From contig JACQXX010000112.1 in assembly GCA_016208495.1 (NCBI GenBank), positions 68,616-129,422 on the forward strand: a DNA stretch of 60,807 nucleotides. Reading direction: 5' to 3'. A program made the translations under genes and the position numbers. The notes beneath the pieces are model-generated. The model was not told the origin of the DNA, made no database searches, and saw nothing but the letters and a program-made list of their open reading frames with translations. Source of the DNA: Acidobacteriota bacterium. GTDB lineage: Bacteria > Acidobacteriota > Blastocatellia > Chloracidobacteriales > Chloracidobacteriaceae. This document shows, piece after piece, positions 1-60,807 of this stretch; position 1 is the first letter of the stretch, and every line of letters begins with the position of its first letter.

Positions 1-170
1 ATCGGGTTCAGGGTTCAGGGTTCAGGGTTTCGGCGATGAGTTGACTGATCCCACTCAAGATGAAGACTGGGGAACTGGCGGGTACCACTCAACGTGGAGT
101 ATCTGGCTCTGAACCCTGAACCCTGAACCCTGAACCCTGGTGGTATGATATTTCCATCCGACTCCCTTAG
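1..170. repeat. TTCAGGG-bounded intergenic element, copy 1
   Basis: Three GGGTTCA units plus a partial one (4-29) and four TGAACCC units (110-137) flank a core at 30-109. The following stretch, 138-170, is also repeated elsewhere. Core, arrays and right flank recur in inverted orientation at 58746-58918, and core plus arrays recur at 27421-27567. The core is conserved between copies, so this is a dispersed element, not just slipped heptamers. No ORF is credible inside. Confidence 0.85.
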
Positions 171-187
171 GTCAATGGGTAGGGTTA

Positions 188-1054
188 TCAAAGCCCACCC
201 GCTGACGCAGGCGGTACTGACTCGCTCAAAAGCTTCTGAGTCACAACTTTGCCGGATTCAATCAACGCTTCCAGGCCGTTGGTTCGATACAAAACAGTCG
301 CTTTCCCAAGTGTGTCCGGTGTGACCGTCACAATTGGAATCTGGGGAAATTGAGCCTGTAACTGATTGATTTTGAGACTATTTTCCTGACGGTGCTCGAT
401 TCGGTTTGAAATATCAACCGCCAGTATTTGAGCTGGACGAAATGGCTCGGAAAACAGTTTATCAACCGGAAGTTTATTGGTCACGCCGCCATCAATGAGC
501 CGGAGTTTGCGGCTTCCGGCCAGACATTCCCGAGGTGGAAAAATCCCAGGAATTGCCACGGCGCCACGGAGCGCATCATTGAGCCGGAGTTCCTGTTGCA
601 GATTGTGACAAACGATCTCTTCGCGATGTTCGAGGTCATAGGCGACGAGTCCAATTCGTTCAACGCCATGAAACAACCGGTCACCGGGCAGATTGGAAAG
701 TCGGTCCAGATATTCCGGGATGATACCTGCCAGACGTCGAAACCGGTGCTGAATGGGAGGCGAAAACCGCCGCAGAAATGCCCACCCGAGCAAGTGTCGC
801 GAACTCATCCCCAACCCTAATTTCCGCATCGTCGGCACATCAAGCCCAACGGCGGCATAGTAGGTCAAAATCAACGCTCCGACACTCGTGCCCACAATCT
901 CCGCCAGATGAAACCCTTGTTCAGAAAGGACTTCGAGCACGCCAAGATGTGCCAGTCCTCGAACTCCACCTCCACCCAGAACAACACTCAACGGCAAGTC
1001 TTTGCGAAGCACATCTTGAAGTTGAACCAGCGAACCAGAGTAGCTATTCCTCAT
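188..1054 (-). CDS. Patatin-like phospholipase
   Basis: Predicted acyl hydrolase (288 aa) of the bacterial patatin family, which uses a Ser-Asp dyad to cleave acyl esters of lipids. Visible motifs are the glycine-rich oxyanion loop GGGGVRG (residues 27-33), the nucleophile elbow GTSVG with Ser57, and DGG near residue 190 carrying the catalytic Asp. No signal peptide is evident, so it is probably cytoplasmic or peripheral. It lies just downstream of the PBP1A gene on the same strand. Its start codon is the last unit of a CATAATT array (AATTATG on this strand), so the start depends on the repeat; no clear ribosome site precedes it. The last residues (VPPASAGGL) are encoded by the end of a dispersed repeat at 191-220. 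Family call is firm; substrate unknown. Confidence 0.88.
   Translation of the reverse strand: MRNSYSGSLVQLQDVLRKDLPLSVVLGGGGVRGLAHLGVLEVLSEQGFHLAEIVGTSVGALILTYYAAVGLDVPTMRKLGLGMSSRHLLGWAFLRRFSPPIQHRFRRLAGIIPEYLDRLSNLPGDRLFHGVERIGLVAYDLEHREEIVCHNLQQELRLNDALRGAVAIPGIFPPRECLAGSRKLRLIDGGVTNKLPVDKLFSEPFRPAQILAVDISNRIEHRQENSLKINQLQAQFPQIPIVTVTPDTLGKATVLYRTNGLEALIESGKVVTQKLLSESVPPASAGGL
191..220. repeat. Single arm of the GTACCGCC element inside the patatin 3' end
   Basis: The stretch CCCACCCGCTGACGCAGGCG followed by GTACTGA matches the right arm of the 92-bp inverted-repeat element at 44696-44787. Here only one arm is present. It forms the last codons of the patatin gene just before its TGA stop. 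Confidence 0.8.
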
Positions 1055-1082
1055 AATTCATAATTCATAATTCATAATTCAT
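1052..1082. repeat. CATAATT heptamer array filling the PBP1A-patatin gap
   Basis: Four CATAATT units plus a partial unit occupy the whole space between the PBP1A stop (1083-1085) and the patatin start. On the minus strand every unit contains an ATG, spaced 7 nt apart and therefore in changing frames. A change in unit number would keep an ATG in place but alter the upstream leader. Confidence 0.85.
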
Positions 1083-3761
1083 TTACGGGTTTGGCTTCTT
1101 GGGTTTGGCAGCGGGCGGCTTGTCACCCGGCTTAACCCAACCAGTCGAAGTTGGCGGTTTTTTCTTATCGGCGCCGGTTGTGGTAGGTGGCTTCTTTTTG
1201 TCGTCACCAGCCGTCGGTTTCTTTTTGTCGTCAGTTCCAGATTTGGCCGGGTCTTTTGGCTTGGATGGCTTTGGTGGCGCTTCACTATCTCCGTCGCCCA
1301 TAATTGCCTCTTTGGCTAAATCGGCGCCGGTATCAATGGCAGACTCCTCGGCCATTTTTTCAAGCTCTTTCTGGGCTTCGCGGGTTCGAGCGGCAATCAT
1401 TGATTTGGTCTTTTCATCCGGAGGTGGGACTTCGCCAAATTTTTCAATCGGCTTGCCCTTCATATAAAAGCCCATAAACTTCGTCCACATAGGCAAGGCG
1501 GCACTTCCGCCGGTTTCGCCTTCGCCAAGTGATCGTTTCTCGCCCTGGTGTCCAATCCAGCAGCCACAGGCGACTGACGGGGTGTAGCCAATAAACCAGG
1601 CATCCGTATAATCGTTGACGGTGCCGGTTTTACCGCCGATTTCACGCTTGTTCAAGTCGCCCTGGGTCACCCCCTTGATCGCCGCCGCCGTCCCGGATTC
1701 AACCACACCTCGCATCAATGACACCATTTGACCGGCGACGTAGGGAGACAACACTTTAAATACCTGCTGTTTTTCATCATTGGCATAGTCATAAATGGTA
1801 ATTCCATTCCGGTCAGTAACCCGGCGAATGTAGTGTGGACGCGCCCGAGTCCCTTTGTTTGGAAAAACCGAGTAGGCTGACACCATTTCAACCAGCGGGA
1901 CTTCGGTGGCACCAAGCGCGGATGGGAGAAAGGGCGCCATCGGGTTGGTGATCCCAAACCGTTTGACCATTTCCGTTCCTTTGGGAATTCCAACTGATTT
2001 TAAAAGGCGAACGGCTGGAATGTTTCGAGATTTGGCTAATGCCGTGCTCAAGGGAATAGCCCCTGAAAACGTGCCGTCATAATTGCGCGGCGACCAGTTT
2101 CCCTGGGTAAACGGAGAGTCAAGCACCAGGCTCTCTGGTTTCCACCCGTTCTCAACGGCTGCGGCATACACAAAGGGTTTAAACGCAGAGCCGGTCTGGC
2201 GATTCCCCTGTGTGGCATTGTTAAATCGCGAGATTGAAAAATCGTAGCCACCAACCATGGCGGTGACTTCGCCGGTTTTGGTTTCAATGCACAGCAACGC
2301 GCCCGTTACTTTTGGAACGACCTGCAATTCAACTGATAATTCAAATGGGTCGCCTTGTGGTTCAGTTTTCGGTTTCTTTTTGGTTTCTTTCTCGCTTCCT
2401 GATTCAGTCTTTGGTTTGGCTTCTTTCTTTTCCTCTTCCTTGTCTTTGTCGGGCTGATTCATTTTCTTGATTTGAAAAACAGCTAAATCTCCGACTTTGA
2501 ATACTTTCGATGGAGCTTGCCCGGCAATGGCAATTTCCTTTTCGGTGACGACGGCGTGGTAATCCCCAAACGACACCCTGGCATCGCGGCTGTTTACCTC
2601 GGTAATCAACCCATACACATACATGCCTTCGGCGAGGGTCAGGCTCCATTCCGGGTGTTTGTATTTGTTGATGTCTTTCACGCCTTGATCGAAGATGTTG
2701 TCGAGTTCACCGCGCCATTTGCTCCCGTGACGCTGAGCATACGAGTGCAATCCGGCACGAACCGCCTGGACGGCTCTGATTTGGGCTTCGGCATCAACCG
2801 TGGTAATCACCTTATAGCCCAGGGAGTGGGTTTCACGGGAACCAAACTTGTTTTCAAGTTCACGGCGGACTTCTTCAACAAAAAAGGCATACGGCCCGCT
2901 GGTGTTGGTTTCCCGCGGCGTCAGGTTGAGTTTAATCGGTTTGCTTTTGGCGGCTTCGCCTTCAGCGGCGGAAATAAAGCCTTCTTCAACCATGCCGTTG
3001 ATGACCAGGTTGCGGCGATTCAATGATTTTTCCGGATTGAGGGCGGGTGAATAATTTGACGGCGCTTTAGGAATGGCGGCAAGGGTGGCGCATTCTTCAA
3101 TGGTTAAATCTTTGGCTGACTTTCCGAAATAATACTGGGCGCCAGCTTCAACCCCGTAGGCCCCGCCCCCAAGGTTGATCTGATTGGCATAGAGTTCAAA
3201 AATTTGGTGCTTGCTGAATTCCCGTTCGATTTGCAACGACAAAATGGCTTCTTTGATTTTGCGGGTGTAGGTGCGTTCATCGGTTAAAAACAGCATTTTG
3301 GAAAGCTGCTGGGTCAAGGTTGAACCGCCCTCCACTGTCCGACCAGCCAGTGTGTTTTTGACCAGTGCTCGGGCAATTCCAATCGGGTCAACGCCAAGGT
3401 GCTTTTCAAACCGGGCGTCTTCGATGGCTAAGATGGCATGCCGCATATGTGGTGGGATCTCGTCATAGCTGAGTGGAATTCGCCGTTCCAGGGCGAATTC
3501 GCCAATGACCGATTTCCCATCTGAAGCATACACCTGGGTAATTCCCCACGGCTGGTAGCTCGCCAGCTCGGCAACTCCCCAATCCTGGCCAGCCAGACTG
3601 CTTTGATATGCCACCGCCAGTCCTGTCAGGCTACCAGCCAGCGCGGAGAGCAACAATACGGCTAAAAAAGTAGACTTCCGAAAAAACCGCTGCACGACCG
3701 CAGGCTTATTCTTTCGGGAATTATCTAATTCAGATCGAGAAAAAACACTGTTTACAGGCAT
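1083..3761 (-). CDS. Penicillin-binding protein 1A family (transglycosylase/transpeptidase)
   Basis: Bifunctional class A PBP (892 aa) that polymerises and cross-links peptidoglycan in the periplasm. A membrane anchor lies near residues 31-53. The GT51 domain follows, with EDARFEKHLGVD (catalytic Glu, about residue 112) and GGSTLTQQLSKM. The penicillin-binding domain shows SAFK (SxxK), SRN (SxN) and KTGT, so the active site looks intact. Odd features are a Lys/Glu-rich low-complexity insert between the two catalytic domains (about residues 435-470) and a Lys/Pro-rich C-terminal tail with repeated DKKKP units. The start follows GAGGTG at 6 nt spacing. It is transcribed toward patatin with only a repeat between them. 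The unqualified symbol mrcA/ponA is not assigned because class A PBPs have several paralogues. Confidence 0.95.
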   Translation of the reverse strand: MPVNSVFSRSELDNSRKNKPAVVQRFFRKSTFLAVLLLSALAGSLTGLAVAYQSSLAGQDWGVAELASYQPWGITQVYASDGKSVIGEFALERRIPLSYDEIPPHMRHAILAIEDARFEKHLGVDPIGIARALVKNTLAGRTVEGGSTLTQQLSKMLFLTDERTYTRKIKEAILSLQIEREFSKHQIFELYANQINLGGGAYGVEAGAQYYFGKSAKDLTIEECATLAAIPKAPSNYSPALNPEKSLNRRNLVINGMVEEGFISAAEGEAAKSKPIKLNLTPRETNTSGPYAFFVEEVRRELENKFGSRETHSLGYKVITTVDAEAQIRAVQAVRAGLHSYAQRHGSKWRGELDNIFDQGVKDINKYKHPEWSLTLAEGMYVYGLITEVNSRDARVSFGDYHAVVTEKEIAIAGQAPSKVFKVGDLAVFQIKKMNQPDKDKEEEKKEAKPKTESGSEKETKKKPKTEPQGDPFELSVELQVVPKVTGALLCIETKTGEVTAMVGGYDFSISRFNNATQGNRQTGSAFKPFVYAAAVENGWKPESLVLDSPFTQGNWSPRNYDGTFSGAIPLSTALAKSRNIPAVRLLKSVGIPKGTEMVKRFGITNPMAPFLPSALGATEVPLVEMVSAYSVFPNKGTRARPHYIRRVTDRNGITIYDYANDEKQQVFKVLSPYVAGQMVSLMRGVVESGTAAAIKGVTQGDLNKREIGGKTGTVNDYTDAWFIGYTPSVACGCWIGHQGEKRSLGEGETGGSAALPMWTKFMGFYMKGKPIEKFGEVPPPDEKTKSMIAARTREAQKELEKMAEESAIDTGADLAKEAIMGDGDSEAPPKPSKPKDPAKSGTDDKKKPTAGDDKKKPPTTTGADKKKPPTSTGWVKPGDKPPAAKPKKPNP

Positions 3762-3966
3762 GAAAGCACCTCACTCTGACTGCATGACGAATGAATAATG
3801 TGGTTAGTGGTTAGTGGTTAGTGGTTAGGGAGCGTTAAAAAATAAGTTCCTGGGGCGCGTTCTGCCACGTCCAGGTTTTGGTCTTGCACCGCGAAGCGTT
3901 GCCGTTCGGATAGGGAGGTCGGTTGGCCGCTTTGGGCCTACCACCGGATCCAAAGGCCACCCCTTG

Positions 3967-4022
3967 GTGCTCCCCCACTTCGCCCGCGCCCCGCAGGGGG
4001 CGCGGGCGAAGTGGGGGAGCAC
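3967..4022. repeat. Perfect 26-bp inverted repeat with 4-nt loop
   Basis: Arms 3967-3992 and 3997-4022 are exact reverse complements separated by GCAG. The sequence is GC-rich and lacks a T-tract, so it is not a standard intrinsic terminator. It resembles a REP-type palindrome. Similar arm-plus-triloop hairpins, with different sequence, lie at 4264-4312 and 29158-29196. Confidence 0.9.
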
Positions 4023-4163
4023 TGGAGAGGACGAACCTGTTCCCGGTGGTAGCTCACAAAGCTTCGCAACCACCGGCTATCCGAACTGCAGCCCTCCGGG
4101 ATGCTCAATCCAAATGCCTGATTCCCAAACGAAAACGGGAAATTGATTTTTTACAATCCCTTA

Positions 4164-4415
4164 GTACTACAGCGAGGTTTCGGTTTTAACCTGCGAAGCG
4201 GGTGATGGCTCGTAGCCCAGGGTGGAGTCTTCGAAACCCTGGGTTGACGGCCATTCCCAATTTCTCCCGCCCCACCGGCAACCGCCTATGGCGGTTGCCG
4301 GTGGGGCGGGAGGGAGGTCGGGCCGTTGGTCCCAGGTTGCACCCTGGGCTAGCGTGCCTGCTGCCCAGTTCCTGGGCTCAACACTCGGTTTTTTATTAAA
4401 ACCTCGCTGTAGTAC
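4164..4415. mobile_element. 252-bp non-autonomous element with GTAC inverted ends
   Basis: The ends are perfect inverted repeats: GTACTACAGCGAGGTTT at 4164-4180 and its complement at 4399-4415. The flanks are TTA on the left and TAA on the right. Inside is a 23-bp-arm hairpin with a 3-nt loop (4264-4286/4290-4312). The interior shares blocks (CCCTGGGCTACGAGCC-type and CACCCGCTTCG) with the region 29070-29290. There is no transposase ORF. MITE-like by structure; mobility is inferred. Confidence 0.65.
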
Positions 4416-4539
4416 TAATCACTAATCACTAATCACTAAATGGTTCTTCATTCTTAACTGGATCTGTCGGTTTACCACACTGCCTTAGGGTCTGTGAAGC
4501 AATTTGCGAAAATTGCCTGCCTGAGTGCGGAGGCTGCTT

Positions 4540-4569
4540 TTGACAAATTCGAGGAACTTAGTGTAAATG
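4540..4569 (+). promoter_or_regulatory. Possible promoter for the FmdB-type gene
   Basis: A perfect TTGACA (4540-4545) is followed 17-18 nt later by a weak -10 candidate (TGTAAATG, around 4562-4569). It lies about 55 bp before the start at 4623. The -10 match is poor, so this is tentative. Confidence 0.3.
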
Positions 4570-4622
4570 ATTATATCGAATAATCTTTTTGTCTTTCATT
4601 CGGAGGTGTTTTAAAAGCCAAT

Positions 4623-4940
4623 ATGCCAATCTATGAGTACGTCTGTGAAAAGTGTCATGAGCACGTTGAAGTCATTCAGAAGATTTCAGACTCTCCGCTA
4701 ACAACCTGTCCGAAGTGCGACTCTGACACACTTCATAAGAAAATCTCACAATCCAGTTTCGCATTTAAGGGGTCAGGTTGGTATGTGAGCGACTACGCTG
4801 GAAAATCCACTTCACCAGCAAGCAGCAAGAACTCCTCAGATGAGGTGACTTCGTCTGAAAAACCAAAAACCGAACCTGCAACCAGTTCGACGACCAGCGG
4901 GGACGACACATCATCCCCATCAACCACAGCAGCAGCGTGA
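4623..4940 (+). CDS. FmdB-family zinc ribbon protein
   Basis: Small protein (105 aa) that opens MPIYEYVCEKC, the hallmark of the FmdB/CxxC_CXXC_SSSS regulatory-protein family. Zinc would be bound by CEKC (residues 8-11) and CPKC (about 29-32). The FKGSGWYVSDY segment typical of the family follows. The C-terminal third is a low-complexity Ser/Thr/Pro/Glu tail, probably disordered. The molecular role of the family is poorly known; proteins of this type have been proposed as transcription regulators. GGAGGTG lies about 14 nt upstream, a rather long spacing. A terminator follows at 4968, so it is probably monocistronic. Confidence 0.9.
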   Translation: MPIYEYVCEKCHEHVEVIQKISDSPLTTCPKCDSDTLHKKISQSSFAFKGSGWYVSDYAGKSTSPASSKNSSDEVTSSEKPKTEPATSSTTSGDDTSSPSTTAAA

Positions 4941-4967
4941 TCAAATTTCGCCACCCAGGTTGTTTCG

Positions 4968-4998
4968 AAGGCAACACTCTCAAGCGTGTTGCCTTTCT
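4968..4998 (+). terminator. Intrinsic terminator after the FmdB-type gene
   Basis: A 10-bp perfect stem (AAGGCAACAC 4968-4977 with GTGTTGCCTT 4986-4995) and an 8-nt loop are followed by TCTGCTTT. It lies 28 bp after the stop codon on the same strand. Confidence 0.8.
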
Positions 4999-5126
4999 GC
5001 TTTATGGGTGATTCATTCCCGATTGTCGCCAAAAGCACGGGCTCCTGGTTGCCACGATAGGCGCCCTGTGGAATTATTGCCGGTTCAAATTTTGATCTTG
5101 AATTTTGTGTGAGGAATAAAACCGTG

Positions 5127-5726
5127 ATGAAGAAGAGTCTGCTTTTCCTGATGCTTGGCCTGGTACTGGTCTTCCCCGTGCTGACCGGATGTAATCCCAA
5201 ATCCAATCAGGCTGTGGCGGTCCTGGAGACGGAATATGGAAAAATCGTCTTTGAATTTTACCCCGAAGTGGCACCGCAACACGTCAAACAGTTTCAGGAG
5301 TTGATCAAACAGGGGTTTTATAACGGGATCGCTTTTCACCGGGTCGAAGCCAATAGTTTAATTCAAGGCGGGGACCCCAACACAATCCGCGGCCCTGAAA
5401 ATACCTGGGGACTGGGCCGTCCTGACCTGAAAACCATTCCGGCTGAATTCAGCAAGAAAAATCACATCCGGGGAACGGTTTCCGCCGCCCGCAAAGGCAA
5501 TGATAACAACAGCGCCACAACGCAATTTTTTATTTGCTGCCGTCCGCATCCAGAATGGGATAACCAGTATTCCATTTTTGGACAGGTCATTTCCGGAATG
5601 AACGTGGTGGACATCATTTCTCAGTCGCCTGTCACCGAAGGCACCACCCGCCCCCAAACCAAAACCATTATTACCAGAGCCTATCTGGATCTGCGCAGCA
5701 ATTATCCGGCAACCCCTGGCCTGTAG
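5127..5726 (+). CDS. Cyclophilin-type peptidyl-prolyl isomerase lipoprotein
   Basis: Catalyses cis-trans isomerisation of Xaa-Pro bonds during folding of exported proteins. The N-terminus is a lipoprotein signal (MKKSLLFLMLGL...) with lipobox LTGC, so the mature protein starts at that Cys and is membrane-anchored. The cyclophilin core shows FHRV, IQGGDPN, a TQFFI block and YSIFGQVISG. The usual FMIQGGD motif reads SLIQGGD here. Start chosen at ATG 5127, about 12 nt after GAGG (5111-5114); GTG at 5124 is an equally good alternative. About 199 aa. It stands alone between a terminator and a large repeat region. Confidence 0.92.
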   Translation: MKKSLLFLMLGLVLVFPVLTGCNPKSNQAVAVLETEYGKIVFEFYPEVAPQHVKQFQELIKQGFYNGIAFHRVEANSLIQGGDPNTIRGPENTWGLGRPDLKTIPAEFSKKNHIRGTVSAARKGNDNNSATTQFFICCRPHPEWDNQYSIFGQVISGMNVVDIISQSPVTEGTTRPQTKTIITRAYLDLRSNYPATPGL

Positions 5727-5728
5727 AA

Positions 5729-6268
5729 ATGAAGAATGAAGAATGAGGAAAGTGGTTAGTGGTTAGTGGTTAGTGGTTGGTCCTTGGTTTTTCGCTCTTG
5801 GTTCTTGGTTCTTCTTTGAAAGTATTGATTCCTAAGTACAAGTCCCCATAAATGGGGGATGGAATTTCGGTGATTCCGAATTGGCTTTCGCCCGGATGGG
5901 CGCCGGACAATAGCCGGTGGTTTGCCGCTTTGGGCACACCACCGGAGCTCCGGTCCGCAGTGGTTTGCGCCCGGATGGGCGCTGGAAGCTGGTTCGGGTC
6001 CCGGTTTTCGTGGAAGTTTCGACTGCTGGCTCACGACTCCTGTTCCAGCGCCCATCCGGGCGCGAACCCGTGATGGCGACTCTGTCCGGTGGCCGCGTGT
6101 CCAAAGCGACACTTGCCACCGGCGATTGTCCGGCGCCCATCCGGGCGAAAACCAATGGTTCTGCCAGCGAGTGGTCGAATTTCATCCCCCTTTTATGGGG
6201 ACTTGTACTAACCACTAACCACTAACCATTAACCACTAAATGGTTTCTTCATTCTCAATTCTTCATTC
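5729..6268. repeat. Nested GAAGAAT and TTAGTGG inverted arrays around a 373-bp insertion
   Basis: Outer arrays are GAAGAAT type (about 5729-5745 and, inverted, 6243-6268). Inside them are TTAGTGG arrays (5751-5780 and, inverted, 6208-6242) and a short TTCTTGG stretch (5795-5815). The 373-bp element sits at the centre. The flanking order matches 56030-56160, which lacks the insertion. Confidence 0.85.
5836..6208. mobile_element. 373-bp MITE-like element, copy 1
   Basis: The ends are inverted repeats starting GTACAAGTCCCCATAAA, perfect for 17 nt and continuing imperfectly to about 33 nt. Direct TAA flanks the element on both sides (5833-5835 and 6209-6211). A second copy of exactly 373 bp lies in opposite orientation at 24949-25321. 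Inside are four 15-nt CGCCCGGATGGGCGC motifs, two in each orientation (5889, 5968, 6048, 6133), which would fold into nested hairpins. There is no transposase. The 3-bp TNA duplication is known for the IS1031 subgroup of IS5; linking this element to such a transposase is inference. Confidence 0.85.
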
Positions 6269-7238
6269 CGCTGGGTTGCCAGAGCTGACGTGACCGAAGC
6301 AGGAACAACATCCGGCTATAGCGGGTGAGTTGGGCTTGATTATCAGCCAGCACCACAGACTCAGAGGCGACCTTTCCAACGCCAATCCGCTTCAAGGGCA
6401 ACCGTTCAGTACTTTTTTCAAGCGGCCAAACCGGTTCCATCAAACGGGTTATCTCGCGAAATGACCGATCCATGGTGGCTTGAGTCGCTTTTTCAGTCAG
6501 TATGGCGCACAACTCCCGAAAATTTTCAGCGACCAGCAGCCGCTTTCGATTCCCCAAACAGGAATAATCAAACGAATCAGACCGGATTCGGAAATGCTGC
6601 CGGAGGGTCTCACCAAAAAAATCAATCGTGAGTTCTTCGGTCATATTCTCTGAAACATCTTTAATTTCCCGTCCCCGACCATACATGCTATTGGCTTCAA
6701 CAACCTGTGTTTGTTTGAACCGAAGCGAGCCAAACACCAATAGCGTCAGGCCCTGCCAGGGTATTTTCGCCAATAAATTCTGGTCGGCGCCCCAGATATC
6801 AAGGGTTTCAGATTGCCAGGCAACCTGCCGAACGCGTTGTGGAAATTGTTTCAGTTGGAGGTCTTCATCACGGATAATTGCCGTTCGGACCCCAGCCCCA
6901 AGCAGCCGATGACGGGTCAGAGTGGCATCAGATTCATCTTGGAGCCGCACAATTGGCAACGGGGTTTTGGCCTGCAGGTACAAATCAATCAATTCGGCGG
7001 ACAACCGGGTCACGATTTCGATCTCATGCCGTGTATGCTGGTCAATCAGGCTTTCATCAGGAAAGAAAATCAGATTCACCCCAAGTTCAGTTTCTTCCAT
7101 AGGTCGCACAATCGGCAGCTTTTGGAACTCAGCACCTTCAATAACCGGAAGTTGTCCGCCACAGTAAATACATAACAGCCGCTGGGAATTGTTATTTCGA
7201 TTACAGAGCGGACAGGCCACAAAGGTTACTTCGACCAC
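6255..7238 (-). CDS. Zinc-ribbon protein of unknown function
   Basis: 327 aa, not assigned to a characterised family. The N-terminus has a four-cysteine zinc ribbon (C9, C12, C23, C26 in the form CPLC...CIYC). The rest, about residues 40-327, looks like a soluble mixed alpha/beta protein with no signal peptide or membrane helix. Segments such as DEDLQLKQFP and the Arg-rich RYSRMLFLLRSRQLW near the C-terminus carry no motif I can name. The start is GTG at 7236-7238, preceded by GAGGT at about 7 nt, which supports it over later ATG codons. It is flanked by repeat regions on both sides, so probably monocistronic. The gene is real by length and composition; function is open. Confidence 0.8.
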   Translation of the reverse strand: MVEVTFVACPLCNRNNNSQRLLCIYCGGQLPVIEGAEFQKLPIVRPMEETELGVNLIFFPDESLIDQHTRHEIEIVTRLSAELIDLYLQAKTPLPIVRLQDESDATLTRHRLLGAGVRTAIIRDEDLQLKQFPQRVRQVAWQSETLDIWGADQNLLAKIPWQGLTLLVFGSLRFKQTQVVEANSMYGRGREIKDVSENMTEELTIDFFGETLRQHFRIRSDSFDYSCLGNRKRLLVAENFRELCAILTEKATQATMDRSFREITRLMEPVWPLEKSTERLPLKRIGVGKVASESVVLADNQAQLTRYSRMLFLLRSRQLWQPSGMKN

Positions 7239-7318
7239 GGGAGATACCTCGCTTTTTGATTTTTCGCAGGGTTGAACTGTTGATGGTTGGGCCTGGGACT
7301 GAGCCTATGAGCGCCAAT

Positions 7319-7510
7319 CTGGACAAGGGGACAAGGAGACAAAGAGACAAGGAGTTGGGGAAACAAGGAGACAAACACTCATGGTTTCAGTTCACACTTC
7401 TGATTAGAGATGAGTTCGGGTCACACAAACTGGTTTGATGTCCCCTTGTCCCCTTGTCCCATTGTCCCCTTGTCTCAAACAGGCTCAATTTTCCTTATCC
7501 TGGCGCTTAC
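7319..7510. repeat. GACAAGG-type 8-bp arrays in inverted orientation
   Basis: Units of about 8 bp (GACAAGGG/GACAAGGA, degenerate) at 7319-7375 are mirrored by CCTTGTCC units at 7439-7477. The right flank TTCCTTATCCTGGCGCTTAC (7491-7510) matches the outer inverted repeat of the related element at 42507-42713. The gap between the zinc-ribbon gene and the HtrA stop holds no gene. Confidence 0.75.
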
Positions 7511-7531
7511 GGCCCTGCTTCTTCAGCCTAC

Positions 7532-9031
7532 TTACGGCATGGTGAATGAGAGGAAATTTACCACAGCCCGGCGTTCTCCAGGGAGTGCACGCTTAACGAC
7601 GACGACGACATCGTCATTTGGACCCAGCTTTTTCACCGTTTCCTGGAAATCCTGTTCGGTCGTTATCGGCTTACGGTTGATCGCAATGATCAAATCCCGC
7701 TCGCGGATTTTTGCATCAGCGGCGACACTTGACGGTTCGACATCGGTCACCACCACACCTGGATCAGATTCGTTCAGAATTCCAGCCAGTCCCATTTGCT
7801 GAACCTTCAACCGGGTCAGCGTTCCAACCCGCAACCCAAATTCACGCGGGACCGGGCGCTCAATCGAACGGCTATAGTTGCGCCGCAGCAACGGAGGCAC
7901 TGATGGAAATTTGGTTGAGGGCATCACCCGTTCATCCACCCGTAGCCGGGCCGTTTGACTGCGTCCATCGCGATAAAACTCAATTTTGACGTCACTCCCA
8001 ACCGGGGTTGAGGCCACCCAGCGGACCAGATCCCGATCATCACGCACAGTGTGACTGTCAAAGGAAACAATGACGTCACCGCTTTTTAAACCTGAACGGG
8101 CCGCGGGCCCATCTACTTCAACATACTGGACCAGTGCTCCTTGCCCACGCGGGATGCTATAGACCTGAGCAAACTGAGGTGAAACCTGATCCAGAAAAAC
8201 ACCCAAATACCCACGTACAACCTGACCTGTGGTGATAAGTTGACGATAGACATCTTTGACTGTTACCGAGGGAATGGCAAAACTAATCCCATTAAATCGG
8301 CCATCCTGAGTGGCAATCTGGGTATTGATGCCGATCACTTCCCCATCCAGATTCAGCAATGGACCACCTGAATTTCCAGGATTGATGGCGGCATCGGTTT
8401 GGATAAACTGTTGTAAATTGCGCCGTTTATCGGTCACTCGCTCTTTGGCGCTGATGATTCCAGCCGTAACGGTTTGATCCAGGCCAAAGGGACTCCCAAT
8501 CGCCACCACCCATTCACCAACTTTCAACGCATCAGAATCACCAAATTTGACGGGTTGCAGCGGAGTTCGGGATGAAATTTTGACCACCGCGATATCGGTC
8601 TCATCATCCACGGCAATGAGACGGGCGGGAACTTCAACACCATTAAACAATTTGACATTAATCCGTGTTGCATCGCGGACAACATGATAATTCGTCAGGA
8701 TGTAGCCATCTTTATCAACAATGAACCCAGAACCAGTGCCACGGCCAACCAGATCGCCTTCAGGATTATCCACCGTTGTGATATGCACCACCGAAGGCTC
8801 TACGTTTTCAGCCACCCTGGCAAATGATAAGGACAAGGAAACAGCCGTTTGATCAGGAGACCAGCCCCGTGCCCAAACCTGACTCAATGACCGACCTTCA
8901 GGTAGACCAAGAACGGCCATCACCAGCATTCCCAGAACAATTCCGACCACAAGGCTCAGGGAGAAAACAGCAACCAGAATCCAACGCGGCAGCACACTGG
9001 ACTTCCGCAGGTTAACAGCTTGATTCGGCAT
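7532..9031 (-). CDS. HtrA/DegP-family S1C serine protease with two PDZ domains
   Basis: Envelope quality-control protease (about 499 aa from the chosen start). A transmembrane segment (about residues 13-38) anchors it to the inner membrane with the catalytic part outside. The chymotrypsin-like triad is visible as TNYHVV (His), DDETDIAVV (Asp) and GNSGGPL (Ser). Two PDZ domains follow, one containing RSGLKSGDVIV and one containing IRERDLIIAI. Start ATG at 9029-9031 is preceded by AGGAAAG; a longer frame to 9202 would overlap the divergent gene and lacks support. It is divergent from the BMP-family lipoprotein gene, sharing a regulatory region of about 170 bp. Confidence 0.94.
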   Translation of the reverse strand: MPNQAVNLRKSSVLPRWILVAVFSLSLVVGIVLGMLVMAVLGLPEGRSLSQVWARGWSPDQTAVSLSLSFARVAENVEPSVVHITTVDNPEGDLVGRGTGSGFIVDKDGYILTNYHVVRDATRINVKLFNGVEVPARLIAVDDETDIAVVKISSRTPLQPVKFGDSDALKVGEWVVAIGSPFGLDQTVTAGIISAKERVTDKRRNLQQFIQTDAAINPGNSGGPLLNLDGEVIGINTQIATQDGRFNGISFAIPSVTVKDVYRQLITTGQVVRGYLGVFLDQVSPQFAQVYSIPRGQGALVQYVEVDGPAARSGLKSGDVIVSFDSHTVRDDRDLVRWVASTPVGSDVKIEFYRDGRSQTARLRVDERVMPSTKFPSVPPLLRRNYSRSIERPVPREFGLRVGTLTRLKVQQMGLAGILNESDPGVVVTDVEPSSVAADAKIRERDLIIAINRKPITTEQDFQETVKKLGPNDDVVVVVKRALPGERRAVVNFLSFTMP

Positions 9032-9200
9032 GGTTGGACTTTCCTTTTTCAGAGTAGTGCAGTTATATTTTCCGGGAAGTTGGGCCAACCCGCAATAGTG
9101 CTTGCTCTTCTTGGCCTCATCCCCAACCTTCACCATCACATTTGGCCCGGCGCTGTGCCACCCACCAGCGGTGGATGGCGGATTATTTCGTTTGAAAGGC

Positions 9201-10388
9201 ATGTCTTCAATGCAGGTTCACTGGATCAACCGACTCAGACACACCTCCGCAGAGCGAAAAAATAACCGTTCACAATGGGTCATTCTGGGAATCGGAATCC
9301 TGACAGCCCTGCTTTTGGCTCAGACCGCCTGCACACCTCCCCCTCCCTCTTCACCAACCACGGCACATTCAGTTCCGAAAAAAGGCCCGCTCACTGATGG
9401 GAAATTCCGGGTTGGGTTTATTTCAACCCAAACACCGACAACAGTTGATGTGTGGAATGATCAAGGAAATCAGGCTCTGGCTCTGATGGAAAAGGAATTT
9501 GGGGCCATCATCCTGAAACGAGATGGGGTCCTCACCCCAAAAGAACGTGAACGGGCGTTTACCGCCCTGGCCGAAGAAGGCTGCAATGTCATCATTGGGC
9601 ACGGTCGGGAATTTATGGCCGAGGCGTTGCTGATCGCCGGCTCATATCCCAATACCCTGTTTGTCGTCACAAATGGCGACCAGGAATCAAGCAATGTCAC
9701 CAGTTTGGTTTTTGAACTGGGCCAGGCATCATACCTGGCCGGAGCAATTGCAGCCAAAGTTTCAAAAACCGGCCACGTTGGAGCCATTGGCCGCAAAGGT
9801 GACCCGGAATCCCGGAAAATCCTGAGTGCCTTTCGTAATGGCGCGCTCAAGGCCAATCCGGACATTCATTTTTCGCTTGCCTATCTGGATGATCCAACCG
9901 ATATCGCCAAAGCCCGCGAAGCTACCATAGCCCTCATTGACCGGGGTTCCGACCTGGTCGCCCACGATTGCGGGGCTGCGGCAACCGGCGTGTTTGAAGC
10001 CGTCAAAGAACGAAACGTACTGGTTTTTGGCGCCTGGGTTGATCAAATCAAGTCAGCACCCGACCAGGTCTTGATGAGCTATGTCGCCAACGTGCCAGCG
10101 GCACTGGCGGATCTGGTCTGGCAAATGAAGGAGGGCAAGAAAAAGGGCGGGATTGTTCGCCTGGGGATTAAAGAGAACGTGGTCGGGTTTGTGGTGAATG
10201 AAAAACTCAAAGCTGGTCGGATCAATCCGGAAATTGAAGGTGAATTAAATTTCCTGATGCACGACATCATGACTGCCGAAATCAATGTGTATCAAAGTGA
10301 AAGCGAGAGTACGGAGCCAAAAATTGAATTCTTTGATGGAGACGGCCCCACGACAGGTCCACCATCTTCCTCCAAACCCAAAAAATAG
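9201..10388 (+). CDS. BMP-family substrate-binding lipoprotein
   Basis: About 395 aa. N-terminal Arg-rich segment, hydrophobic stretch, then lipobox AQTAC gives a lipoprotein. The mature domain has the periplasmic-binding fold of the basic membrane protein (PnrA/Med) family, with GFISTQTPTTVDVWN at its start and the VGAIGRKGDPESRK and HDCGAAATGV blocks. Characterised PnrA-type proteins bind purine nucleosides for ABC import. No permease or ATPase gene is adjacent, so transport partners would be elsewhere or the protein may be a sensor. Start at ATG 9201 is a judgement: ATG at 9210 has better spacing to AAAGG. The C-terminus is a Pro/Ser/Lys tail. A strong bidirectional terminator follows. Confidence 0.88.
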   Translation: MSSMQVHWINRLRHTSAERKNNRSQWVILGIGILTALLLAQTACTPPPPSSPTTAHSVPKKGPLTDGKFRVGFISTQTPTTVDVWNDQGNQALALMEKEFGAIILKRDGVLTPKERERAFTALAEEGCNVIIGHGREFMAEALLIAGSYPNTLFVVTNGDQESSNVTSLVFELGQASYLAGAIAAKVSKTGHVGAIGRKGDPESRKILSAFRNGALKANPDIHFSLAYLDDPTDIAKAREATIALIDRGSDLVAHDCGAAATGVFEAVKERNVLVFGAWVDQIKSAPDQVLMSYVANVPAALADLVWQMKEGKKKGGIVRLGIKENVVGFVVNEKLKAGRINPEIEGELNFLMHDIMTAEINVYQSESESTEPKIEFFDGDGPTTGPPSSSKPKK

Positions 10389-10434
10389 CCTTACTCAATC
10401 GTCAGGAGTCAGTACGTTCCGTTCCTTCAAAAGC

Positions 10435-10469
10435 AAAAAAGCTCCGGCCAAACCTGCCGGAGCTTTTTC
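10435..10469. terminator. Bidirectional intrinsic terminator
   Basis: An A-tract leads into GCTCCGGC (10441-10448), a 7-nt loop, GCCGGAGC (10456-10463) and a T-tract. The A/T tracts on both sides let it stop the BMP-family gene on plus and tRNA-Glu on minus. Confidence 0.9.
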
Positions 10470-10475
10470 TATGAG

Positions 10476-10551
10476 TGGCGTCTCGTACGGGATTCGAACC
10501 CGTGTTACCGCCGTGAAAGGGCGGTGTCCTAGGCCCCTAGACGAACGAGAC
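10476..10551 (-). tRNA. tRNA-Glu (anticodon UUC)
   Basis: Read on the minus strand the gene starts GTCTCGT and ends ACGAGAC, discriminator G, then encoded CCA (10476-10478), giving a perfect 7-bp acceptor stem. The anticodon stem CCGCC/GGCGG encloses loop CTTTCAC with anticodon TTC. The T arm GGGTTCGAATCCC is standard. Length with CCA is 76 nt. A good promoter lies at 10602-10630 and a terminator immediately downstream. Confidence 0.97.
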
Positions 10552-10601
10552 ATAGGGGACTTGAGCCAGTGAAGTTGAAGCCCTTTGGCTCAAGGGCGCG
10601 G

Positions 10602-10630
10602 ATACTACACGAGGGAACTTGAGGCGTCAA
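10602..10630 (-). promoter_or_regulatory. Sigma70-type promoter for tRNA-Glu
   Basis: On the minus strand, TTGACG (-35, 10625-10630) is separated by exactly 17 nt from TAGTAT (-10, 10602-10607). The -10 lies about 50 nt before the mature tRNA 5' end. Confidence 0.65.
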
Positions 10631-10678
10631 TCACTTTTTTCGGGTTTTTGACGGAACTTTCCAAAAAGTGGGCCTTGA

Positions 10679-11818
10679 TTACCGCGAGAGTGCTCGCCTG
10701 ACATCACGGGCACTGACATATCCAACCACATACCCATCACCATCCAGAATCGCGGCATGTCCAATCTGGTTGGTTAAAACCAGGTGTTCTAAGTCGGCGA
10801 GCGGTGACTGGTGATCAATAAACAAAGCCTGATGAACCGGTTCCATTACATCCCGAACCAGGGTGGTTGCCCAGGCTTCAGGTGGAATGCTCTGTAATCG
10901 GCTCGCCTGGAAAATACCGTGCAACCGGCGCTGACTGATGACCGGAAACGTGGCAAATGGATGCTGGGGCTGTATCCGGGCCATAAAATCAGCCAGTGAC
11001 GTGGCAGGGGTCACTGAAACCGGAGGCCCGGTAACAGCATCCTGCGCAGTGGGTCCGCGTTTGACTGACTGTCTTGGAGTTGGAGTCACAGATGGTGCTG
11101 GTGATTGAGGCAGTGATTTCAGGGTTAACACCCGCATAAAAGCACCTGTCACCACAAGCGAAAGTCCCAAATTCCATCGCAGGAAAAATAAAATGCCGCC
11201 AGCCACGATGAGCACATTGGCAATCCATAAACTGAATTGCATGACCTGATGTGTTGCTTGATGAAAGCTCCCATTCCTCCACCACAATCCAGCCCGCAAA
11301 ATACGCCCGCCATCCAGAGGAAATCCAGGAATCAAATTGAATCCGGCTAAAATCACATTCAGCCAGCCCAGGTAGTGGGAAACCTGAGTCGCAACCGCAC
11401 GATAGGCAACCTGTTGCAACAACCATTCAGCCCCTAAAAACAGAATTCCAAGTAACAAACTGGCTGCCGGGCCCGCTGCGGCAATGCGAAACTCAGCTCC
11501 GGGGCTCCCTGGCTCGCCGGTCAAATGCGCCAGCCCCCCAAAGACATAGAGGGTAATGTTGTGAATGCCAACACCTTCAGCCCGCGCCACCAGTGAATGC
11601 GCCAGCTCATGAATTAAAATTGACAGGAAAAATAAAAGTGCGGTGAGGACGCCAAATCCAAGGTAGGTTATCACTGAAAGCCCAGGTACTAATCCCGGCA
11701 GATACACCCACCCAATCAACCATAAGTAAATCAGAAAGATGGCATACCAGCTTGGGTCAAGCAGCACTGGAATCCCAAATGGGCGGCTAATTTCAGTTGG
11801 ACGCAAGCGTGAAAGCAT
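10679..11818 (-). CDS. Site-2 protease (M50) with C-terminal CBS pair
   Basis: Intramembrane metalloprotease-like protein (379 aa). The zinc site is HELAH in a membrane helix at about residues 66-70, with the partner FPLDGG motif near 166-171; both are intact. Several hydrophobic helices cover residues 15-230. After a Pro/Thr-rich linker come two CBS-type segments (about 265-375, including DVMEP and GYVVGYVSARDVRRAL), which in related proteins sense adenine nucleotides. Proteins of this build process membrane-bound regulators in some bacteria; the substrate here is unknown. No strong ribosome site precedes the ATG. It follows the tRNA-Glu promoter region on the same strand. Confidence 0.92.
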   Translation of the reverse strand: MLSRLRPTEISRPFGIPVLLDPSWYAIFLIYLWLIGWVYLPGLVPGLSVITYLGFGVLTALLFFLSILIHELAHSLVARAEGVGIHNITLYVFGGLAHLTGEPGSPGAEFRIAAAGPAASLLLGILFLGAEWLLQQVAYRAVATQVSHYLGWLNVILAGFNLIPGFPLDGGRILRAGLWWRNGSFHQATHQVMQFSLWIANVLIVAGGILFFLRWNLGLSLVVTGAFMRVLTLKSLPQSPAPSVTPTPRQSVKRGPTAQDAVTGPPVSVTPATSLADFMARIQPQHPFATFPVISQRRLHGIFQASRLQSIPPEAWATTLVRDVMEPVHQALFIDHQSPLADLEHLVLTNQIGHAAILDGDGYVVGYVSARDVRRALSR

Positions 11819-11843
11819 TGAAAAACCATGACTGAAGAATTTC

Positions 11844-12066
11844 GGGCTGAAAAAACCAGGGCTGAGGGCTTGGAACTGAAGACGTCGGGCTGAAGACGTC
11901 GGGCTGAGAAAACCAGGGCTAAGGACTGAGGGCTGAAGAAAGTGGCTGAAGAATTGGTTTTATTTCATCCCTCATCCTTCATCCCTCATCCCTTCAATTG
12001 CTCCGAGCTTGCGAGTCTTCAGCCCCGAGCCCTGAGCCCTGGTTTTCAGCCCTCAGCCCTCAGCCC
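11844..12066. repeat. GGGCTGA inverted arrays with a TCATCCC core
   Basis: Degenerate GGGCTGA units with GAAGAC/GAAAAC linkers (11844-11949) are followed by TCATCCC heptamers (11965-11993) and then by the complementary TCAGCCC array (12017-12066). The core TTGGTTTTATTTCATCCC is shared with 36690-36728 and, inverted, with 52243-52275. Confidence 0.85.
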
Positions 12067-12078
12067 AATGTCTTCCGC

Positions 12079-13218
12079 CTATTCATATGACAGTGCTTTC
12101 ACCGGGTCGAGGCGAACAGCGCGCCAGGCAGGGTAGAGGGCGCCAATTGCCCCACCCGCCAGTGCAATGACAAAGGTAATCAGAATCCAATGGGGTTCAA
12201 ATTCAATATTTTTGATTGATGTGGCGTGGGTGATACCAAACCGGGCACTCAAGGCCAGAACATATCCGAGCAAAGCGCCTGCCGCGCTAATCACCAGGGC
12301 TTCTTGCTCAATGACGCGCAAAATAAAACTATTCGGTGCACCGAGGGACTTTAAGATGCCAATCTCCCGAGTTCGTTCTGAAACCGTGGTGTACATGGCC
12401 AGCAAAGTTACCAAAATGCTGATTCCCATGGCCACGCCAACCACGACATTGAGAAAGGTATCAAGCGCTGGTAGCCCCCGGGCATAAAAATTCGGCAGGT
12501 CCCGAGTCAAAATAACCTGGTCGGCGACTTCTGTGCCACCTTTATCGTTGAGGACGCGGGCATCTGAGTTTCTCTGAATTTGAATTGCCACCGCATCCTG
12601 AACCGCAGGTGACTCGCATTTCACCAGCAACATCGAGCACAGGTTCTGAGCCGCCAGTCGTTCCTGCATCGTTGACAGACGCATCTTGATTCGGGCACCG
12701 CTTTCCGGCCCGTACACCCCGGAAATCTTCATCATGCGGCCCATAACCTCGATTTCCTGACCGGTTTTCACCTTGCGCTCTTTGACCAGGTGATCATCAA
12801 TGATGACTTCCTCATCGGTTTGAGGTGCCGCTCCCTCAAGGAGCCGGATGCCGCTGATTTGTGAGTATTCTTCAAAATTGATGGCTTCAATCGCCCGAAA
12901 CCCCAGGCCAGAATCCGATGCCTGAACATATTGAATAATCGGGGAAACAATTTTTACCCCGGCAATCTTTTTGATTTCTTCAGCCCGGGCAATGGGCAGC
13001 GAAGGCTGGTTGGTCGGAATGCCAGCCGTCATTGTGCCGCTTGACCGAACCTGGATTTCAGCCCCGACTTTGGCTTCGCGGGTGCTTCGCTCGTGGAGCA
13101 CCCCGCGAGCTAATCCGACGGTTAATAAAATCAACACCGTGCTGACGGCAACCCCAAGGGCCGTTGCCAAAGAACGCGTTGGGCGGTGCTGAACGTTGGC
13201 CCAGATTAAATTATCCAT
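12079..13218 (-). CDS. ABC transporter permease, FtsX/MacB type
   Basis: 379 aa with the MacB/FtsX layout: one N-terminal membrane helix (about 17-37), a large extracytoplasmic domain (about 40-255) and three C-terminal helices. Between the first two of these lies TVSERTREIGILKSLGAP, the family signature. Such permeases work with a separate ATPase in lipoprotein release, drug efflux or mechanotransmission. No ATPase or adaptor gene is adjacent here, so its partner is unknown. No Shine-Dalgarno is obvious before the ATG. The 3' side abuts a repeat region. Confidence 0.9.
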   Translation of the reverse strand: MDNLIWANVQHRPTRSLATALGVAVSTVLILLTVGLARGVLHERSTREAKVGAEIQVRSSGTMTAGIPTNQPSLPIARAEEIKKIAGVKIVSPIIQYVQASDSGLGFRAIEAINFEEYSQISGIRLLEGAAPQTDEEVIIDDHLVKERKVKTGQEIEVMGRMMKISGVYGPESGARIKMRLSTMQERLAAQNLCSMLLVKCESPAVQDAVAIQIQRNSDARVLNDKGGTEVADQVILTRDLPNFYARGLPALDTFLNVVVGVAMGISILVTLLAMYTTVSERTREIGILKSLGAPNSFILRVIEQEALVISAAGALLGYVLALSARFGITHATSIKNIEFEPHWILITFVIALAGGAIGALYPAWRAVRLDPVKALSYE

Positions 13219-13637
13219 GACGTACTGGTACTCTCAATTGACCCGCTCTGAGACAAAGTGGGTCTGGTTTTCAACTTTCTTTAAAATCTTTGGATGTAGG
13301 GAGAAAAGGGGTCAATGTACACTCAGAGCACTCTTTGAGCAATCATAAGTTGACAGCCAACGGCATGTTGTTGCTCAAAGATCTTGCAAGCACACGGTGA
13401 ATCGTTCAAAGTAAGGCAGCATTAATTTCATTTACCAAATAAGATCATAATTATTATCGAGGTTGTCTGGCTCGTTTCATCCCCCTGAAACTTCTTCCGA
13501 CTCAACTTGTCTTGCATCCACCGTCCAAGCCAAGCCTGATGTTATCCATGCACTGATCGTGCGTGGCGTCTTTTCTTTTTTTTTCGAGGCGGAGGTTTAT
13601 TGAACAGACCACCTGTAGTTACAGAGGACTCGCACTT
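13219..13637. other. Divergent intergenic region with an inverted repeat
   Basis: Leader between the divergent permease and PIN-TRAM genes. A perfect 10-bp inverted repeat CTTTGAGCAA (13333-13342) / TTGCTCAAAG (13371-13380) encloses TTGACA at 13350-13355. No matching -10 at the right spacing was found. Unusually for this window it contains no tandem array. An ORF extension from 13563 is not favoured over the GTG start at 13638. Confidence 0.4.
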
Positions 13638-14795
13638 GTGAAGGGCTTTTTGAAAACTCCACCGAACTATGATGTGCTGCTGATCCGCGCTGTGTTTGTC
13701 GTGATTTTTGTAGCCACCGCATGGTTTCTCCGTCCTTTTTCCGGGAATGCACCGCTCTCCGCTGTCATTGCCTTGTCATCATCCCTCGTCATCATCTTCT
13801 TTGAGTTTCGAATCCGTCGCGCTTCATTCAAAGCACTGGTTGGTGGAACCCTGGGAATCATCCTTGGTTTTCTATGTGCCACACTCGTTGGCTCAATGCT
13901 GTCCATTCAAGATGGAATAGGAAGCCAGTCGCCAGCGCTGAGATCGTTTGTGACGCTGGCGGTGGTCTTTAGCTTCGGGTATATCGGATTGCTGATTGGG
14001 GCGACCAAATTTGATTTTCGCGATTTGATCTCACTGGGTGGTGTGCTGCAAACCGGAAACCGGATTCAGCACCTCATTCTCGACACCAGTGTCATTATTG
14101 ATGGACGGGTGGCGGATATTGCCGAAACCGGCTTTCTGGCTGGTCGCCTGGTAATTCCGCAATTTGTGCTCCGCGAGCTTCAGCAAGTTGCCGACAGTGC
14201 CGATTCAGCCAAGCGAAATCGCGGACGGCGCGGACTCGACATTCTGCAACGCGTTCAGAAAAACCCCAACCTGGACATTACCATCACCGATGTTGACTTT
14301 CCTGACATTCGCGAGGTTGATCTCAAACTGATCGAGCTGGCGAAACAACTTGATGGAAAGATTGTCACCAATGACTTTAACCTGAATAAAGTCTCTCAAT
14401 TGCGTGGCGTTCCCGTGCTCAACATCAATGAACTGGCCAATGCGCTGCGCCCGGTGGTGCTCCCTGGGGAGATTATGCGGGTGTTTATTCTGAAAGAAGG
14501 CAAAGAGTACAACCAGGGCGTGGCGTATCTCGATGACGGCACGATGGTTGTGGTTGACAATGCCCGCCGGAACATTGGCAAAACGATTGATGTCAATGTC
14601 ACCAGTGTGCTGCAAACCACGGCTGGAAAGATGATTTTCGGACGGTTTAACGACGAAAGCAGCATTCGACCTGAAGCCTCAATCCCTCCTCGGGATCCAC
14701 GTGAAGCCCGAATGGACCGTACCGAACGCTCTGAACGCCCGGAACGACTCAACGCTCCACGGCCAATCACACCAACTCCCTCGCCGAAAGCGTGA
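13638..14795 (+). CDS. PIN/TRAM-domain membrane protein (YacL-like)
   Basis: About 385 aa. Four hydrophobic segments in the first 130 residues are followed by a PIN nuclease-fold domain beginning LDTSVIIDGRVAD, with acidic residues at LDTS, IDGR and in IVTNDFNL. A TRAM domain follows (about 290-345), a predicted RNA-binding module. The C-terminus is a charged Arg/Glu/Pro-rich tail. YacL-type proteins are widely conserved beside ispD, as here, but their role is not settled; RNA cleavage is inferred from the domain. Start GTG at 13638 is supported by AGAGGA about 8 nt upstream. IspD follows in the same direction, separated by a repeat. Confidence 0.9.
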   Translation: MKGFLKTPPNYDVLLIRAVFVVIFVATAWFLRPFSGNAPLSAVIALSSSLVIIFFEFRIRRASFKALVGGTLGIILGFLCATLVGSMLSIQDGIGSQSPALRSFVTLAVVFSFGYIGLLIGATKFDFRDLISLGGVLQTGNRIQHLILDTSVIIDGRVADIAETGFLAGRLVIPQFVLRELQQVADSADSAKRNRGRRGLDILQRVQKNPNLDITITDVDFPDIREVDLKLIELAKQLDGKIVTNDFNLNKVSQLRGVPVLNINELANALRPVVLPGEIMRVFILKEGKEYNQGVAYLDDGTMVVVDNARRNIGKTIDVNVTSVLQTTAGKMIFGRFNDESSIRPEASIPPRDPREARMDRTERSERPERLNAPRPITPTPSPKA

Positions 14796-14798
14796 AGA

Positions 14799-14905
14799 AT
14801 GACCAAATGACAAGGTGACCTTTTGACAAGGTGATTCATTCACTATTCATAAGGATTTTGTCACCTTGTCACCTTGTCATTTGGTCACCTTGTCAAAAAG
14901 TCACC
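14799..14905. repeat. GTGACAAG inverted arrays with conserved spacer
   Basis: GACAAGGTGAC-type units (14799-14832) and complementary TTGTCACC units (14856-14905) flank a spacer. The 36-nt stretch 14830-14865 recurs as an exact reverse complement at 30861-30896, the spacer of the array pair before glmU. Confidence 0.88.
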
Positions 14906-14921
14906 CTCTCATTCCATCACC

Positions 14922-15620
14922 ATGAACATCGCACTTGTCCCAGCAGGCGGGTCCGGCTCACGGTTCGGAGCCGCCAAAGCCAAGCAGTTTCTTGAACTTG
15001 CTGGGGTTCCGATCATTATTCGCACCCTGCGGCACCTCTGTGCCTGCCCTGACATTTCAGCGGTGATTGTTGCGTTGCCGGAAAGTGATCAATTGCAATT
15101 TCAAGAACTCCTGACTGAATTCCCACTTCCAAAGCCCTGTCAGTCAGTGATTGGCGGACGCGAACGACAGGATTCGGTGTTTGCGGCGCTTCAAGCTGCT
15201 CCAGTTGAAACACAATATTTCGTCGTTCATGATGCCGTTCGACCTTTCATTTCAGCCCACCTTATTTCCACAACTCTGGTTGCTGCCAGAGAAGACAGAG
15301 CTGCCATCGTTGGCCATCCAGTCACTGACACAATTAAACTGGTTGAAAATGGGGTAGCGATTTCCACCCCTCCCAGAAATACCCTGTTTGCCGTCCAAAC
15401 TCCTCAAACATTTGAAGCTGCGCTGCTTCGTCAGGCACACGACCAGGCGAGTCGCGAAGGCTGGCGCGCCACTGATGATGCAATGCTGGTTGAACACCTG
15501 GGAGTGCCGGTGCGCATTGTGCCAGGACCGCTGGATAACCTGAAAATTACCCATCCACGGGATTTGGAACTGGCGGAATTTGTGCTGAAACAACAGGAAC
15601 GAATGAAGAATGAAGAATGA
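14922..15620 (+). CDS. ispD: 2-C-methyl-D-erythritol 4-phosphate cytidylyltransferase
   Basis: Transfers CMP from CTP to MEP in the non-mevalonate isoprenoid pathway. The 232-aa length is normal. The nucleotide-binding N-terminus LVPAGGSGSRFG with a following KAKQF is intact, and VHDAVRPF is the IspD signature. Start ATG at 14922 gives MNIALVPAGG; the longer reading frame upstream is only array sequence. The last residues RMKNEE and the TGA are encoded by GAAGAAT repeat units, so the repeat has fixed the C-terminus. It follows the PIN-TRAM gene. Confidence 0.95.
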   Translation: MNIALVPAGGSGSRFGAAKAKQFLELAGVPIIIRTLRHLCACPDISAVIVALPESDQLQFQELLTEFPLPKPCQSVIGGRERQDSVFAALQAAPVETQYFVVHDAVRPFISAHLISTTLVAAREDRAAIVGHPVTDTIKLVENGVAISTPPRNTLFAVQTPQTFEAALLRQAHDQASREGWRATDDAMLVEHLGVPVRIVPGPLDNLKITHPRDLELAEFVLKQQERMKNEE

Positions 15621-15623
15621 CTC

Positions 15624-15877
15624 AAATTTTGCCCAAAATAACACGACCTTGCCCAAAGACCGCTGCCGACCAGGGCGGGACATGCCGCGTAAGCGGGAAG
15701 CGGTCAGGTCCTGAGAGTGGAATCGAACTTCACCGAAATTGAGCCTTCGCGGTGACGAAACTGACTTCCACCCTGTTTTTTTATGTCCTTTATGTCCTTT
15801 ATGTCCTTTGGCTCGGGCTCAATCAATCGAATTGGTGACGAAAACTGAGGAAGAGGTCAGTATTTTGGGCAAAATTT
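15624..15877. repeat. 254-bp segment with perfect 17-bp terminal inverted repeats
   Basis: AAATTTTGCCCAAAATA (15624-15640) and its complement (15861-15877) bound a non-coding segment. It contains a TATGTCCTTT decamer array (15782-15809). It starts 3 nt after the ispD stop. No ORF or target duplication is clear; MITE-like by structure only. Confidence 0.65.
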
Positions 15878-15880
15878 AGG

Positions 15881-15985
15881 GAATGAAGAATTGAGAATGA
15901 AGAATGAAGAAACGTCGCTTCTCAGATGGTTTTGACGACTCGCTACTTGCTACTCGCTACTCGCTTTCCTCCGCTACTCGCTTTT
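15881..15985. repeat. GAAGAAT then CTCGCTA arrays, left bracket of the EutN module
   Basis: GAAGAAT-type units (15881-15913) are followed by CTCGCTA units (15941-15985). The first 33 nt are an exact reverse complement of 17310-17342, and both sides also share a GTTTTGAC-CTCGC-like continuation. The CTCGCTA array runs into the EutN stop codon. Confidence 0.85.
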
Positions 15986-16267
15986 CGGGTTGCTCCCCTT
16001 CCACTCCACATTTACCCAGTCCACAATTCCTGTGATAGTGCAATCCGTTGGAACGGTGTTTGGTTCAAACGGAAAAGAAGCCTCCTTGCCACGACACCAG
16101 ATGACAATTTCACCCGCACCGGCACCAACCGAGTCAATCGCGATCATGGGTTTGCCTTGTGGGCGATGCTGACCATCAATCGGCTGAATAACCATCAGCT
16201 TTGTCCCCTGTAATTCAGGGTTTTTTATGGTGCAGACAATATTTCCCAACACTTTGGCAAGGCGCAT
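15974..16267 (-). CDS. EutN/CcmL-family shell vertex protein (orphan)
   Basis: 97 aa matching the BMC-P fold family, whose members form pentamers that cap the vertices of bacterial microcompartments. Diagnostic blocks are MRLAKVLGNIVCT at the start, GTKLMVIQPID, AIDSVGAGAGEIVI in the middle and ITGIVDWV near the end. No BMC-H or BMC-T shell gene and no enzyme with an encapsulation peptide is in the window. Either the shell genes lie elsewhere or this is a EutN-like protein with another role. The C-terminal KSE and the TAG stop come from the CTCGCTA array. It is last in a minus-strand series after the two small paralogues. Confidence 0.9.
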   Translation of the reverse strand: MRLAKVLGNIVCTIKNPELQGTKLMVIQPIDGQHRPQGKPMIAIDSVGAGAGEIVIWCRGKEASFPFEPNTVPTDCTITGIVDWVNVEWKGSNPKSE

Positions 16268-16301
16268 GGCAATGGAAATGGTGCAGGATGAAAAGGTCGT
16301 C

Positions 16302-16495
16302 AGTGGTTAGTGGTTAGTGGTTAGTGGTTAGTGGCCGAGTGTTGGGATTTCAAAGTGTCTATCAAGTGGATCTGGTTCTATTTGAGTTAGTTAGGAACAA
16401 TTCTTTTCAGGAATTCCAGGGATTCAACCATCCGGATTTTGTCTACTGACTTATCATCTACTGACTACTGACTACTGACTACTGACTACTGACTC
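16302..16495. repeat. TTAGTGG array and CTACTGA array between EutN and its neighbour
   Basis: About 4.5 TTAGTGG units (16302-16334) and about six CTACTGA units (16443-16495) lie in the 229-bp gap. The second array ends 2 nt before the neighbouring stop codon. Unlike most gaps, the two arrays are of different families. The 100 bp between them show no feature. Confidence 0.8.
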
Positions 16496-16496
16496 A

Positions 16497-16862
16497 CTAC
16501 AAATTGACCGTGAATTGTTGGGGTGAAATTTCAAACGCGAACCCGTTGATGTCTTCGGTGCGCAAATAGAACTTCGTGTAATGCTTGGTCCCCATATGTG
16601 ATGACAGGTGTTCAATTTCCACATTATCAAGTTCAAGTACGTCATTTTCAGCACGGGTTTTGATCATGTTCTCAATGCGTGAATCGTTGGTCGCGATATT
16701 GTCGTCCCGTTTGACACGTCCGTGAACGACACCAAACGAAGTGTACAACACCAGATTGGTGTACATCTTTGTCCGGTCACTTTCCAGAGACAACCGAATG
16801 GCTTTAAACAAAGCTTCGCACATTGGCGAACGTAAACTTGGGCGGGCATAATCACTACTCAT
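16497..16862 (-). CDS. Small uncharacterised protein B, paralogue of its upstream neighbour
   Basis: 121 aa; start chosen at 16862 because GGAGG sits 6-7 nt upstream and the ORF beyond it is the neighbour's shadow. It aligns along its whole length with the next gene: FKAIRLSLESD, NLVLYTSFGVVHGRV, DVLELDNVEIEHLSSHM and NGFAFEI have close counterparts. It looks like an alpha-helix followed by a compact beta-rich domain, without Cys, signal peptide or membrane helix. The strand pattern is faintly Sm-like, but I cannot name the family. Only 16 nt separate it from the upstream paralogue, so they are probably co-transcribed and may form a hetero-oligomer. Confidence 0.8.
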   Translation of the reverse strand: MSSDYARPSLRSPMCEALFKAIRLSLESDRTKMYTNLVLYTSFGVVHGRVKRDDNIATNDSRIENMIKTRAENDVLELDNVEIEHLSSHMGTKHYTKFYLRTEDINGFAFEISPQQFTVNL

Positions 16863-16878
16863 CAAACACCTCCAAATT

Positions 16879-17229
16879 TCAACCAAGTGATTGCATGTCA
16901 AAAGCAAAACTATGGATTTCTTCAATGCGGACATACAGCTTGTTATAACGGGCTGTCGGCATATGACTTGAAAAATGTTCAACTTCAGCATCATCCAGTT
17001 CGAGCACATCTGTTTCAATGCGCAACCGGCTGACACTTTCCAGGCGGGCATCATGGGCCACAGACAGGTTATCGGTGACGGTTCGGCCAACCCGCCCACG
17101 AACGATCCCGTACGAGGTATACAGTACCAGATTGCTAAATTGCCGGGTGAGATCGGCATCGAGTGATGAGCGAATTGCAGTGAACAGCGTATCGCTCATT
17201 CGAAATTTCGTGGGTGTGTTTTGAGCCAT
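16879..17229 (-). CDS. Small uncharacterised protein A, paralogue of its downstream neighbour
   Basis: 116 aa, roughly 45% identical by eye to the following gene, with shared blocks NLVLYTSYGIVRGRV, DVLELDDAEVEHFSSHM and a Y-x-K-x-Y-x-R-x-E-x-I segment ending in FAF. Function unknown. No Shine-Dalgarno is visible; the start is preceded by CGCTAAAAACT, an 11-nt leader identical to that before the M48 protease gene at 24851. It lies downstream of the giant kinase gene on the same strand, separated by a 130-bp repeat region. The pairing with an orphan EutN protein is the notable context. Confidence 0.8.
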   Translation of the reverse strand: MAQNTPTKFRMSDTLFTAIRSSLDADLTRQFSNLVLYTSYGIVRGRVGRTVTDNLSVAHDARLESVSRLRIETDVLELDDAEVEHFSSHMPTARYNKLYVRIEEIHSFAFDMQSLG

Positions 17230-17234
17230 AGTTT

Positions 17235-17352
17235 TTAGCGAAATAGCGAGGAGTGAGGAGCGATCTGAAAAGCGAGTGGCAAGTAGTCAAAACGACCTGT
17301 AAACAGGCAGTTTCTTCATTCTTCATTCTCAATTCTTCATTCTCAATTCGTT
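17235..17352. repeat. TAGCGAG and GAAGAAT-complement arrays, right bracket of the EutN module
   Basis: TAGCGAG-like units (17235-17289) are followed by ATTCTTC units (17310-17352). They mirror 15881-15985 in order and orientation, so the three small genes lie between inverted composite arrays. Confidence 0.82.
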
Positions 17353-17359
17353 CACTGGC

Positions 17360-20300
17360 TTATCCCAAATTTTTAACGGCGATGAGGACGGATTCGAGTG
17401 CGCGGGACAACGGTTTTTTGTCTTCGAAATAGACGCTTTGGGGTACATCTGAGCTTAGCTGGTTGCCAAGTTGTTTGACGATTTCAACCGCCTCGCTCAG
17501 TGATTGCTGGGCTTCTTTGGTTTGGCCAAGGAAAAACTGACATCGGCCCTGGACAAAGAGCGCCCGCCAGCGCCAGGGGAGCGCCCTGAAATCAGCCGTG
17601 GTTGTCAACACGCTCTGAATTGTCTCCATGGCATCGGATGGCCGGCTTTGCGAAAGGTAAATTTCAGCAATTCCAAGCAACACATCACATTCCAGGATCC
17701 GGTCGCTGATATTGGAAATGAGCCTCGCGGCTTGCTGAAAATAATCCAGCGCCGGTTCGTGTTCGTGGCGACTCTGATGCGTTCGGCCAAGGTAGAACAG
17801 TGCGGTTGCCTCAAGCTGTTTGCTTCCAATTTGCCGCGAGAGAGTGAGCGCCTGCTGGTTGAGTTCCAGGGATTTGCTGAAATCTCCCAAAACCCGCTGG
17901 CATTCAGCCAAATTGGCCAGTTCGATGGCTTCTCCGCGAGGACGATTGAGTTCAGCCGCCGCTTTGAGTGATTCCTGAAATAATTCGTGGGCGCGGTCTG
18001 GGCGATTTTGAGCCAGATAGGCAACTCCCAGAATGTTGAGGGAAATAGAATATCCCAGTCGGTCATTCATCTGTTGGGCAATCTCGCTGGCTGATTGGGC
18101 ACTCTCAACCGCCCGCCGATATTGACCTTGCTTGATCAACACATAGGCCAGTTCGCGCAACGCCATGCTTTCGCCCATGCGGTCTTTAATCGAACGAGAC
18201 AGCGCCAGGCTCTTTTCCTGGGATTCGGCTGATCTGGCCAGTTGTCCCAATCGGTCATAGACCATGCCAATCGTGCACAACGTTCGTGATTCGGCTTTGG
18301 TGTCGCCTCCGCGTCGGAGGATCTCCAGGGCCTGGCGGCAATAGAGCAACGACAGAGCATATTCGCTCCGGGCCTCGCACAATTCGCCGAGCGCGCCTAA
18401 CGTCCGCCCACGCAACAACTCATCGTTTAAATGCCGGGTCAGCGCCAGAGCAAGCTGTAGTTTCTTTTCGGCGTCCTCAAGCTGGCCAAAACTAATGAGC
18501 AAATGTCCATAGTTTAAGTTGAGATCAACCAGTTGCTTGAGTTGCGTGGGTGAGACCTTTTCAAACGAAGCTCCTTCTTCGCCGCCGACTTCGGGGACCA
18601 GGTTGAGCTTGCGTTCGGCTTCTTCGGCCCAGCTAAAAAATCGCCGGGCATCATCCACCGCCCAGGCTCGCCACGCCTGGATTCCAGCCGCAACGGCATA
18701 CTGCAGGGTTTGTTGATATTCGCCTCCGTTGTAGAAATGGTAGGCGAGTTGCGCCAGGACACGCCCCGTCTGGCCAGAGGTGCTGTATTGCTGCTCCAAC
18801 GCCTGACCGACCTGGGTATGCAACGACCGTCGTCGTCGCCGATTGAGCCGGGCATACAACACTTTCTGAACCGTTCCGTGATAGAACCGATAGGCATCAT
18901 CATCGCGGTCTTCAATCTCGCTAATGACTTGCTGGGCCAGTCCGGCTTCAATCGCATCGAGCAATTCGCGTTCGCTTCGGTTGGTTACCAGTTGGAGGAG
19001 ATCAAAGGTAAATTCCTGACCAATCGCCGATGCCTGAGCAAAAATATCAAGCGCTTCGCCACTGACCCGACTTAATCCAGCTTCAACCACATCCACCACG
19101 GATTGCGGCAACACGATGTCGTCGAGTTCACCGCATTCCCAGCCATCGTTACGGCGTACAATCCGGCCTTCCTGGACCAGATACCGCACGATTTCACACA
19201 GGAAATATGGATTTCCCTTGGTTTCCACATAGAGATGTGAAATTGCCAGCGGTGAAATGCGAAGGTTGGTAAAAATTGACCGCAGCAGCGATAAAGTGTC
19301 ATCCTGGGAAAGTGGCTCCAGGGTCAGGATTTCGCACCCAACCGATTGATTGAGGGTTCGAATCCAGTTCCGCAACGGATGGCGGTCCGTTACCCCTTCG
19401 GACCGGGCGGCGCCAATGATCATCAGGCGTTGACCGGTGGCCGCTCGCGCCAGATAGGCCAGCAACTCAAAACTCAATTCATCTGACCAGTGCAGGTCGT
19501 CCAGGAACAACACCACCGGTTTTTGTTGGGCGAGAATGAGAAACAGATTGGTCAGGTATTCAAAGGTCAAATACTTCTCGTGGGCGTTTTCCACCTGCAC
19601 CAGATCGCAGAAGTACATAAAGCCTTCGTCGCTGCCAAAATCCTGAAAAACCCGGTCCGTCAGTGTGCCAAACACCGCCTCGGCCTGCTGGCTATTCTCA
19701 GCCTCAAGCAGCACCTGAATTGGCCCGCGCAGGCTGTCATAAAATGTTTTGTACGGGGCCCCCTGGCCGGCTTCAAAGAAAGCGCCCGACAAAAATGTCA
19801 CTTCCTTGCCCGCCATTCGCCGACGAAATTCCTTGGTGAGTCGAGTTTTTCCAAGCCCAGTCGGGCCTTGAATCAAAACCGGCTTGGTTCGACCACGCAT
19901 GGTTCGGTCAAAAGCCTCACTGAGCTGCCGAAGCTCCCGAGTCCGCCCGACAAAGGCATTAAAATTCAAGCGTGCGGTGGACTGCTCGGCACCTTCTTCA
20001 CCCAGGCGGTAGACGCCTCCGTGATGGGATTGTTTGGCTTGAGTCAGCGCCCGACTGGCCGCGTCGAGTAAATCCTGAGGCGAGGTGCCGTCTTCGGGCG
20101 ACGCCACCACCGCAATGGTCACTTTTAAGGGAATCCCTTCGCTCACCTCTGACTTGAGAAAGGCATGACGGGCGATTTCCTGCTGCAGTGCTTGAGCCAG
20201 ACCAAGCGTTTCTTCAATGGCCTGGTCAGCCACCAAAATCAAAAATTCATCACTGCCGGCCCGACTGACAATTCCCTGATCGCCAATCTGATCGCGGAGC

Positions 20301-21586
20301 CAGCTTGCCAGTTCTCGAAGCAGCAAATCTCCGGCTCGATATCCATAGGAATTGTTAATCTGTCCAAACTGGTCAATCCCCAGCATCAACACAGTCACTT
20401 TTTTGGATTCCACCAGCGTTTCATCAATTCGCTGTGACAGATAGGTCGTGTTGTAAATACCGGTCAGACTGTCGAAATGAAGCGAGGTGGTTCGGCGGAA
20501 ACCAGTTGGTCGGCGCACAAAGCCGGAATCAGAGGTCCCCCCAGGGGCCCGCAAATACCCGGTGAGCCCACGCCGCACGGGACGTGGTGGAGTATCCCGA
20601 ACCTCGGTTTCAAATGAAACGGGTGGTAATGAGGGAAACGTGGTTGGCGCCCGCAATTCGCGAGTTGGTGGCTGCTGGCTGATCAGGGTTTGATTGGTCT
20701 GTGCCTGCAGGCTGTCAAATGCCATCTGGAGATTTTGCGATAGCTCCGCCGCTGACTGGGGGCGGCGCGAGCGATCTTTTTCCAGTGCCCGCAAGACCAC
20801 CTGTTCCAACGACCAGGGAATATCAGGGCTTAAATCCCGGAGGCGGCGCGGTGGTTCGGTGGCATGCTGGATGATAACAGCAGAGACGGTGCGGGCATTA
20901 AACGGGACAGTGCCGGTCAGCAGTTCATAGAGAATAATCCCTAAGCTATACACATCAGAGCGTTTATCCAGAGTCTCGCTCCGACACTGCTCAGGTGACA
21001 TATAGTGTGGCGTCCCGACCATCAACCCAACTTCAGTCAATTTGGTCATGGCCGAGGCGGCTGCCGATTCGTGAAGTTCGGCCACGCCAAAATCCACGAC
21101 TTTGACAATTTCGGTGCCATCCCGATGGCGGGCCAGCATCACGTTTTCAGGCTTGAGGTCGCGGTGAATCACACCTTCTTCGTGGGCAGCCTGAACCGCG
21201 GCACAAACGGCCCGCATGACCTGCACGGCTCGGTCTGAGGTTAAACGCCCATTGGCCTTCAGTTCCTCACGTAGAGACTCACCCCGAATGTACTCCATGA
21301 CCATATAGGCCCGTTCATCCGGAAGGGCACCAAAATCATACACTGAAATGACATTGGGGTGCTTAATGCTTGCTACGGCACGGGCTTCGCGTTCAAAGCG
21401 CTTCACTGCCTGATGTTGCTGCATCGCTTCAGCACTGAGAACTTTGATGGCAACGGTATCCCCAAACTGGAGCCGGGTGGCGGCATAGACCGTTGCCATA
21501 CCGCCAATTCCCAAAATGCGGTCCAATCGGTATTTGCCATCCAACACCATCCCAATCAACGGATCTGGTACTTGTGACTCAGTCAT
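17360..21586 (-). CDS. Ser/Thr kinase-GGDEF-ATPase-TPR fusion protein
   Basis: Giant cytoplasmic signalling protein (1408 aa). Residues about 20-285 are a Hanks-type kinase with glycine loop GIGGMATVY, HRDLKPEN (near 140), DFG and SPEQ activation segment, all intact. A Pro-rich linker leads to a GGDEF-like domain (about 370-535) whose active-site motif is AGSDEF, not GGDEF, though the Asp-Glu-Phe is retained. An AAA_16/NACHT-like ATPase starts with FVGR (about 545), with Walker A GPTGLGKT (about 575) and Walker B VLFLDD. The C-terminal 400 residues are TPR repeats (about 1010-1395). Kinase-ATPase-TPR proteins resemble PknK; the added GGDEF module is unusual. Whether it makes c-di-GMP is unknown. 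It precedes the two small paralogues and the EutN gene. Confidence 0.92.
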   Translation of the reverse strand: MTESQVPDPLIGMVLDGKYRLDRILGIGGMATVYAATRLQFGDTVAIKVLSAEAMQQHQAVKRFEREARAVASIKHPNVISVYDFGALPDERAYMVMEYIRGESLREELKANGRLTSDRAVQVMRAVCAAVQAAHEEGVIHRDLKPENVMLARHRDGTEIVKVVDFGVAELHESAAASAMTKLTEVGLMVGTPHYMSPEQCRSETLDKRSDVYSLGIILYELLTGTVPFNARTVSAVIIQHATEPPRRLRDLSPDIPWSLEQVVLRALEKDRSRRPQSAAELSQNLQMAFDSLQAQTNQTLISQQPPTRELRAPTTFPSLPPVSFETEVRDTPPRPVRRGLTGYLRAPGGTSDSGFVRRPTGFRRTTSLHFDSLTGIYNTTYLSQRIDETLVESKKVTVLMLGIDQFGQINNSYGYRAGDLLLRELASWLRDQIGDQGIVSRAGSDEFLILVADQAIEETLGLAQALQQEIARHAFLKSEVSEGIPLKVTIAVVASPEDGTSPQDLLDAASRALTQAKQSHHGGVYRLGEEGAEQSTARLNFNAFVGRTRELRQLSEAFDRTMRGRTKPVLIQGPTGLGKTRLTKEFRRRMAGKEVTFLSGAFFEAGQGAPYKTFYDSLRGPIQVLLEAENSQQAEAVFGTLTDRVFQDFGSDEGFMYFCDLVQVENAHEKYLTFEYLTNLFLILAQQKPVVLFLDDLHWSDELSFELLAYLARAATGQRLMIIGAARSEGVTDRHPLRNWIRTLNQSVGCEILTLEPLSQDDTLSLLRSIFTNLRISPLAISHLYVETKGNPYFLCEIVRYLVQEGRIVRRNDGWECGELDDIVLPQSVVDVVEAGLSRVSGEALDIFAQASAIGQEFTFDLLQLVTNRSERELLDAIEAGLAQQVISEIEDRDDDAYRFYHGTVQKVLYARLNRRRRRSLHTQVGQALEQQYSTSGQTGRVLAQLAYHFYNGGEYQQTLQYAVAAGIQAWRAWAVDDARRFFSWAEEAERKLNLVPEVGGEEGASFEKVSPTQLKQLVDLNLNYGHLLISFGQLEDAEKKLQLALALTRHLNDELLRGRTLGALGELCEARSEYALSLLYCRQALEILRRGGDTKAESRTLCTIGMVYDRLGQLARSAESQEKSLALSRSIKDRMGESMALRELAYVLIKQGQYRRAVESAQSASEIAQQMNDRLGYSISLNILGVAYLAQNRPDRAHELFQESLKAAAELNRPRGEAIELANLAECQRVLGDFSKSLELNQQALTLSRQIGSKQLEATALFYLGRTHQSRHEHEPALDYFQQAARLISNISDRILECDVLLGIAEIYLSQSRPSDAMETIQSVLTTTADFRALPWRWRALFVQGRCQFFLGQTKEAQQSLSEAVEIVKQLGNQLSSDVPQSVYFEDKKPLSRALESVLIAVKNLG

Positions 21587-22175
21587 GAAGCGTTTTCAGC
21601 GCAAAATACCGAGGGGATCCTCTCATCAAAAATTATTTGAGAGGTGCGCCGAACCTCCTCTTTCACGGTGGTGCGGTAAATCCCTGAACAGAAGGCAGGT
21701 CAGACGACAAACCTCTTCCGTCTTTAGGAACATTGTTTTCGGCCAGTGCGTGGCTTTGTTGAACCCGCCGGCTCTGGGTAATTTGAAATCTGGAGCAATC
21801 AAGAGTTGTGAACGGTAAGCGTGCTTGAAGAGAGTAAAAGTGACAAAGCGCGAAAGTCAAGCACCCCCGCTCAGAATTGAGAATGAAGAGCGAAGAACTC
21901 GGGCGGAAGACATCGGGCGGAAGACATCGGGCTGAAGAAGTCGGGCTGAAGACTTGGTTTTACCCGTTTTCTTCAGCCCTGAGCTTGCGAATCTTCAGCC
22001 CCAAGCCCCAAGCCCTCAGTCTTCAGCCCGAGGTTTTCCGCCCGAAGATTTTTGCGGAACTTTTTGGAGGTTGCGGCGTGGGCATCGCCAGACTGCATTC
22101 ACAACTGTTTACGGTTCACTCCTCACAGGCCAAAAGCAAAACAATCTCAAGAAGAAACGAAGGAGCAATTGCTGC
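21587..22175. repeat. Divergent gap with GGGCTGA inverted arrays
   Basis: Between the kinase and triple-PDZ genes, GGGCGGA/GGGCTGA units (21900-21953) and complementary TCAGCCC/CCGCCCGA units (21970-22047) face each other. Region 21587-21893 is presumably the kinase leader; I see no clear promoter or gene. The upstream ORF extension of the PDZ gene runs through this array and is not credible. Confidence 0.75.
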
Positions 22176-23642
22176 ATGAAATTGACACGTGTGTTTCCAA
22201 ATGCGTTGACTGGCTGGCCGGGACGACTGGCAACCGGCGGGCTGGTGCTCTCACTTTGCCTTACAACCCCACTCTTTTCGAGCCAGGCTGCCACGGGGCC
22301 ATTTCCACAAGAAGATCCCAAGGCTCTGGCTGAACTTGAGGCCGAACTCAGCCTCCTTGATGGAAATCTGGCTGACCTCGATGGCGAACTGGCGGTTGAG
22401 TTAGATCAGGTCCTGGCGCTCGCCAGCGATAAACAACGGTCTTTCCTCGGTGTATTTTCCGATACCATCAGTGATGAAAAGGCCGCCGAACTTGGCTTAA
22501 AGAAAGCTGAAGGCGTTTATATTCAAAATGTTGTCCCCGGTGGCCCGGCGGATAAAGCCGGAGTCAAAGCGGGCGATGTGATTCTGGAAATCAACGGCAC
22601 TGAAATTGTCAACGGTGAGCATTTCCGCACCATCCTTGGCAAATCCGAACCAGGGTCACAACTGAAATTGACCATTTTCCGCGATAAGAAAAAACAGAAT
22701 ATTTCCGTCACCACCGAAGCCCGAGGCCAACAACAGGCATATGCCTACGGGTTAGGGCAGAGCGGGCAGATTCTCTCTGACGAACAGCGGAAACAAATCG
22801 AAAAAGAAATGCGCAAGGCGGCGAAAGAATCAGAAAAGGCGATGAAGGAATACAGCAAAGCCTTTAAAGACAATGGAAAGGCGCTCCGGGAAGCCGAACT
22901 TCTGGCTTATACCCTTCATGACTCAGGCCGATTGGGTGTCAGCACCCAGTCTCTATCAGAACAACTCAGCACCTATTTTGGTGTCAAAGGCGGGGTTCTG
23001 GTCACCGAAGTCGAATCTGGTTCGGCGGCTGAAAAAGCTGGTGTCAAAGCCGGTGACTGCATTACCGCCATCAATGGTGTTGCGATCAATGACACCAAAG
23101 ACTTACGTCAGGAACTGCGCAAAGCCGAATCCGGGAATGTATCGCTGACCGTGGTTCGCGACAAACAAACGCTGACCTTGAACGCAACGATTGAAAAACG
23201 CCAGCCCCCCAAGCAGGGCGTCTTTTTCTTCCCCAGCCGAGGGCGGCTGGGGGTCTCAGTTGATTCCCTTTCCTCACAACTGGCTCAGTCAATGGGGGTT
23301 TCCAACGGTGGTGTGTTGATCACCGAAGTCAAAACTGGCTCAGCCGCCGAAAAAGCCGGGCTCAAAGCCGGTGACTGCATTACAGCGGTCAATAATCAGC
23401 CAGTAAAAAATAGTTCCGATCTGATTGAGGAACTGTCGAAAGTCAAAGAAGGTACCGTCACGCTCAACATTGTGCGTGATCGTCAGCCAACGACGGTCAC
23501 CGCTACGCTTGATAAAGTGGATGAAACCTACCTTCGTCCGCTCCGGATGAGAATTCCAACCCGGATTCAAATTCCGCCCATGCGGATTCGAATTCCCCGA
23601 TTGTCCGAAATCACCATTGGCAATTCGAGCGTGTTAACCTAA
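22176..23642 (+). CDS. Secreted protein with three PDZ domains
   Basis: About 488 aa. A Sec signal peptide (hydrophobic stretch about 18-36, cleavage near SSQAATG) exports it. Three PDZ domains follow, each with an EKAGVKAGD/DKAGVKAGD-type motif: about 92-180, 250-335 and 350-435. No protease domain is present, so it is a binding or scaffold protein, possibly delivering substrates to envelope proteases. Between the first two domains is a charged helical segment rich in Lys/Glu/Ala (about 200-240). Start ATG 22176 is supported by AGGAG about 10 nt upstream and by the signal peptide. Its 3' end overlaps the convergent M48 gene by 9 bp. Confidence 0.9.
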   Translation: MKLTRVFPNALTGWPGRLATGGLVLSLCLTTPLFSSQAATGPFPQEDPKALAELEAELSLLDGNLADLDGELAVELDQVLALASDKQRSFLGVFSDTISDEKAAELGLKKAEGVYIQNVVPGGPADKAGVKAGDVILEINGTEIVNGEHFRTILGKSEPGSQLKLTIFRDKKKQNISVTTEARGQQQAYAYGLGQSGQILSDEQRKQIEKEMRKAAKESEKAMKEYSKAFKDNGKALREAELLAYTLHDSGRLGVSTQSLSEQLSTYFGVKGGVLVTEVESGSAAEKAGVKAGDCITAINGVAINDTKDLRQELRKAESGNVSLTVVRDKQTLTLNATIEKRQPPKQGVFFFPSRGRLGVSVDSLSSQLAQSMGVSNGGVLITEVKTGSAAEKAGLKAGDCITAVNNQPVKNSSDLIEELSKVKEGTVTLNIVRDRQPTTVTATLDKVDETYLRPLRMRIPTRIQIPPMRIRIPRLSEITIGNSSVLT

Positions 23643-24851
23643 CCGGGTGTTTAACCCGCAGTTCGGACAAAACATATCGGTTTTTTTGATTGGCGTTCCA
23701 CAGTTAAAACAGGTCAATCCCTGGCGTGGTGGGGCGCTTCCAAACGGCGTTCCGCATTGGAAACAAAACCTGGCCAATGGATCCACCTGGGTCGTGTTGC
23801 ATTTGGAACAAACTTTCGGGTCTGGTCGGCGTCCAGTTGATTCTCCTCCCGGCCCCCCAGCTTGTGGGGGCTGGGAGCCAGATCCTCCTGGTTGTGGTCC
23901 ACCGTACCCACTCCCTCCGACTGGAGGAAGTGCCAAATATCCGGCAGGCGGTAAATACTGCTGGTAAAACGTGCCATCCAGAATTGATGCATATTCCCCG
24001 ATTTCAGCCCATTTCTTGATTTCCTTGGCCCGAAGCGCTGGAAATGGGTGCGAGCGCCGATACACCTGCAAGAATTTGTACACCTGATTGAGCATGCTGC
24101 TATCGAGTTCCTGATAGTCGTCAGCCTGCTTCAAAAATTCATCCCGATTGAATTGTTCATAAATCTTGTTACACCCTCCGGCCAGCTTCATCAGCGTTTC
24201 AATCGAAACATCCAGATCCTGCACCACCAGTAATCCCGCCCGGTCAGCCGAAAGCTCTGATTTGCGATCCCACTCATAAATCGCGAGCAGCAAGCCCGAC
24301 CCAATCAGCGTCCCCAGCCCAAGTGTTGCTTCCCCAACAATTTCGACCACAACCGACAGAAAATTGGCCATCATTTTATAAAGCACATGGCCACATTTGA
24401 TGTGCCCGACTTCGTGGGCAATCACGCACAAAAGCTGATCATCCGTCAGAAAATCCACTAACGCTGAGTTGATCACAATAAATGGCTGCTGGGTGCCAAA
24501 GGTAAAGGCATTCACGTTTGGATTTTGGTTGAGATACAACTGAGGTTCGGCGGTGACACCTAAAATGTCACAAGACTCGCGCAGCATATCGTGAATTGTC
24601 TTACACTGGCGTTGCGACACCCGCACGTTATCGGCGATGTTATTGATGTAGTACCACCGCTCAAATCCATATTCGTTCAACTTCCGCACCAGCAGGTCGA
24701 GTCCCTTGGCCCGTTTGACCGTTTCGAGCGCAGCCACATCCCACGGATGCTGAAAATCGGCGGCTTTGAGCTTGGGCAGCCGAATGCGTTGTTTTTTGGC
24801 AGGTTCTTCAGGGTTCGGATTCGGTTGGGTGTTGTTTGGTTCTGAACTCAT
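23634..24851 (-). CDS. M48-family metalloprotease with C-terminal zinc ribbons
   Basis: 405 aa. The zinc-protease motif HEVGH (near residue 146) continues as IKCGH, with the third ligand in the ELSADRAGLL segment. Hydrophobic stretches around 160-195 suggest membrane association. A Gly/Pro-rich linker (about 310-345) leads to two Cys4 ribbons, CSKC...CFQC and CFNC...CPNC. M48 enzymes with C-terminal ribbons are seen in several phyla; substrates are usually unknown membrane or misfolded proteins. No Shine-Dalgarno is seen; the leader CGCTAAAAACT is shared with the gene at 17229. Convergent 9-bp overlap with the PDZ gene suggests no terminator between them. Confidence 0.92.
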   Translation of the reverse strand: MSSEPNNTQPNPNPEEPAKKQRIRLPKLKAADFQHPWDVAALETVKRAKGLDLLVRKLNEYGFERWYYINNIADNVRVSQRQCKTIHDMLRESCDILGVTAEPQLYLNQNPNVNAFTFGTQQPFIVINSALVDFLTDDQLLCVIAHEVGHIKCGHVLYKMMANFLSVVVEIVGEATLGLGTLIGSGLLLAIYEWDRKSELSADRAGLLVVQDLDVSIETLMKLAGGCNKIYEQFNRDEFLKQADDYQELDSSMLNQVYKFLQVYRRSHPFPALRAKEIKKWAEIGEYASILDGTFYQQYLPPAGYLALPPVGGSGYGGPQPGGSGSQPPQAGGPGGESTGRRPDPKVCSKCNTTQVDPLARFCFQCGTPFGSAPPRQGLTCFNCGTPIKKTDMFCPNCGLNTRLG

Positions 24852-24856
24852 AGTTT

Positions 24857-24912
24857 TTAGCGCCTGGGGCTGAGGGTTTAGGGCTGAGGGCTGAGGGCTG
24901 AGGGCTGAGGGC
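24857..24912. repeat. GGGCTGA heptamer array upstream of the M48 gene
   Basis: Six or so GGGCTGA units, some degenerate, start within 10 bp of the M48 start codon. No inverted partner follows directly. The 373-bp element lies 37 bp beyond. Confidence 0.85.
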
Positions 24913-24948
24913 CTTCGTTCTTTGTTCTGGGAAGGAACTGGTTCCTAA

Positions 24949-25321
24949 GTACAAGTCCCCATAAAAGGGGGATGAAATTCGACCACTCGCTGGCAGAAAC
25001 ATTGGTTTTCGCCCGGATGGGCGCTGGAAAATAGCCGGTGGCAAGTGTCACTTTGGACACGCGGCCACCGGACAGAGCCGCCATCACGGGTTCGCGCCCG
25101 GATGGGCGCTGGAACAGGAGTCGTGAGCCAGAAGCCGAAAATTCGACGAAAACCGGGACCCAAACCAGCTTCCAGCGCCCATCCGGGCGCAAACCACTGC
25201 GGACCGACGATCCGGTGGTGTGCCCAAAGCGGCAAACCACCGGCTATTGTCCGGCGCCCATCCGGGCGAAAGCCAATTCGGAGGAACCAAAATTCCATCC
25301 CCCATTTATGGGGACTTGTAC
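24949..25321. mobile_element. 373-bp MITE-like element, copy 2 (inverted)
   Basis: Same length as copy 1 and highly similar in reverse complement, about 90% or more by eye. Ends are GTACAAGTCCCCATAAA with direct TAA flanks (24946-24948 and 25322-25324). The four CGCCCGGATGGGCGC motifs are conserved in both copies. ORFs on both strands here are palindrome artefacts. The rest of the gap to 25485 is probably the leader of the GAF-kinase gene; no promoter is evident. Confidence 0.85.
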
Positions 25322-25485
25322 TAAGTACCAGGTACCAGGCCCTAAATTCGTCCGTGATGTCCTTTTGGTCTCTTCAACCTTAGGCTAGAATCAGGTCTCC
25401 CAAAATTTTTCGATCAGCAGCAGACAATCCTGCTCAACACTCTAGCTGATGGAACCAGTCATTTCCATTAAAACTTTGGCCCGCT

Positions 25486-27420
25486 ATGCACCAAACCCAC
25501 AATCCGCTCCATCTGGCTGCCCTGCTCGAAGCCGCGCGGTTGCTTCACGGGTCTCTTGATCCGGATGAATTGCTGCAGCGGCTGTTCCAGTTGGTGTTGG
25601 ATCATTTGTCAGTCGCCCGGGCTCTGGTCGCCCTGCAGGATACCGAAGGCACCATGCGGCTGGCTCAGGTCCAGGGGTTTCCGTACCTCAAACCTGGCGA
25701 TGAATTTGACCACCAGAAGCTCAGCCACACCACACTTTCATTTTACCCAATTGGTGGCGGGTTACAGCCCATTGGAGTTTTGGGCCTCGCTGAGCGAACC
25801 TACTCTCCAATTTTGGCCGATGAACAGGCATTTCTCACTCATCTGATTGAAATTGCTGGAAATGCCCTGACCAATGCCCGTACCTATCAGCGTGTACGGG
25901 CAACCCAACAGGGAATTCAGGAACGAAGGCAAAACTTGCAAACCATCCTCAACCTGCAGCGTGAACTTCAATCCCTGGGGGATCCAGAGGTCATTGCGCA
26001 TTTTCTGGTCACCACTCTGGCTGAGCGCTGGGCCGTGGCGAAATTTGCCTTCGCACTCTGGAAAACTGGTCATCCTGAAATCCGCGACGAACGCAGTGTG
26101 ACCTTCCCAGCCTCAAACCTGTTCACACAGTTTCCAGGCGATCTTCAATCAGCCATTCTCGTTGCCGACCTTCCAGAGAGCGACTTAAAAGCCACACTGA
26201 GTGCTCAAAAAGTCCAGCTTTTATTCACAATTTCCATTGATGACACACTGGTGGGAGCGATTATTTTTGGTCCCCGATTAAAGCACATCCTGTTTCAGCC
26301 CAATGATTTGGAATTTGGCACCGAACTCATTGCCCAGGCAGCCATTGCACTTGCCAATGCCTGGACAACGCGGGATACCATCCGTCAGCGGCAACTTGAA
26401 GCTTTTTTCAGCACCCAACAGAACAGCCAGCCAGGGTTTGAAATTCTGGGGAACTCACTTTCCGGATTGGTCATCAATGGCCAGTATGAGCTGGAGCAGC
26501 CACTGGCAGCCGGGAGTTCAAGCATTGTCTATCGAGCCACGCATATCAGTCTGAATCGCCCGGTTGCGGTCAAACTGCTTCGCCCACCGCTTCCAGCCAC
26601 AGCCCCCAACTTCCCCGACCAAACGCCGCTTGAAGCACTGGCGGCCCGCAATCTCAGCCATCCGAATGCCGTCACAATGATTGACCAGGGAATTTCTGAA
26701 ACCGGGTTTGCCTATCTGGTTATGGAACTCCTGGAAGGTCGCACTCTGGCCGAAGAACTCCGCCAACCAGGCAGCATCCCCGTTAAACGGGCGCTCACAC
26801 TGGCACTTCCGCTCTGCCACGTTCTGGCCGAAGCGCACCGGCGAGGGATTCTTCATCGGGATCTCAAACCGGATAACATTTTTCTGGTTACCTCAGGCAC
26901 GCAGGAAACAATCAAAGTCATTGACTTTGGGCACGCCAAACTCCTTGATCCACAACGAGTTGAGCCACCACCAGCCGCCTTGTTTTCAGGTTTGATGATT
27001 GGCAATCCAACCTATTTGGCCCCAGAACGGCTTCAAAATCAGTCGTATGATACGCCATCCGATATTTACAGCCTGGGTGTGATTCTCTATGAAATGCTGT
27101 GTGGACAGCCGCCTTTCACCGCCAGTGATGGGAACCCGTTGACGATTGCGCTGGCGCACCTCACCACGCCCCCACCATCGCCTCAGGAACTCAACCCGGC
27201 ACTGTCGCCACAAATTGAACGACTGCTGCTGCAGGCGCTCGACAAGTCCCCAGCCCGACGACCAACGGCTGAAAACTTTGCCCAGGCACTGTTGCATGCC
27301 CTGGCTGACCTTGAACCCAAACCCAAACCGAATGTGGTGAAATTGCCTCCACCACCGCCGGAAGAGAAAAAACCATTTTCCTTCAGCCTCAAGCCGCTGT
27401 TGCGGCGATTTAAGTATTGA
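25486..27420 (+). CDS. GAF-domain Ser/Thr protein kinase
   Basis: 644 aa cytoplasmic sensor kinase. The first 300 residues appear to be two GAF-like sensory modules (about 1-145 and 165-300) joined by a coiled segment rich in Gln/Arg. The Hanks kinase spans about 325-600: ATP-site Lys in AVKLL, HRDLKPDN (near 456), DFG as IDFGHAK, and the APE-like APERL. The glycine loop is AAGSSSIVY, lacking the usual GxGxxG, which may weaken ATP binding. The ligand of the GAF part is unknown. The C-terminus is Pro/Lys-rich and ends in a basic stretch without a membrane helix. No Shine-Dalgarno is visible. Confidence 0.9.
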   Translation: MHQTHNPLHLAALLEAARLLHGSLDPDELLQRLFQLVLDHLSVARALVALQDTEGTMRLAQVQGFPYLKPGDEFDHQKLSHTTLSFYPIGGGLQPIGVLGLAERTYSPILADEQAFLTHLIEIAGNALTNARTYQRVRATQQGIQERRQNLQTILNLQRELQSLGDPEVIAHFLVTTLAERWAVAKFAFALWKTGHPEIRDERSVTFPASNLFTQFPGDLQSAILVADLPESDLKATLSAQKVQLLFTISIDDTLVGAIIFGPRLKHILFQPNDLEFGTELIAQAAIALANAWTTRDTIRQRQLEAFFSTQQNSQPGFEILGNSLSGLVINGQYELEQPLAAGSSSIVYRATHISLNRPVAVKLLRPPLPATAPNFPDQTPLEALAARNLSHPNAVTMIDQGISETGFAYLVMELLEGRTLAEELRQPGSIPVKRALTLALPLCHVLAEAHRRGILHRDLKPDNIFLVTSGTQETIKVIDFGHAKLLDPQRVEPPPAALFSGLMIGNPTYLAPERLQNQSYDTPSDIYSLGVILYEMLCGQPPFTASDGNPLTIALAHLTTPPPSPQELNPALSPQIERLLLQALDKSPARRPTAENFAQALLHALADLEPKPKPNVVKLPPPPPEEKKPFSFSLKPLLRRFKY

Positions 27421-27570
27421 ATTGGGTTCAGGGTTCGGGGTTCAGGGTTCAGGGTTTGAGGCGATGAAATGACTTGATCCCACTCAAGATGAGGACTGGG
27501 GAACCGGCAGGTACCGCTCAAGGTGGAGTATCTTGCGCTGAACCCTGAACCCTGAACCCTGAACCCTCAT
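27421..27570. repeat. TTCAGGG-bounded intergenic element, copy 2
   Basis: GGGTTCA units (27424-27457) and TGAACCC units (27539-27567) flank a core clearly related to copies 1 and 3, including GACTGGGGAAC and GGTACC blocks. Same orientation as copy 1. It directly follows the GAF-kinase stop. Confidence 0.85.
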
Positions 27571-27598
27571 TGGTATTCCCCTAAGGAGATTTTTCACG

Positions 27599-29029
27599 AT
27601 GTCAAGTTACCTACCAGGTGCGGCCCGCACCTCTTCCACCAGCCCACGTCACGGGTTGAACTCGTTGGGAACAACCGGGTTATGGTGTCATCCGCTCGGC
27701 TTTGGATGCTACCGGGTTGATATTGACAACCCAACCCACGAAGCCGCCCTGCGGCACTACCTGACGGCTGGTGGAAACCTGATTGATACCAGTGCCAACT
27801 ACACGGACGGCGGTGCCGAGCGCACCATCGGACGGGTGTTGAAGGACTTCAACCGTGACGAAGTGATCGTTGTCACCAAAGGCGGGTACATTCAGGGCGA
27901 AAATATGGCGCTCGCTCAAAAACAGACCTTTCCTGAAGTCGTCAAGTATGGACCGGGTCTGTGGCACTGTATCCACCCGGAATTTCTCAAAACCCAGATT
28001 GAGCGCAGTCGTCAGCGGATGGAACTTGAAACGATTGATGTCTTTCTGCTGCACAATCCCGAATATTTTTTGAATTATCAGGCCAAACACGGCGGAGCGT
28101 CGGAAGCAGATCGGACGGAATTCTATCGCCGCGTGCGGGAAGCCTTCGCTTTTCTCGAAACCGAAGTCGAAGCCGGAAGACTGCGGCACTATGGCATTTC
28201 GTCCAACAATTACCCGCTCCCGCTTGAAGATCCAACCCATACCAGCATTGCTCGTTGTCTTGAACAGGCCAACGCCGTATCAGCCACCCATCATTTCCGG
28301 GTGGTCCAGTTTCCGCTCAACCTGTTTGAACCGGGTGTGGCAATACACCCAAGCAATCAGGGACTGACCCCGCTTGAATTTTGTCGCCAACACGGGATTG
28401 GAACACTCGCCAATCGTCCACTCAACGCCTTTGCCAACAACCAGTTAATTCGACTGGCTGATTTTGTGCCTCCCGGACAAAAAGCACCCGGACCTGAACA
28501 CCTCGACACGATTCTCAAACCACTGGCTGACCACGAACTCGAACTCCACATGGCTTTTCGGGTGCCGTTGATGCATGAAGATGGCATTGCCGATCACATC
28601 AAGGAACTGGCACTGCAGGTTTCTTCCGAAGGTGTCTGGGAACAGGTGGTTGGACGATATGTGATTTATCCGATTCGTGAATGGCTCATGGAAACATCCC
28701 AGAAAATGCACAAGCAGCCAGCGATCTTTGATAAATGGCAAAACCGATTTGTAGATCTGATCAACCCGGCGCTCCAGGAAGTGGTGCGCTACATTGCCTG
28801 CCAGAGCCAGCCGCAGTCGGATGCCGTCCGTGAACAACTCTATGAACACGGCTATCCGAAAGGAAATTTGACCTTGAGCCAGATGTCACTTTCAGTGCTG
28901 ACCAGCCTTCCAGGACTCAGTTGCACCTTGCTCGGGATGCGCCGACCGGAATATGTGGCAGATGCGCTGCCTGTAACTGAGATTCCACAAGTTGACGGTC
29001 TGACCATTTTGCAAAGCTTGTATGAATGA
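27599..29029 (+). CDS. Aldo/keto reductase family protein
   Basis: 476 aa TIM-barrel oxidoreductase, longer than the usual 300-350 aa because of a C-terminal helical extension (about 300-440). AKR signatures are visible: the GCYRVD start of the barrel, LIDTSANYTDGGAE with the catalytic Asp/Tyr region, TKGG (Lys) and LLHNPEY in place of the common LHxPD. NADPH-dependent carbonyl reduction is the family reaction; substrate unknown. Start ATG at 27599 is preceded by AAGGAG at about 11 nt. The preceding gap is the TTCAGGG element. Confidence 0.88.
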   Translation: MSSYLPGAARTSSTSPRHGLNSLGTTGLWCHPLGFGCYRVDIDNPTHEAALRHYLTAGGNLIDTSANYTDGGAERTIGRVLKDFNRDEVIVVTKGGYIQGENMALAQKQTFPEVVKYGPGLWHCIHPEFLKTQIERSRQRMELETIDVFLLHNPEYFLNYQAKHGGASEADRTEFYRRVREAFAFLETEVEAGRLRHYGISSNNYPLPLEDPTHTSIARCLEQANAVSATHHFRVVQFPLNLFEPGVAIHPSNQGLTPLEFCRQHGIGTLANRPLNAFANNQLIRLADFVPPGQKAPGPEHLDTILKPLADHELELHMAFRVPLMHEDGIADHIKELALQVSSEGVWEQVVGRYVIYPIREWLMETSQKMHKQPAIFDKWQNRFVDLINPALQEVVRYIACQSQPQSDAVREQLYEHGYPKGNLTLSQMSLSVLTSLPGLSCTLLGMRRPEYVADALPVTEIPQVDGLTILQSLYE

Positions 29030-29035
29030 AGAAAG

Positions 29036-29349
29036 TGATTAGTGGTTAGTTTTGGTTCTTGGATTTCATCTCGGAGGGATGATGCAAGGTTAGCCGGTGG
29101 TCAGCGTCGCTTTGGACGCGCCACCACCGGATGCGGGTCATCTCCAATCCAAATTTCCCCGCCCGGCCCGCCGCCTACGGCGGCGGGCCGGGCGGGAGTG
29201 AGGGGGCAACGTTTTCCCAGGGTTAAAACCCTGGGCTACGAGCCTGCCACCCGCTTCGTGGGTTCAAATCCGCTCATTTTTTCAACTCCTAACTGGCTTC
29301 ACTAACCACTAGCCACTAACCACTAACCACTAACCACTTGTTCTTCATT
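29036..29349. repeat. TTAGTGG inverted arrays around a palindromic element
   Basis: TTAGTGG units (29036-29056) and complementary CCACTAA units (29300-29338) bracket GC-rich sequence. It contains a perfect 18-bp-arm hairpin with TAC loop (29158-29175/29179-29196). Blocks CCCTGGGCTACGAGCC and CACCCGCTTCG relate it to the element at 4164-4415. The rest of the gap to 29674 holds a 77-codon minus frame at 29345-29578 that I do not accept as a gene. Confidence 0.75.
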
Positions 29350-29674
29350 CTGACAAAATCTCGACAGTGGCCTGGATTCTGACTTCCTCAATCATATCAG
29401 CAAGATACAGCCGTTCACGGCAAGCTCTTGCAGCGTGTGATGGGCTTGGGTATTCTTGCGCGTTTCTTACACATTCTCGGGCCTGGAGTTGAGGGCTTGG
29501 GGCCTGGGGAAATACAAATCTTTCAATCAATTCGCCGTTTTTCAACCGTTGTTGGTGATTTAAAACCGGCAGTACCACCTTGTGGATTCGGCTCTCCCCC
29601 CTGCCTTATTGCGGCACGGTAGTTGCCTATTCAACAGACAGTCACCCAACTTTCAGACCAGGACATTGCATTCC

Positions 29675-30802
29675 ATGACCACTTCAAGCTTCCCCCCACA
29701 TCTCAAGTGCGTTGCCATTGGCGGCGGCACTGGCCTTTCCACGCTGCTGAAAGGATTAAAACATTATGTGTTATCTGATGGGGAGCAAACGGCAGCCCGG
29801 TCGCATATTCTTGATTCCTTGACGGCGGTGGTCACGGTAACCGATGACGGAGGAAGCTCGGGGCGACTCCGCGAAGAATTCCAAATCCTCCCACCGGGCG
29901 ACATCCGCAACTGTCTGGTGGCACTGTCTGAGGATGAATACCTGCTCTCACAACTGTTTCAGTATCGCTTTCCAGGTGAAGGCAACATCCGGGGGCACAG
30001 CTTCGGCAATCTTTTTCTGACGGCCCTGACCGGGGTCACCGGCGATTTTGTCAAAGCTGTCAAATTGACCAGCGAAGTCCTGGCAATTCGTGGAAATATC
30101 GTCCCGTCAACCACCTCAGATGTCTCGCTGGTGGCCGAACTCGAAGATGGACGCATCATCCATGGCGAAAGCAAAATCACAGCGGCTGGTGGACGGGTTC
30201 GCCATATTCGGCTGGAACCTGAAACCTGTCAGCCATTGCCGGAAACCCTCGACGCCATCCGAACCGCCGACATCATTACCCTGGGCCCTGGGTCGCTGTT
30301 TACCAGCATTATTCCAAACCTTCTGGTCCACGGTGTTGCTGAAGCCATTGCCCAGTCCAAAGCCCTGAAAGTCTATATTTGCAACATTATGACCCAGCCG
30401 GGTGAAACCGATCATTTTTCGGTCAGTAACCATATTGAATGGCTGTTGCGCTACATACCCGCCGGGTCACTTGATGTGGTCCTGGTCAATAACACTCTGG
30501 TGTCCCCTGATGTCGCAGCCAAATACCACGAAGAAGGTGCGCAGCCAATTTACCTCAGGATGGCTTCCGACCTGAGAAATGGGAAATCCGGCCCGGCACT
30601 CCTCTCAGTGGCCGGCTCTGAAACAACCTCTACTTCGATCACAGTTTGCGGAAAACGAATTCCGGTACTGGCCTCCGACCTGCTTGAACAAAGCGAACTG
30701 GCTCGGCACTGCCCAACTAAACTGGCTCAGGCCGTCTTCACCGTTTATCAACAGGCGATGTCCCAACGGCGGAAAGCCCGAACGCTGAAAGTGACAAGAT
30801 GA
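29675..30802 (+). CDS. yvcK: YvcK/CofD-like gluconeogenesis factor
   Basis: 375 aa from ATG 29675; the frame upstream has no homology-like content. The signature GGGTGLSTLLKGLK near the start binds nucleotide sugar, and DDGGSSGRLR and GPGSLFTSIIPNLLV are diagnostic of the family. In Bacillus, YvcK binds UDP-GlcNAc and is needed for growth on gluconeogenic carbon and for cell-wall balance. Here it lies directly before glmU, which makes UDP-GlcNAc, fitting a cell-wall precursor module. The C-terminal KVTR and the TGA stop are formed by the first GTGACAAG units of the following array. Confidence 0.94.
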   Translation: MTTSSFPPHLKCVAIGGGTGLSTLLKGLKHYVLSDGEQTAARSHILDSLTAVVTVTDDGGSSGRLREEFQILPPGDIRNCLVALSEDEYLLSQLFQYRFPGEGNIRGHSFGNLFLTALTGVTGDFVKAVKLTSEVLAIRGNIVPSTTSDVSLVAELEDGRIIHGESKITAAGGRVRHIRLEPETCQPLPETLDAIRTADIITLGPGSLFTSIIPNLLVHGVAEAIAQSKALKVYICNIMTQPGETDHFSVSNHIEWLLRYIPAGSLDVVLVNNTLVSPDVAAKYHEEGAQPIYLRMASDLRNGKSGPALLSVAGSETTSTSITVCGKRIPVLASDLLEQSELARHCPTKLAQAVFTVYQQAMSQRRKARTLKVTR

Positions 30803-31069
30803 CAAAGTGACTGGGTGACAAGGTGACTGGTGACTGGGTGACTGGGTGACAAAGTGACAAGGTGACAAAATCCTTATGAATAGTGAATGAATCACCTTTG
30901 TCAAAAAGTCACCTTGTCACCTTGTCAAAAAGTCACCCTGTCAAAAAGTCACCTTGTCAAAAAGTCACCTTGTCAAAAAGTCACCCTGTCAAAAGGTCAC
31001 TTGTCACCTTGTCAAAAAGTCACCCTGTCACTTTGTCAAAAAGTCACCTTGTCAAAAAATCACTTTGCC
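30787..31069. repeat. GTGACAAG inverted arrays between yvcK and glmU
   Basis: GTGACAAG/GTGACTGG units (30787-30869) are followed by a spacer and about 170 bp of complementary units, many in the 16-bp form GTCACCTTGTCAAAAA (30895-31069). The spacer region 30861-30896 is an exact inverted copy of 14830-14865. The array starts inside yvcK and ends 3 nt before the glmU ATG. Confidence 0.9.
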
Positions 31070-31072
31070 ACT

Positions 31073-32503
31073 ATGCACTCTCCACACATTCTCATTATGG
31101 CGGCTGGACTTGGAACCCGGATGAAATCCCGTCGGGCCAAGGTCCTGCACCAACTCGCTGGACGCAGCCTCCTGGGCCACGTCTGCCACACAGCGATTGA
31201 TCTTTCTCCAGCTCAACTTATCCTGATTGTCGGACATCAGGCCGAAGCGGTCGAAGCCAAAATCCGCCAGGAACTTCAGCAATTTGCACCTGATATCGAG
31301 CAAAAAACAAAACTGGAATTTGTGCTGCAAACAGAGCAGCGTGGCACCGGGCATGCCGTACAGATGGCCGAAGCCGTGCTTTCTGGTCAGAACGGAACGG
31401 TACTGGTTTTGTCAGGCGATGTGCCGCTGGTCCGCCCTGGCACGCTCAGGCGACTGCTTGAGGTTCACACTGAAAACAACTTTGCGGCGACGGTACTCAC
31501 CACGGATATTCCCGACCCGACCGGATATGGCCGAATTCTGCGCGAAGCTGATGGCACCTTCAGTCGCATCGTGGAACACCGTGATGCCACCCCGCAGCAA
31601 CGAACTATTCCTGAAATCAATTCCGGCATTTATGCCTTTGAAATCAATCTGTTACTCCCAGCTCTGGCTCGATTGTCACCAGCCAATGCACAGGGTGAAT
31701 ATTATCTGACTGATGTCCTGGGTCTGCTCAAATCTGACGGACATCGGGTTGGGATTGTGCTGCATTCACCGCCCGAAGAAGTGCTTGGCATCAATTCCCG
31801 AATTGAACTGGCCGAAACCGGCGCCCGACTTCGCCAGGAAACGCTCCGCCACCTGATGCGCCGGGGTGTCACGATTGTGGACCCGGCCAGTACGTTCATT
31901 GATGCCGATGCCCAAATTGGAATGGATACCGTCATTTACCCAAATGTCACGATTGAGGGCCCGACCATCATCGGTGAAGAATGCGTGATCAATCCTGGTG
32001 CCCGGCTGGTCAACGCCAGATTGGGAAACAGGGTGACCGTTCGCGATTATTCGCTGGTCTTTGACAGCACACTGGAAGACAACACGTCCGTTGGCCCCTT
32101 TGCGCATTTACGGATGGGTGCCCATATGGCATCCAATGCCGTGGTTGGAAACTTCGTCGAAGTGAAAAAATCAACATTGGGTCCGGGCAGTAAAGCCATG
32201 CATTTAACCTACTTAGGTGATGCCACGATTGGAAGCAAGGTAAATATTGGTGCCGGAACCGTTACCTGTAACTATGATGGCAAGAACAAACACGCCACCA
32301 TCATTGAAGATGGCGTGAAAATTGGAAGTGATACCATGCTCGTTGCCCCCGTCCGAGTCGGAAAGAACTCAGTCACCGGAGCTGGCTCGGTCGTAACGCG
32401 GGATATTCCGGATCACAGCCTCGCTGCTGGCGTACCAGCGACGGTGAAAAAAACATTCCCCTCTGATCCGCTCGCAGGTGAACACTCTCAGACAAAGGAT
32501 TGA
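31073..32503 (+). CDS. glmU: Bifunctional GlcNAc-1-P uridyltransferase / GlcN-1-P acetyltransferase
   Basis: 476 aa enzyme making UDP-GlcNAc for peptidoglycan and LPS. The N-terminal uridyltransferase has LIMAAGLGTRMKS with a following Lys, and GDVPL in the middle. From about residue 255 the left-handed beta-helix acetyltransferase follows, with hexapeptide repeats and the NFVEVKKS, LTYLGDA and NIGAGTVTCNYDG blocks conserved. Start at ATG 31073 is preferred because the upstream frame is array-derived. The array leaves no room for a normal Shine-Dalgarno, so initiation may be unusual. The next gene starts 5 nt after the stop, so they are probably one transcript. Confidence 0.96.
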   Translation: MHSPHILIMAAGLGTRMKSRRAKVLHQLAGRSLLGHVCHTAIDLSPAQLILIVGHQAEAVEAKIRQELQQFAPDIEQKTKLEFVLQTEQRGTGHAVQMAEAVLSGQNGTVLVLSGDVPLVRPGTLRRLLEVHTENNFAATVLTTDIPDPTGYGRILREADGTFSRIVEHRDATPQQRTIPEINSGIYAFEINLLLPALARLSPANAQGEYYLTDVLGLLKSDGHRVGIVLHSPPEEVLGINSRIELAETGARLRQETLRHLMRRGVTIVDPASTFIDADAQIGMDTVIYPNVTIEGPTIIGEECVINPGARLVNARLGNRVTVRDYSLVFDSTLEDNTSVGPFAHLRMGAHMASNAVVGNFVEVKKSTLGPGSKAMHLTYLGDATIGSKVNIGAGTVTCNYDGKNKHATIIEDGVKIGSDTMLVAPVRVGKNSVTGAGSVVTRDIPDHSLAAGVPATVKKTFPSDPLAGEHSQTKD

Positions 32504-32508
32504 TTTTT

Positions 32509-34032
32509 ATGCGCAGGTACAACTCGTTTGTACAGTCAAAGCTTATGTCGGCAGAAGATGTGGCGGCACAACTTCCAGCCAAAAGCACGATTGGCACGAG
32601 TGGTTTTACCACTGCCTATCCCAAACTGATTCCTGGCGCTTTTGCCAAACGCATTGAAGAAGAATCAAAAGCCGGTAAGGAATTTTCATTCAATCTCTAT
32701 ACAGGTGCCTCCACCGGTGAAATGATGGATGGGGTTTTGGCGCGCACTGGCGCCATGAAAAAACGACTTCCCTTCCAATCCACACCGGACGTTCGAGATC
32801 GAGTCAACCATGGGGACATTGAATTTCTCGACATGCACCTCAGCCACGTTCCGCTCTATATCGAGCACGGTTTTCTGGAACCGATTGATGTGGCGATCAT
32901 CGAAGCCGTGGATGTGACCGAAGATGGTCGCATTTACCTCACCACGTCATCCGGGATGAGTCCGACCTTCATTCACTATGCCTGGAAGGTCTATATCGAA
33001 CTCAACGAACACCATCCGCTTGAACTCAAAGGATTTCACGACATCTACATGCCGGAACTTCCGCCACACGGCAGGCCGATCCACATCACCAATGTGGATG
33101 ACCGGATCGGGGTGCCCTATGTGTATTGCCCGCCTGAAAAAATAGCCGGCATCGTCCTCACCAACACCCCTGACGAACAGCACGACTTTAAACCGGCGGA
33201 TGAAACCTGCATTCGAATTGCCAACCACGTGCTTGAATTTCTGCAACACGAAATTCGCAAGGGCCGCATTCCCAAATCTCACCTTCCCTTCCAGTCCGGA
33301 GTTGGAAACGTGGCCAACGCCGTGCTGGCCCAGATGGCCCGCAGCAAACATATTTCCCGGATTCAGATGTACACTGAGGTAATTCAGGATTCGATTTTTG
33401 ATTTGCTGGATGCCGAAAAACTGGATTGTGCTTCAACCTGTGCGCTGACCTTCTCGCGGGCGGGCGAAGAGCGCTTTTATCGTGAAATCAACGAGTTGCG
33501 GCAAAAATTCATCATCCGCCCGCAGGAAATCTCAAACAACCCGGAAGTCATCCGCCGCATGGGCATCATTTCGATGAATACGGCCCTTGAAGTTGATATT
33601 TTCGGCAACGTCAATTCCACCCACGTCATGGGCAGCAAAATGATGAATGGGATTGGTGGCAGCGGCGATTTTACCCGTAACGCCTACATCTCGATCTTTA
33701 TGACTCCATCGGTGGCCAAACGCGGTGCGATTTCAGCCTTTGTGCCAATGGTGTCGCATACGGATCACACCGAACATTCGACCCAAATCATTGTGTCCGA
33801 ACAAGGTCTGGCCGATTTACGCGGGCTGGCTCCATATCGGCGGGCCCAAACCATCATTGACAAGTGTGTTCACCCGGACTATCGCGACGAACTGCGTGAC
33901 TACCTCGAACTCGCCCGCCGCAATGCCCCCGGAAAACACACCCCACTCGACCTCAGACATGCCTTTGACTGGCACATCCGGTTGATGGAAACCGGGACGA
34001 TGAAGCCGCCGAAGCAGGCACAGAGCGAGTAG
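32509..34032 (+). CDS. Acetyl-CoA hydrolase / succinyl-CoA:acetate CoA-transferase family
   Basis: 507 aa class I CoA-transferase-type protein. Family blocks include GTSGFTTAYPK near the start, FQSGVGNVANAV, MYTEVIQDS (carrying the Glu that forms the CoA thioester in AarC-type enzymes) and GSGDFTRNAYIS. Members either hydrolyse acetyl-CoA or exchange CoA between succinate and acetate; the Glu-containing motif favours CoA transfer, but sequence alone does not decide. Start ATG 32509 has AAAGGA about 10 nt upstream, inside the glmU 3' end. Coupling with glmU is notable because both handle acetyl-CoA. Confidence 0.9.
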   Translation: MRRYNSFVQSKLMSAEDVAAQLPAKSTIGTSGFTTAYPKLIPGAFAKRIEEESKAGKEFSFNLYTGASTGEMMDGVLARTGAMKKRLPFQSTPDVRDRVNHGDIEFLDMHLSHVPLYIEHGFLEPIDVAIIEAVDVTEDGRIYLTTSSGMSPTFIHYAWKVYIELNEHHPLELKGFHDIYMPELPPHGRPIHITNVDDRIGVPYVYCPPEKIAGIVLTNTPDEQHDFKPADETCIRIANHVLEFLQHEIRKGRIPKSHLPFQSGVGNVANAVLAQMARSKHISRIQMYTEVIQDSIFDLLDAEKLDCASTCALTFSRAGEERFYREINELRQKFIIRPQEISNNPEVIRRMGIISMNTALEVDIFGNVNSTHVMGSKMMNGIGGSGDFTRNAYISIFMTPSVAKRGAISAFVPMVSHTDHTEHSTQIIVSEQGLADLRGLAPYRRAQTIIDKCVHPDYRDELRDYLELARRNAPGKHTPLDLRHAFDWHIRLMETGTMKPPKQAQSE

Positions 34033-34197
34033 TGAGTAGTGAGTAGCGAGTAGTCAGAAGAAGTTCTTCTTAGTTGAAGGGGTGAGAGAGTTGTCTTGGC
34101 AATTGAGGAATACTCAAAAGTTGAAGCGTAAATTTAAGTTGCGATGGATTGACTGCTCGCTATTCACTACTCGCTACTCACTACTCGCTACTCGCTC
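34026..34197. repeat. TAGTGAG/TAGCGAG inverted heptamer arrays
   Basis: GAGTAGT-type units at 34026-34056 overlap the end of the CoA-transferase gene. The complementary CTCGCTA units at 34156-34197 run into the stop of the convergent HAD gene (34188-34190). The spacer of about 100 bp has no ORF. Confidence 0.85.
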
Positions 34198-34853
34198 AAC
34201 CTGTCTAATGCCGTAAAATGTTCATCATCAAAGGCTTCAAGTGATTTCAGAAGCAAATCAGCCTGACTGAGTTTGGTCTGATCCACGATTGAGTCGGGGA
34301 TGCACACACAGGTCAGCCCGGCGCTTTTTGCGGACTGGACACCCGTCGGAGAATCTTCAAAGGCGAGACATCGCACCGGATCAACGTTGAGCCTCCGAGC
34401 CGTGGTCAGATACACGGCTGGATGGGGTTTGCCAAAGGTCTCGTGTTCGGCGGAGTGAAACAAGGTGATGTGCGGGAGCAATCCCAATGTTTCCAGGGCG
34501 GCTTCGATGATCCGTACATATGACGACGAAGCGACTGCCATCGGCAACTGTTTTTCAGCAAAGAAGTTAAAGATTTTTTCAACGCCTGCCTTCGGCACGC
34601 CGCGTTGTCGGATGCAAAAGATCATTTCCTCAACAATTTCCTGCTCAACCACCTGCAGCGACTTGCCCTTCCAGGGAAACCGGTCATACCAGTAGCGGAC
34701 AAACTCATCAACGCGCAAGCCAATCGTCTGCTCGCAATCCTGGTGGGTGATCGGAAGGCCGAGCGCTCCGAAGACTTTGACTTCCGTATCCCGCCAGAGC
34801 GGTTCAGAGTCAATCAACAATCCATCAAGGTCAAAAATTACAGCTTGAAACAT
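34188..34853 (-). CDS. HAD-family hydrolase, beta-phosphoglucomutase-like
   Basis: 221 aa. Motif I FDLDGLLIDSE with both Asp residues, motif II ASSSY, motif III Lys in FGKPHP, and motif IV EDSPTG are all present. The alpha-helical C1 cap between motifs I and II fits the phosphoglucomutase/phosphatase subfamily. Substrate is likely a small sugar phosphate; not determinable here. The C-terminal LSE and TAG stop are in the CTCGCTA array. It is divergent from the DNA methylase gene, with a 140-bp inverted-repeat element between. Confidence 0.92.
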   Translation of the reverse strand: MFQAVIFDLDGLLIDSEPLWRDTEVKVFGALGLPITHQDCEQTIGLRVDEFVRYWYDRFPWKGKSLQVVEQEIVEEMIFCIRQRGVPKAGVEKIFNFFAEKQLPMAVASSSYVRIIEAALETLGLLPHITLFHSAEHETFGKPHPAVYLTTARRLNVDPVRCLAFEDSPTGVQSAKSAGLTCVCIPDSIVDQTKLSQADLLLKSLEAFDDEHFTALDRLSE

Positions 34854-34864
34854 AAGTAAGGTGC

Positions 34865-35004
34865 GGAGTGCGGTGGATTGACACCGCTTTTTTGTACAGC
34901 GGCTTGACGCTGTCCGATTTCCCTTTTGTGTGGTATTAACTGGTGATACACCAAAATAGTGTTACACGATCTCTTGTCAAAGCGGTGTCAAGCCACCGCA
35001 CTCC
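34865..35004. mobile_element. 140-bp element with 26-bp terminal inverted repeats
   Basis: The arms GGAGTGCGGTGGATTGACAC with CGCTTT (34865-34890) and the complement at 34979-35004 differ by one base. A smaller hairpin (ACAGCG-GCTTGA-CGCTGT) lies inside. No ORF; no clear target duplication. It occupies almost the whole gap between the HAD and methylase genes, so their promoters probably lie within or overlap it. Confidence 0.7.
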
Positions 35005-35011
35005 AAAATCA

Positions 35012-36067
35012 ATGAATTACATCGGCTCAAAATTGAGTTTACTTCCCTTTCTTGAACAAGTCTTCCGGGAAATCTCGGATGGGACAGAACAGACGTTGTG
35101 CGATATGTTTGCCGGGACTGGCGCTGTGGGCCGACATTTCAAAAAATTGGGGCTGAAGATTATTGCCAATGACCTTCAATATTATGCCTATGTTTTAAAC
35201 AAAGCCTATCTTGAAATCAATCACCCTCCAGCTTTTACACAGTTACAGCACCAGATAGGAACTCCAATTAAGACTGAAAACCAACCTGATGAAACCCATC
35301 TGCTGGCGCTCCTTGAATTGATCAATGGACTTCCAGGAGATATTGGATTTATCACCCGGCACTATTCGCCCGAAGGGAATCGGTTGTATTACACACGTGA
35401 AAACGCTGCCAAAACAGATGCTATTCGTCAGGCAATTGAACAATGGAAACAAGATGGCCTGCTTTCAGAACATGAATATTACTACTTGCTGTGCATGTTG
35501 CTTGAAGCCATTGACCGGGTGGCCAACACCGCCTGCATCTATGAAGCCTATCTGAAACAATTCAAGAAAAGTGCCCTCAAACCATTGAAACTCAAACCAT
35601 TAGAGCTTATAAACCAGATCTCACAATGTACCGCCTACAATTGTGATGCCAACGAATTGATCAAAGAAGTTGAATGCGACATTTTGTATCTGGATCCGCC
35701 CTACAATGAACGCCAGTACTCGTCAAACTACCACATCCTTGAAACCATTGCCCGGTATGACAACCCTTTGATTAAGGGTGTGACCGGCATCCGACAAGGA
35801 TATACCCGCAGTTCATATTGTCGAAAACGCGAAGTGATCCAGGCTTTTGAACATCTGGTGCGGCAGGCCAAAACACGGCATATCCTTCTGAGTTACAATG
35901 ATGAAGGCTTGATGACGTTTGATGAAATTCATCGGATTTTAGGCACCCGAGGCAAGGTCAAGACCTTTCAGACCACATACAACCGCTTTAAAGCTGATAA
36001 TGGACGCAAATATAAACGCAGCCGAACGGTTGAATATATCCATTATGTTCGGACAACAAAATCTTAA
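35012..36067 (+). CDS. Dam-type (D12 class) DNA adenine-N6 methyltransferase
   Basis: 351 aa. Motif order is that of alpha-class D12 methylases: an N-terminal NYIGSK start, the AdoMet-binding FAGTGAVGRHF, then late in the protein the catalytic DPPYNERQYSSNYH. No restriction endonuclease or specificity gene is nearby, so it appears orphan and may serve in epigenetic regulation or be a remnant of a restriction system. The recognition sequence cannot be read from the protein. Start at ATG 35012 is chosen because it yields the standard N-terminus; the ORF upstream runs through an inverted-repeat element. Confidence 0.9.
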   Translation: MNYIGSKLSLLPFLEQVFREISDGTEQTLCDMFAGTGAVGRHFKKLGLKIIANDLQYYAYVLNKAYLEINHPPAFTQLQHQIGTPIKTENQPDETHLLALLELINGLPGDIGFITRHYSPEGNRLYYTRENAAKTDAIRQAIEQWKQDGLLSEHEYYYLLCMLLEAIDRVANTACIYEAYLKQFKKSALKPLKLKPLELINQISQCTAYNCDANELIKEVECDILYLDPPYNERQYSSNYHILETIARYDNPLIKGVTGIRQGYTRSSYCRKREVIQAFEHLVRQAKTRHILLSYNDEGLMTFDEIHRILGTRGKVKTFQTTYNRFKADNGRKYKRSRTVEYIHYVRTTKS

Positions 36068-36106
36068 ACCTCATTTCAAAAACAGCGTCCTGTCTGAATT
36101 TTCTCT

Positions 36107-36571
36107 TTACGACTTCCGTTCAACTACATCCACATACGCATCTGGTTGGAGTATGGCCTGAGCCATTTTGTTTCGCCACACTTCTGCCTGTTTGAGCATT
36201 GCTGAGGTTTGGCTGTCAGTTGAACGTACCACAAACCAGTCACTCTGACTCGCACCAACCATGGTAGCCAGATTACTGTGCGACTGGCATTGAACCGAGT
36301 CACCAGAGCACATCACTTCCCAGACCCGCGACCGCTCAAACCATTCTTCATATTCATCAGCTTTCGACGTCACCACTGAAATCCGGCAGACAATCACGGC
36401 GGATCCAGCCTCCGCCGGATGATCCAGACGAGCCAGCGCTTTTTGGAGCAGAGGCCGCATTTTTTCGATTTTTTTGCGCTCCCAGTCCTGAGAGACTGGC
36501 TTCCAGGGCCACTGGTCAATGAGTTCTATGGTTTGTCGGGCAAGAGAGACGGCGAGGTGAAGAGGGGGCAT
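36107..36571 (-). CDS. Hypothetical protein, 154 aa
   Basis: Not recognised. Soluble, with a helical first half (including ERKKIEKMRPLLQKALARL) and a beta-rich second half with two Cys near VMCSGDSVQCQS. No signal peptide. The final part contains a Met/Ala/Gln helix (LKQAEVWRNKMAQAI). It is convergent with the methylase gene (39-bp gap) and its upstream region is a GGGCTGA array. Coding bias looks normal, so I think it is real. Confidence 0.65.
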   Translation of the reverse strand: MPPLHLAVSLARQTIELIDQWPWKPVSQDWERKKIEKMRPLLQKALARLDHPAEAGSAVIVCRISVVTSKADEYEEWFERSRVWEVMCSGDSVQCQSHSNLATMVGASQSDWFVVRSTDSQTSAMLKQAEVWRNKMAQAILQPDAYVDVVERKS

Positions 36572-36576
36572 ATGGT

Positions 36577-36740
36577 TGAAGGGCTGGGGGTTAAGGGTTG
36601 GGGCTGAAGAAAACGGGCTGAAAACTTCGGGCTGAAGACTTCGGGCTCAGGGCTCAAGACTTCGAGTTGAAGAAGTTGGACTGAAGAAATTGGTTTTATG
36701 TCATCCCTCATCCTTCATCCCTCATCCCTTGAGATGCCCT
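36577..36740. repeat. GGGCTGA array with TCATCCC core
   Basis: GGGCTGA/GGGTTGG units with GAAGACTTC linkers (36577-36680), then TTGGTTTTATGTCATCCC and further TCATCCC units (36690-36728), then a short TGAGCCC complement. Same module order as 11844-12066, but the right array is almost lost. Confidence 0.82.
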
Positions 36741-36753
36741 GAGCCCTGGTATT

Positions 36754-38355
36754 TTAAAATTGTCCGGCGGCGGCACGGAAGGCAGCTTTGGCTTGTTCAA
36801 ATTCGGCCTGGACTTCGATCACTTTCGTGGCAGCTTCGGCGGTGGCACGTTCGCGCTGGTTGACCAGAAAGAGGGTGCTGTCACCGAGCGCAAACCGGTC
36901 GCGCTCACCGCGTTCGAGCGTCGTCGCCAGTTGTAATTCCTGCTGGGCAGCCTGATAGCGTTGTTCTGCGGTTTGCAGGGCTGATACGGCGTCATCCACT
37001 TCGGTCAGGATTCGCAGGCGTTCGCTTCGGGTTTCCAGTTCGAGTTTTTGGATTTTCAACCGACTGGCTGCCGCACGTCCATCAGCCGTTCGTTGCCGGA
37101 GCGGCAGGGTAATTGAAACACCGGCTTTGATGGTTGAGCCAATTCCTTGAAACCCAACGTCACGCCCTGGACTCACGGTGAAATCAACCGCTGGAAGTCG
37201 CTGATTCTGGGCCAGATCCAGGTCAAGCTGGGTGATGTCACGCTGAATTTGAAGTCCTCTTAACTCTGGACGGCGGTCAATGGCTTCGGTCCGGGCACGG
37301 GTAATCACATCTATGGCCGGCACCACTGGCGGTGGCGTGATGACCGGGACCTGGTCAGCTACGGGTAACGGAGCAGGCAGCCCGTTGTCCTGCCACAGGA
37401 AAAGCGACAATTTGAAGGCGGCTTTCTGCAAATCACGCTCGGATTTGGTCAAATTTCCTTCGCGACGGCGCACCTCTTGTTCAGCTTCAACTTTGTCAAT
37501 TGGGGGCAAGTCACCCAAATCAGCTCGCTCCTGGATGGCAGTAGATCGAAACCGGGCAATGTCGAGCAGGTTGCGGGCGACATCCATTTTGCGTTTGGCC
37601 GCGACCCAATCCCAGTAACTTACCGACGCTTTGAGCAACAAATCCAGCCGGTTCTGGGCAAAGTTGACATCGGCGAGTGGTTCGCCAAGCCGGGCCTGAC
37701 GCTCGGCAATTGATTTTTCATTGATTCTCGCGCCACGCAGCAGCGGGATTTTCAACGCCACAAAATATTCCCCGCCTTCACCGGTCAAGGAAAGTGGCGA
37801 TTTCACTTTTTCCTGATTAAACCGATACCCGGCAAAAATTTTGGCACCATAACGGGTCAGAAAACCGACACCGAATTCGTTGGTAAAGGCTTCGCTTGGT
37901 TTGCCAGGACTCGACGAACTGTTATAGCGCAGGTACTCATTGGTAATTTCACCAATTGGGTCAAAGGCCCCTTCTTTTTCAAGGCGTTTGGCCGAAGCAA
38001 TGCGCCGCTCAACATCGGCGCCAAGCAATTTCGGGTGATTGGCTTCAACCTGAACCAGCACTTCATCCAGTTGGAGCACCGGTAGTTGAGAGCTACCGCT
38101 GGAAGATGGTTGCTGAATGACACCAACGCTCGGCACATTGACCAGCAGACGCCGCACAGACAGTGATTTCTCCGTCCTGGCATCTGAAAGAGCAACCACG
38201 CCTGGGATTGGCGGGTCGGTCTGGTTTCCTGAACTGGCGCTCGTTTTGGTAAAAGCTGGTTGCGCCATAACCGGGTGCGCTATCAGGCCAGCTCCAATCA
38301 CAACAAAGATAAGTCCAGCCAGATGTAGAAATACCAGTTTCACAGTGTCTCTCAT
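36754..38355 (-). CDS. TolC-family outer-membrane efflux protein
   Basis: About 533 aa from the chosen start MRDTVKLVF, which opens a Sec signal ending near VMAQPA. After a low-complexity region, the outer-membrane factor fold follows with long coiled helices (for example [17 protein letters not shown] and [16 protein letters not shown]) and paired internal repeats. It would form the outer-membrane channel of a tripartite exporter with the upstream HlyD and ABC genes, transcribed in the order ABC, HlyD, TolC. The longer frame to 38460 would overlap the HlyD stop and lacks a signal peptide at its N-terminus. Confidence 0.9.
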
Positions 38356-38390
38356 AATCAGGGGGTGAAATGACAGGAAACAGTGAATTT

Positions 38391-38423
38391 CCCTGAACCC
38401 TGAACCTCGAACCCTGAACCCTG
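38391..38423. repeat. CCCTGAA heptamer array between HlyD and TolC genes
   Basis: Four to five CCCTGAA units, one degenerate, without an inverted partner. They lie in the leader of the TolC-family gene. Confidence 0.8.
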
Positions 38424-38456
38424 GCTGGGCAAAGGCTATTTTCTGGTGAAACAGGT

Positions 38457-39878
38457 TCATTTGTCCTCTTTTCCCTCACTTTTTTCCTCAGTTGACTTGC
38501 CCTTTGTATCCATTGGCTCACGGCTGACAGTTGCCGGGAAAGCATTGAACTGTCGCCACATTTCAAAGCCAATCGAAACCGTATCCAGCATCACCCAGCC
38601 AGTGACTTCCGCTCCGGGTCTGAGAAATTGCGGTGACGGCCAGGGCTCGTCTTTGCCCTGGGCGATGAGTTCAGTGTCCGGTTTGATAATCACCCGATAG
38701 CGACTTTTTCCATCATCCACGGCATCAATGACCGCCACTTTCCCGCCAAAAGTCCCGACGGCGACCGATGGCCAGCCTGAAAACTGAAGCGCTGGCCACC
38801 CGGCAAACTGCAACCGCACATGACGACCAATCGCCACCAGCGGGGCATCGTTGTCAGAGAGAAAGATCTCAACCGCCTGATCAGTGGTTTGGGGTGCAAT
38901 CACCGCCAGAATATCGCCAGCTTTCACAGTTGCACCCGCCCCCACCTTCAGCAATCGCACCACCTGCCCATCAACCGGCGCCGTGACAATGCGTTGCTGA
39001 ATTCGTCGGTCCAGGTTTTGAATCTCCACTTCGAGCTTTTGCAAGTCGCTGTTGACCGAGGCAATCGTTTCGCGCACGGAGGCCAGCGACGCCTGGATTC
39101 CGCTGATGGTCGCGGCGGTATCGTTGACAACTTTGGTTTGATCGAGATTGCCCACCGTGGTGTCTCGACGAGCCACTTCAAGCGCCGCTTTGGCACGTTC
39201 GACTTCGGTTTGGGAACGCACAAAATCAAGTTCGACCAGTTCCAAATCGCGTTTGGACCGCAGGCCCTTACCGTGCAGTTCTCGCACCCGGTCAGCGTTG
39301 AGTTTGGCGGTGGTGAAATTCTGCTCAGCCGCCTGGAGTGATTGTTCAGCCGCCAGCAACCGATCACGGGTTTGTAATGCCCGTTGCTCAGCCGCTGGAA
39401 TAGCGACCTCACGCGAGTCGGTCAAGAATTCGATCTGACTTTCCAGCGCAACGGCACGGGTCTCGGCGGCTTCACGGCGCGCCAGGAGCGCTGCTTTTTG
39501 AGCCGCCAGACGTTTGGGTTGATCAGGGTCAAGAAACTTTGAATCAAGGTCAGCCAGTTCGGCGATCACATCGCCAGATTTCACATTCTGGCCCTCGACC
39601 ACATTCCACCCGACCAGTCGGGCTGGGATCTGAGCCTCAATATTTTGAGGGCGGTCCATTGGTGAAAATACAGTAATTCGACCTGCTCCAGTAACTGATT
39701 GTTGCCATGGCACATACACCAGACTGACAGCCAGCGCGATAACCAGGATGATCAAAATAATCGCCAGTGGCCGGGCAGCGTGAGGCGTTGCGACCATCCC
39801 GAGTGATTGCACCGGAACTTGAAGTGAATGCACAGACATATCTTGAGCGGAGAAAAGTTCTTCGGATTGTACAGCCAT
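38457..39878 (-). CDS. HlyD-family membrane fusion protein
   Basis: 473 aa periplasmic adaptor. A single membrane helix (about 34-54, [16 protein letters not shown]) is followed by a lipoyl/barrel-sandwich half ([16 protein letters not shown], about 95-110), a long coiled coil (about 120-290) and the second half with [17 protein letters not shown]. The C-terminus is Lys/Glu-rich. It links the inner-membrane ABC protein to TolC. Genes for all three are in order with 100-bp gaps containing only tandem repeats. No Shine-Dalgarno is visible. Confidence 0.9.
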
Positions 39879-39887
39879 AATTTTTTT

Positions 39888-39968
39888 CGGGTTCTGCGTT
39901 CTGGGTTCCGGGTTCTGGTTTTTCGACTTTATGTCCTTTTGGTCCTTTTGGTCCTTTTGGTCTTTTTT
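39888..39968. repeat. GGGTTCTG and GGTCCTTTT arrays between ABC and HlyD genes
   Basis: GGGTTCTG-like units (39888-39917) are followed by three to four GGTCCTTTT 9-mers (39930-39968). A related TATGTCCTTT array is at 15782-15809 and an AAAGGA-containing relative at 58036-58070. Confidence 0.78.
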
Positions 39969-39981
39969 GCCCCCACCCCAG

Positions 39982-41769
39982 TCAGGAATTTTGTTGCAAT
40001 CGGCAATAGGTCAATGAAATCAAGGGGAACAGCCCACCAAAGGCACTGTCAGGTTTGGAAATGATTTCTTCGGTTCGACCACTTTCGACGATTTTTCCAT
40101 TGGCCAGCAAATAGATCGAAGCCGAGCGAGTGACCACTTCTGGATCGTGTGAAATATCAATAATTGTCCATTTGTTCTGCTGGTCAAAAATCGCATCCAG
40201 AATCGTCAACTTGGTCTTTTCATCAATCCCGATAAACGCTTCGTCCAGAATCAGTAATTGCGGGTTGCCAACCGTGGCGCGCGCAATCAACAGGCGTTGA
40301 ATCTGTCCCCGCGAAAGATTGCGCCCACCACTGATAAGTTCGGTTTTGAGTCCACGCGGCATCAGCGCCAGATCATGAGTCAACTGCGCTATTTCCAATG
40401 CTTTCCGAATATCCTCATGGGTAATGAAAGCCCGCCCGACACGGATATTCTCTTCAATGGTTCCCTCAAAAATATCATTGGCATCGCCAACGAGTCCGAC
40501 GACCTGACGCAGGCTTTCCAAATCGGCGACTCGGACATCAACTCCATTGATTTCAACGGTTCCGTGACTTGGTTCATTTAATCCGCACATCAAGGATACC
40601 AGTGTTGATTTGCCGACTCCGCTGGCGCCAACCAGACTCACCCGGTCACCTGGATGTAACGTCAGGTTGAGCCCGGAAAGGATCGGACTCACATCCCGAT
40701 AGGCAAAATGGACGTCGCGACAAACCACGGAAGCGCCTTCAGGTAGTTTAGGCACCGGGTTTCCGCCAAGACGTTCAACCTCTAAATCCGTGATATGGCC
40801 TATTTTATCAAGACCGGTGAGCAGATCGTATACTTCGTCCAATTGTTTGATCAGTTTTTCCATTGCCGCAAGCACGGCGACCACGATCAATTCAGCCGCG
40901 ACCAGTTGCCCCAGTGTCAACTGGCGATTGATCACCAGCCAGCCGCCAACAGCCAGAATGCCAGCGTTGGCAATCGCCTGGAACAGGAAATTTCCAATCG
41001 CTTGCCGGAGCAAAACCCGAAAATGAAGCCGGCGGGATTTGATATATCCCATGGTCAGAACATCAGCCCGCTCAACCAGATACTGGATTGTGCCGCTCAT
41101 TTTGAAACTGCTGTGACATCGGGCAAGTTCTTCGAGCCAGGCAGCCACCGCGTACTTCTGAGCCGATTCCTGAATGCTGGTCCGCAATCCCCCAATCCCC
41201 AGGACAACCACCACAAAGACGGCAAATAACACCAGAAATGAGTCAAATACCAGCAGCAATGGATTATAAAAAGCCATTAACACCAACCCGACACTCACCT
41301 GAAGCAAAGCGGTCAACCCATCGAGCAGCAATTTGGCAAAAGCTTTTTGAACGGTTAACACATCAAAAAACCGGTTGACCAGTTCGGGGGCATATTCTTC
41401 AACCAGAGCTGAGTGTCGGATGCGCGGTAATTGCTTGGCCAACTGAAGGGCAACCCGGACAAAAATGCGTTGTTGCAGGGCTTCGACCAGCATGAGTTGA
41501 AAGACCCGTAAAACACCGGCAAAAAGTAGACCAACAAAAACAATCAGCGTCAGCACCACCAGTGGCTGGGTTAAAACATTGGCGGCGATGGTGTTGACCA
41601 GAGCCTGTGCGGCCAGTGGGACCGCCAGAGCCAGCACGCCTGTCATAACCGTGTAGACCAAAAGCACCAGTAAATCTGATCGGTCCTCCCATAACATATC
41701 GCCCAACCGGGAAACAGGGCTCGGATGCAGGTGATGAGGGTCTGTATGTAAAGTTCCAGATGTTGCCAT
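39982..41769 (-). CDS. ABC exporter with fused membrane and ATPase domains
   Basis: 595 aa half-transporter. Residues about 30-300 hold five or six membrane helices; the nucleotide-binding domain follows (about 345-580). Walker A is GASGVGKST, Walker B LLILDEAF with catalytic Glu, and the His switch is in ISHD. The signature is LSRGQ instead of LSGGQ. There is no N-terminal C39 peptidase or degenerate CLD, so it is not a typical bacteriocin processing exporter. With the HlyD and TolC genes it makes a type I secretion-like system; cargo is not encoded nearby. AGGA lies about 8 nt before the start. Confidence 0.92.
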
Positions 41770-41784
41770 AGGACATTCCTAATC

Positions 41785-41960
41785 GAATGAAGAATTGAGA
41801 ATGAAGAATGAAGAATTGAGAATTGAGAATGAAGCCAGTGCTTAGTGCTTAGGAGCCAATCCTTTCCAGTCACCAGGCACCAGGCACTGGCTTCATTTTT
41901 CATTCTTCATTCTTCATTCCGGTTTTGGTCTTCATTCTTCATTCTTCATTCTTCATTCTG
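41785..41960. repeat. GAAGAAT inverted arrays around an 11-bp inverted repeat
   Basis: GAAGAAT/GAGAATT units (41785-41834) face complementary ATTCTTC units (41899-41960). Just inside them are GAAGCCAGTGC (41831-41841) and GCACTGGCTTC (41884-41894). The right array encodes the last residues of the ArsR gene. Confidence 0.85.
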
Positions 41961-42335
41961 TGTTCGGCTTTGCTCTTCATTTTTTGTAATGGTCCAGAGA
42001 CGACGGACAGATTCAACGGCAGATCCGATTTGTTCGACGACTTCGCGTTCGTCTTCGAGGAACCGCAATCCATCAAGGAGCCAGGTGGCGAGCTCTGGTC
42101 GCCGCAAACGATAATAGACGTGACGACCTTCTCGACGCTCAATCACAACTCGATGGGCGCGCAGCAAGGTCAGGTGTTGTGACACGCCGGAATGGCTGAT
42201 ATTGAGCAAGGTCTGGAGGGTATTGACGTCATATTCGCGATCTTGCAGCTCTTCAACAATTTGCAAGCGGCAAGGGTGGGAGAGCACTCCGAGTAAGGCG
42301 CCAAATTCTTTGGTAACAAGAAAGCGTTGAGGCAT
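41946..42335 (-). CDS. ArsR-family transcriptional regulator
   Basis: 129 aa winged-helix repressor-type protein. The HTH includes LSHPCRLQIVEELQDRE, LNISHSGVSQHLTLLRAHRVV and the wing EGRHVYYRL. The metal-binding ELCVCDL-type box of ArsR/SmtB is absent, so it probably senses something other than a metal through that site. It is immediately upstream of the ABC-HlyD-TolC genes on the same strand and is the natural candidate to control them. The C-terminal NEEQSRTQNEE is encoded by GAAGAAT-type repeat sequence. Start at ATG 42335; the ORF beyond lacks support. Confidence 0.88.
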   Translation of the reverse strand: MPQRFLVTKEFGALLGVLSHPCRLQIVEELQDREYDVNTLQTLLNISHSGVSQHLTLLRAHRVVIERREGRHVYYRLRRPELATWLLDGLRFLEDEREVVEQIGSAVESVRRLWTITKNEEQSRTQNEE

Positions 42336-42506
42336 ATTTTCTACAGTTAATATATCTAGACATTTGAATATTTGAAATAAATACTCTGGTTGACCCTGTA
42401 ACGTCAATTGGCTCTTCCGGAAAACATGTGGCTTTTTTTTGGACACTGTGGCAGGTTTTCTGTCGTGGCGCCTGGTACCGTCTGTTGCCCATATCTGGTA
42501 GGGAGA

Positions 42507-42713
42507 CCCATAAGCGCCAGGATAAGGGAATCGAGTCCGATGTGGACAAGGAGACACGGGGACACGGAGGCCAAGAGACAAAACAGATCGTCTCATTCTC
42601 CCGCCCCCAACCGGAGATTATTCACACTCACATAAATCGGTGGGATGTTCTCCTTGTCTCCTCATCTCCTTGTCACATATAGATTCAACGTCCCTTATCC
42701 TGGCCCTTATAGG
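42507..42713. repeat. Imperfect terminal inverted repeats enclosing GACAAGG arrays
   Basis: CCCATAAGCGCCAGGATAAG with GGA (42507-42529) pairs with its imperfect complement at 42691-42713. Inside are inverted GACAAGGAGA-type arrays (about 42541-42590 and 42645-42678). The layout matches 7319-7510. It lies between ArsR and the divergent LolA-like gene and must carry or adjoin their control signals. The remainder, 42336-42500 and 42714-42802, shows no gene. Confidence 0.75.
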
Positions 42714-42802
42714 TAGGGAGCCACATCTTCGATGCCCCCTCCCAGTCCCAAACCAGGCGCTTCTTCACTCAACCACTCCCTTGAACTGCACACTGGATCC
42801 AT

Positions 42803-43486
42803 ATGAATAGCTGGATAGAAACTCCTGAAACCTTTATCGAGCAATGTATTACTGCCCTTGGCGGACGTGAAGCCCTGCGCGGTGTCACCAGTATTAAAAT
42901 CCATGCTCGCCGACACACCATAGCTGAGGACGCCTCGGAACCACTCATCTCCGACCTGTATACCTACCGTGCCGTGGGTGGCCGAATTCGGCTGGAAGAA
43001 CACTTCTCAGACCATATCTCGGTGATTGTCATCAATGGTCTGGCGGGCGAATGTGCCACATTTGCCAGCCGCGCAGACCTGGAGGCAGACGTCAGGCAAA
43101 CAACCGATCCACTTCATACCTGTGATGTGGAGCCGGTCAAACGCAATGTTCGATTGTATCCGCGAAACTTTTTGGCTCACGCCGATGAGCACCAGTATCT
43201 GCCGCCGGAGACTGGTATAGTAGAGGGACAATCCGTGGTGTGGGTGGATTTACCAGTTGAAGAAGTGAGGTTTGTCTTTGATGGCGAGACATCATTGTGC
43301 TGTGCGGTTGAAGATTTTCGCACGACAGTCACAACTCGATATGAGAATTATCAGCTTGCAAACGGTGTAATGACACCATTTCTTGAACGACGCTTCCGGC
43401 AAGGCACGTTGTTTCAGGAAGATCAGATCCAGCTTCTGGAATACAATCTCCCCCTTGATGCCCGGTTGTTTAACGTTGCTCAGTGA
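42803..43486 (+). CDS. LolA-like protein of unknown function
   Basis: 227 aa. The opening FIEQCITALGGREALRGVTSI resembles the first helix and turn of lipoprotein-carrier-fold (LolA/LolB-like) proteins, and the rest is beta-rich with repeated short strands, fitting a half-barrel. No signal peptide is present, unlike true LolA, so a periplasmic carrier role is doubtful. It has two Cys-rich spots (LCCAVEDF). The gene stands alone with its own leader. Its TGA stop is the first GTGAC unit of the next array. I give the fold as a suggestion only. Confidence 0.6.
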   Translation: MNSWIETPETFIEQCITALGGREALRGVTSIKIHARRHTIAEDASEPLISDLYTYRAVGGRIRLEEHFSDHISVIVINGLAGECATFASRADLEADVRQTTDPLHTCDVEPVKRNVRLYPRNFLAHADEHQYLPPETGIVEGQSVVWVDLPVEEVRFVFDGETSLCCAVEDFRTTVTTRYENYQLANGVMTPFLERRFRQGTLFQEDQIQLLEYNLPLDARLFNVAQ

Positions 43487-43771
43487 CACCCCTGACAAGG
43501 TGACCAGGTGACAGGGTGACAAGGTGACAAGGTGACAAGGTGACAGGGTGACAGGGTGACAGGGTGACAGGGTGACAAATGACAAGGTGACTTTTTGACC
43601 AAGTGACTGGATGATTTATCAGTTCTTTTATTACTTTGTCACCTTGTCAAAAGGTCACCTGGTCACCTTGTCATTTATCACCTTGTCAAAAGGTCACCCT
43701 GTCACCTTGTCAAAAAGTCACCTTGTCAAAAGGTCATCTTGTCACTTGTCACTTTGTCATTCCGTCATCCT
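43484..43771. repeat. GTGACAGG/GTGACAAG inverted arrays
   Basis: About 14 GTGACAGG/GTGACAAG octamers (43484-43613) face complementary units (43633-43771) across a 20-bp spacer. The left array overlaps the LolA-like stop and the right one encodes the C-terminus of the DMT transporter. Full pairing would give a hairpin of more than 100 bp. Confidence 0.88.
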
Positions 43772-44680
43772 GGTCGCGGGCTCTTCCTTCAACTGGGTCA
43801 CCAGAATCAGCGCCACCACAACCAGTGCAACGCCAACCATCTGGCGCGGAGAGAGCCATTCATTCAGTACCAGTGCAGCTACAATCAAGGCCAGAATTGG
43901 TTGAGAGGTCGCCAGCAAAGACACAATTCGGGGACCGATTTGGGCGATAGCGGTGAATTTCAATTGCAAGGCAAGAAAGAGCATCACGCCGAGCCCCAAT
44001 CCGGTCACAATGCTGGGAAGTTCGGTAATGTGGCCGGCAATCAGACGTGGAGCAACAACAAATGTGGCAATGGCGGTAAAGAGGTTAATCCAACCAATTG
44101 CCACACTTGGCGGCGTATTCACGACAACCCGTTGAACCAGCAGGTCGTTTGCCGCCAGCGTAAAAGCACACACAATTGGAAATAAATACTCCCACCAGTG
44201 CCCGGTTACTTGCTGTGGGCCAATCATTGCCAGCAACACCCCAATAAACGCCGTCCCGAGACTGACAAACCACATTCCGGCTGGCCGCTTTTTGTCTAAA
44301 ATCCAGACGTAAAACCCAACAATCGCCGGGTATAATGACAGGATAATTGCCACGGGTGCGACGCCAAGCCGGGCATATCCTTCGAGCATACACCAGCCGC
44401 TGGTTCCAGCAGCCAGTGCTAAAAGGAACATTCTCCAGGCTATATCTCGGGTTAGTCGTGGAATTTGACCGGCAATCGTCCAGGCAATCACGGTCGCAAA
44501 TAAGGTTTGAACCACCATGACCGTCAGGGTGTGGGCACCAGCCGTCACCCCCAGCCGAACGACCGTTCCGGCTGACCCAAACAAGAAACAGGCGATCAAC
44601 GTCCACAAAATTCCAACCAGATGATGCGAAGAAGTAGGTTTCAATGAGTGAGGCTCGGATTGTATTGAGTGTGTCGTCAA
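43757..44680 (-). CDS. EamA/DMT-family transporter
   Basis: 307 aa with ten hydrophobic helices arranged as two EamA repeats, the form of drug/metabolite transporters. Typical features include GTVVRLGVTAGAH after helix 1 and PILALIVAALVLNEWLSP in the second repeat. Substrate unknown; family members export amino acids, metabolites or drugs. Its last residues RMTE and the TGA come from the GTGACAAG array complement. Upstream is the 92-bp GTAC-ended element. Confidence 0.9.
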   Translation of the reverse strand: MTTHSIQSEPHSLKPTSSHHLVGILWTLIACFLFGSAGTVVRLGVTAGAHTLTVMVVQTLFATVIAWTIAGQIPRLTRDIAWRMFLLALAAGTSGWCMLEGYARLGVAPVAIILSLYPAIVGFYVWILDKKRPAGMWFVSLGTAFIGVLLAMIGPQQVTGHWWEYLFPIVCAFTLAANDLLVQRVVVNTPPSVAIGWINLFTAIATFVVAPRLIAGHITELPSIVTGLGLGVMLFLALQLKFTAIAQIGPRIVSLLATSQPILALIVAALVLNEWLSPRQMVGVALVVVALILVTQLKEEPATRMTE

Positions 44681-44695
44681 GGCAGGAGAATGTCA

Positions 44696-44787
44696 GTACC
44701 GCCTGCGTCAGCGGGTGGCTGTTGAGAATGTCAGTATCATGAGGTTGAGCAGAAAACCCCAAACCCACCCGCTGACGCAGGCGGTAC
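44696..44787. mobile_element. 92-bp element with perfect 23-bp inverted ends
   Basis: GTACCGCCTGCGTCAGCGGG plus TGG (44696-44718) is the exact complement of 44765-44787. One arm is also found inside the patatin gene at 191-220. The ends start with GTAC, as in the 373-bp and 252-bp elements. No ORF; no clear target duplication. Confidence 0.75.
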
Positions 44788-44803
44788 GGACAATTCGCCG
44801 GAT

Positions 44804-45295
44804 TTACAGCGCTTCCATTCGGCGGCGAAGAGTGATGCGATCTTCCATCAGCTTCATAATCTTGCGGTTGGCTGGTGGGTTGAAGGCAACCCAGTAGGCA
44901 CCACCCAGACACCCCAGAAAAACCACCAGCGCAATCCCAAAAAACGTCCAGTCGCCTTTTGGGTGAAGGGCTTCCTTGAGTGCATACAGCACAACTCCAA
45001 ATGGAACGATTGAAAACCCGATCAAAGCAAAACTGGACCGCTCCATCTGGGCCACTTTTTCAAGCAATACCGTCATTTCCAGGTCAATCTGGTCAAGTTC
45101 ACTCTGGACCTGAGCCAAATCATCCTTGCGATCTGGTTCACGAAGGTGAAGTTTCCCATCCTCGCGAAAAACTCGAAGTGATTGGCGACACTTGGGGCAC
45201 AAGACTGTTTTGACATCATCCGGAAATGTGATGCGGGCCTCACATTTTGGACAACTGCGTTCAGTTACCAGCGGTTTGGAAGGTTTGCTGCTCAT
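44804..45295 (-). CDS. Zinc-ribbon, coiled-coil membrane protein
   Basis: 163 aa. The N-terminus carries a Cys4 ribbon (CPKC...CPKC, about residues 14-37) followed by FREDGKLHLRE. Then a coiled coil (about 53-85) and two membrane helices (about 88-105 and 112-132), and a short basic tail. Architecture suggests a membrane-bound sensor or adaptor; no enzyme motif. Start at 45295 has AAGG about 8 nt upstream. It follows purA on the same strand, separated by repeat sequence. Confidence 0.75.
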   Translation of the reverse strand: MSSKPSKPLVTERSCPKCEARITFPDDVKTVLCPKCRQSLRVFREDGKLHLREPDRKDDLAQVQSELDQIDLEMTVLLEKVAQMERSSFALIGFSIVPFGVVLYALKEALHPKGDWTFFGIALVVFLGCLGGAYWVAFNPPANRKIMKLMEDRITLRRRMEAL

Positions 45296-45305
45296 AAAAA
45301 TACCT

Positions 45306-45463
45306 TGGATAAAGAGCGAAGAACGAGTAGTCAATCCAACATAGAGATTGATTTTAAAGAATCTACAGGTTCTGATTTAATCAAAATACCAATCTTCTTG
45401 ACCTGTACCACCAAAGGCCAGGTTTTGCTTTACTACTCGTTACTCGCTACTCGCTACTCGCTC
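45306..45463. repeat. GAGCGAAGA and CTCGCTA arrays before purA stop
   Basis: A degenerate AGAGCGAAGAACGAGTAG stretch (45311-45331) faces CTCGTTA/CTCGCTA units (45432-45463). The interval between holds no gene. Confidence 0.7.
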
Positions 45464-45477
45464 AAATTTCGCTATTT

Positions 45478-47131
<1,654 letters not shown>

Positions 47132-48781
47132 ATGCACTCTTCTCAAATCAAAGAAACACCCAGCCGAAACCATCAGGTCATCGTGGTTGGCCTTGATTCC
47201 TGTGATCCGGTCCTGGTCCAACGTTGGGCCCACGAAGGCAAACTGCCGTTTTTAAGTTCGTTGATCAAAACCGGAGTCTGGTCGCCGCTGGTTTCCGCCC
47301 ACGGATTGTTTCCAGATATGCCCTGGGTTTCCTGCACAACCGGCGTGGTTCCAGCGAAGCATGGTTTTTTCAACTTTATGCAGCTCAATCGGGGTACGAC
47401 TGAGTTTGTCCGCCGAAGCGCTTACTCCGTCCGTCACTATCCGTTCTGGTGGCTGCTGCGTGGGGTCGGGAAACGCGTGGCGATTTTTGATGTCCCTAAA
47501 ACCTATCCGCTGGCCAATATTGACGGGATTCAGGTGGCGGCCTGGGGTGAACATTACCCGTTGATTGAGCAAAGCTCGCTTCCGAGAGAATTGATCGGGG
47601 ATCTGGTGGCCAAATTTGGCACCTACCGGCATGCCAAAGAAGTCGTTTCCCCCCGAACCATCAAAGTTGAACGCCAGATTTATGATCTGGTTCGGAACGG
47701 AATCGAACAGCGGACACAAGCCACGGCCTATCTGCTCAAACAGGAAAATTGGGATTTGTTTTTCACTGTCTTTGGTGAATCTCACTACGCCGGACACCAG
47801 TTTTACCATCACCACGATACTTCCCATTGGGCGCATGACCCTGAGTGGGCTGCCAAACTGGGTGATCCGTTACCTGCGAGTTATTCCCGTCTGGACAGCG
47901 CACTGGCCGAGTTGTTTCAGCAGCGGTCGGCTGATGTCACGTTGATTCTGGTTTCTGTCCATGGAATTGCCACCAATTATTCCGGCAATCATTTTATGCC
48001 GGATATCCTGGAAAAACTCGGATATCAGGTCCGGGCGGAACATCCAGCCGCACCAGCCTCAACCACCGGTCAACTTCTAAAATTGACGACATCCATCCGA
48101 AACCTGATTCCCAATGTTGCTCGCGAATGGATCAATGAACATCTGGTACCCGAGGCGGTTCATGACCGGACCTATTTTGGACAATTCAGCGGTCGGATTG
48201 ACTGGCGTCAGAGCAAAGCGTTGTTTATGCCGAGCGATCACTTTGAAGGGTTTATCAGTATTAACCTGCAAGGCCGTGAACCTTTTGGGACAGTTCAGCC
48301 CGGTGCCGAGTATGACCAGGTCTGCGCGGCATTGATCTCGGATCTCAAGCAATTGACCAATCCCGATACCGGACGGAGTGCGGTTCGTGACGTCGTTCAG
48401 GTCTCAAAACTGATGACCGGTCCATTTTTGTTCAATCTGCCGGATCTGGTTGTCCAGTGGTCAGACGATGCCTATATCACATCAGTGCATCATCCCAGGT
48501 TCGGAGTCCTTTCCGATGAACACTTTCCCCTGCGTAAAAACCAGCACACCAATGATGGATTTCTGATTGCAACCGGAAAACACATCAACCATCAGGCCAA
48601 TTTCATGAATGCCACGACGCTGGATATTGCCCCGACGCTGCTGTATCTGATGGGACAGCCGATTCCGAATGATTATGATGGACGGGTGCTGACTGAACTT
48701 TTTGAACCGGAATTTGTGAATCGAACCCCCATCCAGTCGTGTGATCGGCCACTGATCATCCCGGAGGAAATGGTGGTATAG
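47132..48781 (+). CDS. Alkaline-phosphatase-superfamily (type I phosphodiesterase) protein
   Basis: 549 aa. The fold signature starts VIVVGLDSCDP, with a metal-binding Asp, then FPDMPWVSCTTGVVPAKHGFF, where the nucleophile lies in the SCTTG segment. Later metal-site candidates are SVHG (His) and the DIAPTLLYLMG near the C-terminus. No signal peptide, so cytoplasmic. The superfamily cleaves or transfers phosphate, sulfate or phosphoglycerol groups; the exact reaction is unknown. It heads a plus-strand row with an epimerase and two glycosyltransferases, which suggests a role in modifying a glycan or its lipid carrier. Confidence 0.85.
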   Translation: MHSSQIKETPSRNHQVIVVGLDSCDPVLVQRWAHEGKLPFLSSLIKTGVWSPLVSAHGLFPDMPWVSCTTGVVPAKHGFFNFMQLNRGTTEFVRRSAYSVRHYPFWWLLRGVGKRVAIFDVPKTYPLANIDGIQVAAWGEHYPLIEQSSLPRELIGDLVAKFGTYRHAKEVVSPRTIKVERQIYDLVRNGIEQRTQATAYLLKQENWDLFFTVFGESHYAGHQFYHHHDTSHWAHDPEWAAKLGDPLPASYSRLDSALAELFQQRSADVTLILVSVHGIATNYSGNHFMPDILEKLGYQVRAEHPAAPASTTGQLLKLTTSIRNLIPNVAREWINEHLVPEAVHDRTYFGQFSGRIDWRQSKALFMPSDHFEGFISINLQGREPFGTVQPGAEYDQVCAALISDLKQLTNPDTGRSAVRDVVQVSKLMTGPFLFNLPDLVVQWSDDAYITSVHHPRFGVLSDEHFPLRKNQHTNDGFLIATGKHINHQANFMNATTLDIAPTLLYLMGQPIPNDYDGRVLTELFEPEFVNRTPIQSCDRPLIIPEEMVV

Positions 48782-48858
48782 GGCTGAAAACCTTGGGCTC
48801 AGGGCTGAAGAACTCGGGCTCAGGGCTCGGGGCTGAAGACGACGGGCTGAAAGGATGC
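48781..48858. repeat. GGGCTGA/GGGCTCA array
   Basis: About eight GGGCTGA, GGGCTCA and GGGCTCG units start at the phosphodiesterase stop codon. No complementary array follows; a GTCACCTT array comes next. Confidence 0.8.
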
Positions 48859-48866
48859 AAATCCTT

Positions 48867-49002
48867 CCTTGTCACCTTGTCACCTTGTCACCCTGTCACC
48901 TTGTCACCTTGTCACCCTGTCACCTTGTCACCTTGTCACCTTGTCACCTTGTCACCTTGTCACCTTGTCACCTTGTCACCCTGTCACCTTGTCATTTTGT
49001 CA
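48867..49002. repeat. 17-unit CCTTGTCA octamer array upstream of the epimerase
   Basis: Seventeen contiguous 8-bp units, mostly CCTTGTCA with CCCTGTCA variants and one TTTTGTCA, end 23 bp before the epimerase ATG. It is the longest single-orientation array here and lacks an inverted partner. It occupies the position expected of a promoter or leader. Confidence 0.93.
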
Positions 49003-49025
49003 TTATCACGGTTTGGAATAAGGCC

Positions 49026-50015
49026 ATGAAGATTCTTGTCACCGGTGCGACCTGGTTTGTCGGCAGTTATGTTACAGAGCAACTTGTCCAGGAAGGTCAT
49101 CAGGTACGGGCACTGGTCCGACCATCAACGGATCCAGCCTGGTTGCAAGCACTTGGTGTGAAGTGCGTTACCGGTGATTTAGCAGACCTGAATTCTCTGC
49201 GGCAGGCAGTTGAAGGATGTCAAATTATCTATCACCTGGCGGCAGTGACCAGTCGTCAAAATGGCAAAGCGACTGACTATCGGGAGGTGAATGTTGACGG
49301 CACTCGAAATCTGACTCAGGCGGCAGCCCAGGCCGGAGTCACCCGATTGGTTTATGTCAGTACCCTTGGTGTTCATGGATCGAATTTCATACCTTTGCTG
49401 GATGAACAAACCCCAATCGCCCCCAACACCAATTACCGAAAAACCAAATGGCAGGCGGAACAGGTGGTGATGGAAGCTCAAACTTCAGGGAAATTGCCCG
49501 TGGTCATTGCTCGGATTGGCAGTATTATTGGCCCGCGTGGGACCAACTGGCTTGGGTTAATGAAAGCCATTGCATCCAGACGATTTGGGTATGTGGGAAA
49601 TGGATCAAATCGGATTCAATTAACCGACGGTGCCGATGTCGCTCAAGGAATCATTCGCTGTGGTACGGTTCCTGGAATTGAAGGTGAAATCTTTGTACTG
49701 GCTGGCCCAAAATCAGTGCCATTGCGTGAATTCGTGGGTCACCTGGCGCGTGAATTGGGAGTTCCCACGCCACAAAAACACTCACCAACGCTTCCCTTCC
49801 AGGTTTTTCAACACTGCGTTGACCACTGCTTTTCAATCACTGGGGTTGAACTCCCCTTCGCTCACCGATATAGCCTGTTTTTTACTGATTATCTGATTTC
49901 AAGCGCCAAAGCTCAGCAACGGCTCAAGTATGCTCCGGTGATACCACTGGAAGAATCCGTTCAGCACACAGTGGAGTGGGCTCGAACACATGGGTATTTG
50001 CCGCCCCGTGTATGA
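49026..50015 (+). CDS. NAD(P)-dependent epimerase/dehydratase (extended SDR)
   Basis: 329 aa Rossmann-fold sugar-nucleotide or related epimerase/reductase. The cofactor motif reads TGATWFVG, with Trp where family members nearly always have Gly (TGATGFVG); this may affect cofactor binding. The catalytic YRKTK is present, with the Ser/Thr in YVSTLG. Start ATG 49026 is chosen because the longer frame is array translation with an 8-residue periodicity. Its stop overlaps the glycosyltransferase start by 4 bp (ATGA), so they are translationally coupled. Confidence 0.9.
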   Translation: MKILVTGATWFVGSYVTEQLVQEGHQVRALVRPSTDPAWLQALGVKCVTGDLADLNSLRQAVEGCQIIYHLAAVTSRQNGKATDYREVNVDGTRNLTQAAAQAGVTRLVYVSTLGVHGSNFIPLLDEQTPIAPNTNYRKTKWQAEQVVMEAQTSGKLPVVIARIGSIIGPRGTNWLGLMKAIASRRFGYVGNGSNRIQLTDGADVAQGIIRCGTVPGIEGEIFVLAGPKSVPLREFVGHLARELGVPTPQKHSPTLPFQVFQHCVDHCFSITGVELPFAHRYSLFFTDYLISSAKAQQRLKYAPVIPLEESVQHTVEWARTHGYLPPRV

Positions 50016-51208
50016 AAGTTTTACTGCTTTCCGACTATGCAACCTTAACCGGCGGTGCTGAGATTGCCGTCGCTGGCTTGCGCGATGGCCTCCGTCAGCG
50101 TGGTCACGATGCCCGGTGGCTGGCCAGTTCGGCGCGTCCAATGGATGCAGTCAGTCACGCGGATTATGAGTGCCGGGGAAGTCTTTCCAAAAGCCGAATT
50201 TTGCTCCAAACCGCCAACCCCTGGGCGTATTGGAAGCTCAGGCAGGTCCTCCGGGAATTTCAGCCGGATGTGGTAGATGTCAATATCTTTCTGACCCAGC
50301 TTTCACCGTTGATTCTGCCCCTCCTGCACCATTTTCCAACCTTGTATCGGGCCCACTGGTATCGGGCGGTCTGCCCGACCGGCACCAAAATGCTGCCTGA
50401 TGGAAGTCTTTGTCAATTTCAGCCAGGATCGAAATGTTATCAATCTGGCTGTCTTTCGTGGCTGGATTGGGGATTGTTGATGGTGCAAATGAAACTTTTC
50501 AGGCGATGGCAATCCGCGTTTCAGGTCGTAGTCCCAATTAGCCAAACCACTCGACAGGAACTCCACCGCGGAGGAATCAGGACTGATGAACCGGTTGGAT
50601 TGGGGGTTCCCGAGACTCCGTCCACTGCTGGTTGGTCGCCAATTCCAACCGTCGGTTTTGCTGGCCGCCTGGTTCCGGAAAAAGGCGCCGATGTACTCAT
50701 TCATGCCGTTGCCAAAGTGCGGCAAACTATCCCAGAAGCCCAGTTGATCCTCATTGGAGATGGCCCGGAGCGCAAACACCTTGAGGAATTAACCAGTACA
50801 CTTGGGCTTTCCTCAACCGTTGAATTTCATGGCCACCAGCCGCAACCAGTCATCAACCAGACATTGGGGCAGGTTTGGGTTCAGGTGGTTCCGTCACGAT
50901 GGCCGGAACCGCTGGGATTGGTCGCCATGGAAGCCATGATGAGAGGTCGGGCGGTGGTGGCCAGTCGGTGTGGCGGACTGATGGAAATTGTGGTTGAGGG
51001 AGAAACCGGGCTCCTTGTTCCTCCTGGAAATCCGGATGCACTGGCTGCCGCCTTGTTGCAATTACTCACTCATCCTTCTTTGGCCCGGCGCTTTGGATCT
51101 CAGGGACGCAAGAAAGCTCTCCGGGAGTTTACCGATCAGGTTTATATTGAACAATCACTTCAACTCTATGAACAGCTTACGGGTTCATTTCCCAGGCCGC
51201 ACAATTGA
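50012..51208 (+). CDS. Glycosyltransferase family 4-type
   Basis: 398 aa GT-B enzyme. The N-terminal half starts MKVLLLSDYATLTGGAE, and the C-terminal nucleotide-sugar half has GFAGRLVPEKGADVLI, IGDGPE and the EPLGLVAMEAMMRGRAVV segment with the family's conserved Glu residues. A Cys-rich patch (SLCQFQPGSKCYQSGCLS) around residues 141-158 resembles motifs seen in some GT4 proteins. It adds a sugar to a glycan; donor and acceptor unknown. ATGA overlap with the epimerase gene indicates co-expression. Confidence 0.92.
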   Translation: MKVLLLSDYATLTGGAEIAVAGLRDGLRQRGHDARWLASSARPMDAVSHADYECRGSLSKSRILLQTANPWAYWKLRQVLREFQPDVVDVNIFLTQLSPLILPLLHHFPTLYRAHWYRAVCPTGTKMLPDGSLCQFQPGSKCYQSGCLSWLDWGLLMVQMKLFRRWQSAFQVVVPISQTTRQELHRGGIRTDEPVGLGVPETPSTAGWSPIPTVGFAGRLVPEKGADVLIHAVAKVRQTIPEAQLILIGDGPERKHLEELTSTLGLSSTVEFHGHQPQPVINQTLGQVWVQVVPSRWPEPLGLVAMEAMMRGRAVVASRCGGLMEIVVEGETGLLVPPGNPDALAAALLQLLTHPSLARRFGSQGRKKALREFTDQVYIEQSLQLYEQLTGSFPRPHN

Positions 51209-51297
51209 TCATACCAGTTTGTAGTCAGGAGTTCGGTAGTTCACTAAATTCATTTCACTGAACAGCTTGACTGTTTCCTAAATCCCTTTGAACTTGC

Positions 51298-52215
51298 ATG
51301 GACCAGTCCGTTCCCTTTTTTTCTATTATCATTCCCACGTATGCCCGCCCCCTCCGACTGGCAAAATGTCTGAGGGCGTTGAAACAATTGGAGTATCCAC
51401 CTGATCGCCTGGAGGTCATTGTCGTCAATGATGGCGGGAACGAGCGGCTGGACGAAATCATTCAAGCAGGTGAGTTCGACTTTCAGGTGCGGTTGATCCA
51501 TCAAACCAATCAGGGTCCCGCCAGTGCCCGAAACACAGGTGCCAGGCACGCAACCGGCGATTTTTTGGCGTTTGTGGATGATGACTGTGAACCAGCCCCA
51601 GAGTGGCTGCAGCACCTGGCCGCACAATTTCGTCAAACACCAGAGGCAATGGTCGGAGGACATACAATCAACCAGTTACCGCATAATCTGTATTCGACGG
51701 CCAGTCAGTTGTTAATTGATTACCTGTACGGGTACTATAATTTGCAACCTGGGAATAACCGTTTTTTCACATCGAATAATCTGGCGCTGGCGGTTCAAAC
51801 TTTTCAAACCTTGGGGGGTTTTGACGCCACCTCTTTTCGCAACCCAGCCGGTGAAGACCGGGATTTGTGCGCTCGGTGGAATGCCCGAAACTACCCCATG
51901 GTTTATCTTCCACACGCCCACGTGGCGCATTCGCACGAACTGACTCTCAAAAGTTTTTGGAAACAGCACTTTACCTATGGCTGCGGCGCCTATGCCTTTC
52001 ATCAAGCCCGAGCCCGGCGCAACCAGGAACACTTGAAGATTGAGCCTTTTTCATTTTACTGGAATCTAATCTTTTACCCATTTCGGCAGTATTCGGTCTG
52101 GTCAGCCTGGCGGTTTTCCTTGCTCTTCTTGTTGTCTCAATTGGCCAACACCAGCGGTTTTTTGTGGGAATGGAAATTGGGGCTGAAAAAACCAGGGCTG
52201 AGGGCTGGGGGCTGA
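51298..52215 (+). CDS. Glycosyltransferase family 2
   Basis: 305 aa GT-A enzyme. FSIIIPTYARPLRL opens the nucleotide-binding fold, NDGGNERL is an early acidic motif, and VDDDCEP is the metal-binding DxD motif. GEDRDLCARW carries the later ED pair. Probably transfers sugar to the same product as the preceding GT4 protein. A 89-bp gap separates them. The final LKKPGLRAGG and the stop codon are encoded by GGGCTGA repeat units, so the native C-terminus may have been shorter. Confidence 0.92.
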   Translation: MDQSVPFFSIIIPTYARPLRLAKCLRALKQLEYPPDRLEVIVVNDGGNERLDEIIQAGEFDFQVRLIHQTNQGPASARNTGARHATGDFLAFVDDDCEPAPEWLQHLAAQFRQTPEAMVGGHTINQLPHNLYSTASQLLIDYLYGYYNLQPGNNRFFTSNNLALAVQTFQTLGGFDATSFRNPAGEDRDLCARWNARNYPMVYLPHAHVAHSHELTLKSFWKQHFTYGCGAYAFHQARARRNQEHLKIEPFSFYWNLIFYPFRQYSVWSAWRFSLLFLLSQLANTSGFLWEWKLGLKKPGLRAGG

Positions 52216-52383
52216 AAACTCGCAAGCTCCGAGCAAAGGAAGGGGTGAAGGATGAGGGATGAAATAAAACCAATTCTTCAACCCAAAGTCTTCAGCCCTC
52301 AGCCCCAAGCCCTCAGCCCTGGTTTTCAGCCCTGAGCCCTGGTTTTTTCAGCCCGTTGTCTTCAGCCTGACTTCTTCAGCCTG
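52185..52383. repeat. GGGCTGA inverted arrays with TCATCCC core
   Basis: GGGCTGA units (52185-52216) overlap the GT2 gene end. GGATGAGGGATGAAATAAAA (52246-52265) is the inverted TCATCCC core shared with 11965 and 36700. Complementary TCAGCCC units fill 52290-52383, up to 8 bp before the M48 lipoprotein start. Confidence 0.85.
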
Positions 52384-52391
52384 GTGATTGT

Positions 52392-53348
52392 ATGAGATTT
52401 TTTACCAAAGTTGTTCTGAGTGCAGTGCTTTTGGCGTTTGGGTTGGTCCCCGGTTGGGGTTGCCAGTTCCCTGAGCCATCTCAAGCAGAACCCGACTTTC
52501 CGATCTGGCAAGCTCCAACGCCACCAGCCAAAGGAAAAACCCGGCTGTTGCCCAAACCAGGCCGAGGTCACAATATCTTCAAAGGTGAAGCCGAACAATG
52601 GCTGGTCGAATATCTCACGCCTGACGAAGTCGAACTCGGAGACCCCGTGATTTCCACTTACTTGAACCAGGTGGTAAATCATCTGACCACGTTTTGTCCC
52701 GAACCAACCCGGCACTTTCAAGTGGTAGTGCTCGATGAGGACCTGCCAGACGCATTTTGCCAGGGAGACGGCAAAATTTATATCACGGTTGGGTTTCTAA
52801 AAATGATGGAAAGTGAAGATGAGTTGGCCGGAGTTCTGGCGCATGAGATGGGGCATGAGGCGCTGAAACATATTCCGAAGACACTGAGCCGCCAGTTGCT
52901 CTGGATGATCGGAACCACCAAAATCACGTCCCGCGAACAACTGAATTCAGCTCTTACCCGCCTGTCTGAAAAGTATCAAAAGATACCGGTGGCAGCATTT
53001 ATGGAACGTCTGAGCGGTATCAGCCGGATGGATGAACTCAAAGCTGATCAATGTGCTGTCGCGACACTCTTTCGAGCCGGGTATAACCCACGGGCACTGA
53101 TCACGATTCTGGCACGGGCGGAACGCTACCAAAAAGAAGCCTATGGAAAGGGTTACGGGAAAGCGAAATTTGTTCAGTTCTGGCTTGGTACTCACCCGCC
53201 GACCAGTTTTCGCAAACTGGCGTTCCAACTGGAACGCATGTTTATCAAGCTCCCCCCCAAAGACACACGTTATCCCAGTCAGGCATTTGAAGCCATGAAA
53301 GCGTTGCTTGAAAAAGCTGACGAAGAAGGGGAAGAAAAGGAAAATTGA
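52392..53348 (+). CDS. M48-family metallopeptidase lipoprotein
   Basis: 318 aa. The signal MRFFTKVVLSAVLLAFG ends with lipobox GWGC, so it is lipid-anchored. HEMGHEALKH is the zinc motif (about residue 153) and MDELKADQCAVATL supplies the third ligand. BepA/LoiP-type periplasmic proteases that check outer-membrane proteins have this build, though TPR repeats are absent here. It is last in the plus-strand row after the glycosyltransferases but separated by a large repeat. The C-terminus is Glu/Lys-rich. Confidence 0.92.
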   Translation: MRFFTKVVLSAVLLAFGLVPGWGCQFPEPSQAEPDFPIWQAPTPPAKGKTRLLPKPGRGHNIFKGEAEQWLVEYLTPDEVELGDPVISTYLNQVVNHLTTFCPEPTRHFQVVVLDEDLPDAFCQGDGKIYITVGFLKMMESEDELAGVLAHEMGHEALKHIPKTLSRQLLWMIGTTKITSREQLNSALTRLSEKYQKIPVAAFMERLSGISRMDELKADQCAVATLFRAGYNPRALITILARAERYQKEAYGKGYGKAKFVQFWLGTHPPTSFRKLAFQLERMFIKLPPKDTRYPSQAFEAMKALLEKADEEGEEKEN

Positions 53349-53351
53349 CCG

Positions 53352-53447
53352 GGTGACAAGGTGACTGGATGACAAGGTGACAAGGTGACAAGGCGACAAG
53401 ACGACAAGGGTTTTACTATTTCGCTACTCGCTACCTCGCTACTCGCG
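53352..53447. repeat. GTGACAAG array followed by CTCGCTA array
   Basis: About seven GTGACAAG-like units (53352-53409) follow the M48 stop. A CTCGCTA array (53421-53447) lies 3 bp before the stop of the convergent kinase gene. Both are single-orientation. Confidence 0.82.
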
Positions 53448-53449
53448 CT

Positions 53450-54949
53450 TCAGGACAGGGCGACGAAGAGCAAAATCAAAATAAAGACAATCCCAATTGC
53501 CACACAAATCCCAATGATCATCATTTGTTGCCGTTTTTCATCACTGGTACTGGTGTTGACGGATTCAGTATAAGACGAGCGATAGGCCGATGATTGGACG
53601 GATTCAGCTCTGGAGACCGGGACATTGGCGCCGGTTCGATTTGGGGAAATGCTGATGTCTTCAGCCTTTTGACGTGAGCTGGTGGGGCTTGATGAAACTT
53701 TGCGCTGAGCAGCGGTCGTGGTCGCCGACCGGTCAGGAACAGGTGCCGTGGTAGGTTTTGGTGTGGTTTTCGGTGGTGGTTGAACGGGTTGGGTGAGTTG
53801 AGGCAGAGCGGCTGGAGTTGGTTTAAGCGAAGCGACAACCGGACGTGTTGCCAGCGGTTCAGATGGGGGTTTTCGATCCAGGCCACCCGAACTTTTGGCT
53901 GCCGTTTCAATCAATTCCTGTTGTGGAAGCAGGTCAAGCGGTTTCGTCGCCAGCGGCGAAGACCCTGGCGTCACCTGGACCTGGGTCGCGCCTTTACTCT
54001 GATTTTGGTAGGTTCGGACCGCCTGCTCAAGTTCTTCAGCCAGTTGGACGGCTGATTGCTGGCGGCGCTCCGGTTCCTTGCTCAGTGCCCGAAGGACAAC
54101 TTTATCAATAATTTCAGGGATTTCTGGGTGGTCAACCCGCATCGAACGCGGCATTTCGTTGGCATGCTTGAGCGCCACGGCCACCGGAGTATTGGCGGTA
54201 AATGGCACCTGACCGGTGAGCATTTCATAGAGCACAACGCCAAACGAATACACGTCGGAGCGCGCATCCAACTCAGCACTCTGGCATTGTTCCGGCGATA
54301 AGTAATGTGGAGATCCAATGATGACGCCCTGGCGAGTCAGGTTTCCGCCTGTATTTGGGGCATCTTTGAGTTTGGCAATTCCGAAGTCGAGAACTTTTAC
54401 GACTTCGCCCTGCCCGGGCCGTTCTTCAACCACAATGTTGTCGGGTTTGACATCACGATGAATCACGCTGCTGCGATGGGCGGCGTCCAGTGCGGCACAC
54501 ACCTGCTTTGCAATCATCACCGCCCGATCCAGACCTAATCGCTTTTCTTTTTCAAGAATCTCACGCAGTGACTGGCCTTTGAACAATTCCATGACAATGT
54601 AAATCACATTATCATCGGTAATTCCAAAGTCGGTAACGGTGACGGCGTTGGGGTGTTTGATGCGGGCAGCGGCCTGAGCTTCGCGTTGAAAGCGGGCAAC
54701 AGCGGTTTTGTCGGCAACCAGGGTGGCGTGTAACACCTTGACAGCTAATGGGTTATCCATCATGACGTGGCGGGCTTCATACACGGCGCCCATGCCACCT
54801 TCACCGATTTTGGCTTTGATGCGATATTTGCCGTCCACCACGCGATTGATCAAGGGATCAACGGCTTGTGCTTCTAATACCTCTCCGTCAAATGGGCAAA
54901 AGACCATATGTTCCGGAAAGTTTCGTTTGCACTTATCACACTGCTTCAT
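53450..54949 (-). CDS. Ser/Thr protein kinase with zinc-ribbon N-terminus and C-terminal membrane anchor
   Basis: About 499 aa from MKQCDKCKR. The first 25 residues have CDKC and a later CPFD, a partial or three-Cys ribbon. The kinase domain (about 37-300) is complete: GEGGMGAVYEA, AVKVL, HRDVKPDN, DFGIAK, SPEQ. After a Pro/Thr/Ser-rich linker of about 170 residues, a single helix (MMIIGICVAIGIVFILILLF) anchors the C-terminus in the membrane, leaving no extracellular sensor domain. Substrates unknown. The ORF extension to 55009 lacks the ribbon start and was not used. Confidence 0.92.
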   Translation of the reverse strand: MKQCDKCKRNFPEHMVFCPFDGEVLEAQAVDPLINRVVDGKYRIKAKIGEGGMGAVYEARHVMMDNPLAVKVLHATLVADKTAVARFQREAQAAARIKHPNAVTVTDFGITDDNVIYIVMELFKGQSLREILEKEKRLGLDRAVMIAKQVCAALDAAHRSSVIHRDVKPDNIVVEERPGQGEVVKVLDFGIAKLKDAPNTGGNLTRQGVIIGSPHYLSPEQCQSAELDARSDVYSFGVVLYEMLTGQVPFTANTPVAVALKHANEMPRSMRVDHPEIPEIIDKVVLRALSKEPERRQQSAVQLAEELEQAVRTYQNQSKGATQVQVTPGSSPLATKPLDLLPQQELIETAAKSSGGLDRKPPSEPLATRPVVASLKPTPAALPQLTQPVQPPPKTTPKPTTAPVPDRSATTTAAQRKVSSSPTSSRQKAEDISISPNRTGANVPVSRAESVQSSAYRSSYTESVNTSTSDEKRQQMMIIGICVAIGIVFILILLFVALS

Positions 54950-55352
54950 TGCAAATTGCCGCCTGCCATGCCACACCGCGACACAGCAATAGACGCCCCC
55001 TGCAGCCAAGGGGCGCAGACGAATATGGAAGTTTCAAGAGAAGAATCAACGCAAACTTCGGGAAAACGCTTAGAAACGAGAATGAAAAACGGATTGGTCT
55101 GATGAAACGTGGGGCACAAAGGCAAAACAGCCGGGTTTTGGTTTGTGCAGCTTGTTGTTTTTGTGAGTTCCCTCAATGCGTGCAGGGTTTTCAGGATTGT
55201 TGAAGTTGAGGTTATGCGTGATGTTGTTTAATGACCAGGGCGAGTTTAGCGAAGCGATATGCCTTTGTCAAAAGGTTTGGAAACTGGCGTCAGTGCCAGA
55301 TCATGACGATTCACACCCTCCCAATCCCAAAGACCGCCAGCCAATCAAGTTT
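54950..55352. other. Unexplained 400-bp gap
   Basis: Upstream of the kinase gene and downstream of the hypothetical at 55353. No tandem repeat, hairpin or credible gene was found. A palindromic CCCCCTGCAGCCAAGGGG near 55003-55020 is weak. Probably the kinase leader. Confidence 0.3.
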
Positions 55353-56018
55353 CTAATCTGAATCAAAAACCTGGAGTCGGCGCAAATAGGTGACCAGCCC
55401 GACCAGATGGTGTTCGGTCTCAAGGATTCGGGCATCCGGTTCGGTTAAGCGATCCTCCCGGGTTGGTTGCCGTTTCAACTCTGGGGTTGGACAAAAAGCC
55501 AGCACGACTTGATTTGCCAGCATTCGCCGGGCGCCGCGCCGCGCCATAATGTGGTTATAAAGCCGCAGCCCATTCCATCCGACAAACACATTGGGCCCAG
55601 GAATAATCGTTGCCGCGGCGGTCACTGGTAAAATGAAGACGTTGAGCAGCACACCTTTGTCATGCACCAGGACTCGTCGCCGTAAAAACAACCGCCATTT
55701 TCGCTCAATAAACCGCTGACTGACCTCGGCGGGATAGACCAGTTCAATTTTGTCAGCCGCCAGTAATTCTTTTAGAAAAGATTCTGACGGATGAATATAT
55801 TTTTTGAGATGCTCCAGCATCCGCCGGATCCACTTCCAGAGGGGACGTTGTGAAGTCTGAACCTGTACCATTGATTCCTGGTACGCCCCCTGAACCCAAT
55901 TCCAGAAGCGATGTGTTTGATTGGACGGAAGTGACTGAAGGTCACTGTCATTGCTTCGCTTCGCCTGTGCAAAAAACACCCATTCCCGGCGATGAATATG
56001 TAAACAGTAAACACGCAT
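55353..56018 (-). CDS. Hypothetical protein, possibly K+/H+ exchange-related (DUF2343-like)
   Basis: About 221 aa. The mid-C-terminal hydrophobic stretch FILPVTAAATIIPGPNVFVGWN, followed by RLYNHIMARRGARRM, recalls the conserved segment of the mitochondrial K+-H+ exchange-related family, which also has bacterial members. That match is from memory and unverified. The first 130 residues are soluble, basic and Trp/Arg-rich. No signal peptide. Start at ATG 56018 is preferred over the upstream TTG. Flanked by a repeat region on its 5' side. Confidence 0.55.
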   Translation of the reverse strand: MRVYCLHIHRREWVFFAQAKRSNDSDLQSLPSNQTHRFWNWVQGAYQESMVQVQTSQRPLWKWIRRMLEHLKKYIHPSESFLKELLAADKIELVYPAEVSQRFIERKWRLFLRRRVLVHDKGVLLNVFILPVTAAATIIPGPNVFVGWNGLRLYNHIMARRGARRMLANQVVLAFCPTPELKRQPTREDRLTEPDARILETEHHLVGLVTYLRRLQVFDSD

Positions 56019-56029
56019 GAACCACAATC

Positions 56030-56160
56030 GAATGAAGAATGAAGAATGAAGAAAGTGGTTAGTGGTTAGTGGTTAGTGGTTAGTTCCTGGTTTTTGGTTT
56101 TTGGTTCTTCTTCGAAAGTATTGATTTCTAACCACTAACCACTAACCATATTCTTCATTC
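56030..56160. repeat. Nested GAAGAAT and TTAGTGG inverted arrays without insertion
   Basis: Order is GAAGAAT array, TTAGTGG array, a TTTTTGG stretch, the 28-nt block 56103-56130, then complementary CCACTAA and ATTCTTC arrays. The 28-nt block matches 5807-5834 at 26 positions, and the following 19 nt are identical to 6211-6229. This is the unoccupied counterpart of the 373-bp insertion site. The array's last unit supplies the stop codon of the next gene. Confidence 0.88.
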
Positions 56161-56605
56161 AAAAGGCTGATCGTTGAAAAGCTTTAGCGCCGTTTTCAGA
56201 CATCAACACCCAAAGGGTGTAGATGGCCAGCGGACTACAAATCAAGGCCCAAATGAGGCCCACAACCGAAAACGCGGATGGCAGTGCTGAAATAATGTTG
56301 ATAATTGCCAGAATGATGGCCACGATTCGGGCCCAATTCTTCAATTTCATCACGCCCCAACCAACCAAAACCGTGAGAAATGACCAGACAATCATCACGG
56401 CCACCAAAACAACCACAATCAAGGTAATGACTCCGACCACACCAGCGGCGGCCACCGAATCCCCGCCTTTTCCTTGAGTCAGCAGGAATGATACCGCCCC
56501 GGCGCCAAAGAAAAAGAACACCACCATCAACACCAGCGAACCCAAGACACCAATCAGTCCAAAAATTACATGGAGAATTCCAACCAGTTTGATATGACCT
56601 TCCAT
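56159..56605 (-). CDS. Small multi-pass membrane protein
   Basis: 148 aa with four hydrophobic helices (about 9-35, 50-75, 62-90, 95-125). No catalytic motif. It resembles small DUF4064/DoxX-size membrane proteins only in layout; I do not assign a family. Start at 56605 is supported by AAGGGGG a few nt upstream. It starts 11 nt after the radA stop, so it is likely co-transcribed with radA and recR. Confidence 0.75.
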   Translation of the reverse strand: MEGHIKLVGILHVIFGLIGVLGSLVLMVVFFFFGAGAVSFLLTQGKGGDSVAAAGVVGVITLIVVVLVAVMIVWSFLTVLVGWGVMKLKNWARIVAIILAIINIISALPSAFSVVGLIWALICSPLAIYTLWVLMSENGAKAFQRSAF

Positions 56606-56615
56606 AGGGCCCCCT

Positions 56616-57995
56616 TTATCCAAAAATGGCATCCAGTGCTTCGATAACTGATCGAACGCCGATCAATTCCAATCCTTTTGGAGCTTCCAGGCCAGCCAGG
56701 TTGCCTTTTGGCAAAATACATCGCGAAAATCCCATGGCGGCGACTTCCTTGATGCGGGCTGCGGGTTGACCAGTGGAACGAACTTCGCCAGCCAGCCCAA
56801 CTTCACCAAACACCACGGTGGCATTGTCAACCGGCATATTTTTAAAGCTGGAGACAATTGCGGCGACAATACCCAAATCAACCGCTGGCTCATCGAGTTC
56901 AATCCCACCTGCTACGTTGACGAACACGTCATCACCAATGAGTTGCAGCCCAACTCGTTTTTCAAGCATGGCAATCAAGAGTGAGACCCGGTTTTGTTCA
57001 ACGCCCTGCACCATCCGTCGGCCAGTGCCGTATTTGGTCGAACTGACCAGTGCCTGTAACTCGACCAGCAGTGGCCGGGTGCCTTCCATACAGGCGGTCA
57101 CGACTGAGCCTGAAACATTGAGCGGGCGCTGCTGCAAAAACAATTCCGACGGGTTTTTGACCGGAATCAACCCCATATTGGTCATTTCAAACATGCCGAG
57201 TTCGTTCGCCGCACCAAACCGATTTTTTACCGCCCGGATAATCCGATGGTTATGGTGACGTTCGCCCTCAAAATAGAGCACAGTATCCACAATGTGCTCA
57301 AGGGTTTTCGGGCCTGCCAGAGTTCCTTCCTTGGTAATATGCCCAATCAAAAACACAGGAATGGTTTGTTGTTTGGAAAATAATAAAAACTGGCCGGCGA
57401 CTTCGCGGACTTGTGACACGCTGCCTGGTGCCGAATCAAGTCGTTCGGAATAAGCCGTTTGAACCGAATCAACCACGATCATGGCGGGTTTGAGATTCCC
57501 CACCACATCAAAAATGCGTTCCAGGCAGGTTTCCGGCAGTAAATGCAGGTCGCCAGGCTTGAGCCCTAACCGTTCCCCACGCAATTTAATCTGGCGTTCG
57601 GATTCCTCGCCACTGATATAGAGCACCCGATGCCCGCCACAACTCATTTTTTCAGCGACTTCCAGCAGCAGCGTTGATTTGCCAATCCCAGGGTCACCCC
57701 CAATCAGCACCAGGCATCCGGGCACAATGCCTCCGCCCAAAACCCGGTCAAATTCAGCCACACCGGAAGACACCCTGGTGTCATCCTGGCTGGGTACATC
57801 GGTATAGCGTGACGGTTTTACCGGCTGGCCAATGGACCCGTACCCGGCAGCAGCGGCAGTCACCGGCGTGGACTTGGTTTCCCGCTCTTCGGCAAACGAA
57901 TTCCAGGCATTGCAGTCAGGACATTTCCCCAACCACTTGCGTGACTGGTAGCCACATTGTTGACAGGAAAAAATGGTTTTGATTGGTTTGGCCAT
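56616..57995 (-). CDS. radA: DNA repair protein RadA/Sms
   Basis: About 459 aa. The N-terminal zinc finger CQQCGYQSRKWLGKCPDC, Walker A GGDPGIGKST, the RadA-specific KNRFG motif (VKNRFGAANELGMF) and the C-terminal Lon-like domain (IELDEPAVDLGIVAAIVSS) are all present. RadA is a RecA-like helicase that promotes branch migration and resolves recombination intermediates. Start at 57995 gives the standard MAKPIKTIFSC; the ORF beyond is repeat sequence. It follows recR on the same strand. Confidence 0.96.
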   Translation of the reverse strand: MAKPIKTIFSCQQCGYQSRKWLGKCPDCNAWNSFAEERETKSTPVTAAAAGYGSIGQPVKPSRYTDVPSQDDTRVSSGVAEFDRVLGGGIVPGCLVLIGGDPGIGKSTLLLEVAEKMSCGGHRVLYISGEESERQIKLRGERLGLKPGDLHLLPETCLERIFDVVGNLKPAMIVVDSVQTAYSERLDSAPGSVSQVREVAGQFLLFSKQQTIPVFLIGHITKEGTLAGPKTLEHIVDTVLYFEGERHHNHRIIRAVKNRFGAANELGMFEMTNMGLIPVKNPSELFLQQRPLNVSGSVVTACMEGTRPLLVELQALVSSTKYGTGRRMVQGVEQNRVSLLIAMLEKRVGLQLIGDDVFVNVAGGIELDEPAVDLGIVAAIVSSFKNMPVDNATVVFGEVGLAGEVRSTGQPAARIKEVAAMGFSRCILPKGNLAGLEAPKGLELIGVRSVIEALDAIFG

Positions 57996-57999
57996 AAAA

Positions 58000-58136
58000 T
58001 ACCAGGGCTTGGGGCTTGGGGCTGGGGGTTTTGGAAAAAGACAAAAAGGACTTAAAGGATTCAAAGGACTCAAATTCGAAAACCCGGAACCCAGAACCCG
58101 GAACCCGGAACCCGGAACCCGGAACCCGGAACCCGA
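58000..58136. repeat. GGGCTTG, AAAGGA and AACCCGG arrays between recR and radA
   Basis: GGGCTTG/GGGCTGG units (about 58004-58028), an AAAGGACTC-type stretch (58036-58072) and eight AACCCGG heptamers (58081-58136). The last unit ends 1 bp before the recR stop codon. No inverted partner for AACCCGG is present in the gap. Confidence 0.88.
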
Positions 58137-58137
58137 T

Positions 58138-58737
58138 TTAAATATCATGCCGATAGGCCAGGGCCTTGTGCATGGTTACTTCGTCGGCGTAATCCAGGTC
58201 GCCGCCTACGGGCAGCCCCATCGCAATCCGGGTGACCCGGATTCCAGTGGGTTTAAGCAACCGACCGAGGTAATTGGCCGTGGCTTCCCCTTCGGTGGTT
58301 GGATTGGTGGCCATGATGATTTCTTTGACGTCGAGGGTTTTGAGTCGCTCAAGCAAACTGCGGATTTTCAATTCATCTGGCCCAATACCACGCATTGGCG
58401 ACAAGGCACCGTGCAGGACGTGATACAACCCGTGATATTCGCCGGTGCGTTCAATCGCGAGCAGGTTGTGGGCTTCCTCGACCACACAGATCACCGTCTG
58501 GTCACGTTGTGAACCGCTGCAATACCGGCAAGGGTCAACATCCGTCAAATTGTGACACTGCGAACACAGCATAATGCGCTGTTTCACATCCACAATGGCA
58601 TTCGCCAACCGTTCGACGTCATCATTTGAGGCTCGAAGGACGTGAAAAGCCAGGCGTTGAGCCGATTTGTGCCCGATTCCTGGCAGTCGTTTAAATTCAT
58701 CAATCAATTTGGCAATAGGTTCAGCAAATTCAGGCAT
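58138..58737 (-). CDS. recR: Recombination mediator RecR
   Basis: 199 aa, normal length. The helix-hairpin-helix segment [18 protein letters not shown], the Cys4 zinc finger (CSQC...CRYC) and the TOPRIM core ([19 protein letters not shown]) are intact. RecR works with RecF/RecO to load RecA. Gene order here, read on minus, is ybaB, recR, radA. The dnaX gene usually upstream of ybaB is absent. The leader of recR is the flank of TTCAGGG element copy 3. Confidence 0.97.
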
Positions 58738-58745
58738 GTCTGTTT

Positions 58746-58918
58746 AGGGAGTCGGATGGAAATATCATACCACCAGGGTTCAGGGTTCGGGGTTCGGGGT
58801 TCGGGGTTCGGGGCCAAATAGTCCACGTTGAATGGTACCCGCCAGTTCCCCAGTCTTCATCGTGCGTGGGATCAGTCGCTTCATCGCCGAAACCCTGAAC
58901 CCTGAACCCTGAACCCGA
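58746..58918. repeat. TTCAGGG-bounded intergenic element, copy 3 (inverted)
   Basis: Reverse complement of copy 1 over arrays, core and the right flank (58746-58775 mirrors 138-170). One array has drifted to GGGTTCG units. It lies immediately upstream of recR, so its flank is in the recR leader. Confidence 0.88.
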
Positions 58919-59258
58919 TTTCAGTGGGATTTTATTTTCTTCTGGGTCCCTTAGGGCTCAGGGCTGGGGGCTGGGGCGAAGTTTTAGGGAACCACATTGA
59001 ATCCCGAACCCCTCAACCCCATGAAAAAAAGTGGGGTGTGTCCCGCAAAATTTTTAAACCGGGAAATCACATCAACTTCAATTATTACATAGTACTAATA
59101 AATAGTCAAACCATTGAAAAATATGAATTTGACAGATGATTGACGACTGATCGAAGATGGGCTGGTGTTATACTATTTTGGAATGAACCCATGGTGGTAG
59201 CAAGAGGTTAAGTTGTTGATAGGATTGTATTTCCCTCAACCCTCAGCCCCAAATGGTG
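58919..59258. other. AT-rich gap between ybaB and recR element
   Basis: A short GGGCTCA/GGGCTGG array (58951-58976) and then AT-rich sequence to 59230. No credible ORF, tRNA or terminator. The ybaB stop is at 59259. Confidence 0.35.
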
Positions 59259-59612
59259 CTACATCATTCCTGGGAATTTCAGCCCTAATGATTCTGGATC
59301 CATTCCGCCCAGCATGTTGCGAACGTGTTGTTTCGCCACATCTTCGGCCCGGCGTTCCCCTTCATGCACCGCTGCCACAATCAGATCCTGCAGCATTTCC
59401 GAGTCACCTTCTTTCAAAAGGCTCGGATCAATCTTGACGGCGATCAGGTGCTTTAACCCATTCATGGTCACCATCACCATCCCGCCTCCAACTGATGCGG
59501 TAAGGCGCTCATTTTCAAGCGACTGGCGCATTTCTTCTTGCTTGCGCTGGGCTTCCTGCATGGCATTTTGCAGACCGCCAAGTTGTCCAAAATCAAAACC
59601 TGGAATCTTCAT
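59259..59612 (-). CDS. YbaB/EbfC-family nucleoid-associated protein
   Basis: 117 aa DNA-binding dimer-forming protein, with MQEAQRKQEEMRQSL in the first helix, a GGGMVMVTMNGLKHL strand pair and the LIVAAVHEGERRAED helix. Family members bind DNA and are linked to recR in most bacteria, as here. The start has AGAAGGT directly upstream. Separation from recR by 520 bp of repeat sequence is unusual, since these genes are normally adjacent. C-terminus is Met/Gly-rich. Confidence 0.94.
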   Translation of the reverse strand: MKIPGFDFGQLGGLQNAMQEAQRKQEEMRQSLENERLTASVGGGMVMVTMNGLKHLIAVKIDPSLLKEGDSEMLQDLIVAAVHEGERRAEDVAKQHVRNMLGGMDPESLGLKFPGMM

Positions 59613-59652
59613 ACCTTCTCCTCATTCTGGAAGTAAAAACTCGTTGACTCGA

Positions 59653-59722
59653 AAATGAAGAATGAAGAATTGAAAATATACCTCTGATCATTTCTTCATT
59701 CTTCATTCTCAATTCTTCATTC
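59653..59722. repeat. GAAGAAT inverted arrays
   Basis: GAAGAAT units (59653-59673) face ATTCTTC units (59691-59722) across a spacer of about 17 bp. It fills most of the gap between the next gene's stop and ybaB start. Confidence 0.88.
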
Positions 59723-59724
59723 GC

Positions 59725-60711
59725 TTAGCTCATTGGAACAGCAAACTCGACAAACGGCTCGTTGTTGACGACTGACAAGGTGCTGATGTGATAGAGCAGC
59801 ACGGCATCACGTGGAGCAGCAACTTCGGCCACGACTTCGCCAAAATGATTGCGAATCGAAGCAATCATCTGGCCTTCGGCAACCCGATCACCGGCTTTGG
59901 CCAGCATTCGTAACAGCCCTCCAGACGGCGCGTTAAGATAGAAGAAATTTGACAGCCGCTCAAAGGCAATCGGCATCAGGGTTTCTTCAAGCATCCGCAA
60001 CACACTCATCACGCGCCGGACGCCGCGCTCATGGATGACAATCGCGCTTTCCTCAACCAGTCCCTGGCGACCGGATTCAACCAGCATGGCCGGTTTTCCC
60101 TGCAACGCCACGCTGTGATACCAGGTGCCGGCAAAGGCATTTCCTTCGCGCAATGGCTCTTCAACAATGAACGGCACTCCGAATGATTCGGCCATATTGC
60201 GGGTGGTCTGGTCCTGGTCAGGATCGCCGCCCCGGCGATAATAGAGGTGCGGCGTCAGGTCTTCGGGCAGGTCCCCACTGTGCAGGTCAATCAGCGCATC
60301 GGCAAGCGGCACTAATTCCGAGGTTAGCCCGTAGGCAAGGCGTTCGGTTTCAGAACCGTTCGGATTTCCAGGAAACATCCGGTTGAGATTTTTTCCATCC
60401 GCTGGATTGACAAAAATACCACGTCCATAAAAGCTCGGGACGTTGACGAGAGGCACGGCAATCAGGGTGCCGCGCAGTTGAAGCGGATTAAGCGCCTGGG
60501 TCAACCGCAACAACGCCTCAACGCCAGGGTATTCACTCCCGTGAATGGCCGCCGTGACCAGTAAACACTTTCCAGGACGTGCCCCGCTGACCACAATCAC
60601 TGGAATCCCCAGCACTTCATCATTTTCCAGCAATACTTTGAGTTCGCCGTTGGTTTTCTTATTTCGTTCGGCCACTGCCGCCTGTATCCAGGCATTTTGC
60701 TCATTCGACAT
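59725..60711 (-). CDS. Succinylglutamate desuccinylase/aspartoacylase-family protein
   Basis: 328 aa zinc-dependent amidohydrolase-like enzyme of the M14-related clan. Zinc ligands are visible in AAIHGSEYPG (His and Glu) and DLHSGD (His); a distal catalytic Glu candidate lies in VEEPLREGNAF. A C-terminal beta-domain (about 245-325, DRVAEGQMIAS) is lipoyl-like. Exact substrate unknown; not necessarily the arginine succinyltransferase pathway, since no ast genes are nearby. GAGGA lies about 8 nt before the start. The upstream region is a TAGTCAG array reaching the window edge. Confidence 0.9.
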   Translation of the reverse strand: MSNEQNAWIQAAVAERNKKTNGELKVLLENDEVLGIPVIVVSGARPGKCLLVTAAIHGSEYPGVEALLRLTQALNPLQLRGTLIAVPLVNVPSFYGRGIFVNPADGKNLNRMFPGNPNGSETERLAYGLTSELVPLADALIDLHSGDLPEDLTPHLYYRRGGDPDQDQTTRNMAESFGVPFIVEEPLREGNAFAGTWYHSVALQGKPAMLVESGRQGLVEESAIVIHERGVRRVMSVLRMLEETLMPIAFERLSNFFYLNAPSGGLLRMLAKAGDRVAEGQMIASIRNHFGEVVAEVAAPRDAVLLYHISTLSVVNNEPFVEFAVPMS

Positions 60712-60731
60712 GGTTTTTAATCCTCATTTTT

Positions 60732-60807
60732 TAGTCAGTAGTCAGTAGTCAGTAGTCAGTAGTCAGTAGTCAGTAGTCAGTAGTCAGTAGTCAGTAGTCA
60801 GTAGTCA
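60732..60807. repeat. TAGTCAG heptamer array at window edge
   Basis: Nearly 11 perfect TAGTCAG units with no substitutions run to the end of the window and may continue. It starts 21 bp upstream of the aspartoacylase-family start codon. The perfection suggests recent expansion. Confidence 0.95.

Follow-up and report, generated by a model that had tools for sequence, protein, structure and literature searches.

Occupied and uninterrupted paralogues of a heptamer hairpin cassette in an Acidobacteriota genome

The window (the whole 60,807-nucleotide stretch analysed here) contains two members of one family of hairpin cassettes that differ by a single insertion. We are highly confident that the member at 56028-56160 is uninterrupted and that the member at 5727-6264 carries an inserted MITE, here named MITE1; the enzyme that moved it would be of the IS5 type, and the cassette itself may serve at gene ends. 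This work compares the two copies and places them among the other copies of the element, the cassette family and the short tandem arrays of the genome.

Two copies of one cassette

The cassette is a nested palindrome, in which a GAATGAA arm and a TTAGTGG arm are followed by a conserved core, a CCACTAA arm and a TTCATTC arm (Table 1). Positions 5807-5834 and 56103-56130 match at 26 of 28 bases, and across the gap 6211-6229 is identical to 56131-56149 (19 of 19), so that the sole difference between the two copies is 373 bp plus one TAA. These matches and the difference of 373 bp plus one TAA had been reported in an earlier note on this DNA and were confirmed base by base. At the junction, C-TAA-C has become C-TAA-(373 bp)-TAA-C. 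When a 47-mer made from the joined flanks of the occupied site was scanned against the window, it matched 45 of 47 bases at 56103. The next-best place reached 29, the self-overlapping halves of the occupied site (37 and 31) being set aside, and three first-order Markov sequences built from the window reached 25 or 26.

Table 1. Coordinates of the two cassette copies, their parts and the MITE1 copies in the window.
Feature	Position	Strand	Remark
Uninterrupted heptamer-hairpin cassette	56028..56160	.	RNA fold -56.2 kcal/mol (z -8.9); none of 200 shuffles equally stable
Outer left arm, GAATGAA units	56030..56053	+	
Inner left arm, TTAGTGG units	56052..56084	+	
Cassette core: TTTTTGG-like units, then GGTTCTTCTTCGAAAGTATTGATTTCTAA	56085..56131	+	Contains the 12-mer AAAGTATTGATT
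Single TAA, counterpart of the insertion target in the occupied copy	56129..56131	+	
Inner right arm, CCACTAA units	56128..56148	+	
Outer right arm, TTCTTCATTC	56150..56160	+	
Left part of occupied cassette (GAATGAA arm, TTAGTGG arm, core, TAA)	5727..5835	+	
Left TAA of target duplication	5833..5835	+	
MITE1, 373 bp, palindromic, ends GTACAAGTCCCCATAAA / TTTATGGGGACTTGTAC	5836..6208	.	
Right TAA of target duplication	6209..6211	+	
Right arms of occupied cassette (CCACTAA, then TTCATTC units)	6207..6264	+	
Second MITE1 copy of the window, inverted orientation, TAA both sides	24949..25321	.	95% over 378 nt; locus L012

The likeness goes beyond generic TTAGTGG units. Leftward, the homology continues for about 100 nt at 82% (family D13), and a specific core is shared. 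The alignment spans both left heptamer arms and does not continue past the outer GAATGAA / TTCATTC arms; the flanks further out look unrelated. The neighbouring genes also differ, with a cyclophilin-type isomerase (5109-5726) and an ORF without Pfam match at the occupied locus, and a PF10173 protein and another ORF without Pfam match at 56028-56160. The two loci are therefore dispersed paralogues rather than a duplication of a larger segment. The earlier note had called 56028-56160 the unoccupied counterpart of the insertion site, which holds in the sense of an uninterrupted homologue; it is one of about 100 paralogues and not an allelic pre-insertion site. The PF10173 match, a bacterial protein (55353-56027) in a family related to mitochondrial K+-H+ exchange, has an E-value of 6.6e-20.

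Arrays of the same heptamer units are frequent in this genome, and independent expansions in two intergenic regions could look alike by chance. We give practically no credence to such convergence, which is refuted by the core: this part is not tandem, is alike at the 26 of 28 bases given above, and contains the 12-mer AAAGTATTGATT, which has 112 exact matches genome-wide, a few of them as close doublets, against 0 for the reversed control.

The insertion separates the cassette arms by 376 extra bases, and the left part of the occupied cassette alone folds unremarkably (z -1.2).

MITE1, its target and the order of events

MITE1 was found near full length at no fewer than 18 places in the 8.4-Mb genome with 88-100% identity, one of them cut by a contig end; the count is a lower bound, as 18 of 238 first-look candidates were scored. 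Its 14-base end motif has 112 matches at ≤ 2 mismatches, against 34 for a reversed control. For the analysis of the ends, 38 loci (L009-L026 and L047-L066) were considered, of which 10 lacked an end pair and were dropped. The 28 two-ended copies retained have inverted ends and are 31-486 bp long. The shortest, near position 1932 of locus L060, consists of little beyond two fused ends and has TTA on both sides.

Flanking 3-mers are identical in 24 of these 28 copies and unequal in four, which supports the earlier reading of a 373-bp insertion into an existing cassette with a 3-bp duplication. TNA stands at both flanks in 27 copies, C precedes the target in 23 and G follows it in 25, and no 4-bp flanking repeat was seen in the set. 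Three further two-ended copies have flanks TAA/TAA (equal), TTA/TCA and TAA/CAA (both unequal). The target consensus is CTNAG with duplication of the central TNA; at site 5833 the following base is C, a departure from the consensus G. Nearly the whole element pairs with itself when folded (5835-6207, z -15.0). The copy at 5836-6208 holds three overlapping ORFs, none with a Pfam match, and a Pfam scan of the five ORFs from both window copies gave no match at E ≤ 0.01. By every feature tested (size, copy number, inverted ends, target duplication and lack of an ORF with a Pfam match), MITE1 is a non-autonomous MITE.

A special preference of MITE1 for heptamer cassettes was considered and rejected. 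Insertions lie within 30 bp of listed arrays in 9 of 28 cases, compared with 60 of all 931 CTNAG sites (6.4%, p = 4e-5), and the excess vanishes against the intergenic CTNAG background (49 of 224, 21.9%, p = 0.25).

The IS1031 group of IS5 is described in PMC12016507 with a preference for TNA targets and an exclusive 3-bp direct repeat. MITE1 is alike in the TNA on both sides (27 of 28 copies) and in the 3-bp repeat (24 of 28), and differs from IS5/IS1031 in its termini GTACAAGTCCCC, its strongly palindromic interior and the fact that no partner transposase was found. The extension of the target to CTNAG is an observation made here. Given the TNA preference and the exclusive 3-bp repeat, the enzyme that acted is best sought in the IS1031 group, and we do not claim membership of that group for MITE1. 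In the proposed mechanism, a DDE transposase of the IS5 superfamily (IS1031-like, with TNA targets) would act in trans on the GTACAAGTCCCC ends, a staggered cut at the target would leave 3-nt overhangs, and gap repair would yield the TAA duplication.

No transposase with MITE1 ends was found in the draft assembly of 177 contigs, in which the partner may be missing or collapsed. Profile searches returned two matches to PF01609, none to PF13340 or PF13586, and one partial match to PF13359 at a contig start. A loose 12-mer scan (≤ 3 mismatches) near the two PF01609 genes gave five scattered matches, none readable as an element end, and no partner transposase was recognised near the one-sided MITE1 ends when the flanking ORFs were judged by eye. 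Two candidate partners were rejected. No MITE1 ends lie near the PF13359 fragment at C6. The end sequence of the PF01609 IS at the start of C35 (L111) recurs in a MITE1 copy at the terminus of C65 (L054). This IS, apparently situated within that copy at the point of the contig break, looks like a later visitor. In PMC3542288, the name type II is given to MITEs whose genome lacks a matching IS.

A second repeat, MITE2, offers empty and filled sites as well. It consists of TACCAGTTTG, a TAGTCAG array and then CTAAGTTTATTTGATTGAA, ends in CAAATTGGTA, and is mostly 88-110 bp long (L137-L166; L068). Its inner motif has 256 matches at ≤ 3 mismatches, against 18 for the control. Of 42 exact matches listed, 30 were retrieved, and they gave 32 rows in which two sites stand twice. 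Among these 30 distinct places, a CTAAG site within the repeat is vacant in 26 and carries MITE1 in 4. The MITE1 tree includes three of these insertions (L010, L016 and L051), together with a fourth copy at a near-identical site (L017). Their nearest relatives are all different (L009 for L010, L012 for L016, L022 for L017 and L058 for L051), and separate arrivals at the MITE2 site are thus most likely. The empty and filled MITE2 sites are a replicate of the occupied-versus-empty argument made for the cassette.

This replicate bears on the possibility that MITE1 was formerly present at 56028-56160 and excised precisely, which would make the empty state there secondary. Such an event would leave the identical single TAA, and the one pair of loci, taken alone, is compatible with it; this qualifies the otherwise correct reading of the pair in the earlier note. 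We regard excision as very unlikely. An uninterrupted core is the common state in an unselected 461-kb sample (three stretches of C70 and C91 plus the window), where 15 core rows from 14 cassettes run into the CCACTAA array and one core, at 5819, is interrupted by MITE1. With 26 of 30 distinct MITE2 sites empty, precise excision would moreover have to be nearly universal.

Insertion into an uninterrupted cassette also agrees better with the positions of MITE1 than a composite in which cassette and MITE1 moved together and the 56028 copy later lost its insert. The left junction ATTGATTCCTAA is common to L009, L019 and the short L171 copy, as if one occupied core had been copied. However, the MITE1 of L009 is closest (96.2%) to that of L010, which lies in a different repeat, and that of L019 is nearest to L010, L016 and L013 at 93.3-93.5%, not to L009. 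Within cassettes, MITE1 occurs at the boundary of core and right arm in L009 and L019, seven bases beyond it in L018 and L020, and in L015 in the left arm, and we consider the composite highly improbable. Four of the 28 two-ended copies adjoin TTAGTGG arrays (L009, L015, L018 and L020), at three different points, and the nearest relative of the MITE1 in each of the four sits in another kind of site. As MITE1 stands at different points in paralogous cassettes, the cassette was already multi-copy when MITE1 arrived, and the same is true of MITE2.

Cassette family, tandem arrays and gene ends

A similarity search with the cassette returned at least 115 matching pieces (40 of 527 candidates scored). 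At E ≤ 0.001, matches occur in 13 of 162 genomes of the class, this one included, the others having only pieces of 21-48 bases. An exact triple of TTAGTGG occurs in 4 of the 162, again including this genome.

The earlier note had concluded that the cassette was dispersed first. Its prior multiplication is borne out by the different MITE1 positions in L009, L015, L018 and L020; transposition of the cassette itself is not supported. Among 22 TTAGTGG cassettes with both outer arms, flank repeats did not exceed those in shuffled pairings (3 vs 1.65 at k = 2, 1 vs 0.48 at k = 3, none at k ≥ 4). The cassettes could nevertheless be a MITE family whose terminal repeats expanded as heptamer arrays, and thus mobile elements rather than functional 3' elements. 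About 100 copies with a conserved core would fit this, as would MITE2, which looks mobile in the same genome, contains a TAGTCAG array and in one copy (L068) lies in a TTAGTGG array, flanked at each end by TTA. Identical TNA 3-mers flank 18 of 31 MITE2 copies, in a frame picked post hoc after one clear copy in a TTAGTGG array and with no signal at one-base-wider boundaries. The missing target duplication in the 22 cassettes speaks against a mobile origin, and so does the bias of the cassettes toward gene 3' ends, although selection after insertion could also produce that bias. We hold this alternative to be possible, if somewhat doubtful.

Other dispersed repeats were seen alongside. Another dispersed family, at 1-139, 58776-58919 and 27424-27569, is that of GGGTTCA cassettes, which have a similar core (about 80 nt); over 139 nt, the first two show 91% complementarity. 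A repeat with ends like TGCCAGTTAAGAGTTGAA is centred in two TTAGTGG hairpins (C70:189614-189923 and C70:196028-196208, L036), and a repeat with a TGCCAGTTAAGAGTTGAA-like end is also present at L060. Rfam at the gathering threshold found only a tRNA in the window.

To relate arrays and cassettes to genes, gaps of 60-1500 bp between ORFs of ≥ 130 aa were taken from the 461-kb sample. Arrays of 7-9 bp units lie in 113 of 230 gaps, namely in 25 of 45 convergent, 73 of 136 co-directional and 15 of 49 divergent ones (convergent versus divergent, p = 0.02), and 20 of 243 arrays are centred within an ORF of ≥ 130 aa. Among gaps of 150-300 bp, 10 of 11 convergent and 3 of 19 divergent ones hold an array (p = 9e-5); the contrast is weak in the two longer classes (7/15 vs 8/18, and 3/4 vs 2/2). 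Core-bearing cassettes (35 rows, 32 with both neighbours called) are convergent in 18, co-directional in 12 and divergent in 2 cases. Compared with the background gaps, the convergent setting is over-represented (18/32 vs 45/230, p = 2.7e-5), in a test that mixes two ORF thresholds, includes one cassette twice (doubled core, L044) and draws 20 of the 35 rows from loci that had been selected for matching the 56028 copy best. For the divergent setting, the figures are 2/32 and 49/230 (p = 0.054).

In the 12 nt after the detected stem, the T fraction is 0.44 (35 cassettes) and, on the other strand, 0.38 (33 cassettes), compared with 0.27 in intergenic DNA. The T-rich tail has interruptions, and its detection frequently ended a unit too soon, within the arm. 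A terminator scan of 55900-56300 with a loop limit of 8, which excludes long-loop hairpins, did not call the cassette; its one site, at 56245-56261, lies outside it, and shuffled sequences gave 0.5 sites (sd 0.8).

This genome has intergenic heptamer arrays that are complementary and face one another. In the sample taken from it, 61 neighbouring array pairs lie within 600 bp, of which 15 are exactly complementary, 8 nearly so, 6 same-strand and 32 of other kinds; reshuffling of the units gives 2.5 exact pairs. The purine-rich unit comes first in 21 of the 23 complementary pairs. The main units are TTAGTGG, GGGTTCA, GAATGAA, TAGTCAG and TGACAAGG. Convergent placement, T-rich tails and complementary array pairs together favour a bidirectional gene-end hairpin. 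Transcribed from either strand, the cassette would form a long hairpin with a somewhat U-rich stretch after it and, lying mostly at gene 3' ends, is predicted from its sequence and placement to be probably a bidirectional transcription terminator or 3'-end stabiliser.

In 169 kb of a genome of another genus of the same family (G001), arrays of 7-9 bp units number 243 per Mb; the figure for 400 kb of our genome is 345 per Mb. The G001 arrays (L091-L100) have the same bracket form and mostly other units, with ACTGAGG the most frequent and AACCCTG shared. Of 17 neighbouring pairs there, 7 are exactly complementary, where reshuffling gives 1.3, another 3 are nearly so, and 9 of these 10 begin with the purine-rich unit. 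The GGGTTCA triple, with 1198 occurrences in our genome and 762 in G001, is present in a total of 7 of the 162 genomes of the class, ours included. Elsewhere, no 7-9 bp array was found in 40 kb of G003. Among 20 further genome samples, all small (1.5-20 kb), 13 had none and five one each, while 2 were found in 8.5 kb of G134 and 5 in 20 kb of G033, built from different kinds of unit.

Among 38 distinct 7- and 8-mer units of our genome, 27 contain a stop codon on one strand, against 18.5 with permuted letters, a value reached in 0 of 500 permutations; in G001, 8 of 14 units do (6.6 permuted, reached in 131 of 500, not significant), and the units are not independent. For stop-containing units, three heptamers in tandem put a stop in all frames. 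Octamer arrays of TGACAAGG / CCTTGTCA, in places as inverted pairs, lie at 30792-31067, 43493-43759, 48867-49002 and 53346-53409, and a perfect TAGTCAG array of about 11 copies (60732-60807) reaches the window end.

Known repeat systems and significance

REP and REPIN are high-copy intergenic palindromes. The palindromes described here are alike in copy number and placement and differ in that their arms are heptamer arrays.

In Xanthomonas, GGGAATC heptamer arrays form 70 and 75 convergent inverted pairs capable of stem-loop formation, lie nearer the upstream ORF, and are found between convergent ORFs for 16% and between divergent ORFs for 7-8% of the repeats (PMC4692102). Both systems consist of intergenic purine-rich heptamer arrays in inverted pairs; GGGAATC is not among the main units of our genome. 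As described in that source, Xanthomonas has one unit family, whereas here many unit families (7, 8 and 9 bp) occur in one genome, in about half of the sampled gaps, with nested arms, conserved cores and inserted MITEs. In marine Beggiatoaceae, 169 sets of TAACTGA heptamer repeats, mostly intergenic and of unknown origin, are direct with one inverted exception and stand mostly just upstream of start codons (PMC4679880), in contrast to the inverted arrays here. BrickBuilt of Porphyromonas gingivalis, a minisatellite inside a MITE that is always intergenic (23-bp unit, 19 copies; PMC4596501), parallels MITE2 as a tandem repeat within a MITE, the unit of MITE2 being a heptamer.

Among the papers listed in our literature searches, none was seen that describes many unit families spread over half the gaps of one genome or that reports such repeats for Acidobacteriota. 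Paired inverted intergenic heptamer arrays are already known from Xanthomonas, and the mechanism of the MITE insertion is ordinary; the repeat landscape is unusual.

The pair of loci demonstrates transposition within one genome without a second strain, as occupied and empty paralogues reveal the target, the duplication and the order of events. The wider setting, with arrays in 113 of 230 gaps and a sister genus of the same architecture and mostly other units, matters more than the insertion. Speculatively, and as a picture that we consider rather unlikely in its entirety, this lineage would bracket about half of its intergenic regions with inverted heptamers as bidirectional gene-end signals; the period of seven would be kept while the units were largely replaced between genera, the hairpin architecture rather than the letters would be under selection, and families would have spread in part as passengers in TNA-targeting MITEs. 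This genome and the sister genus lend themselves to the questions why so many bacterial tandem repeats have a seven-base unit and whether arrays in palindromic form act as gene ends.
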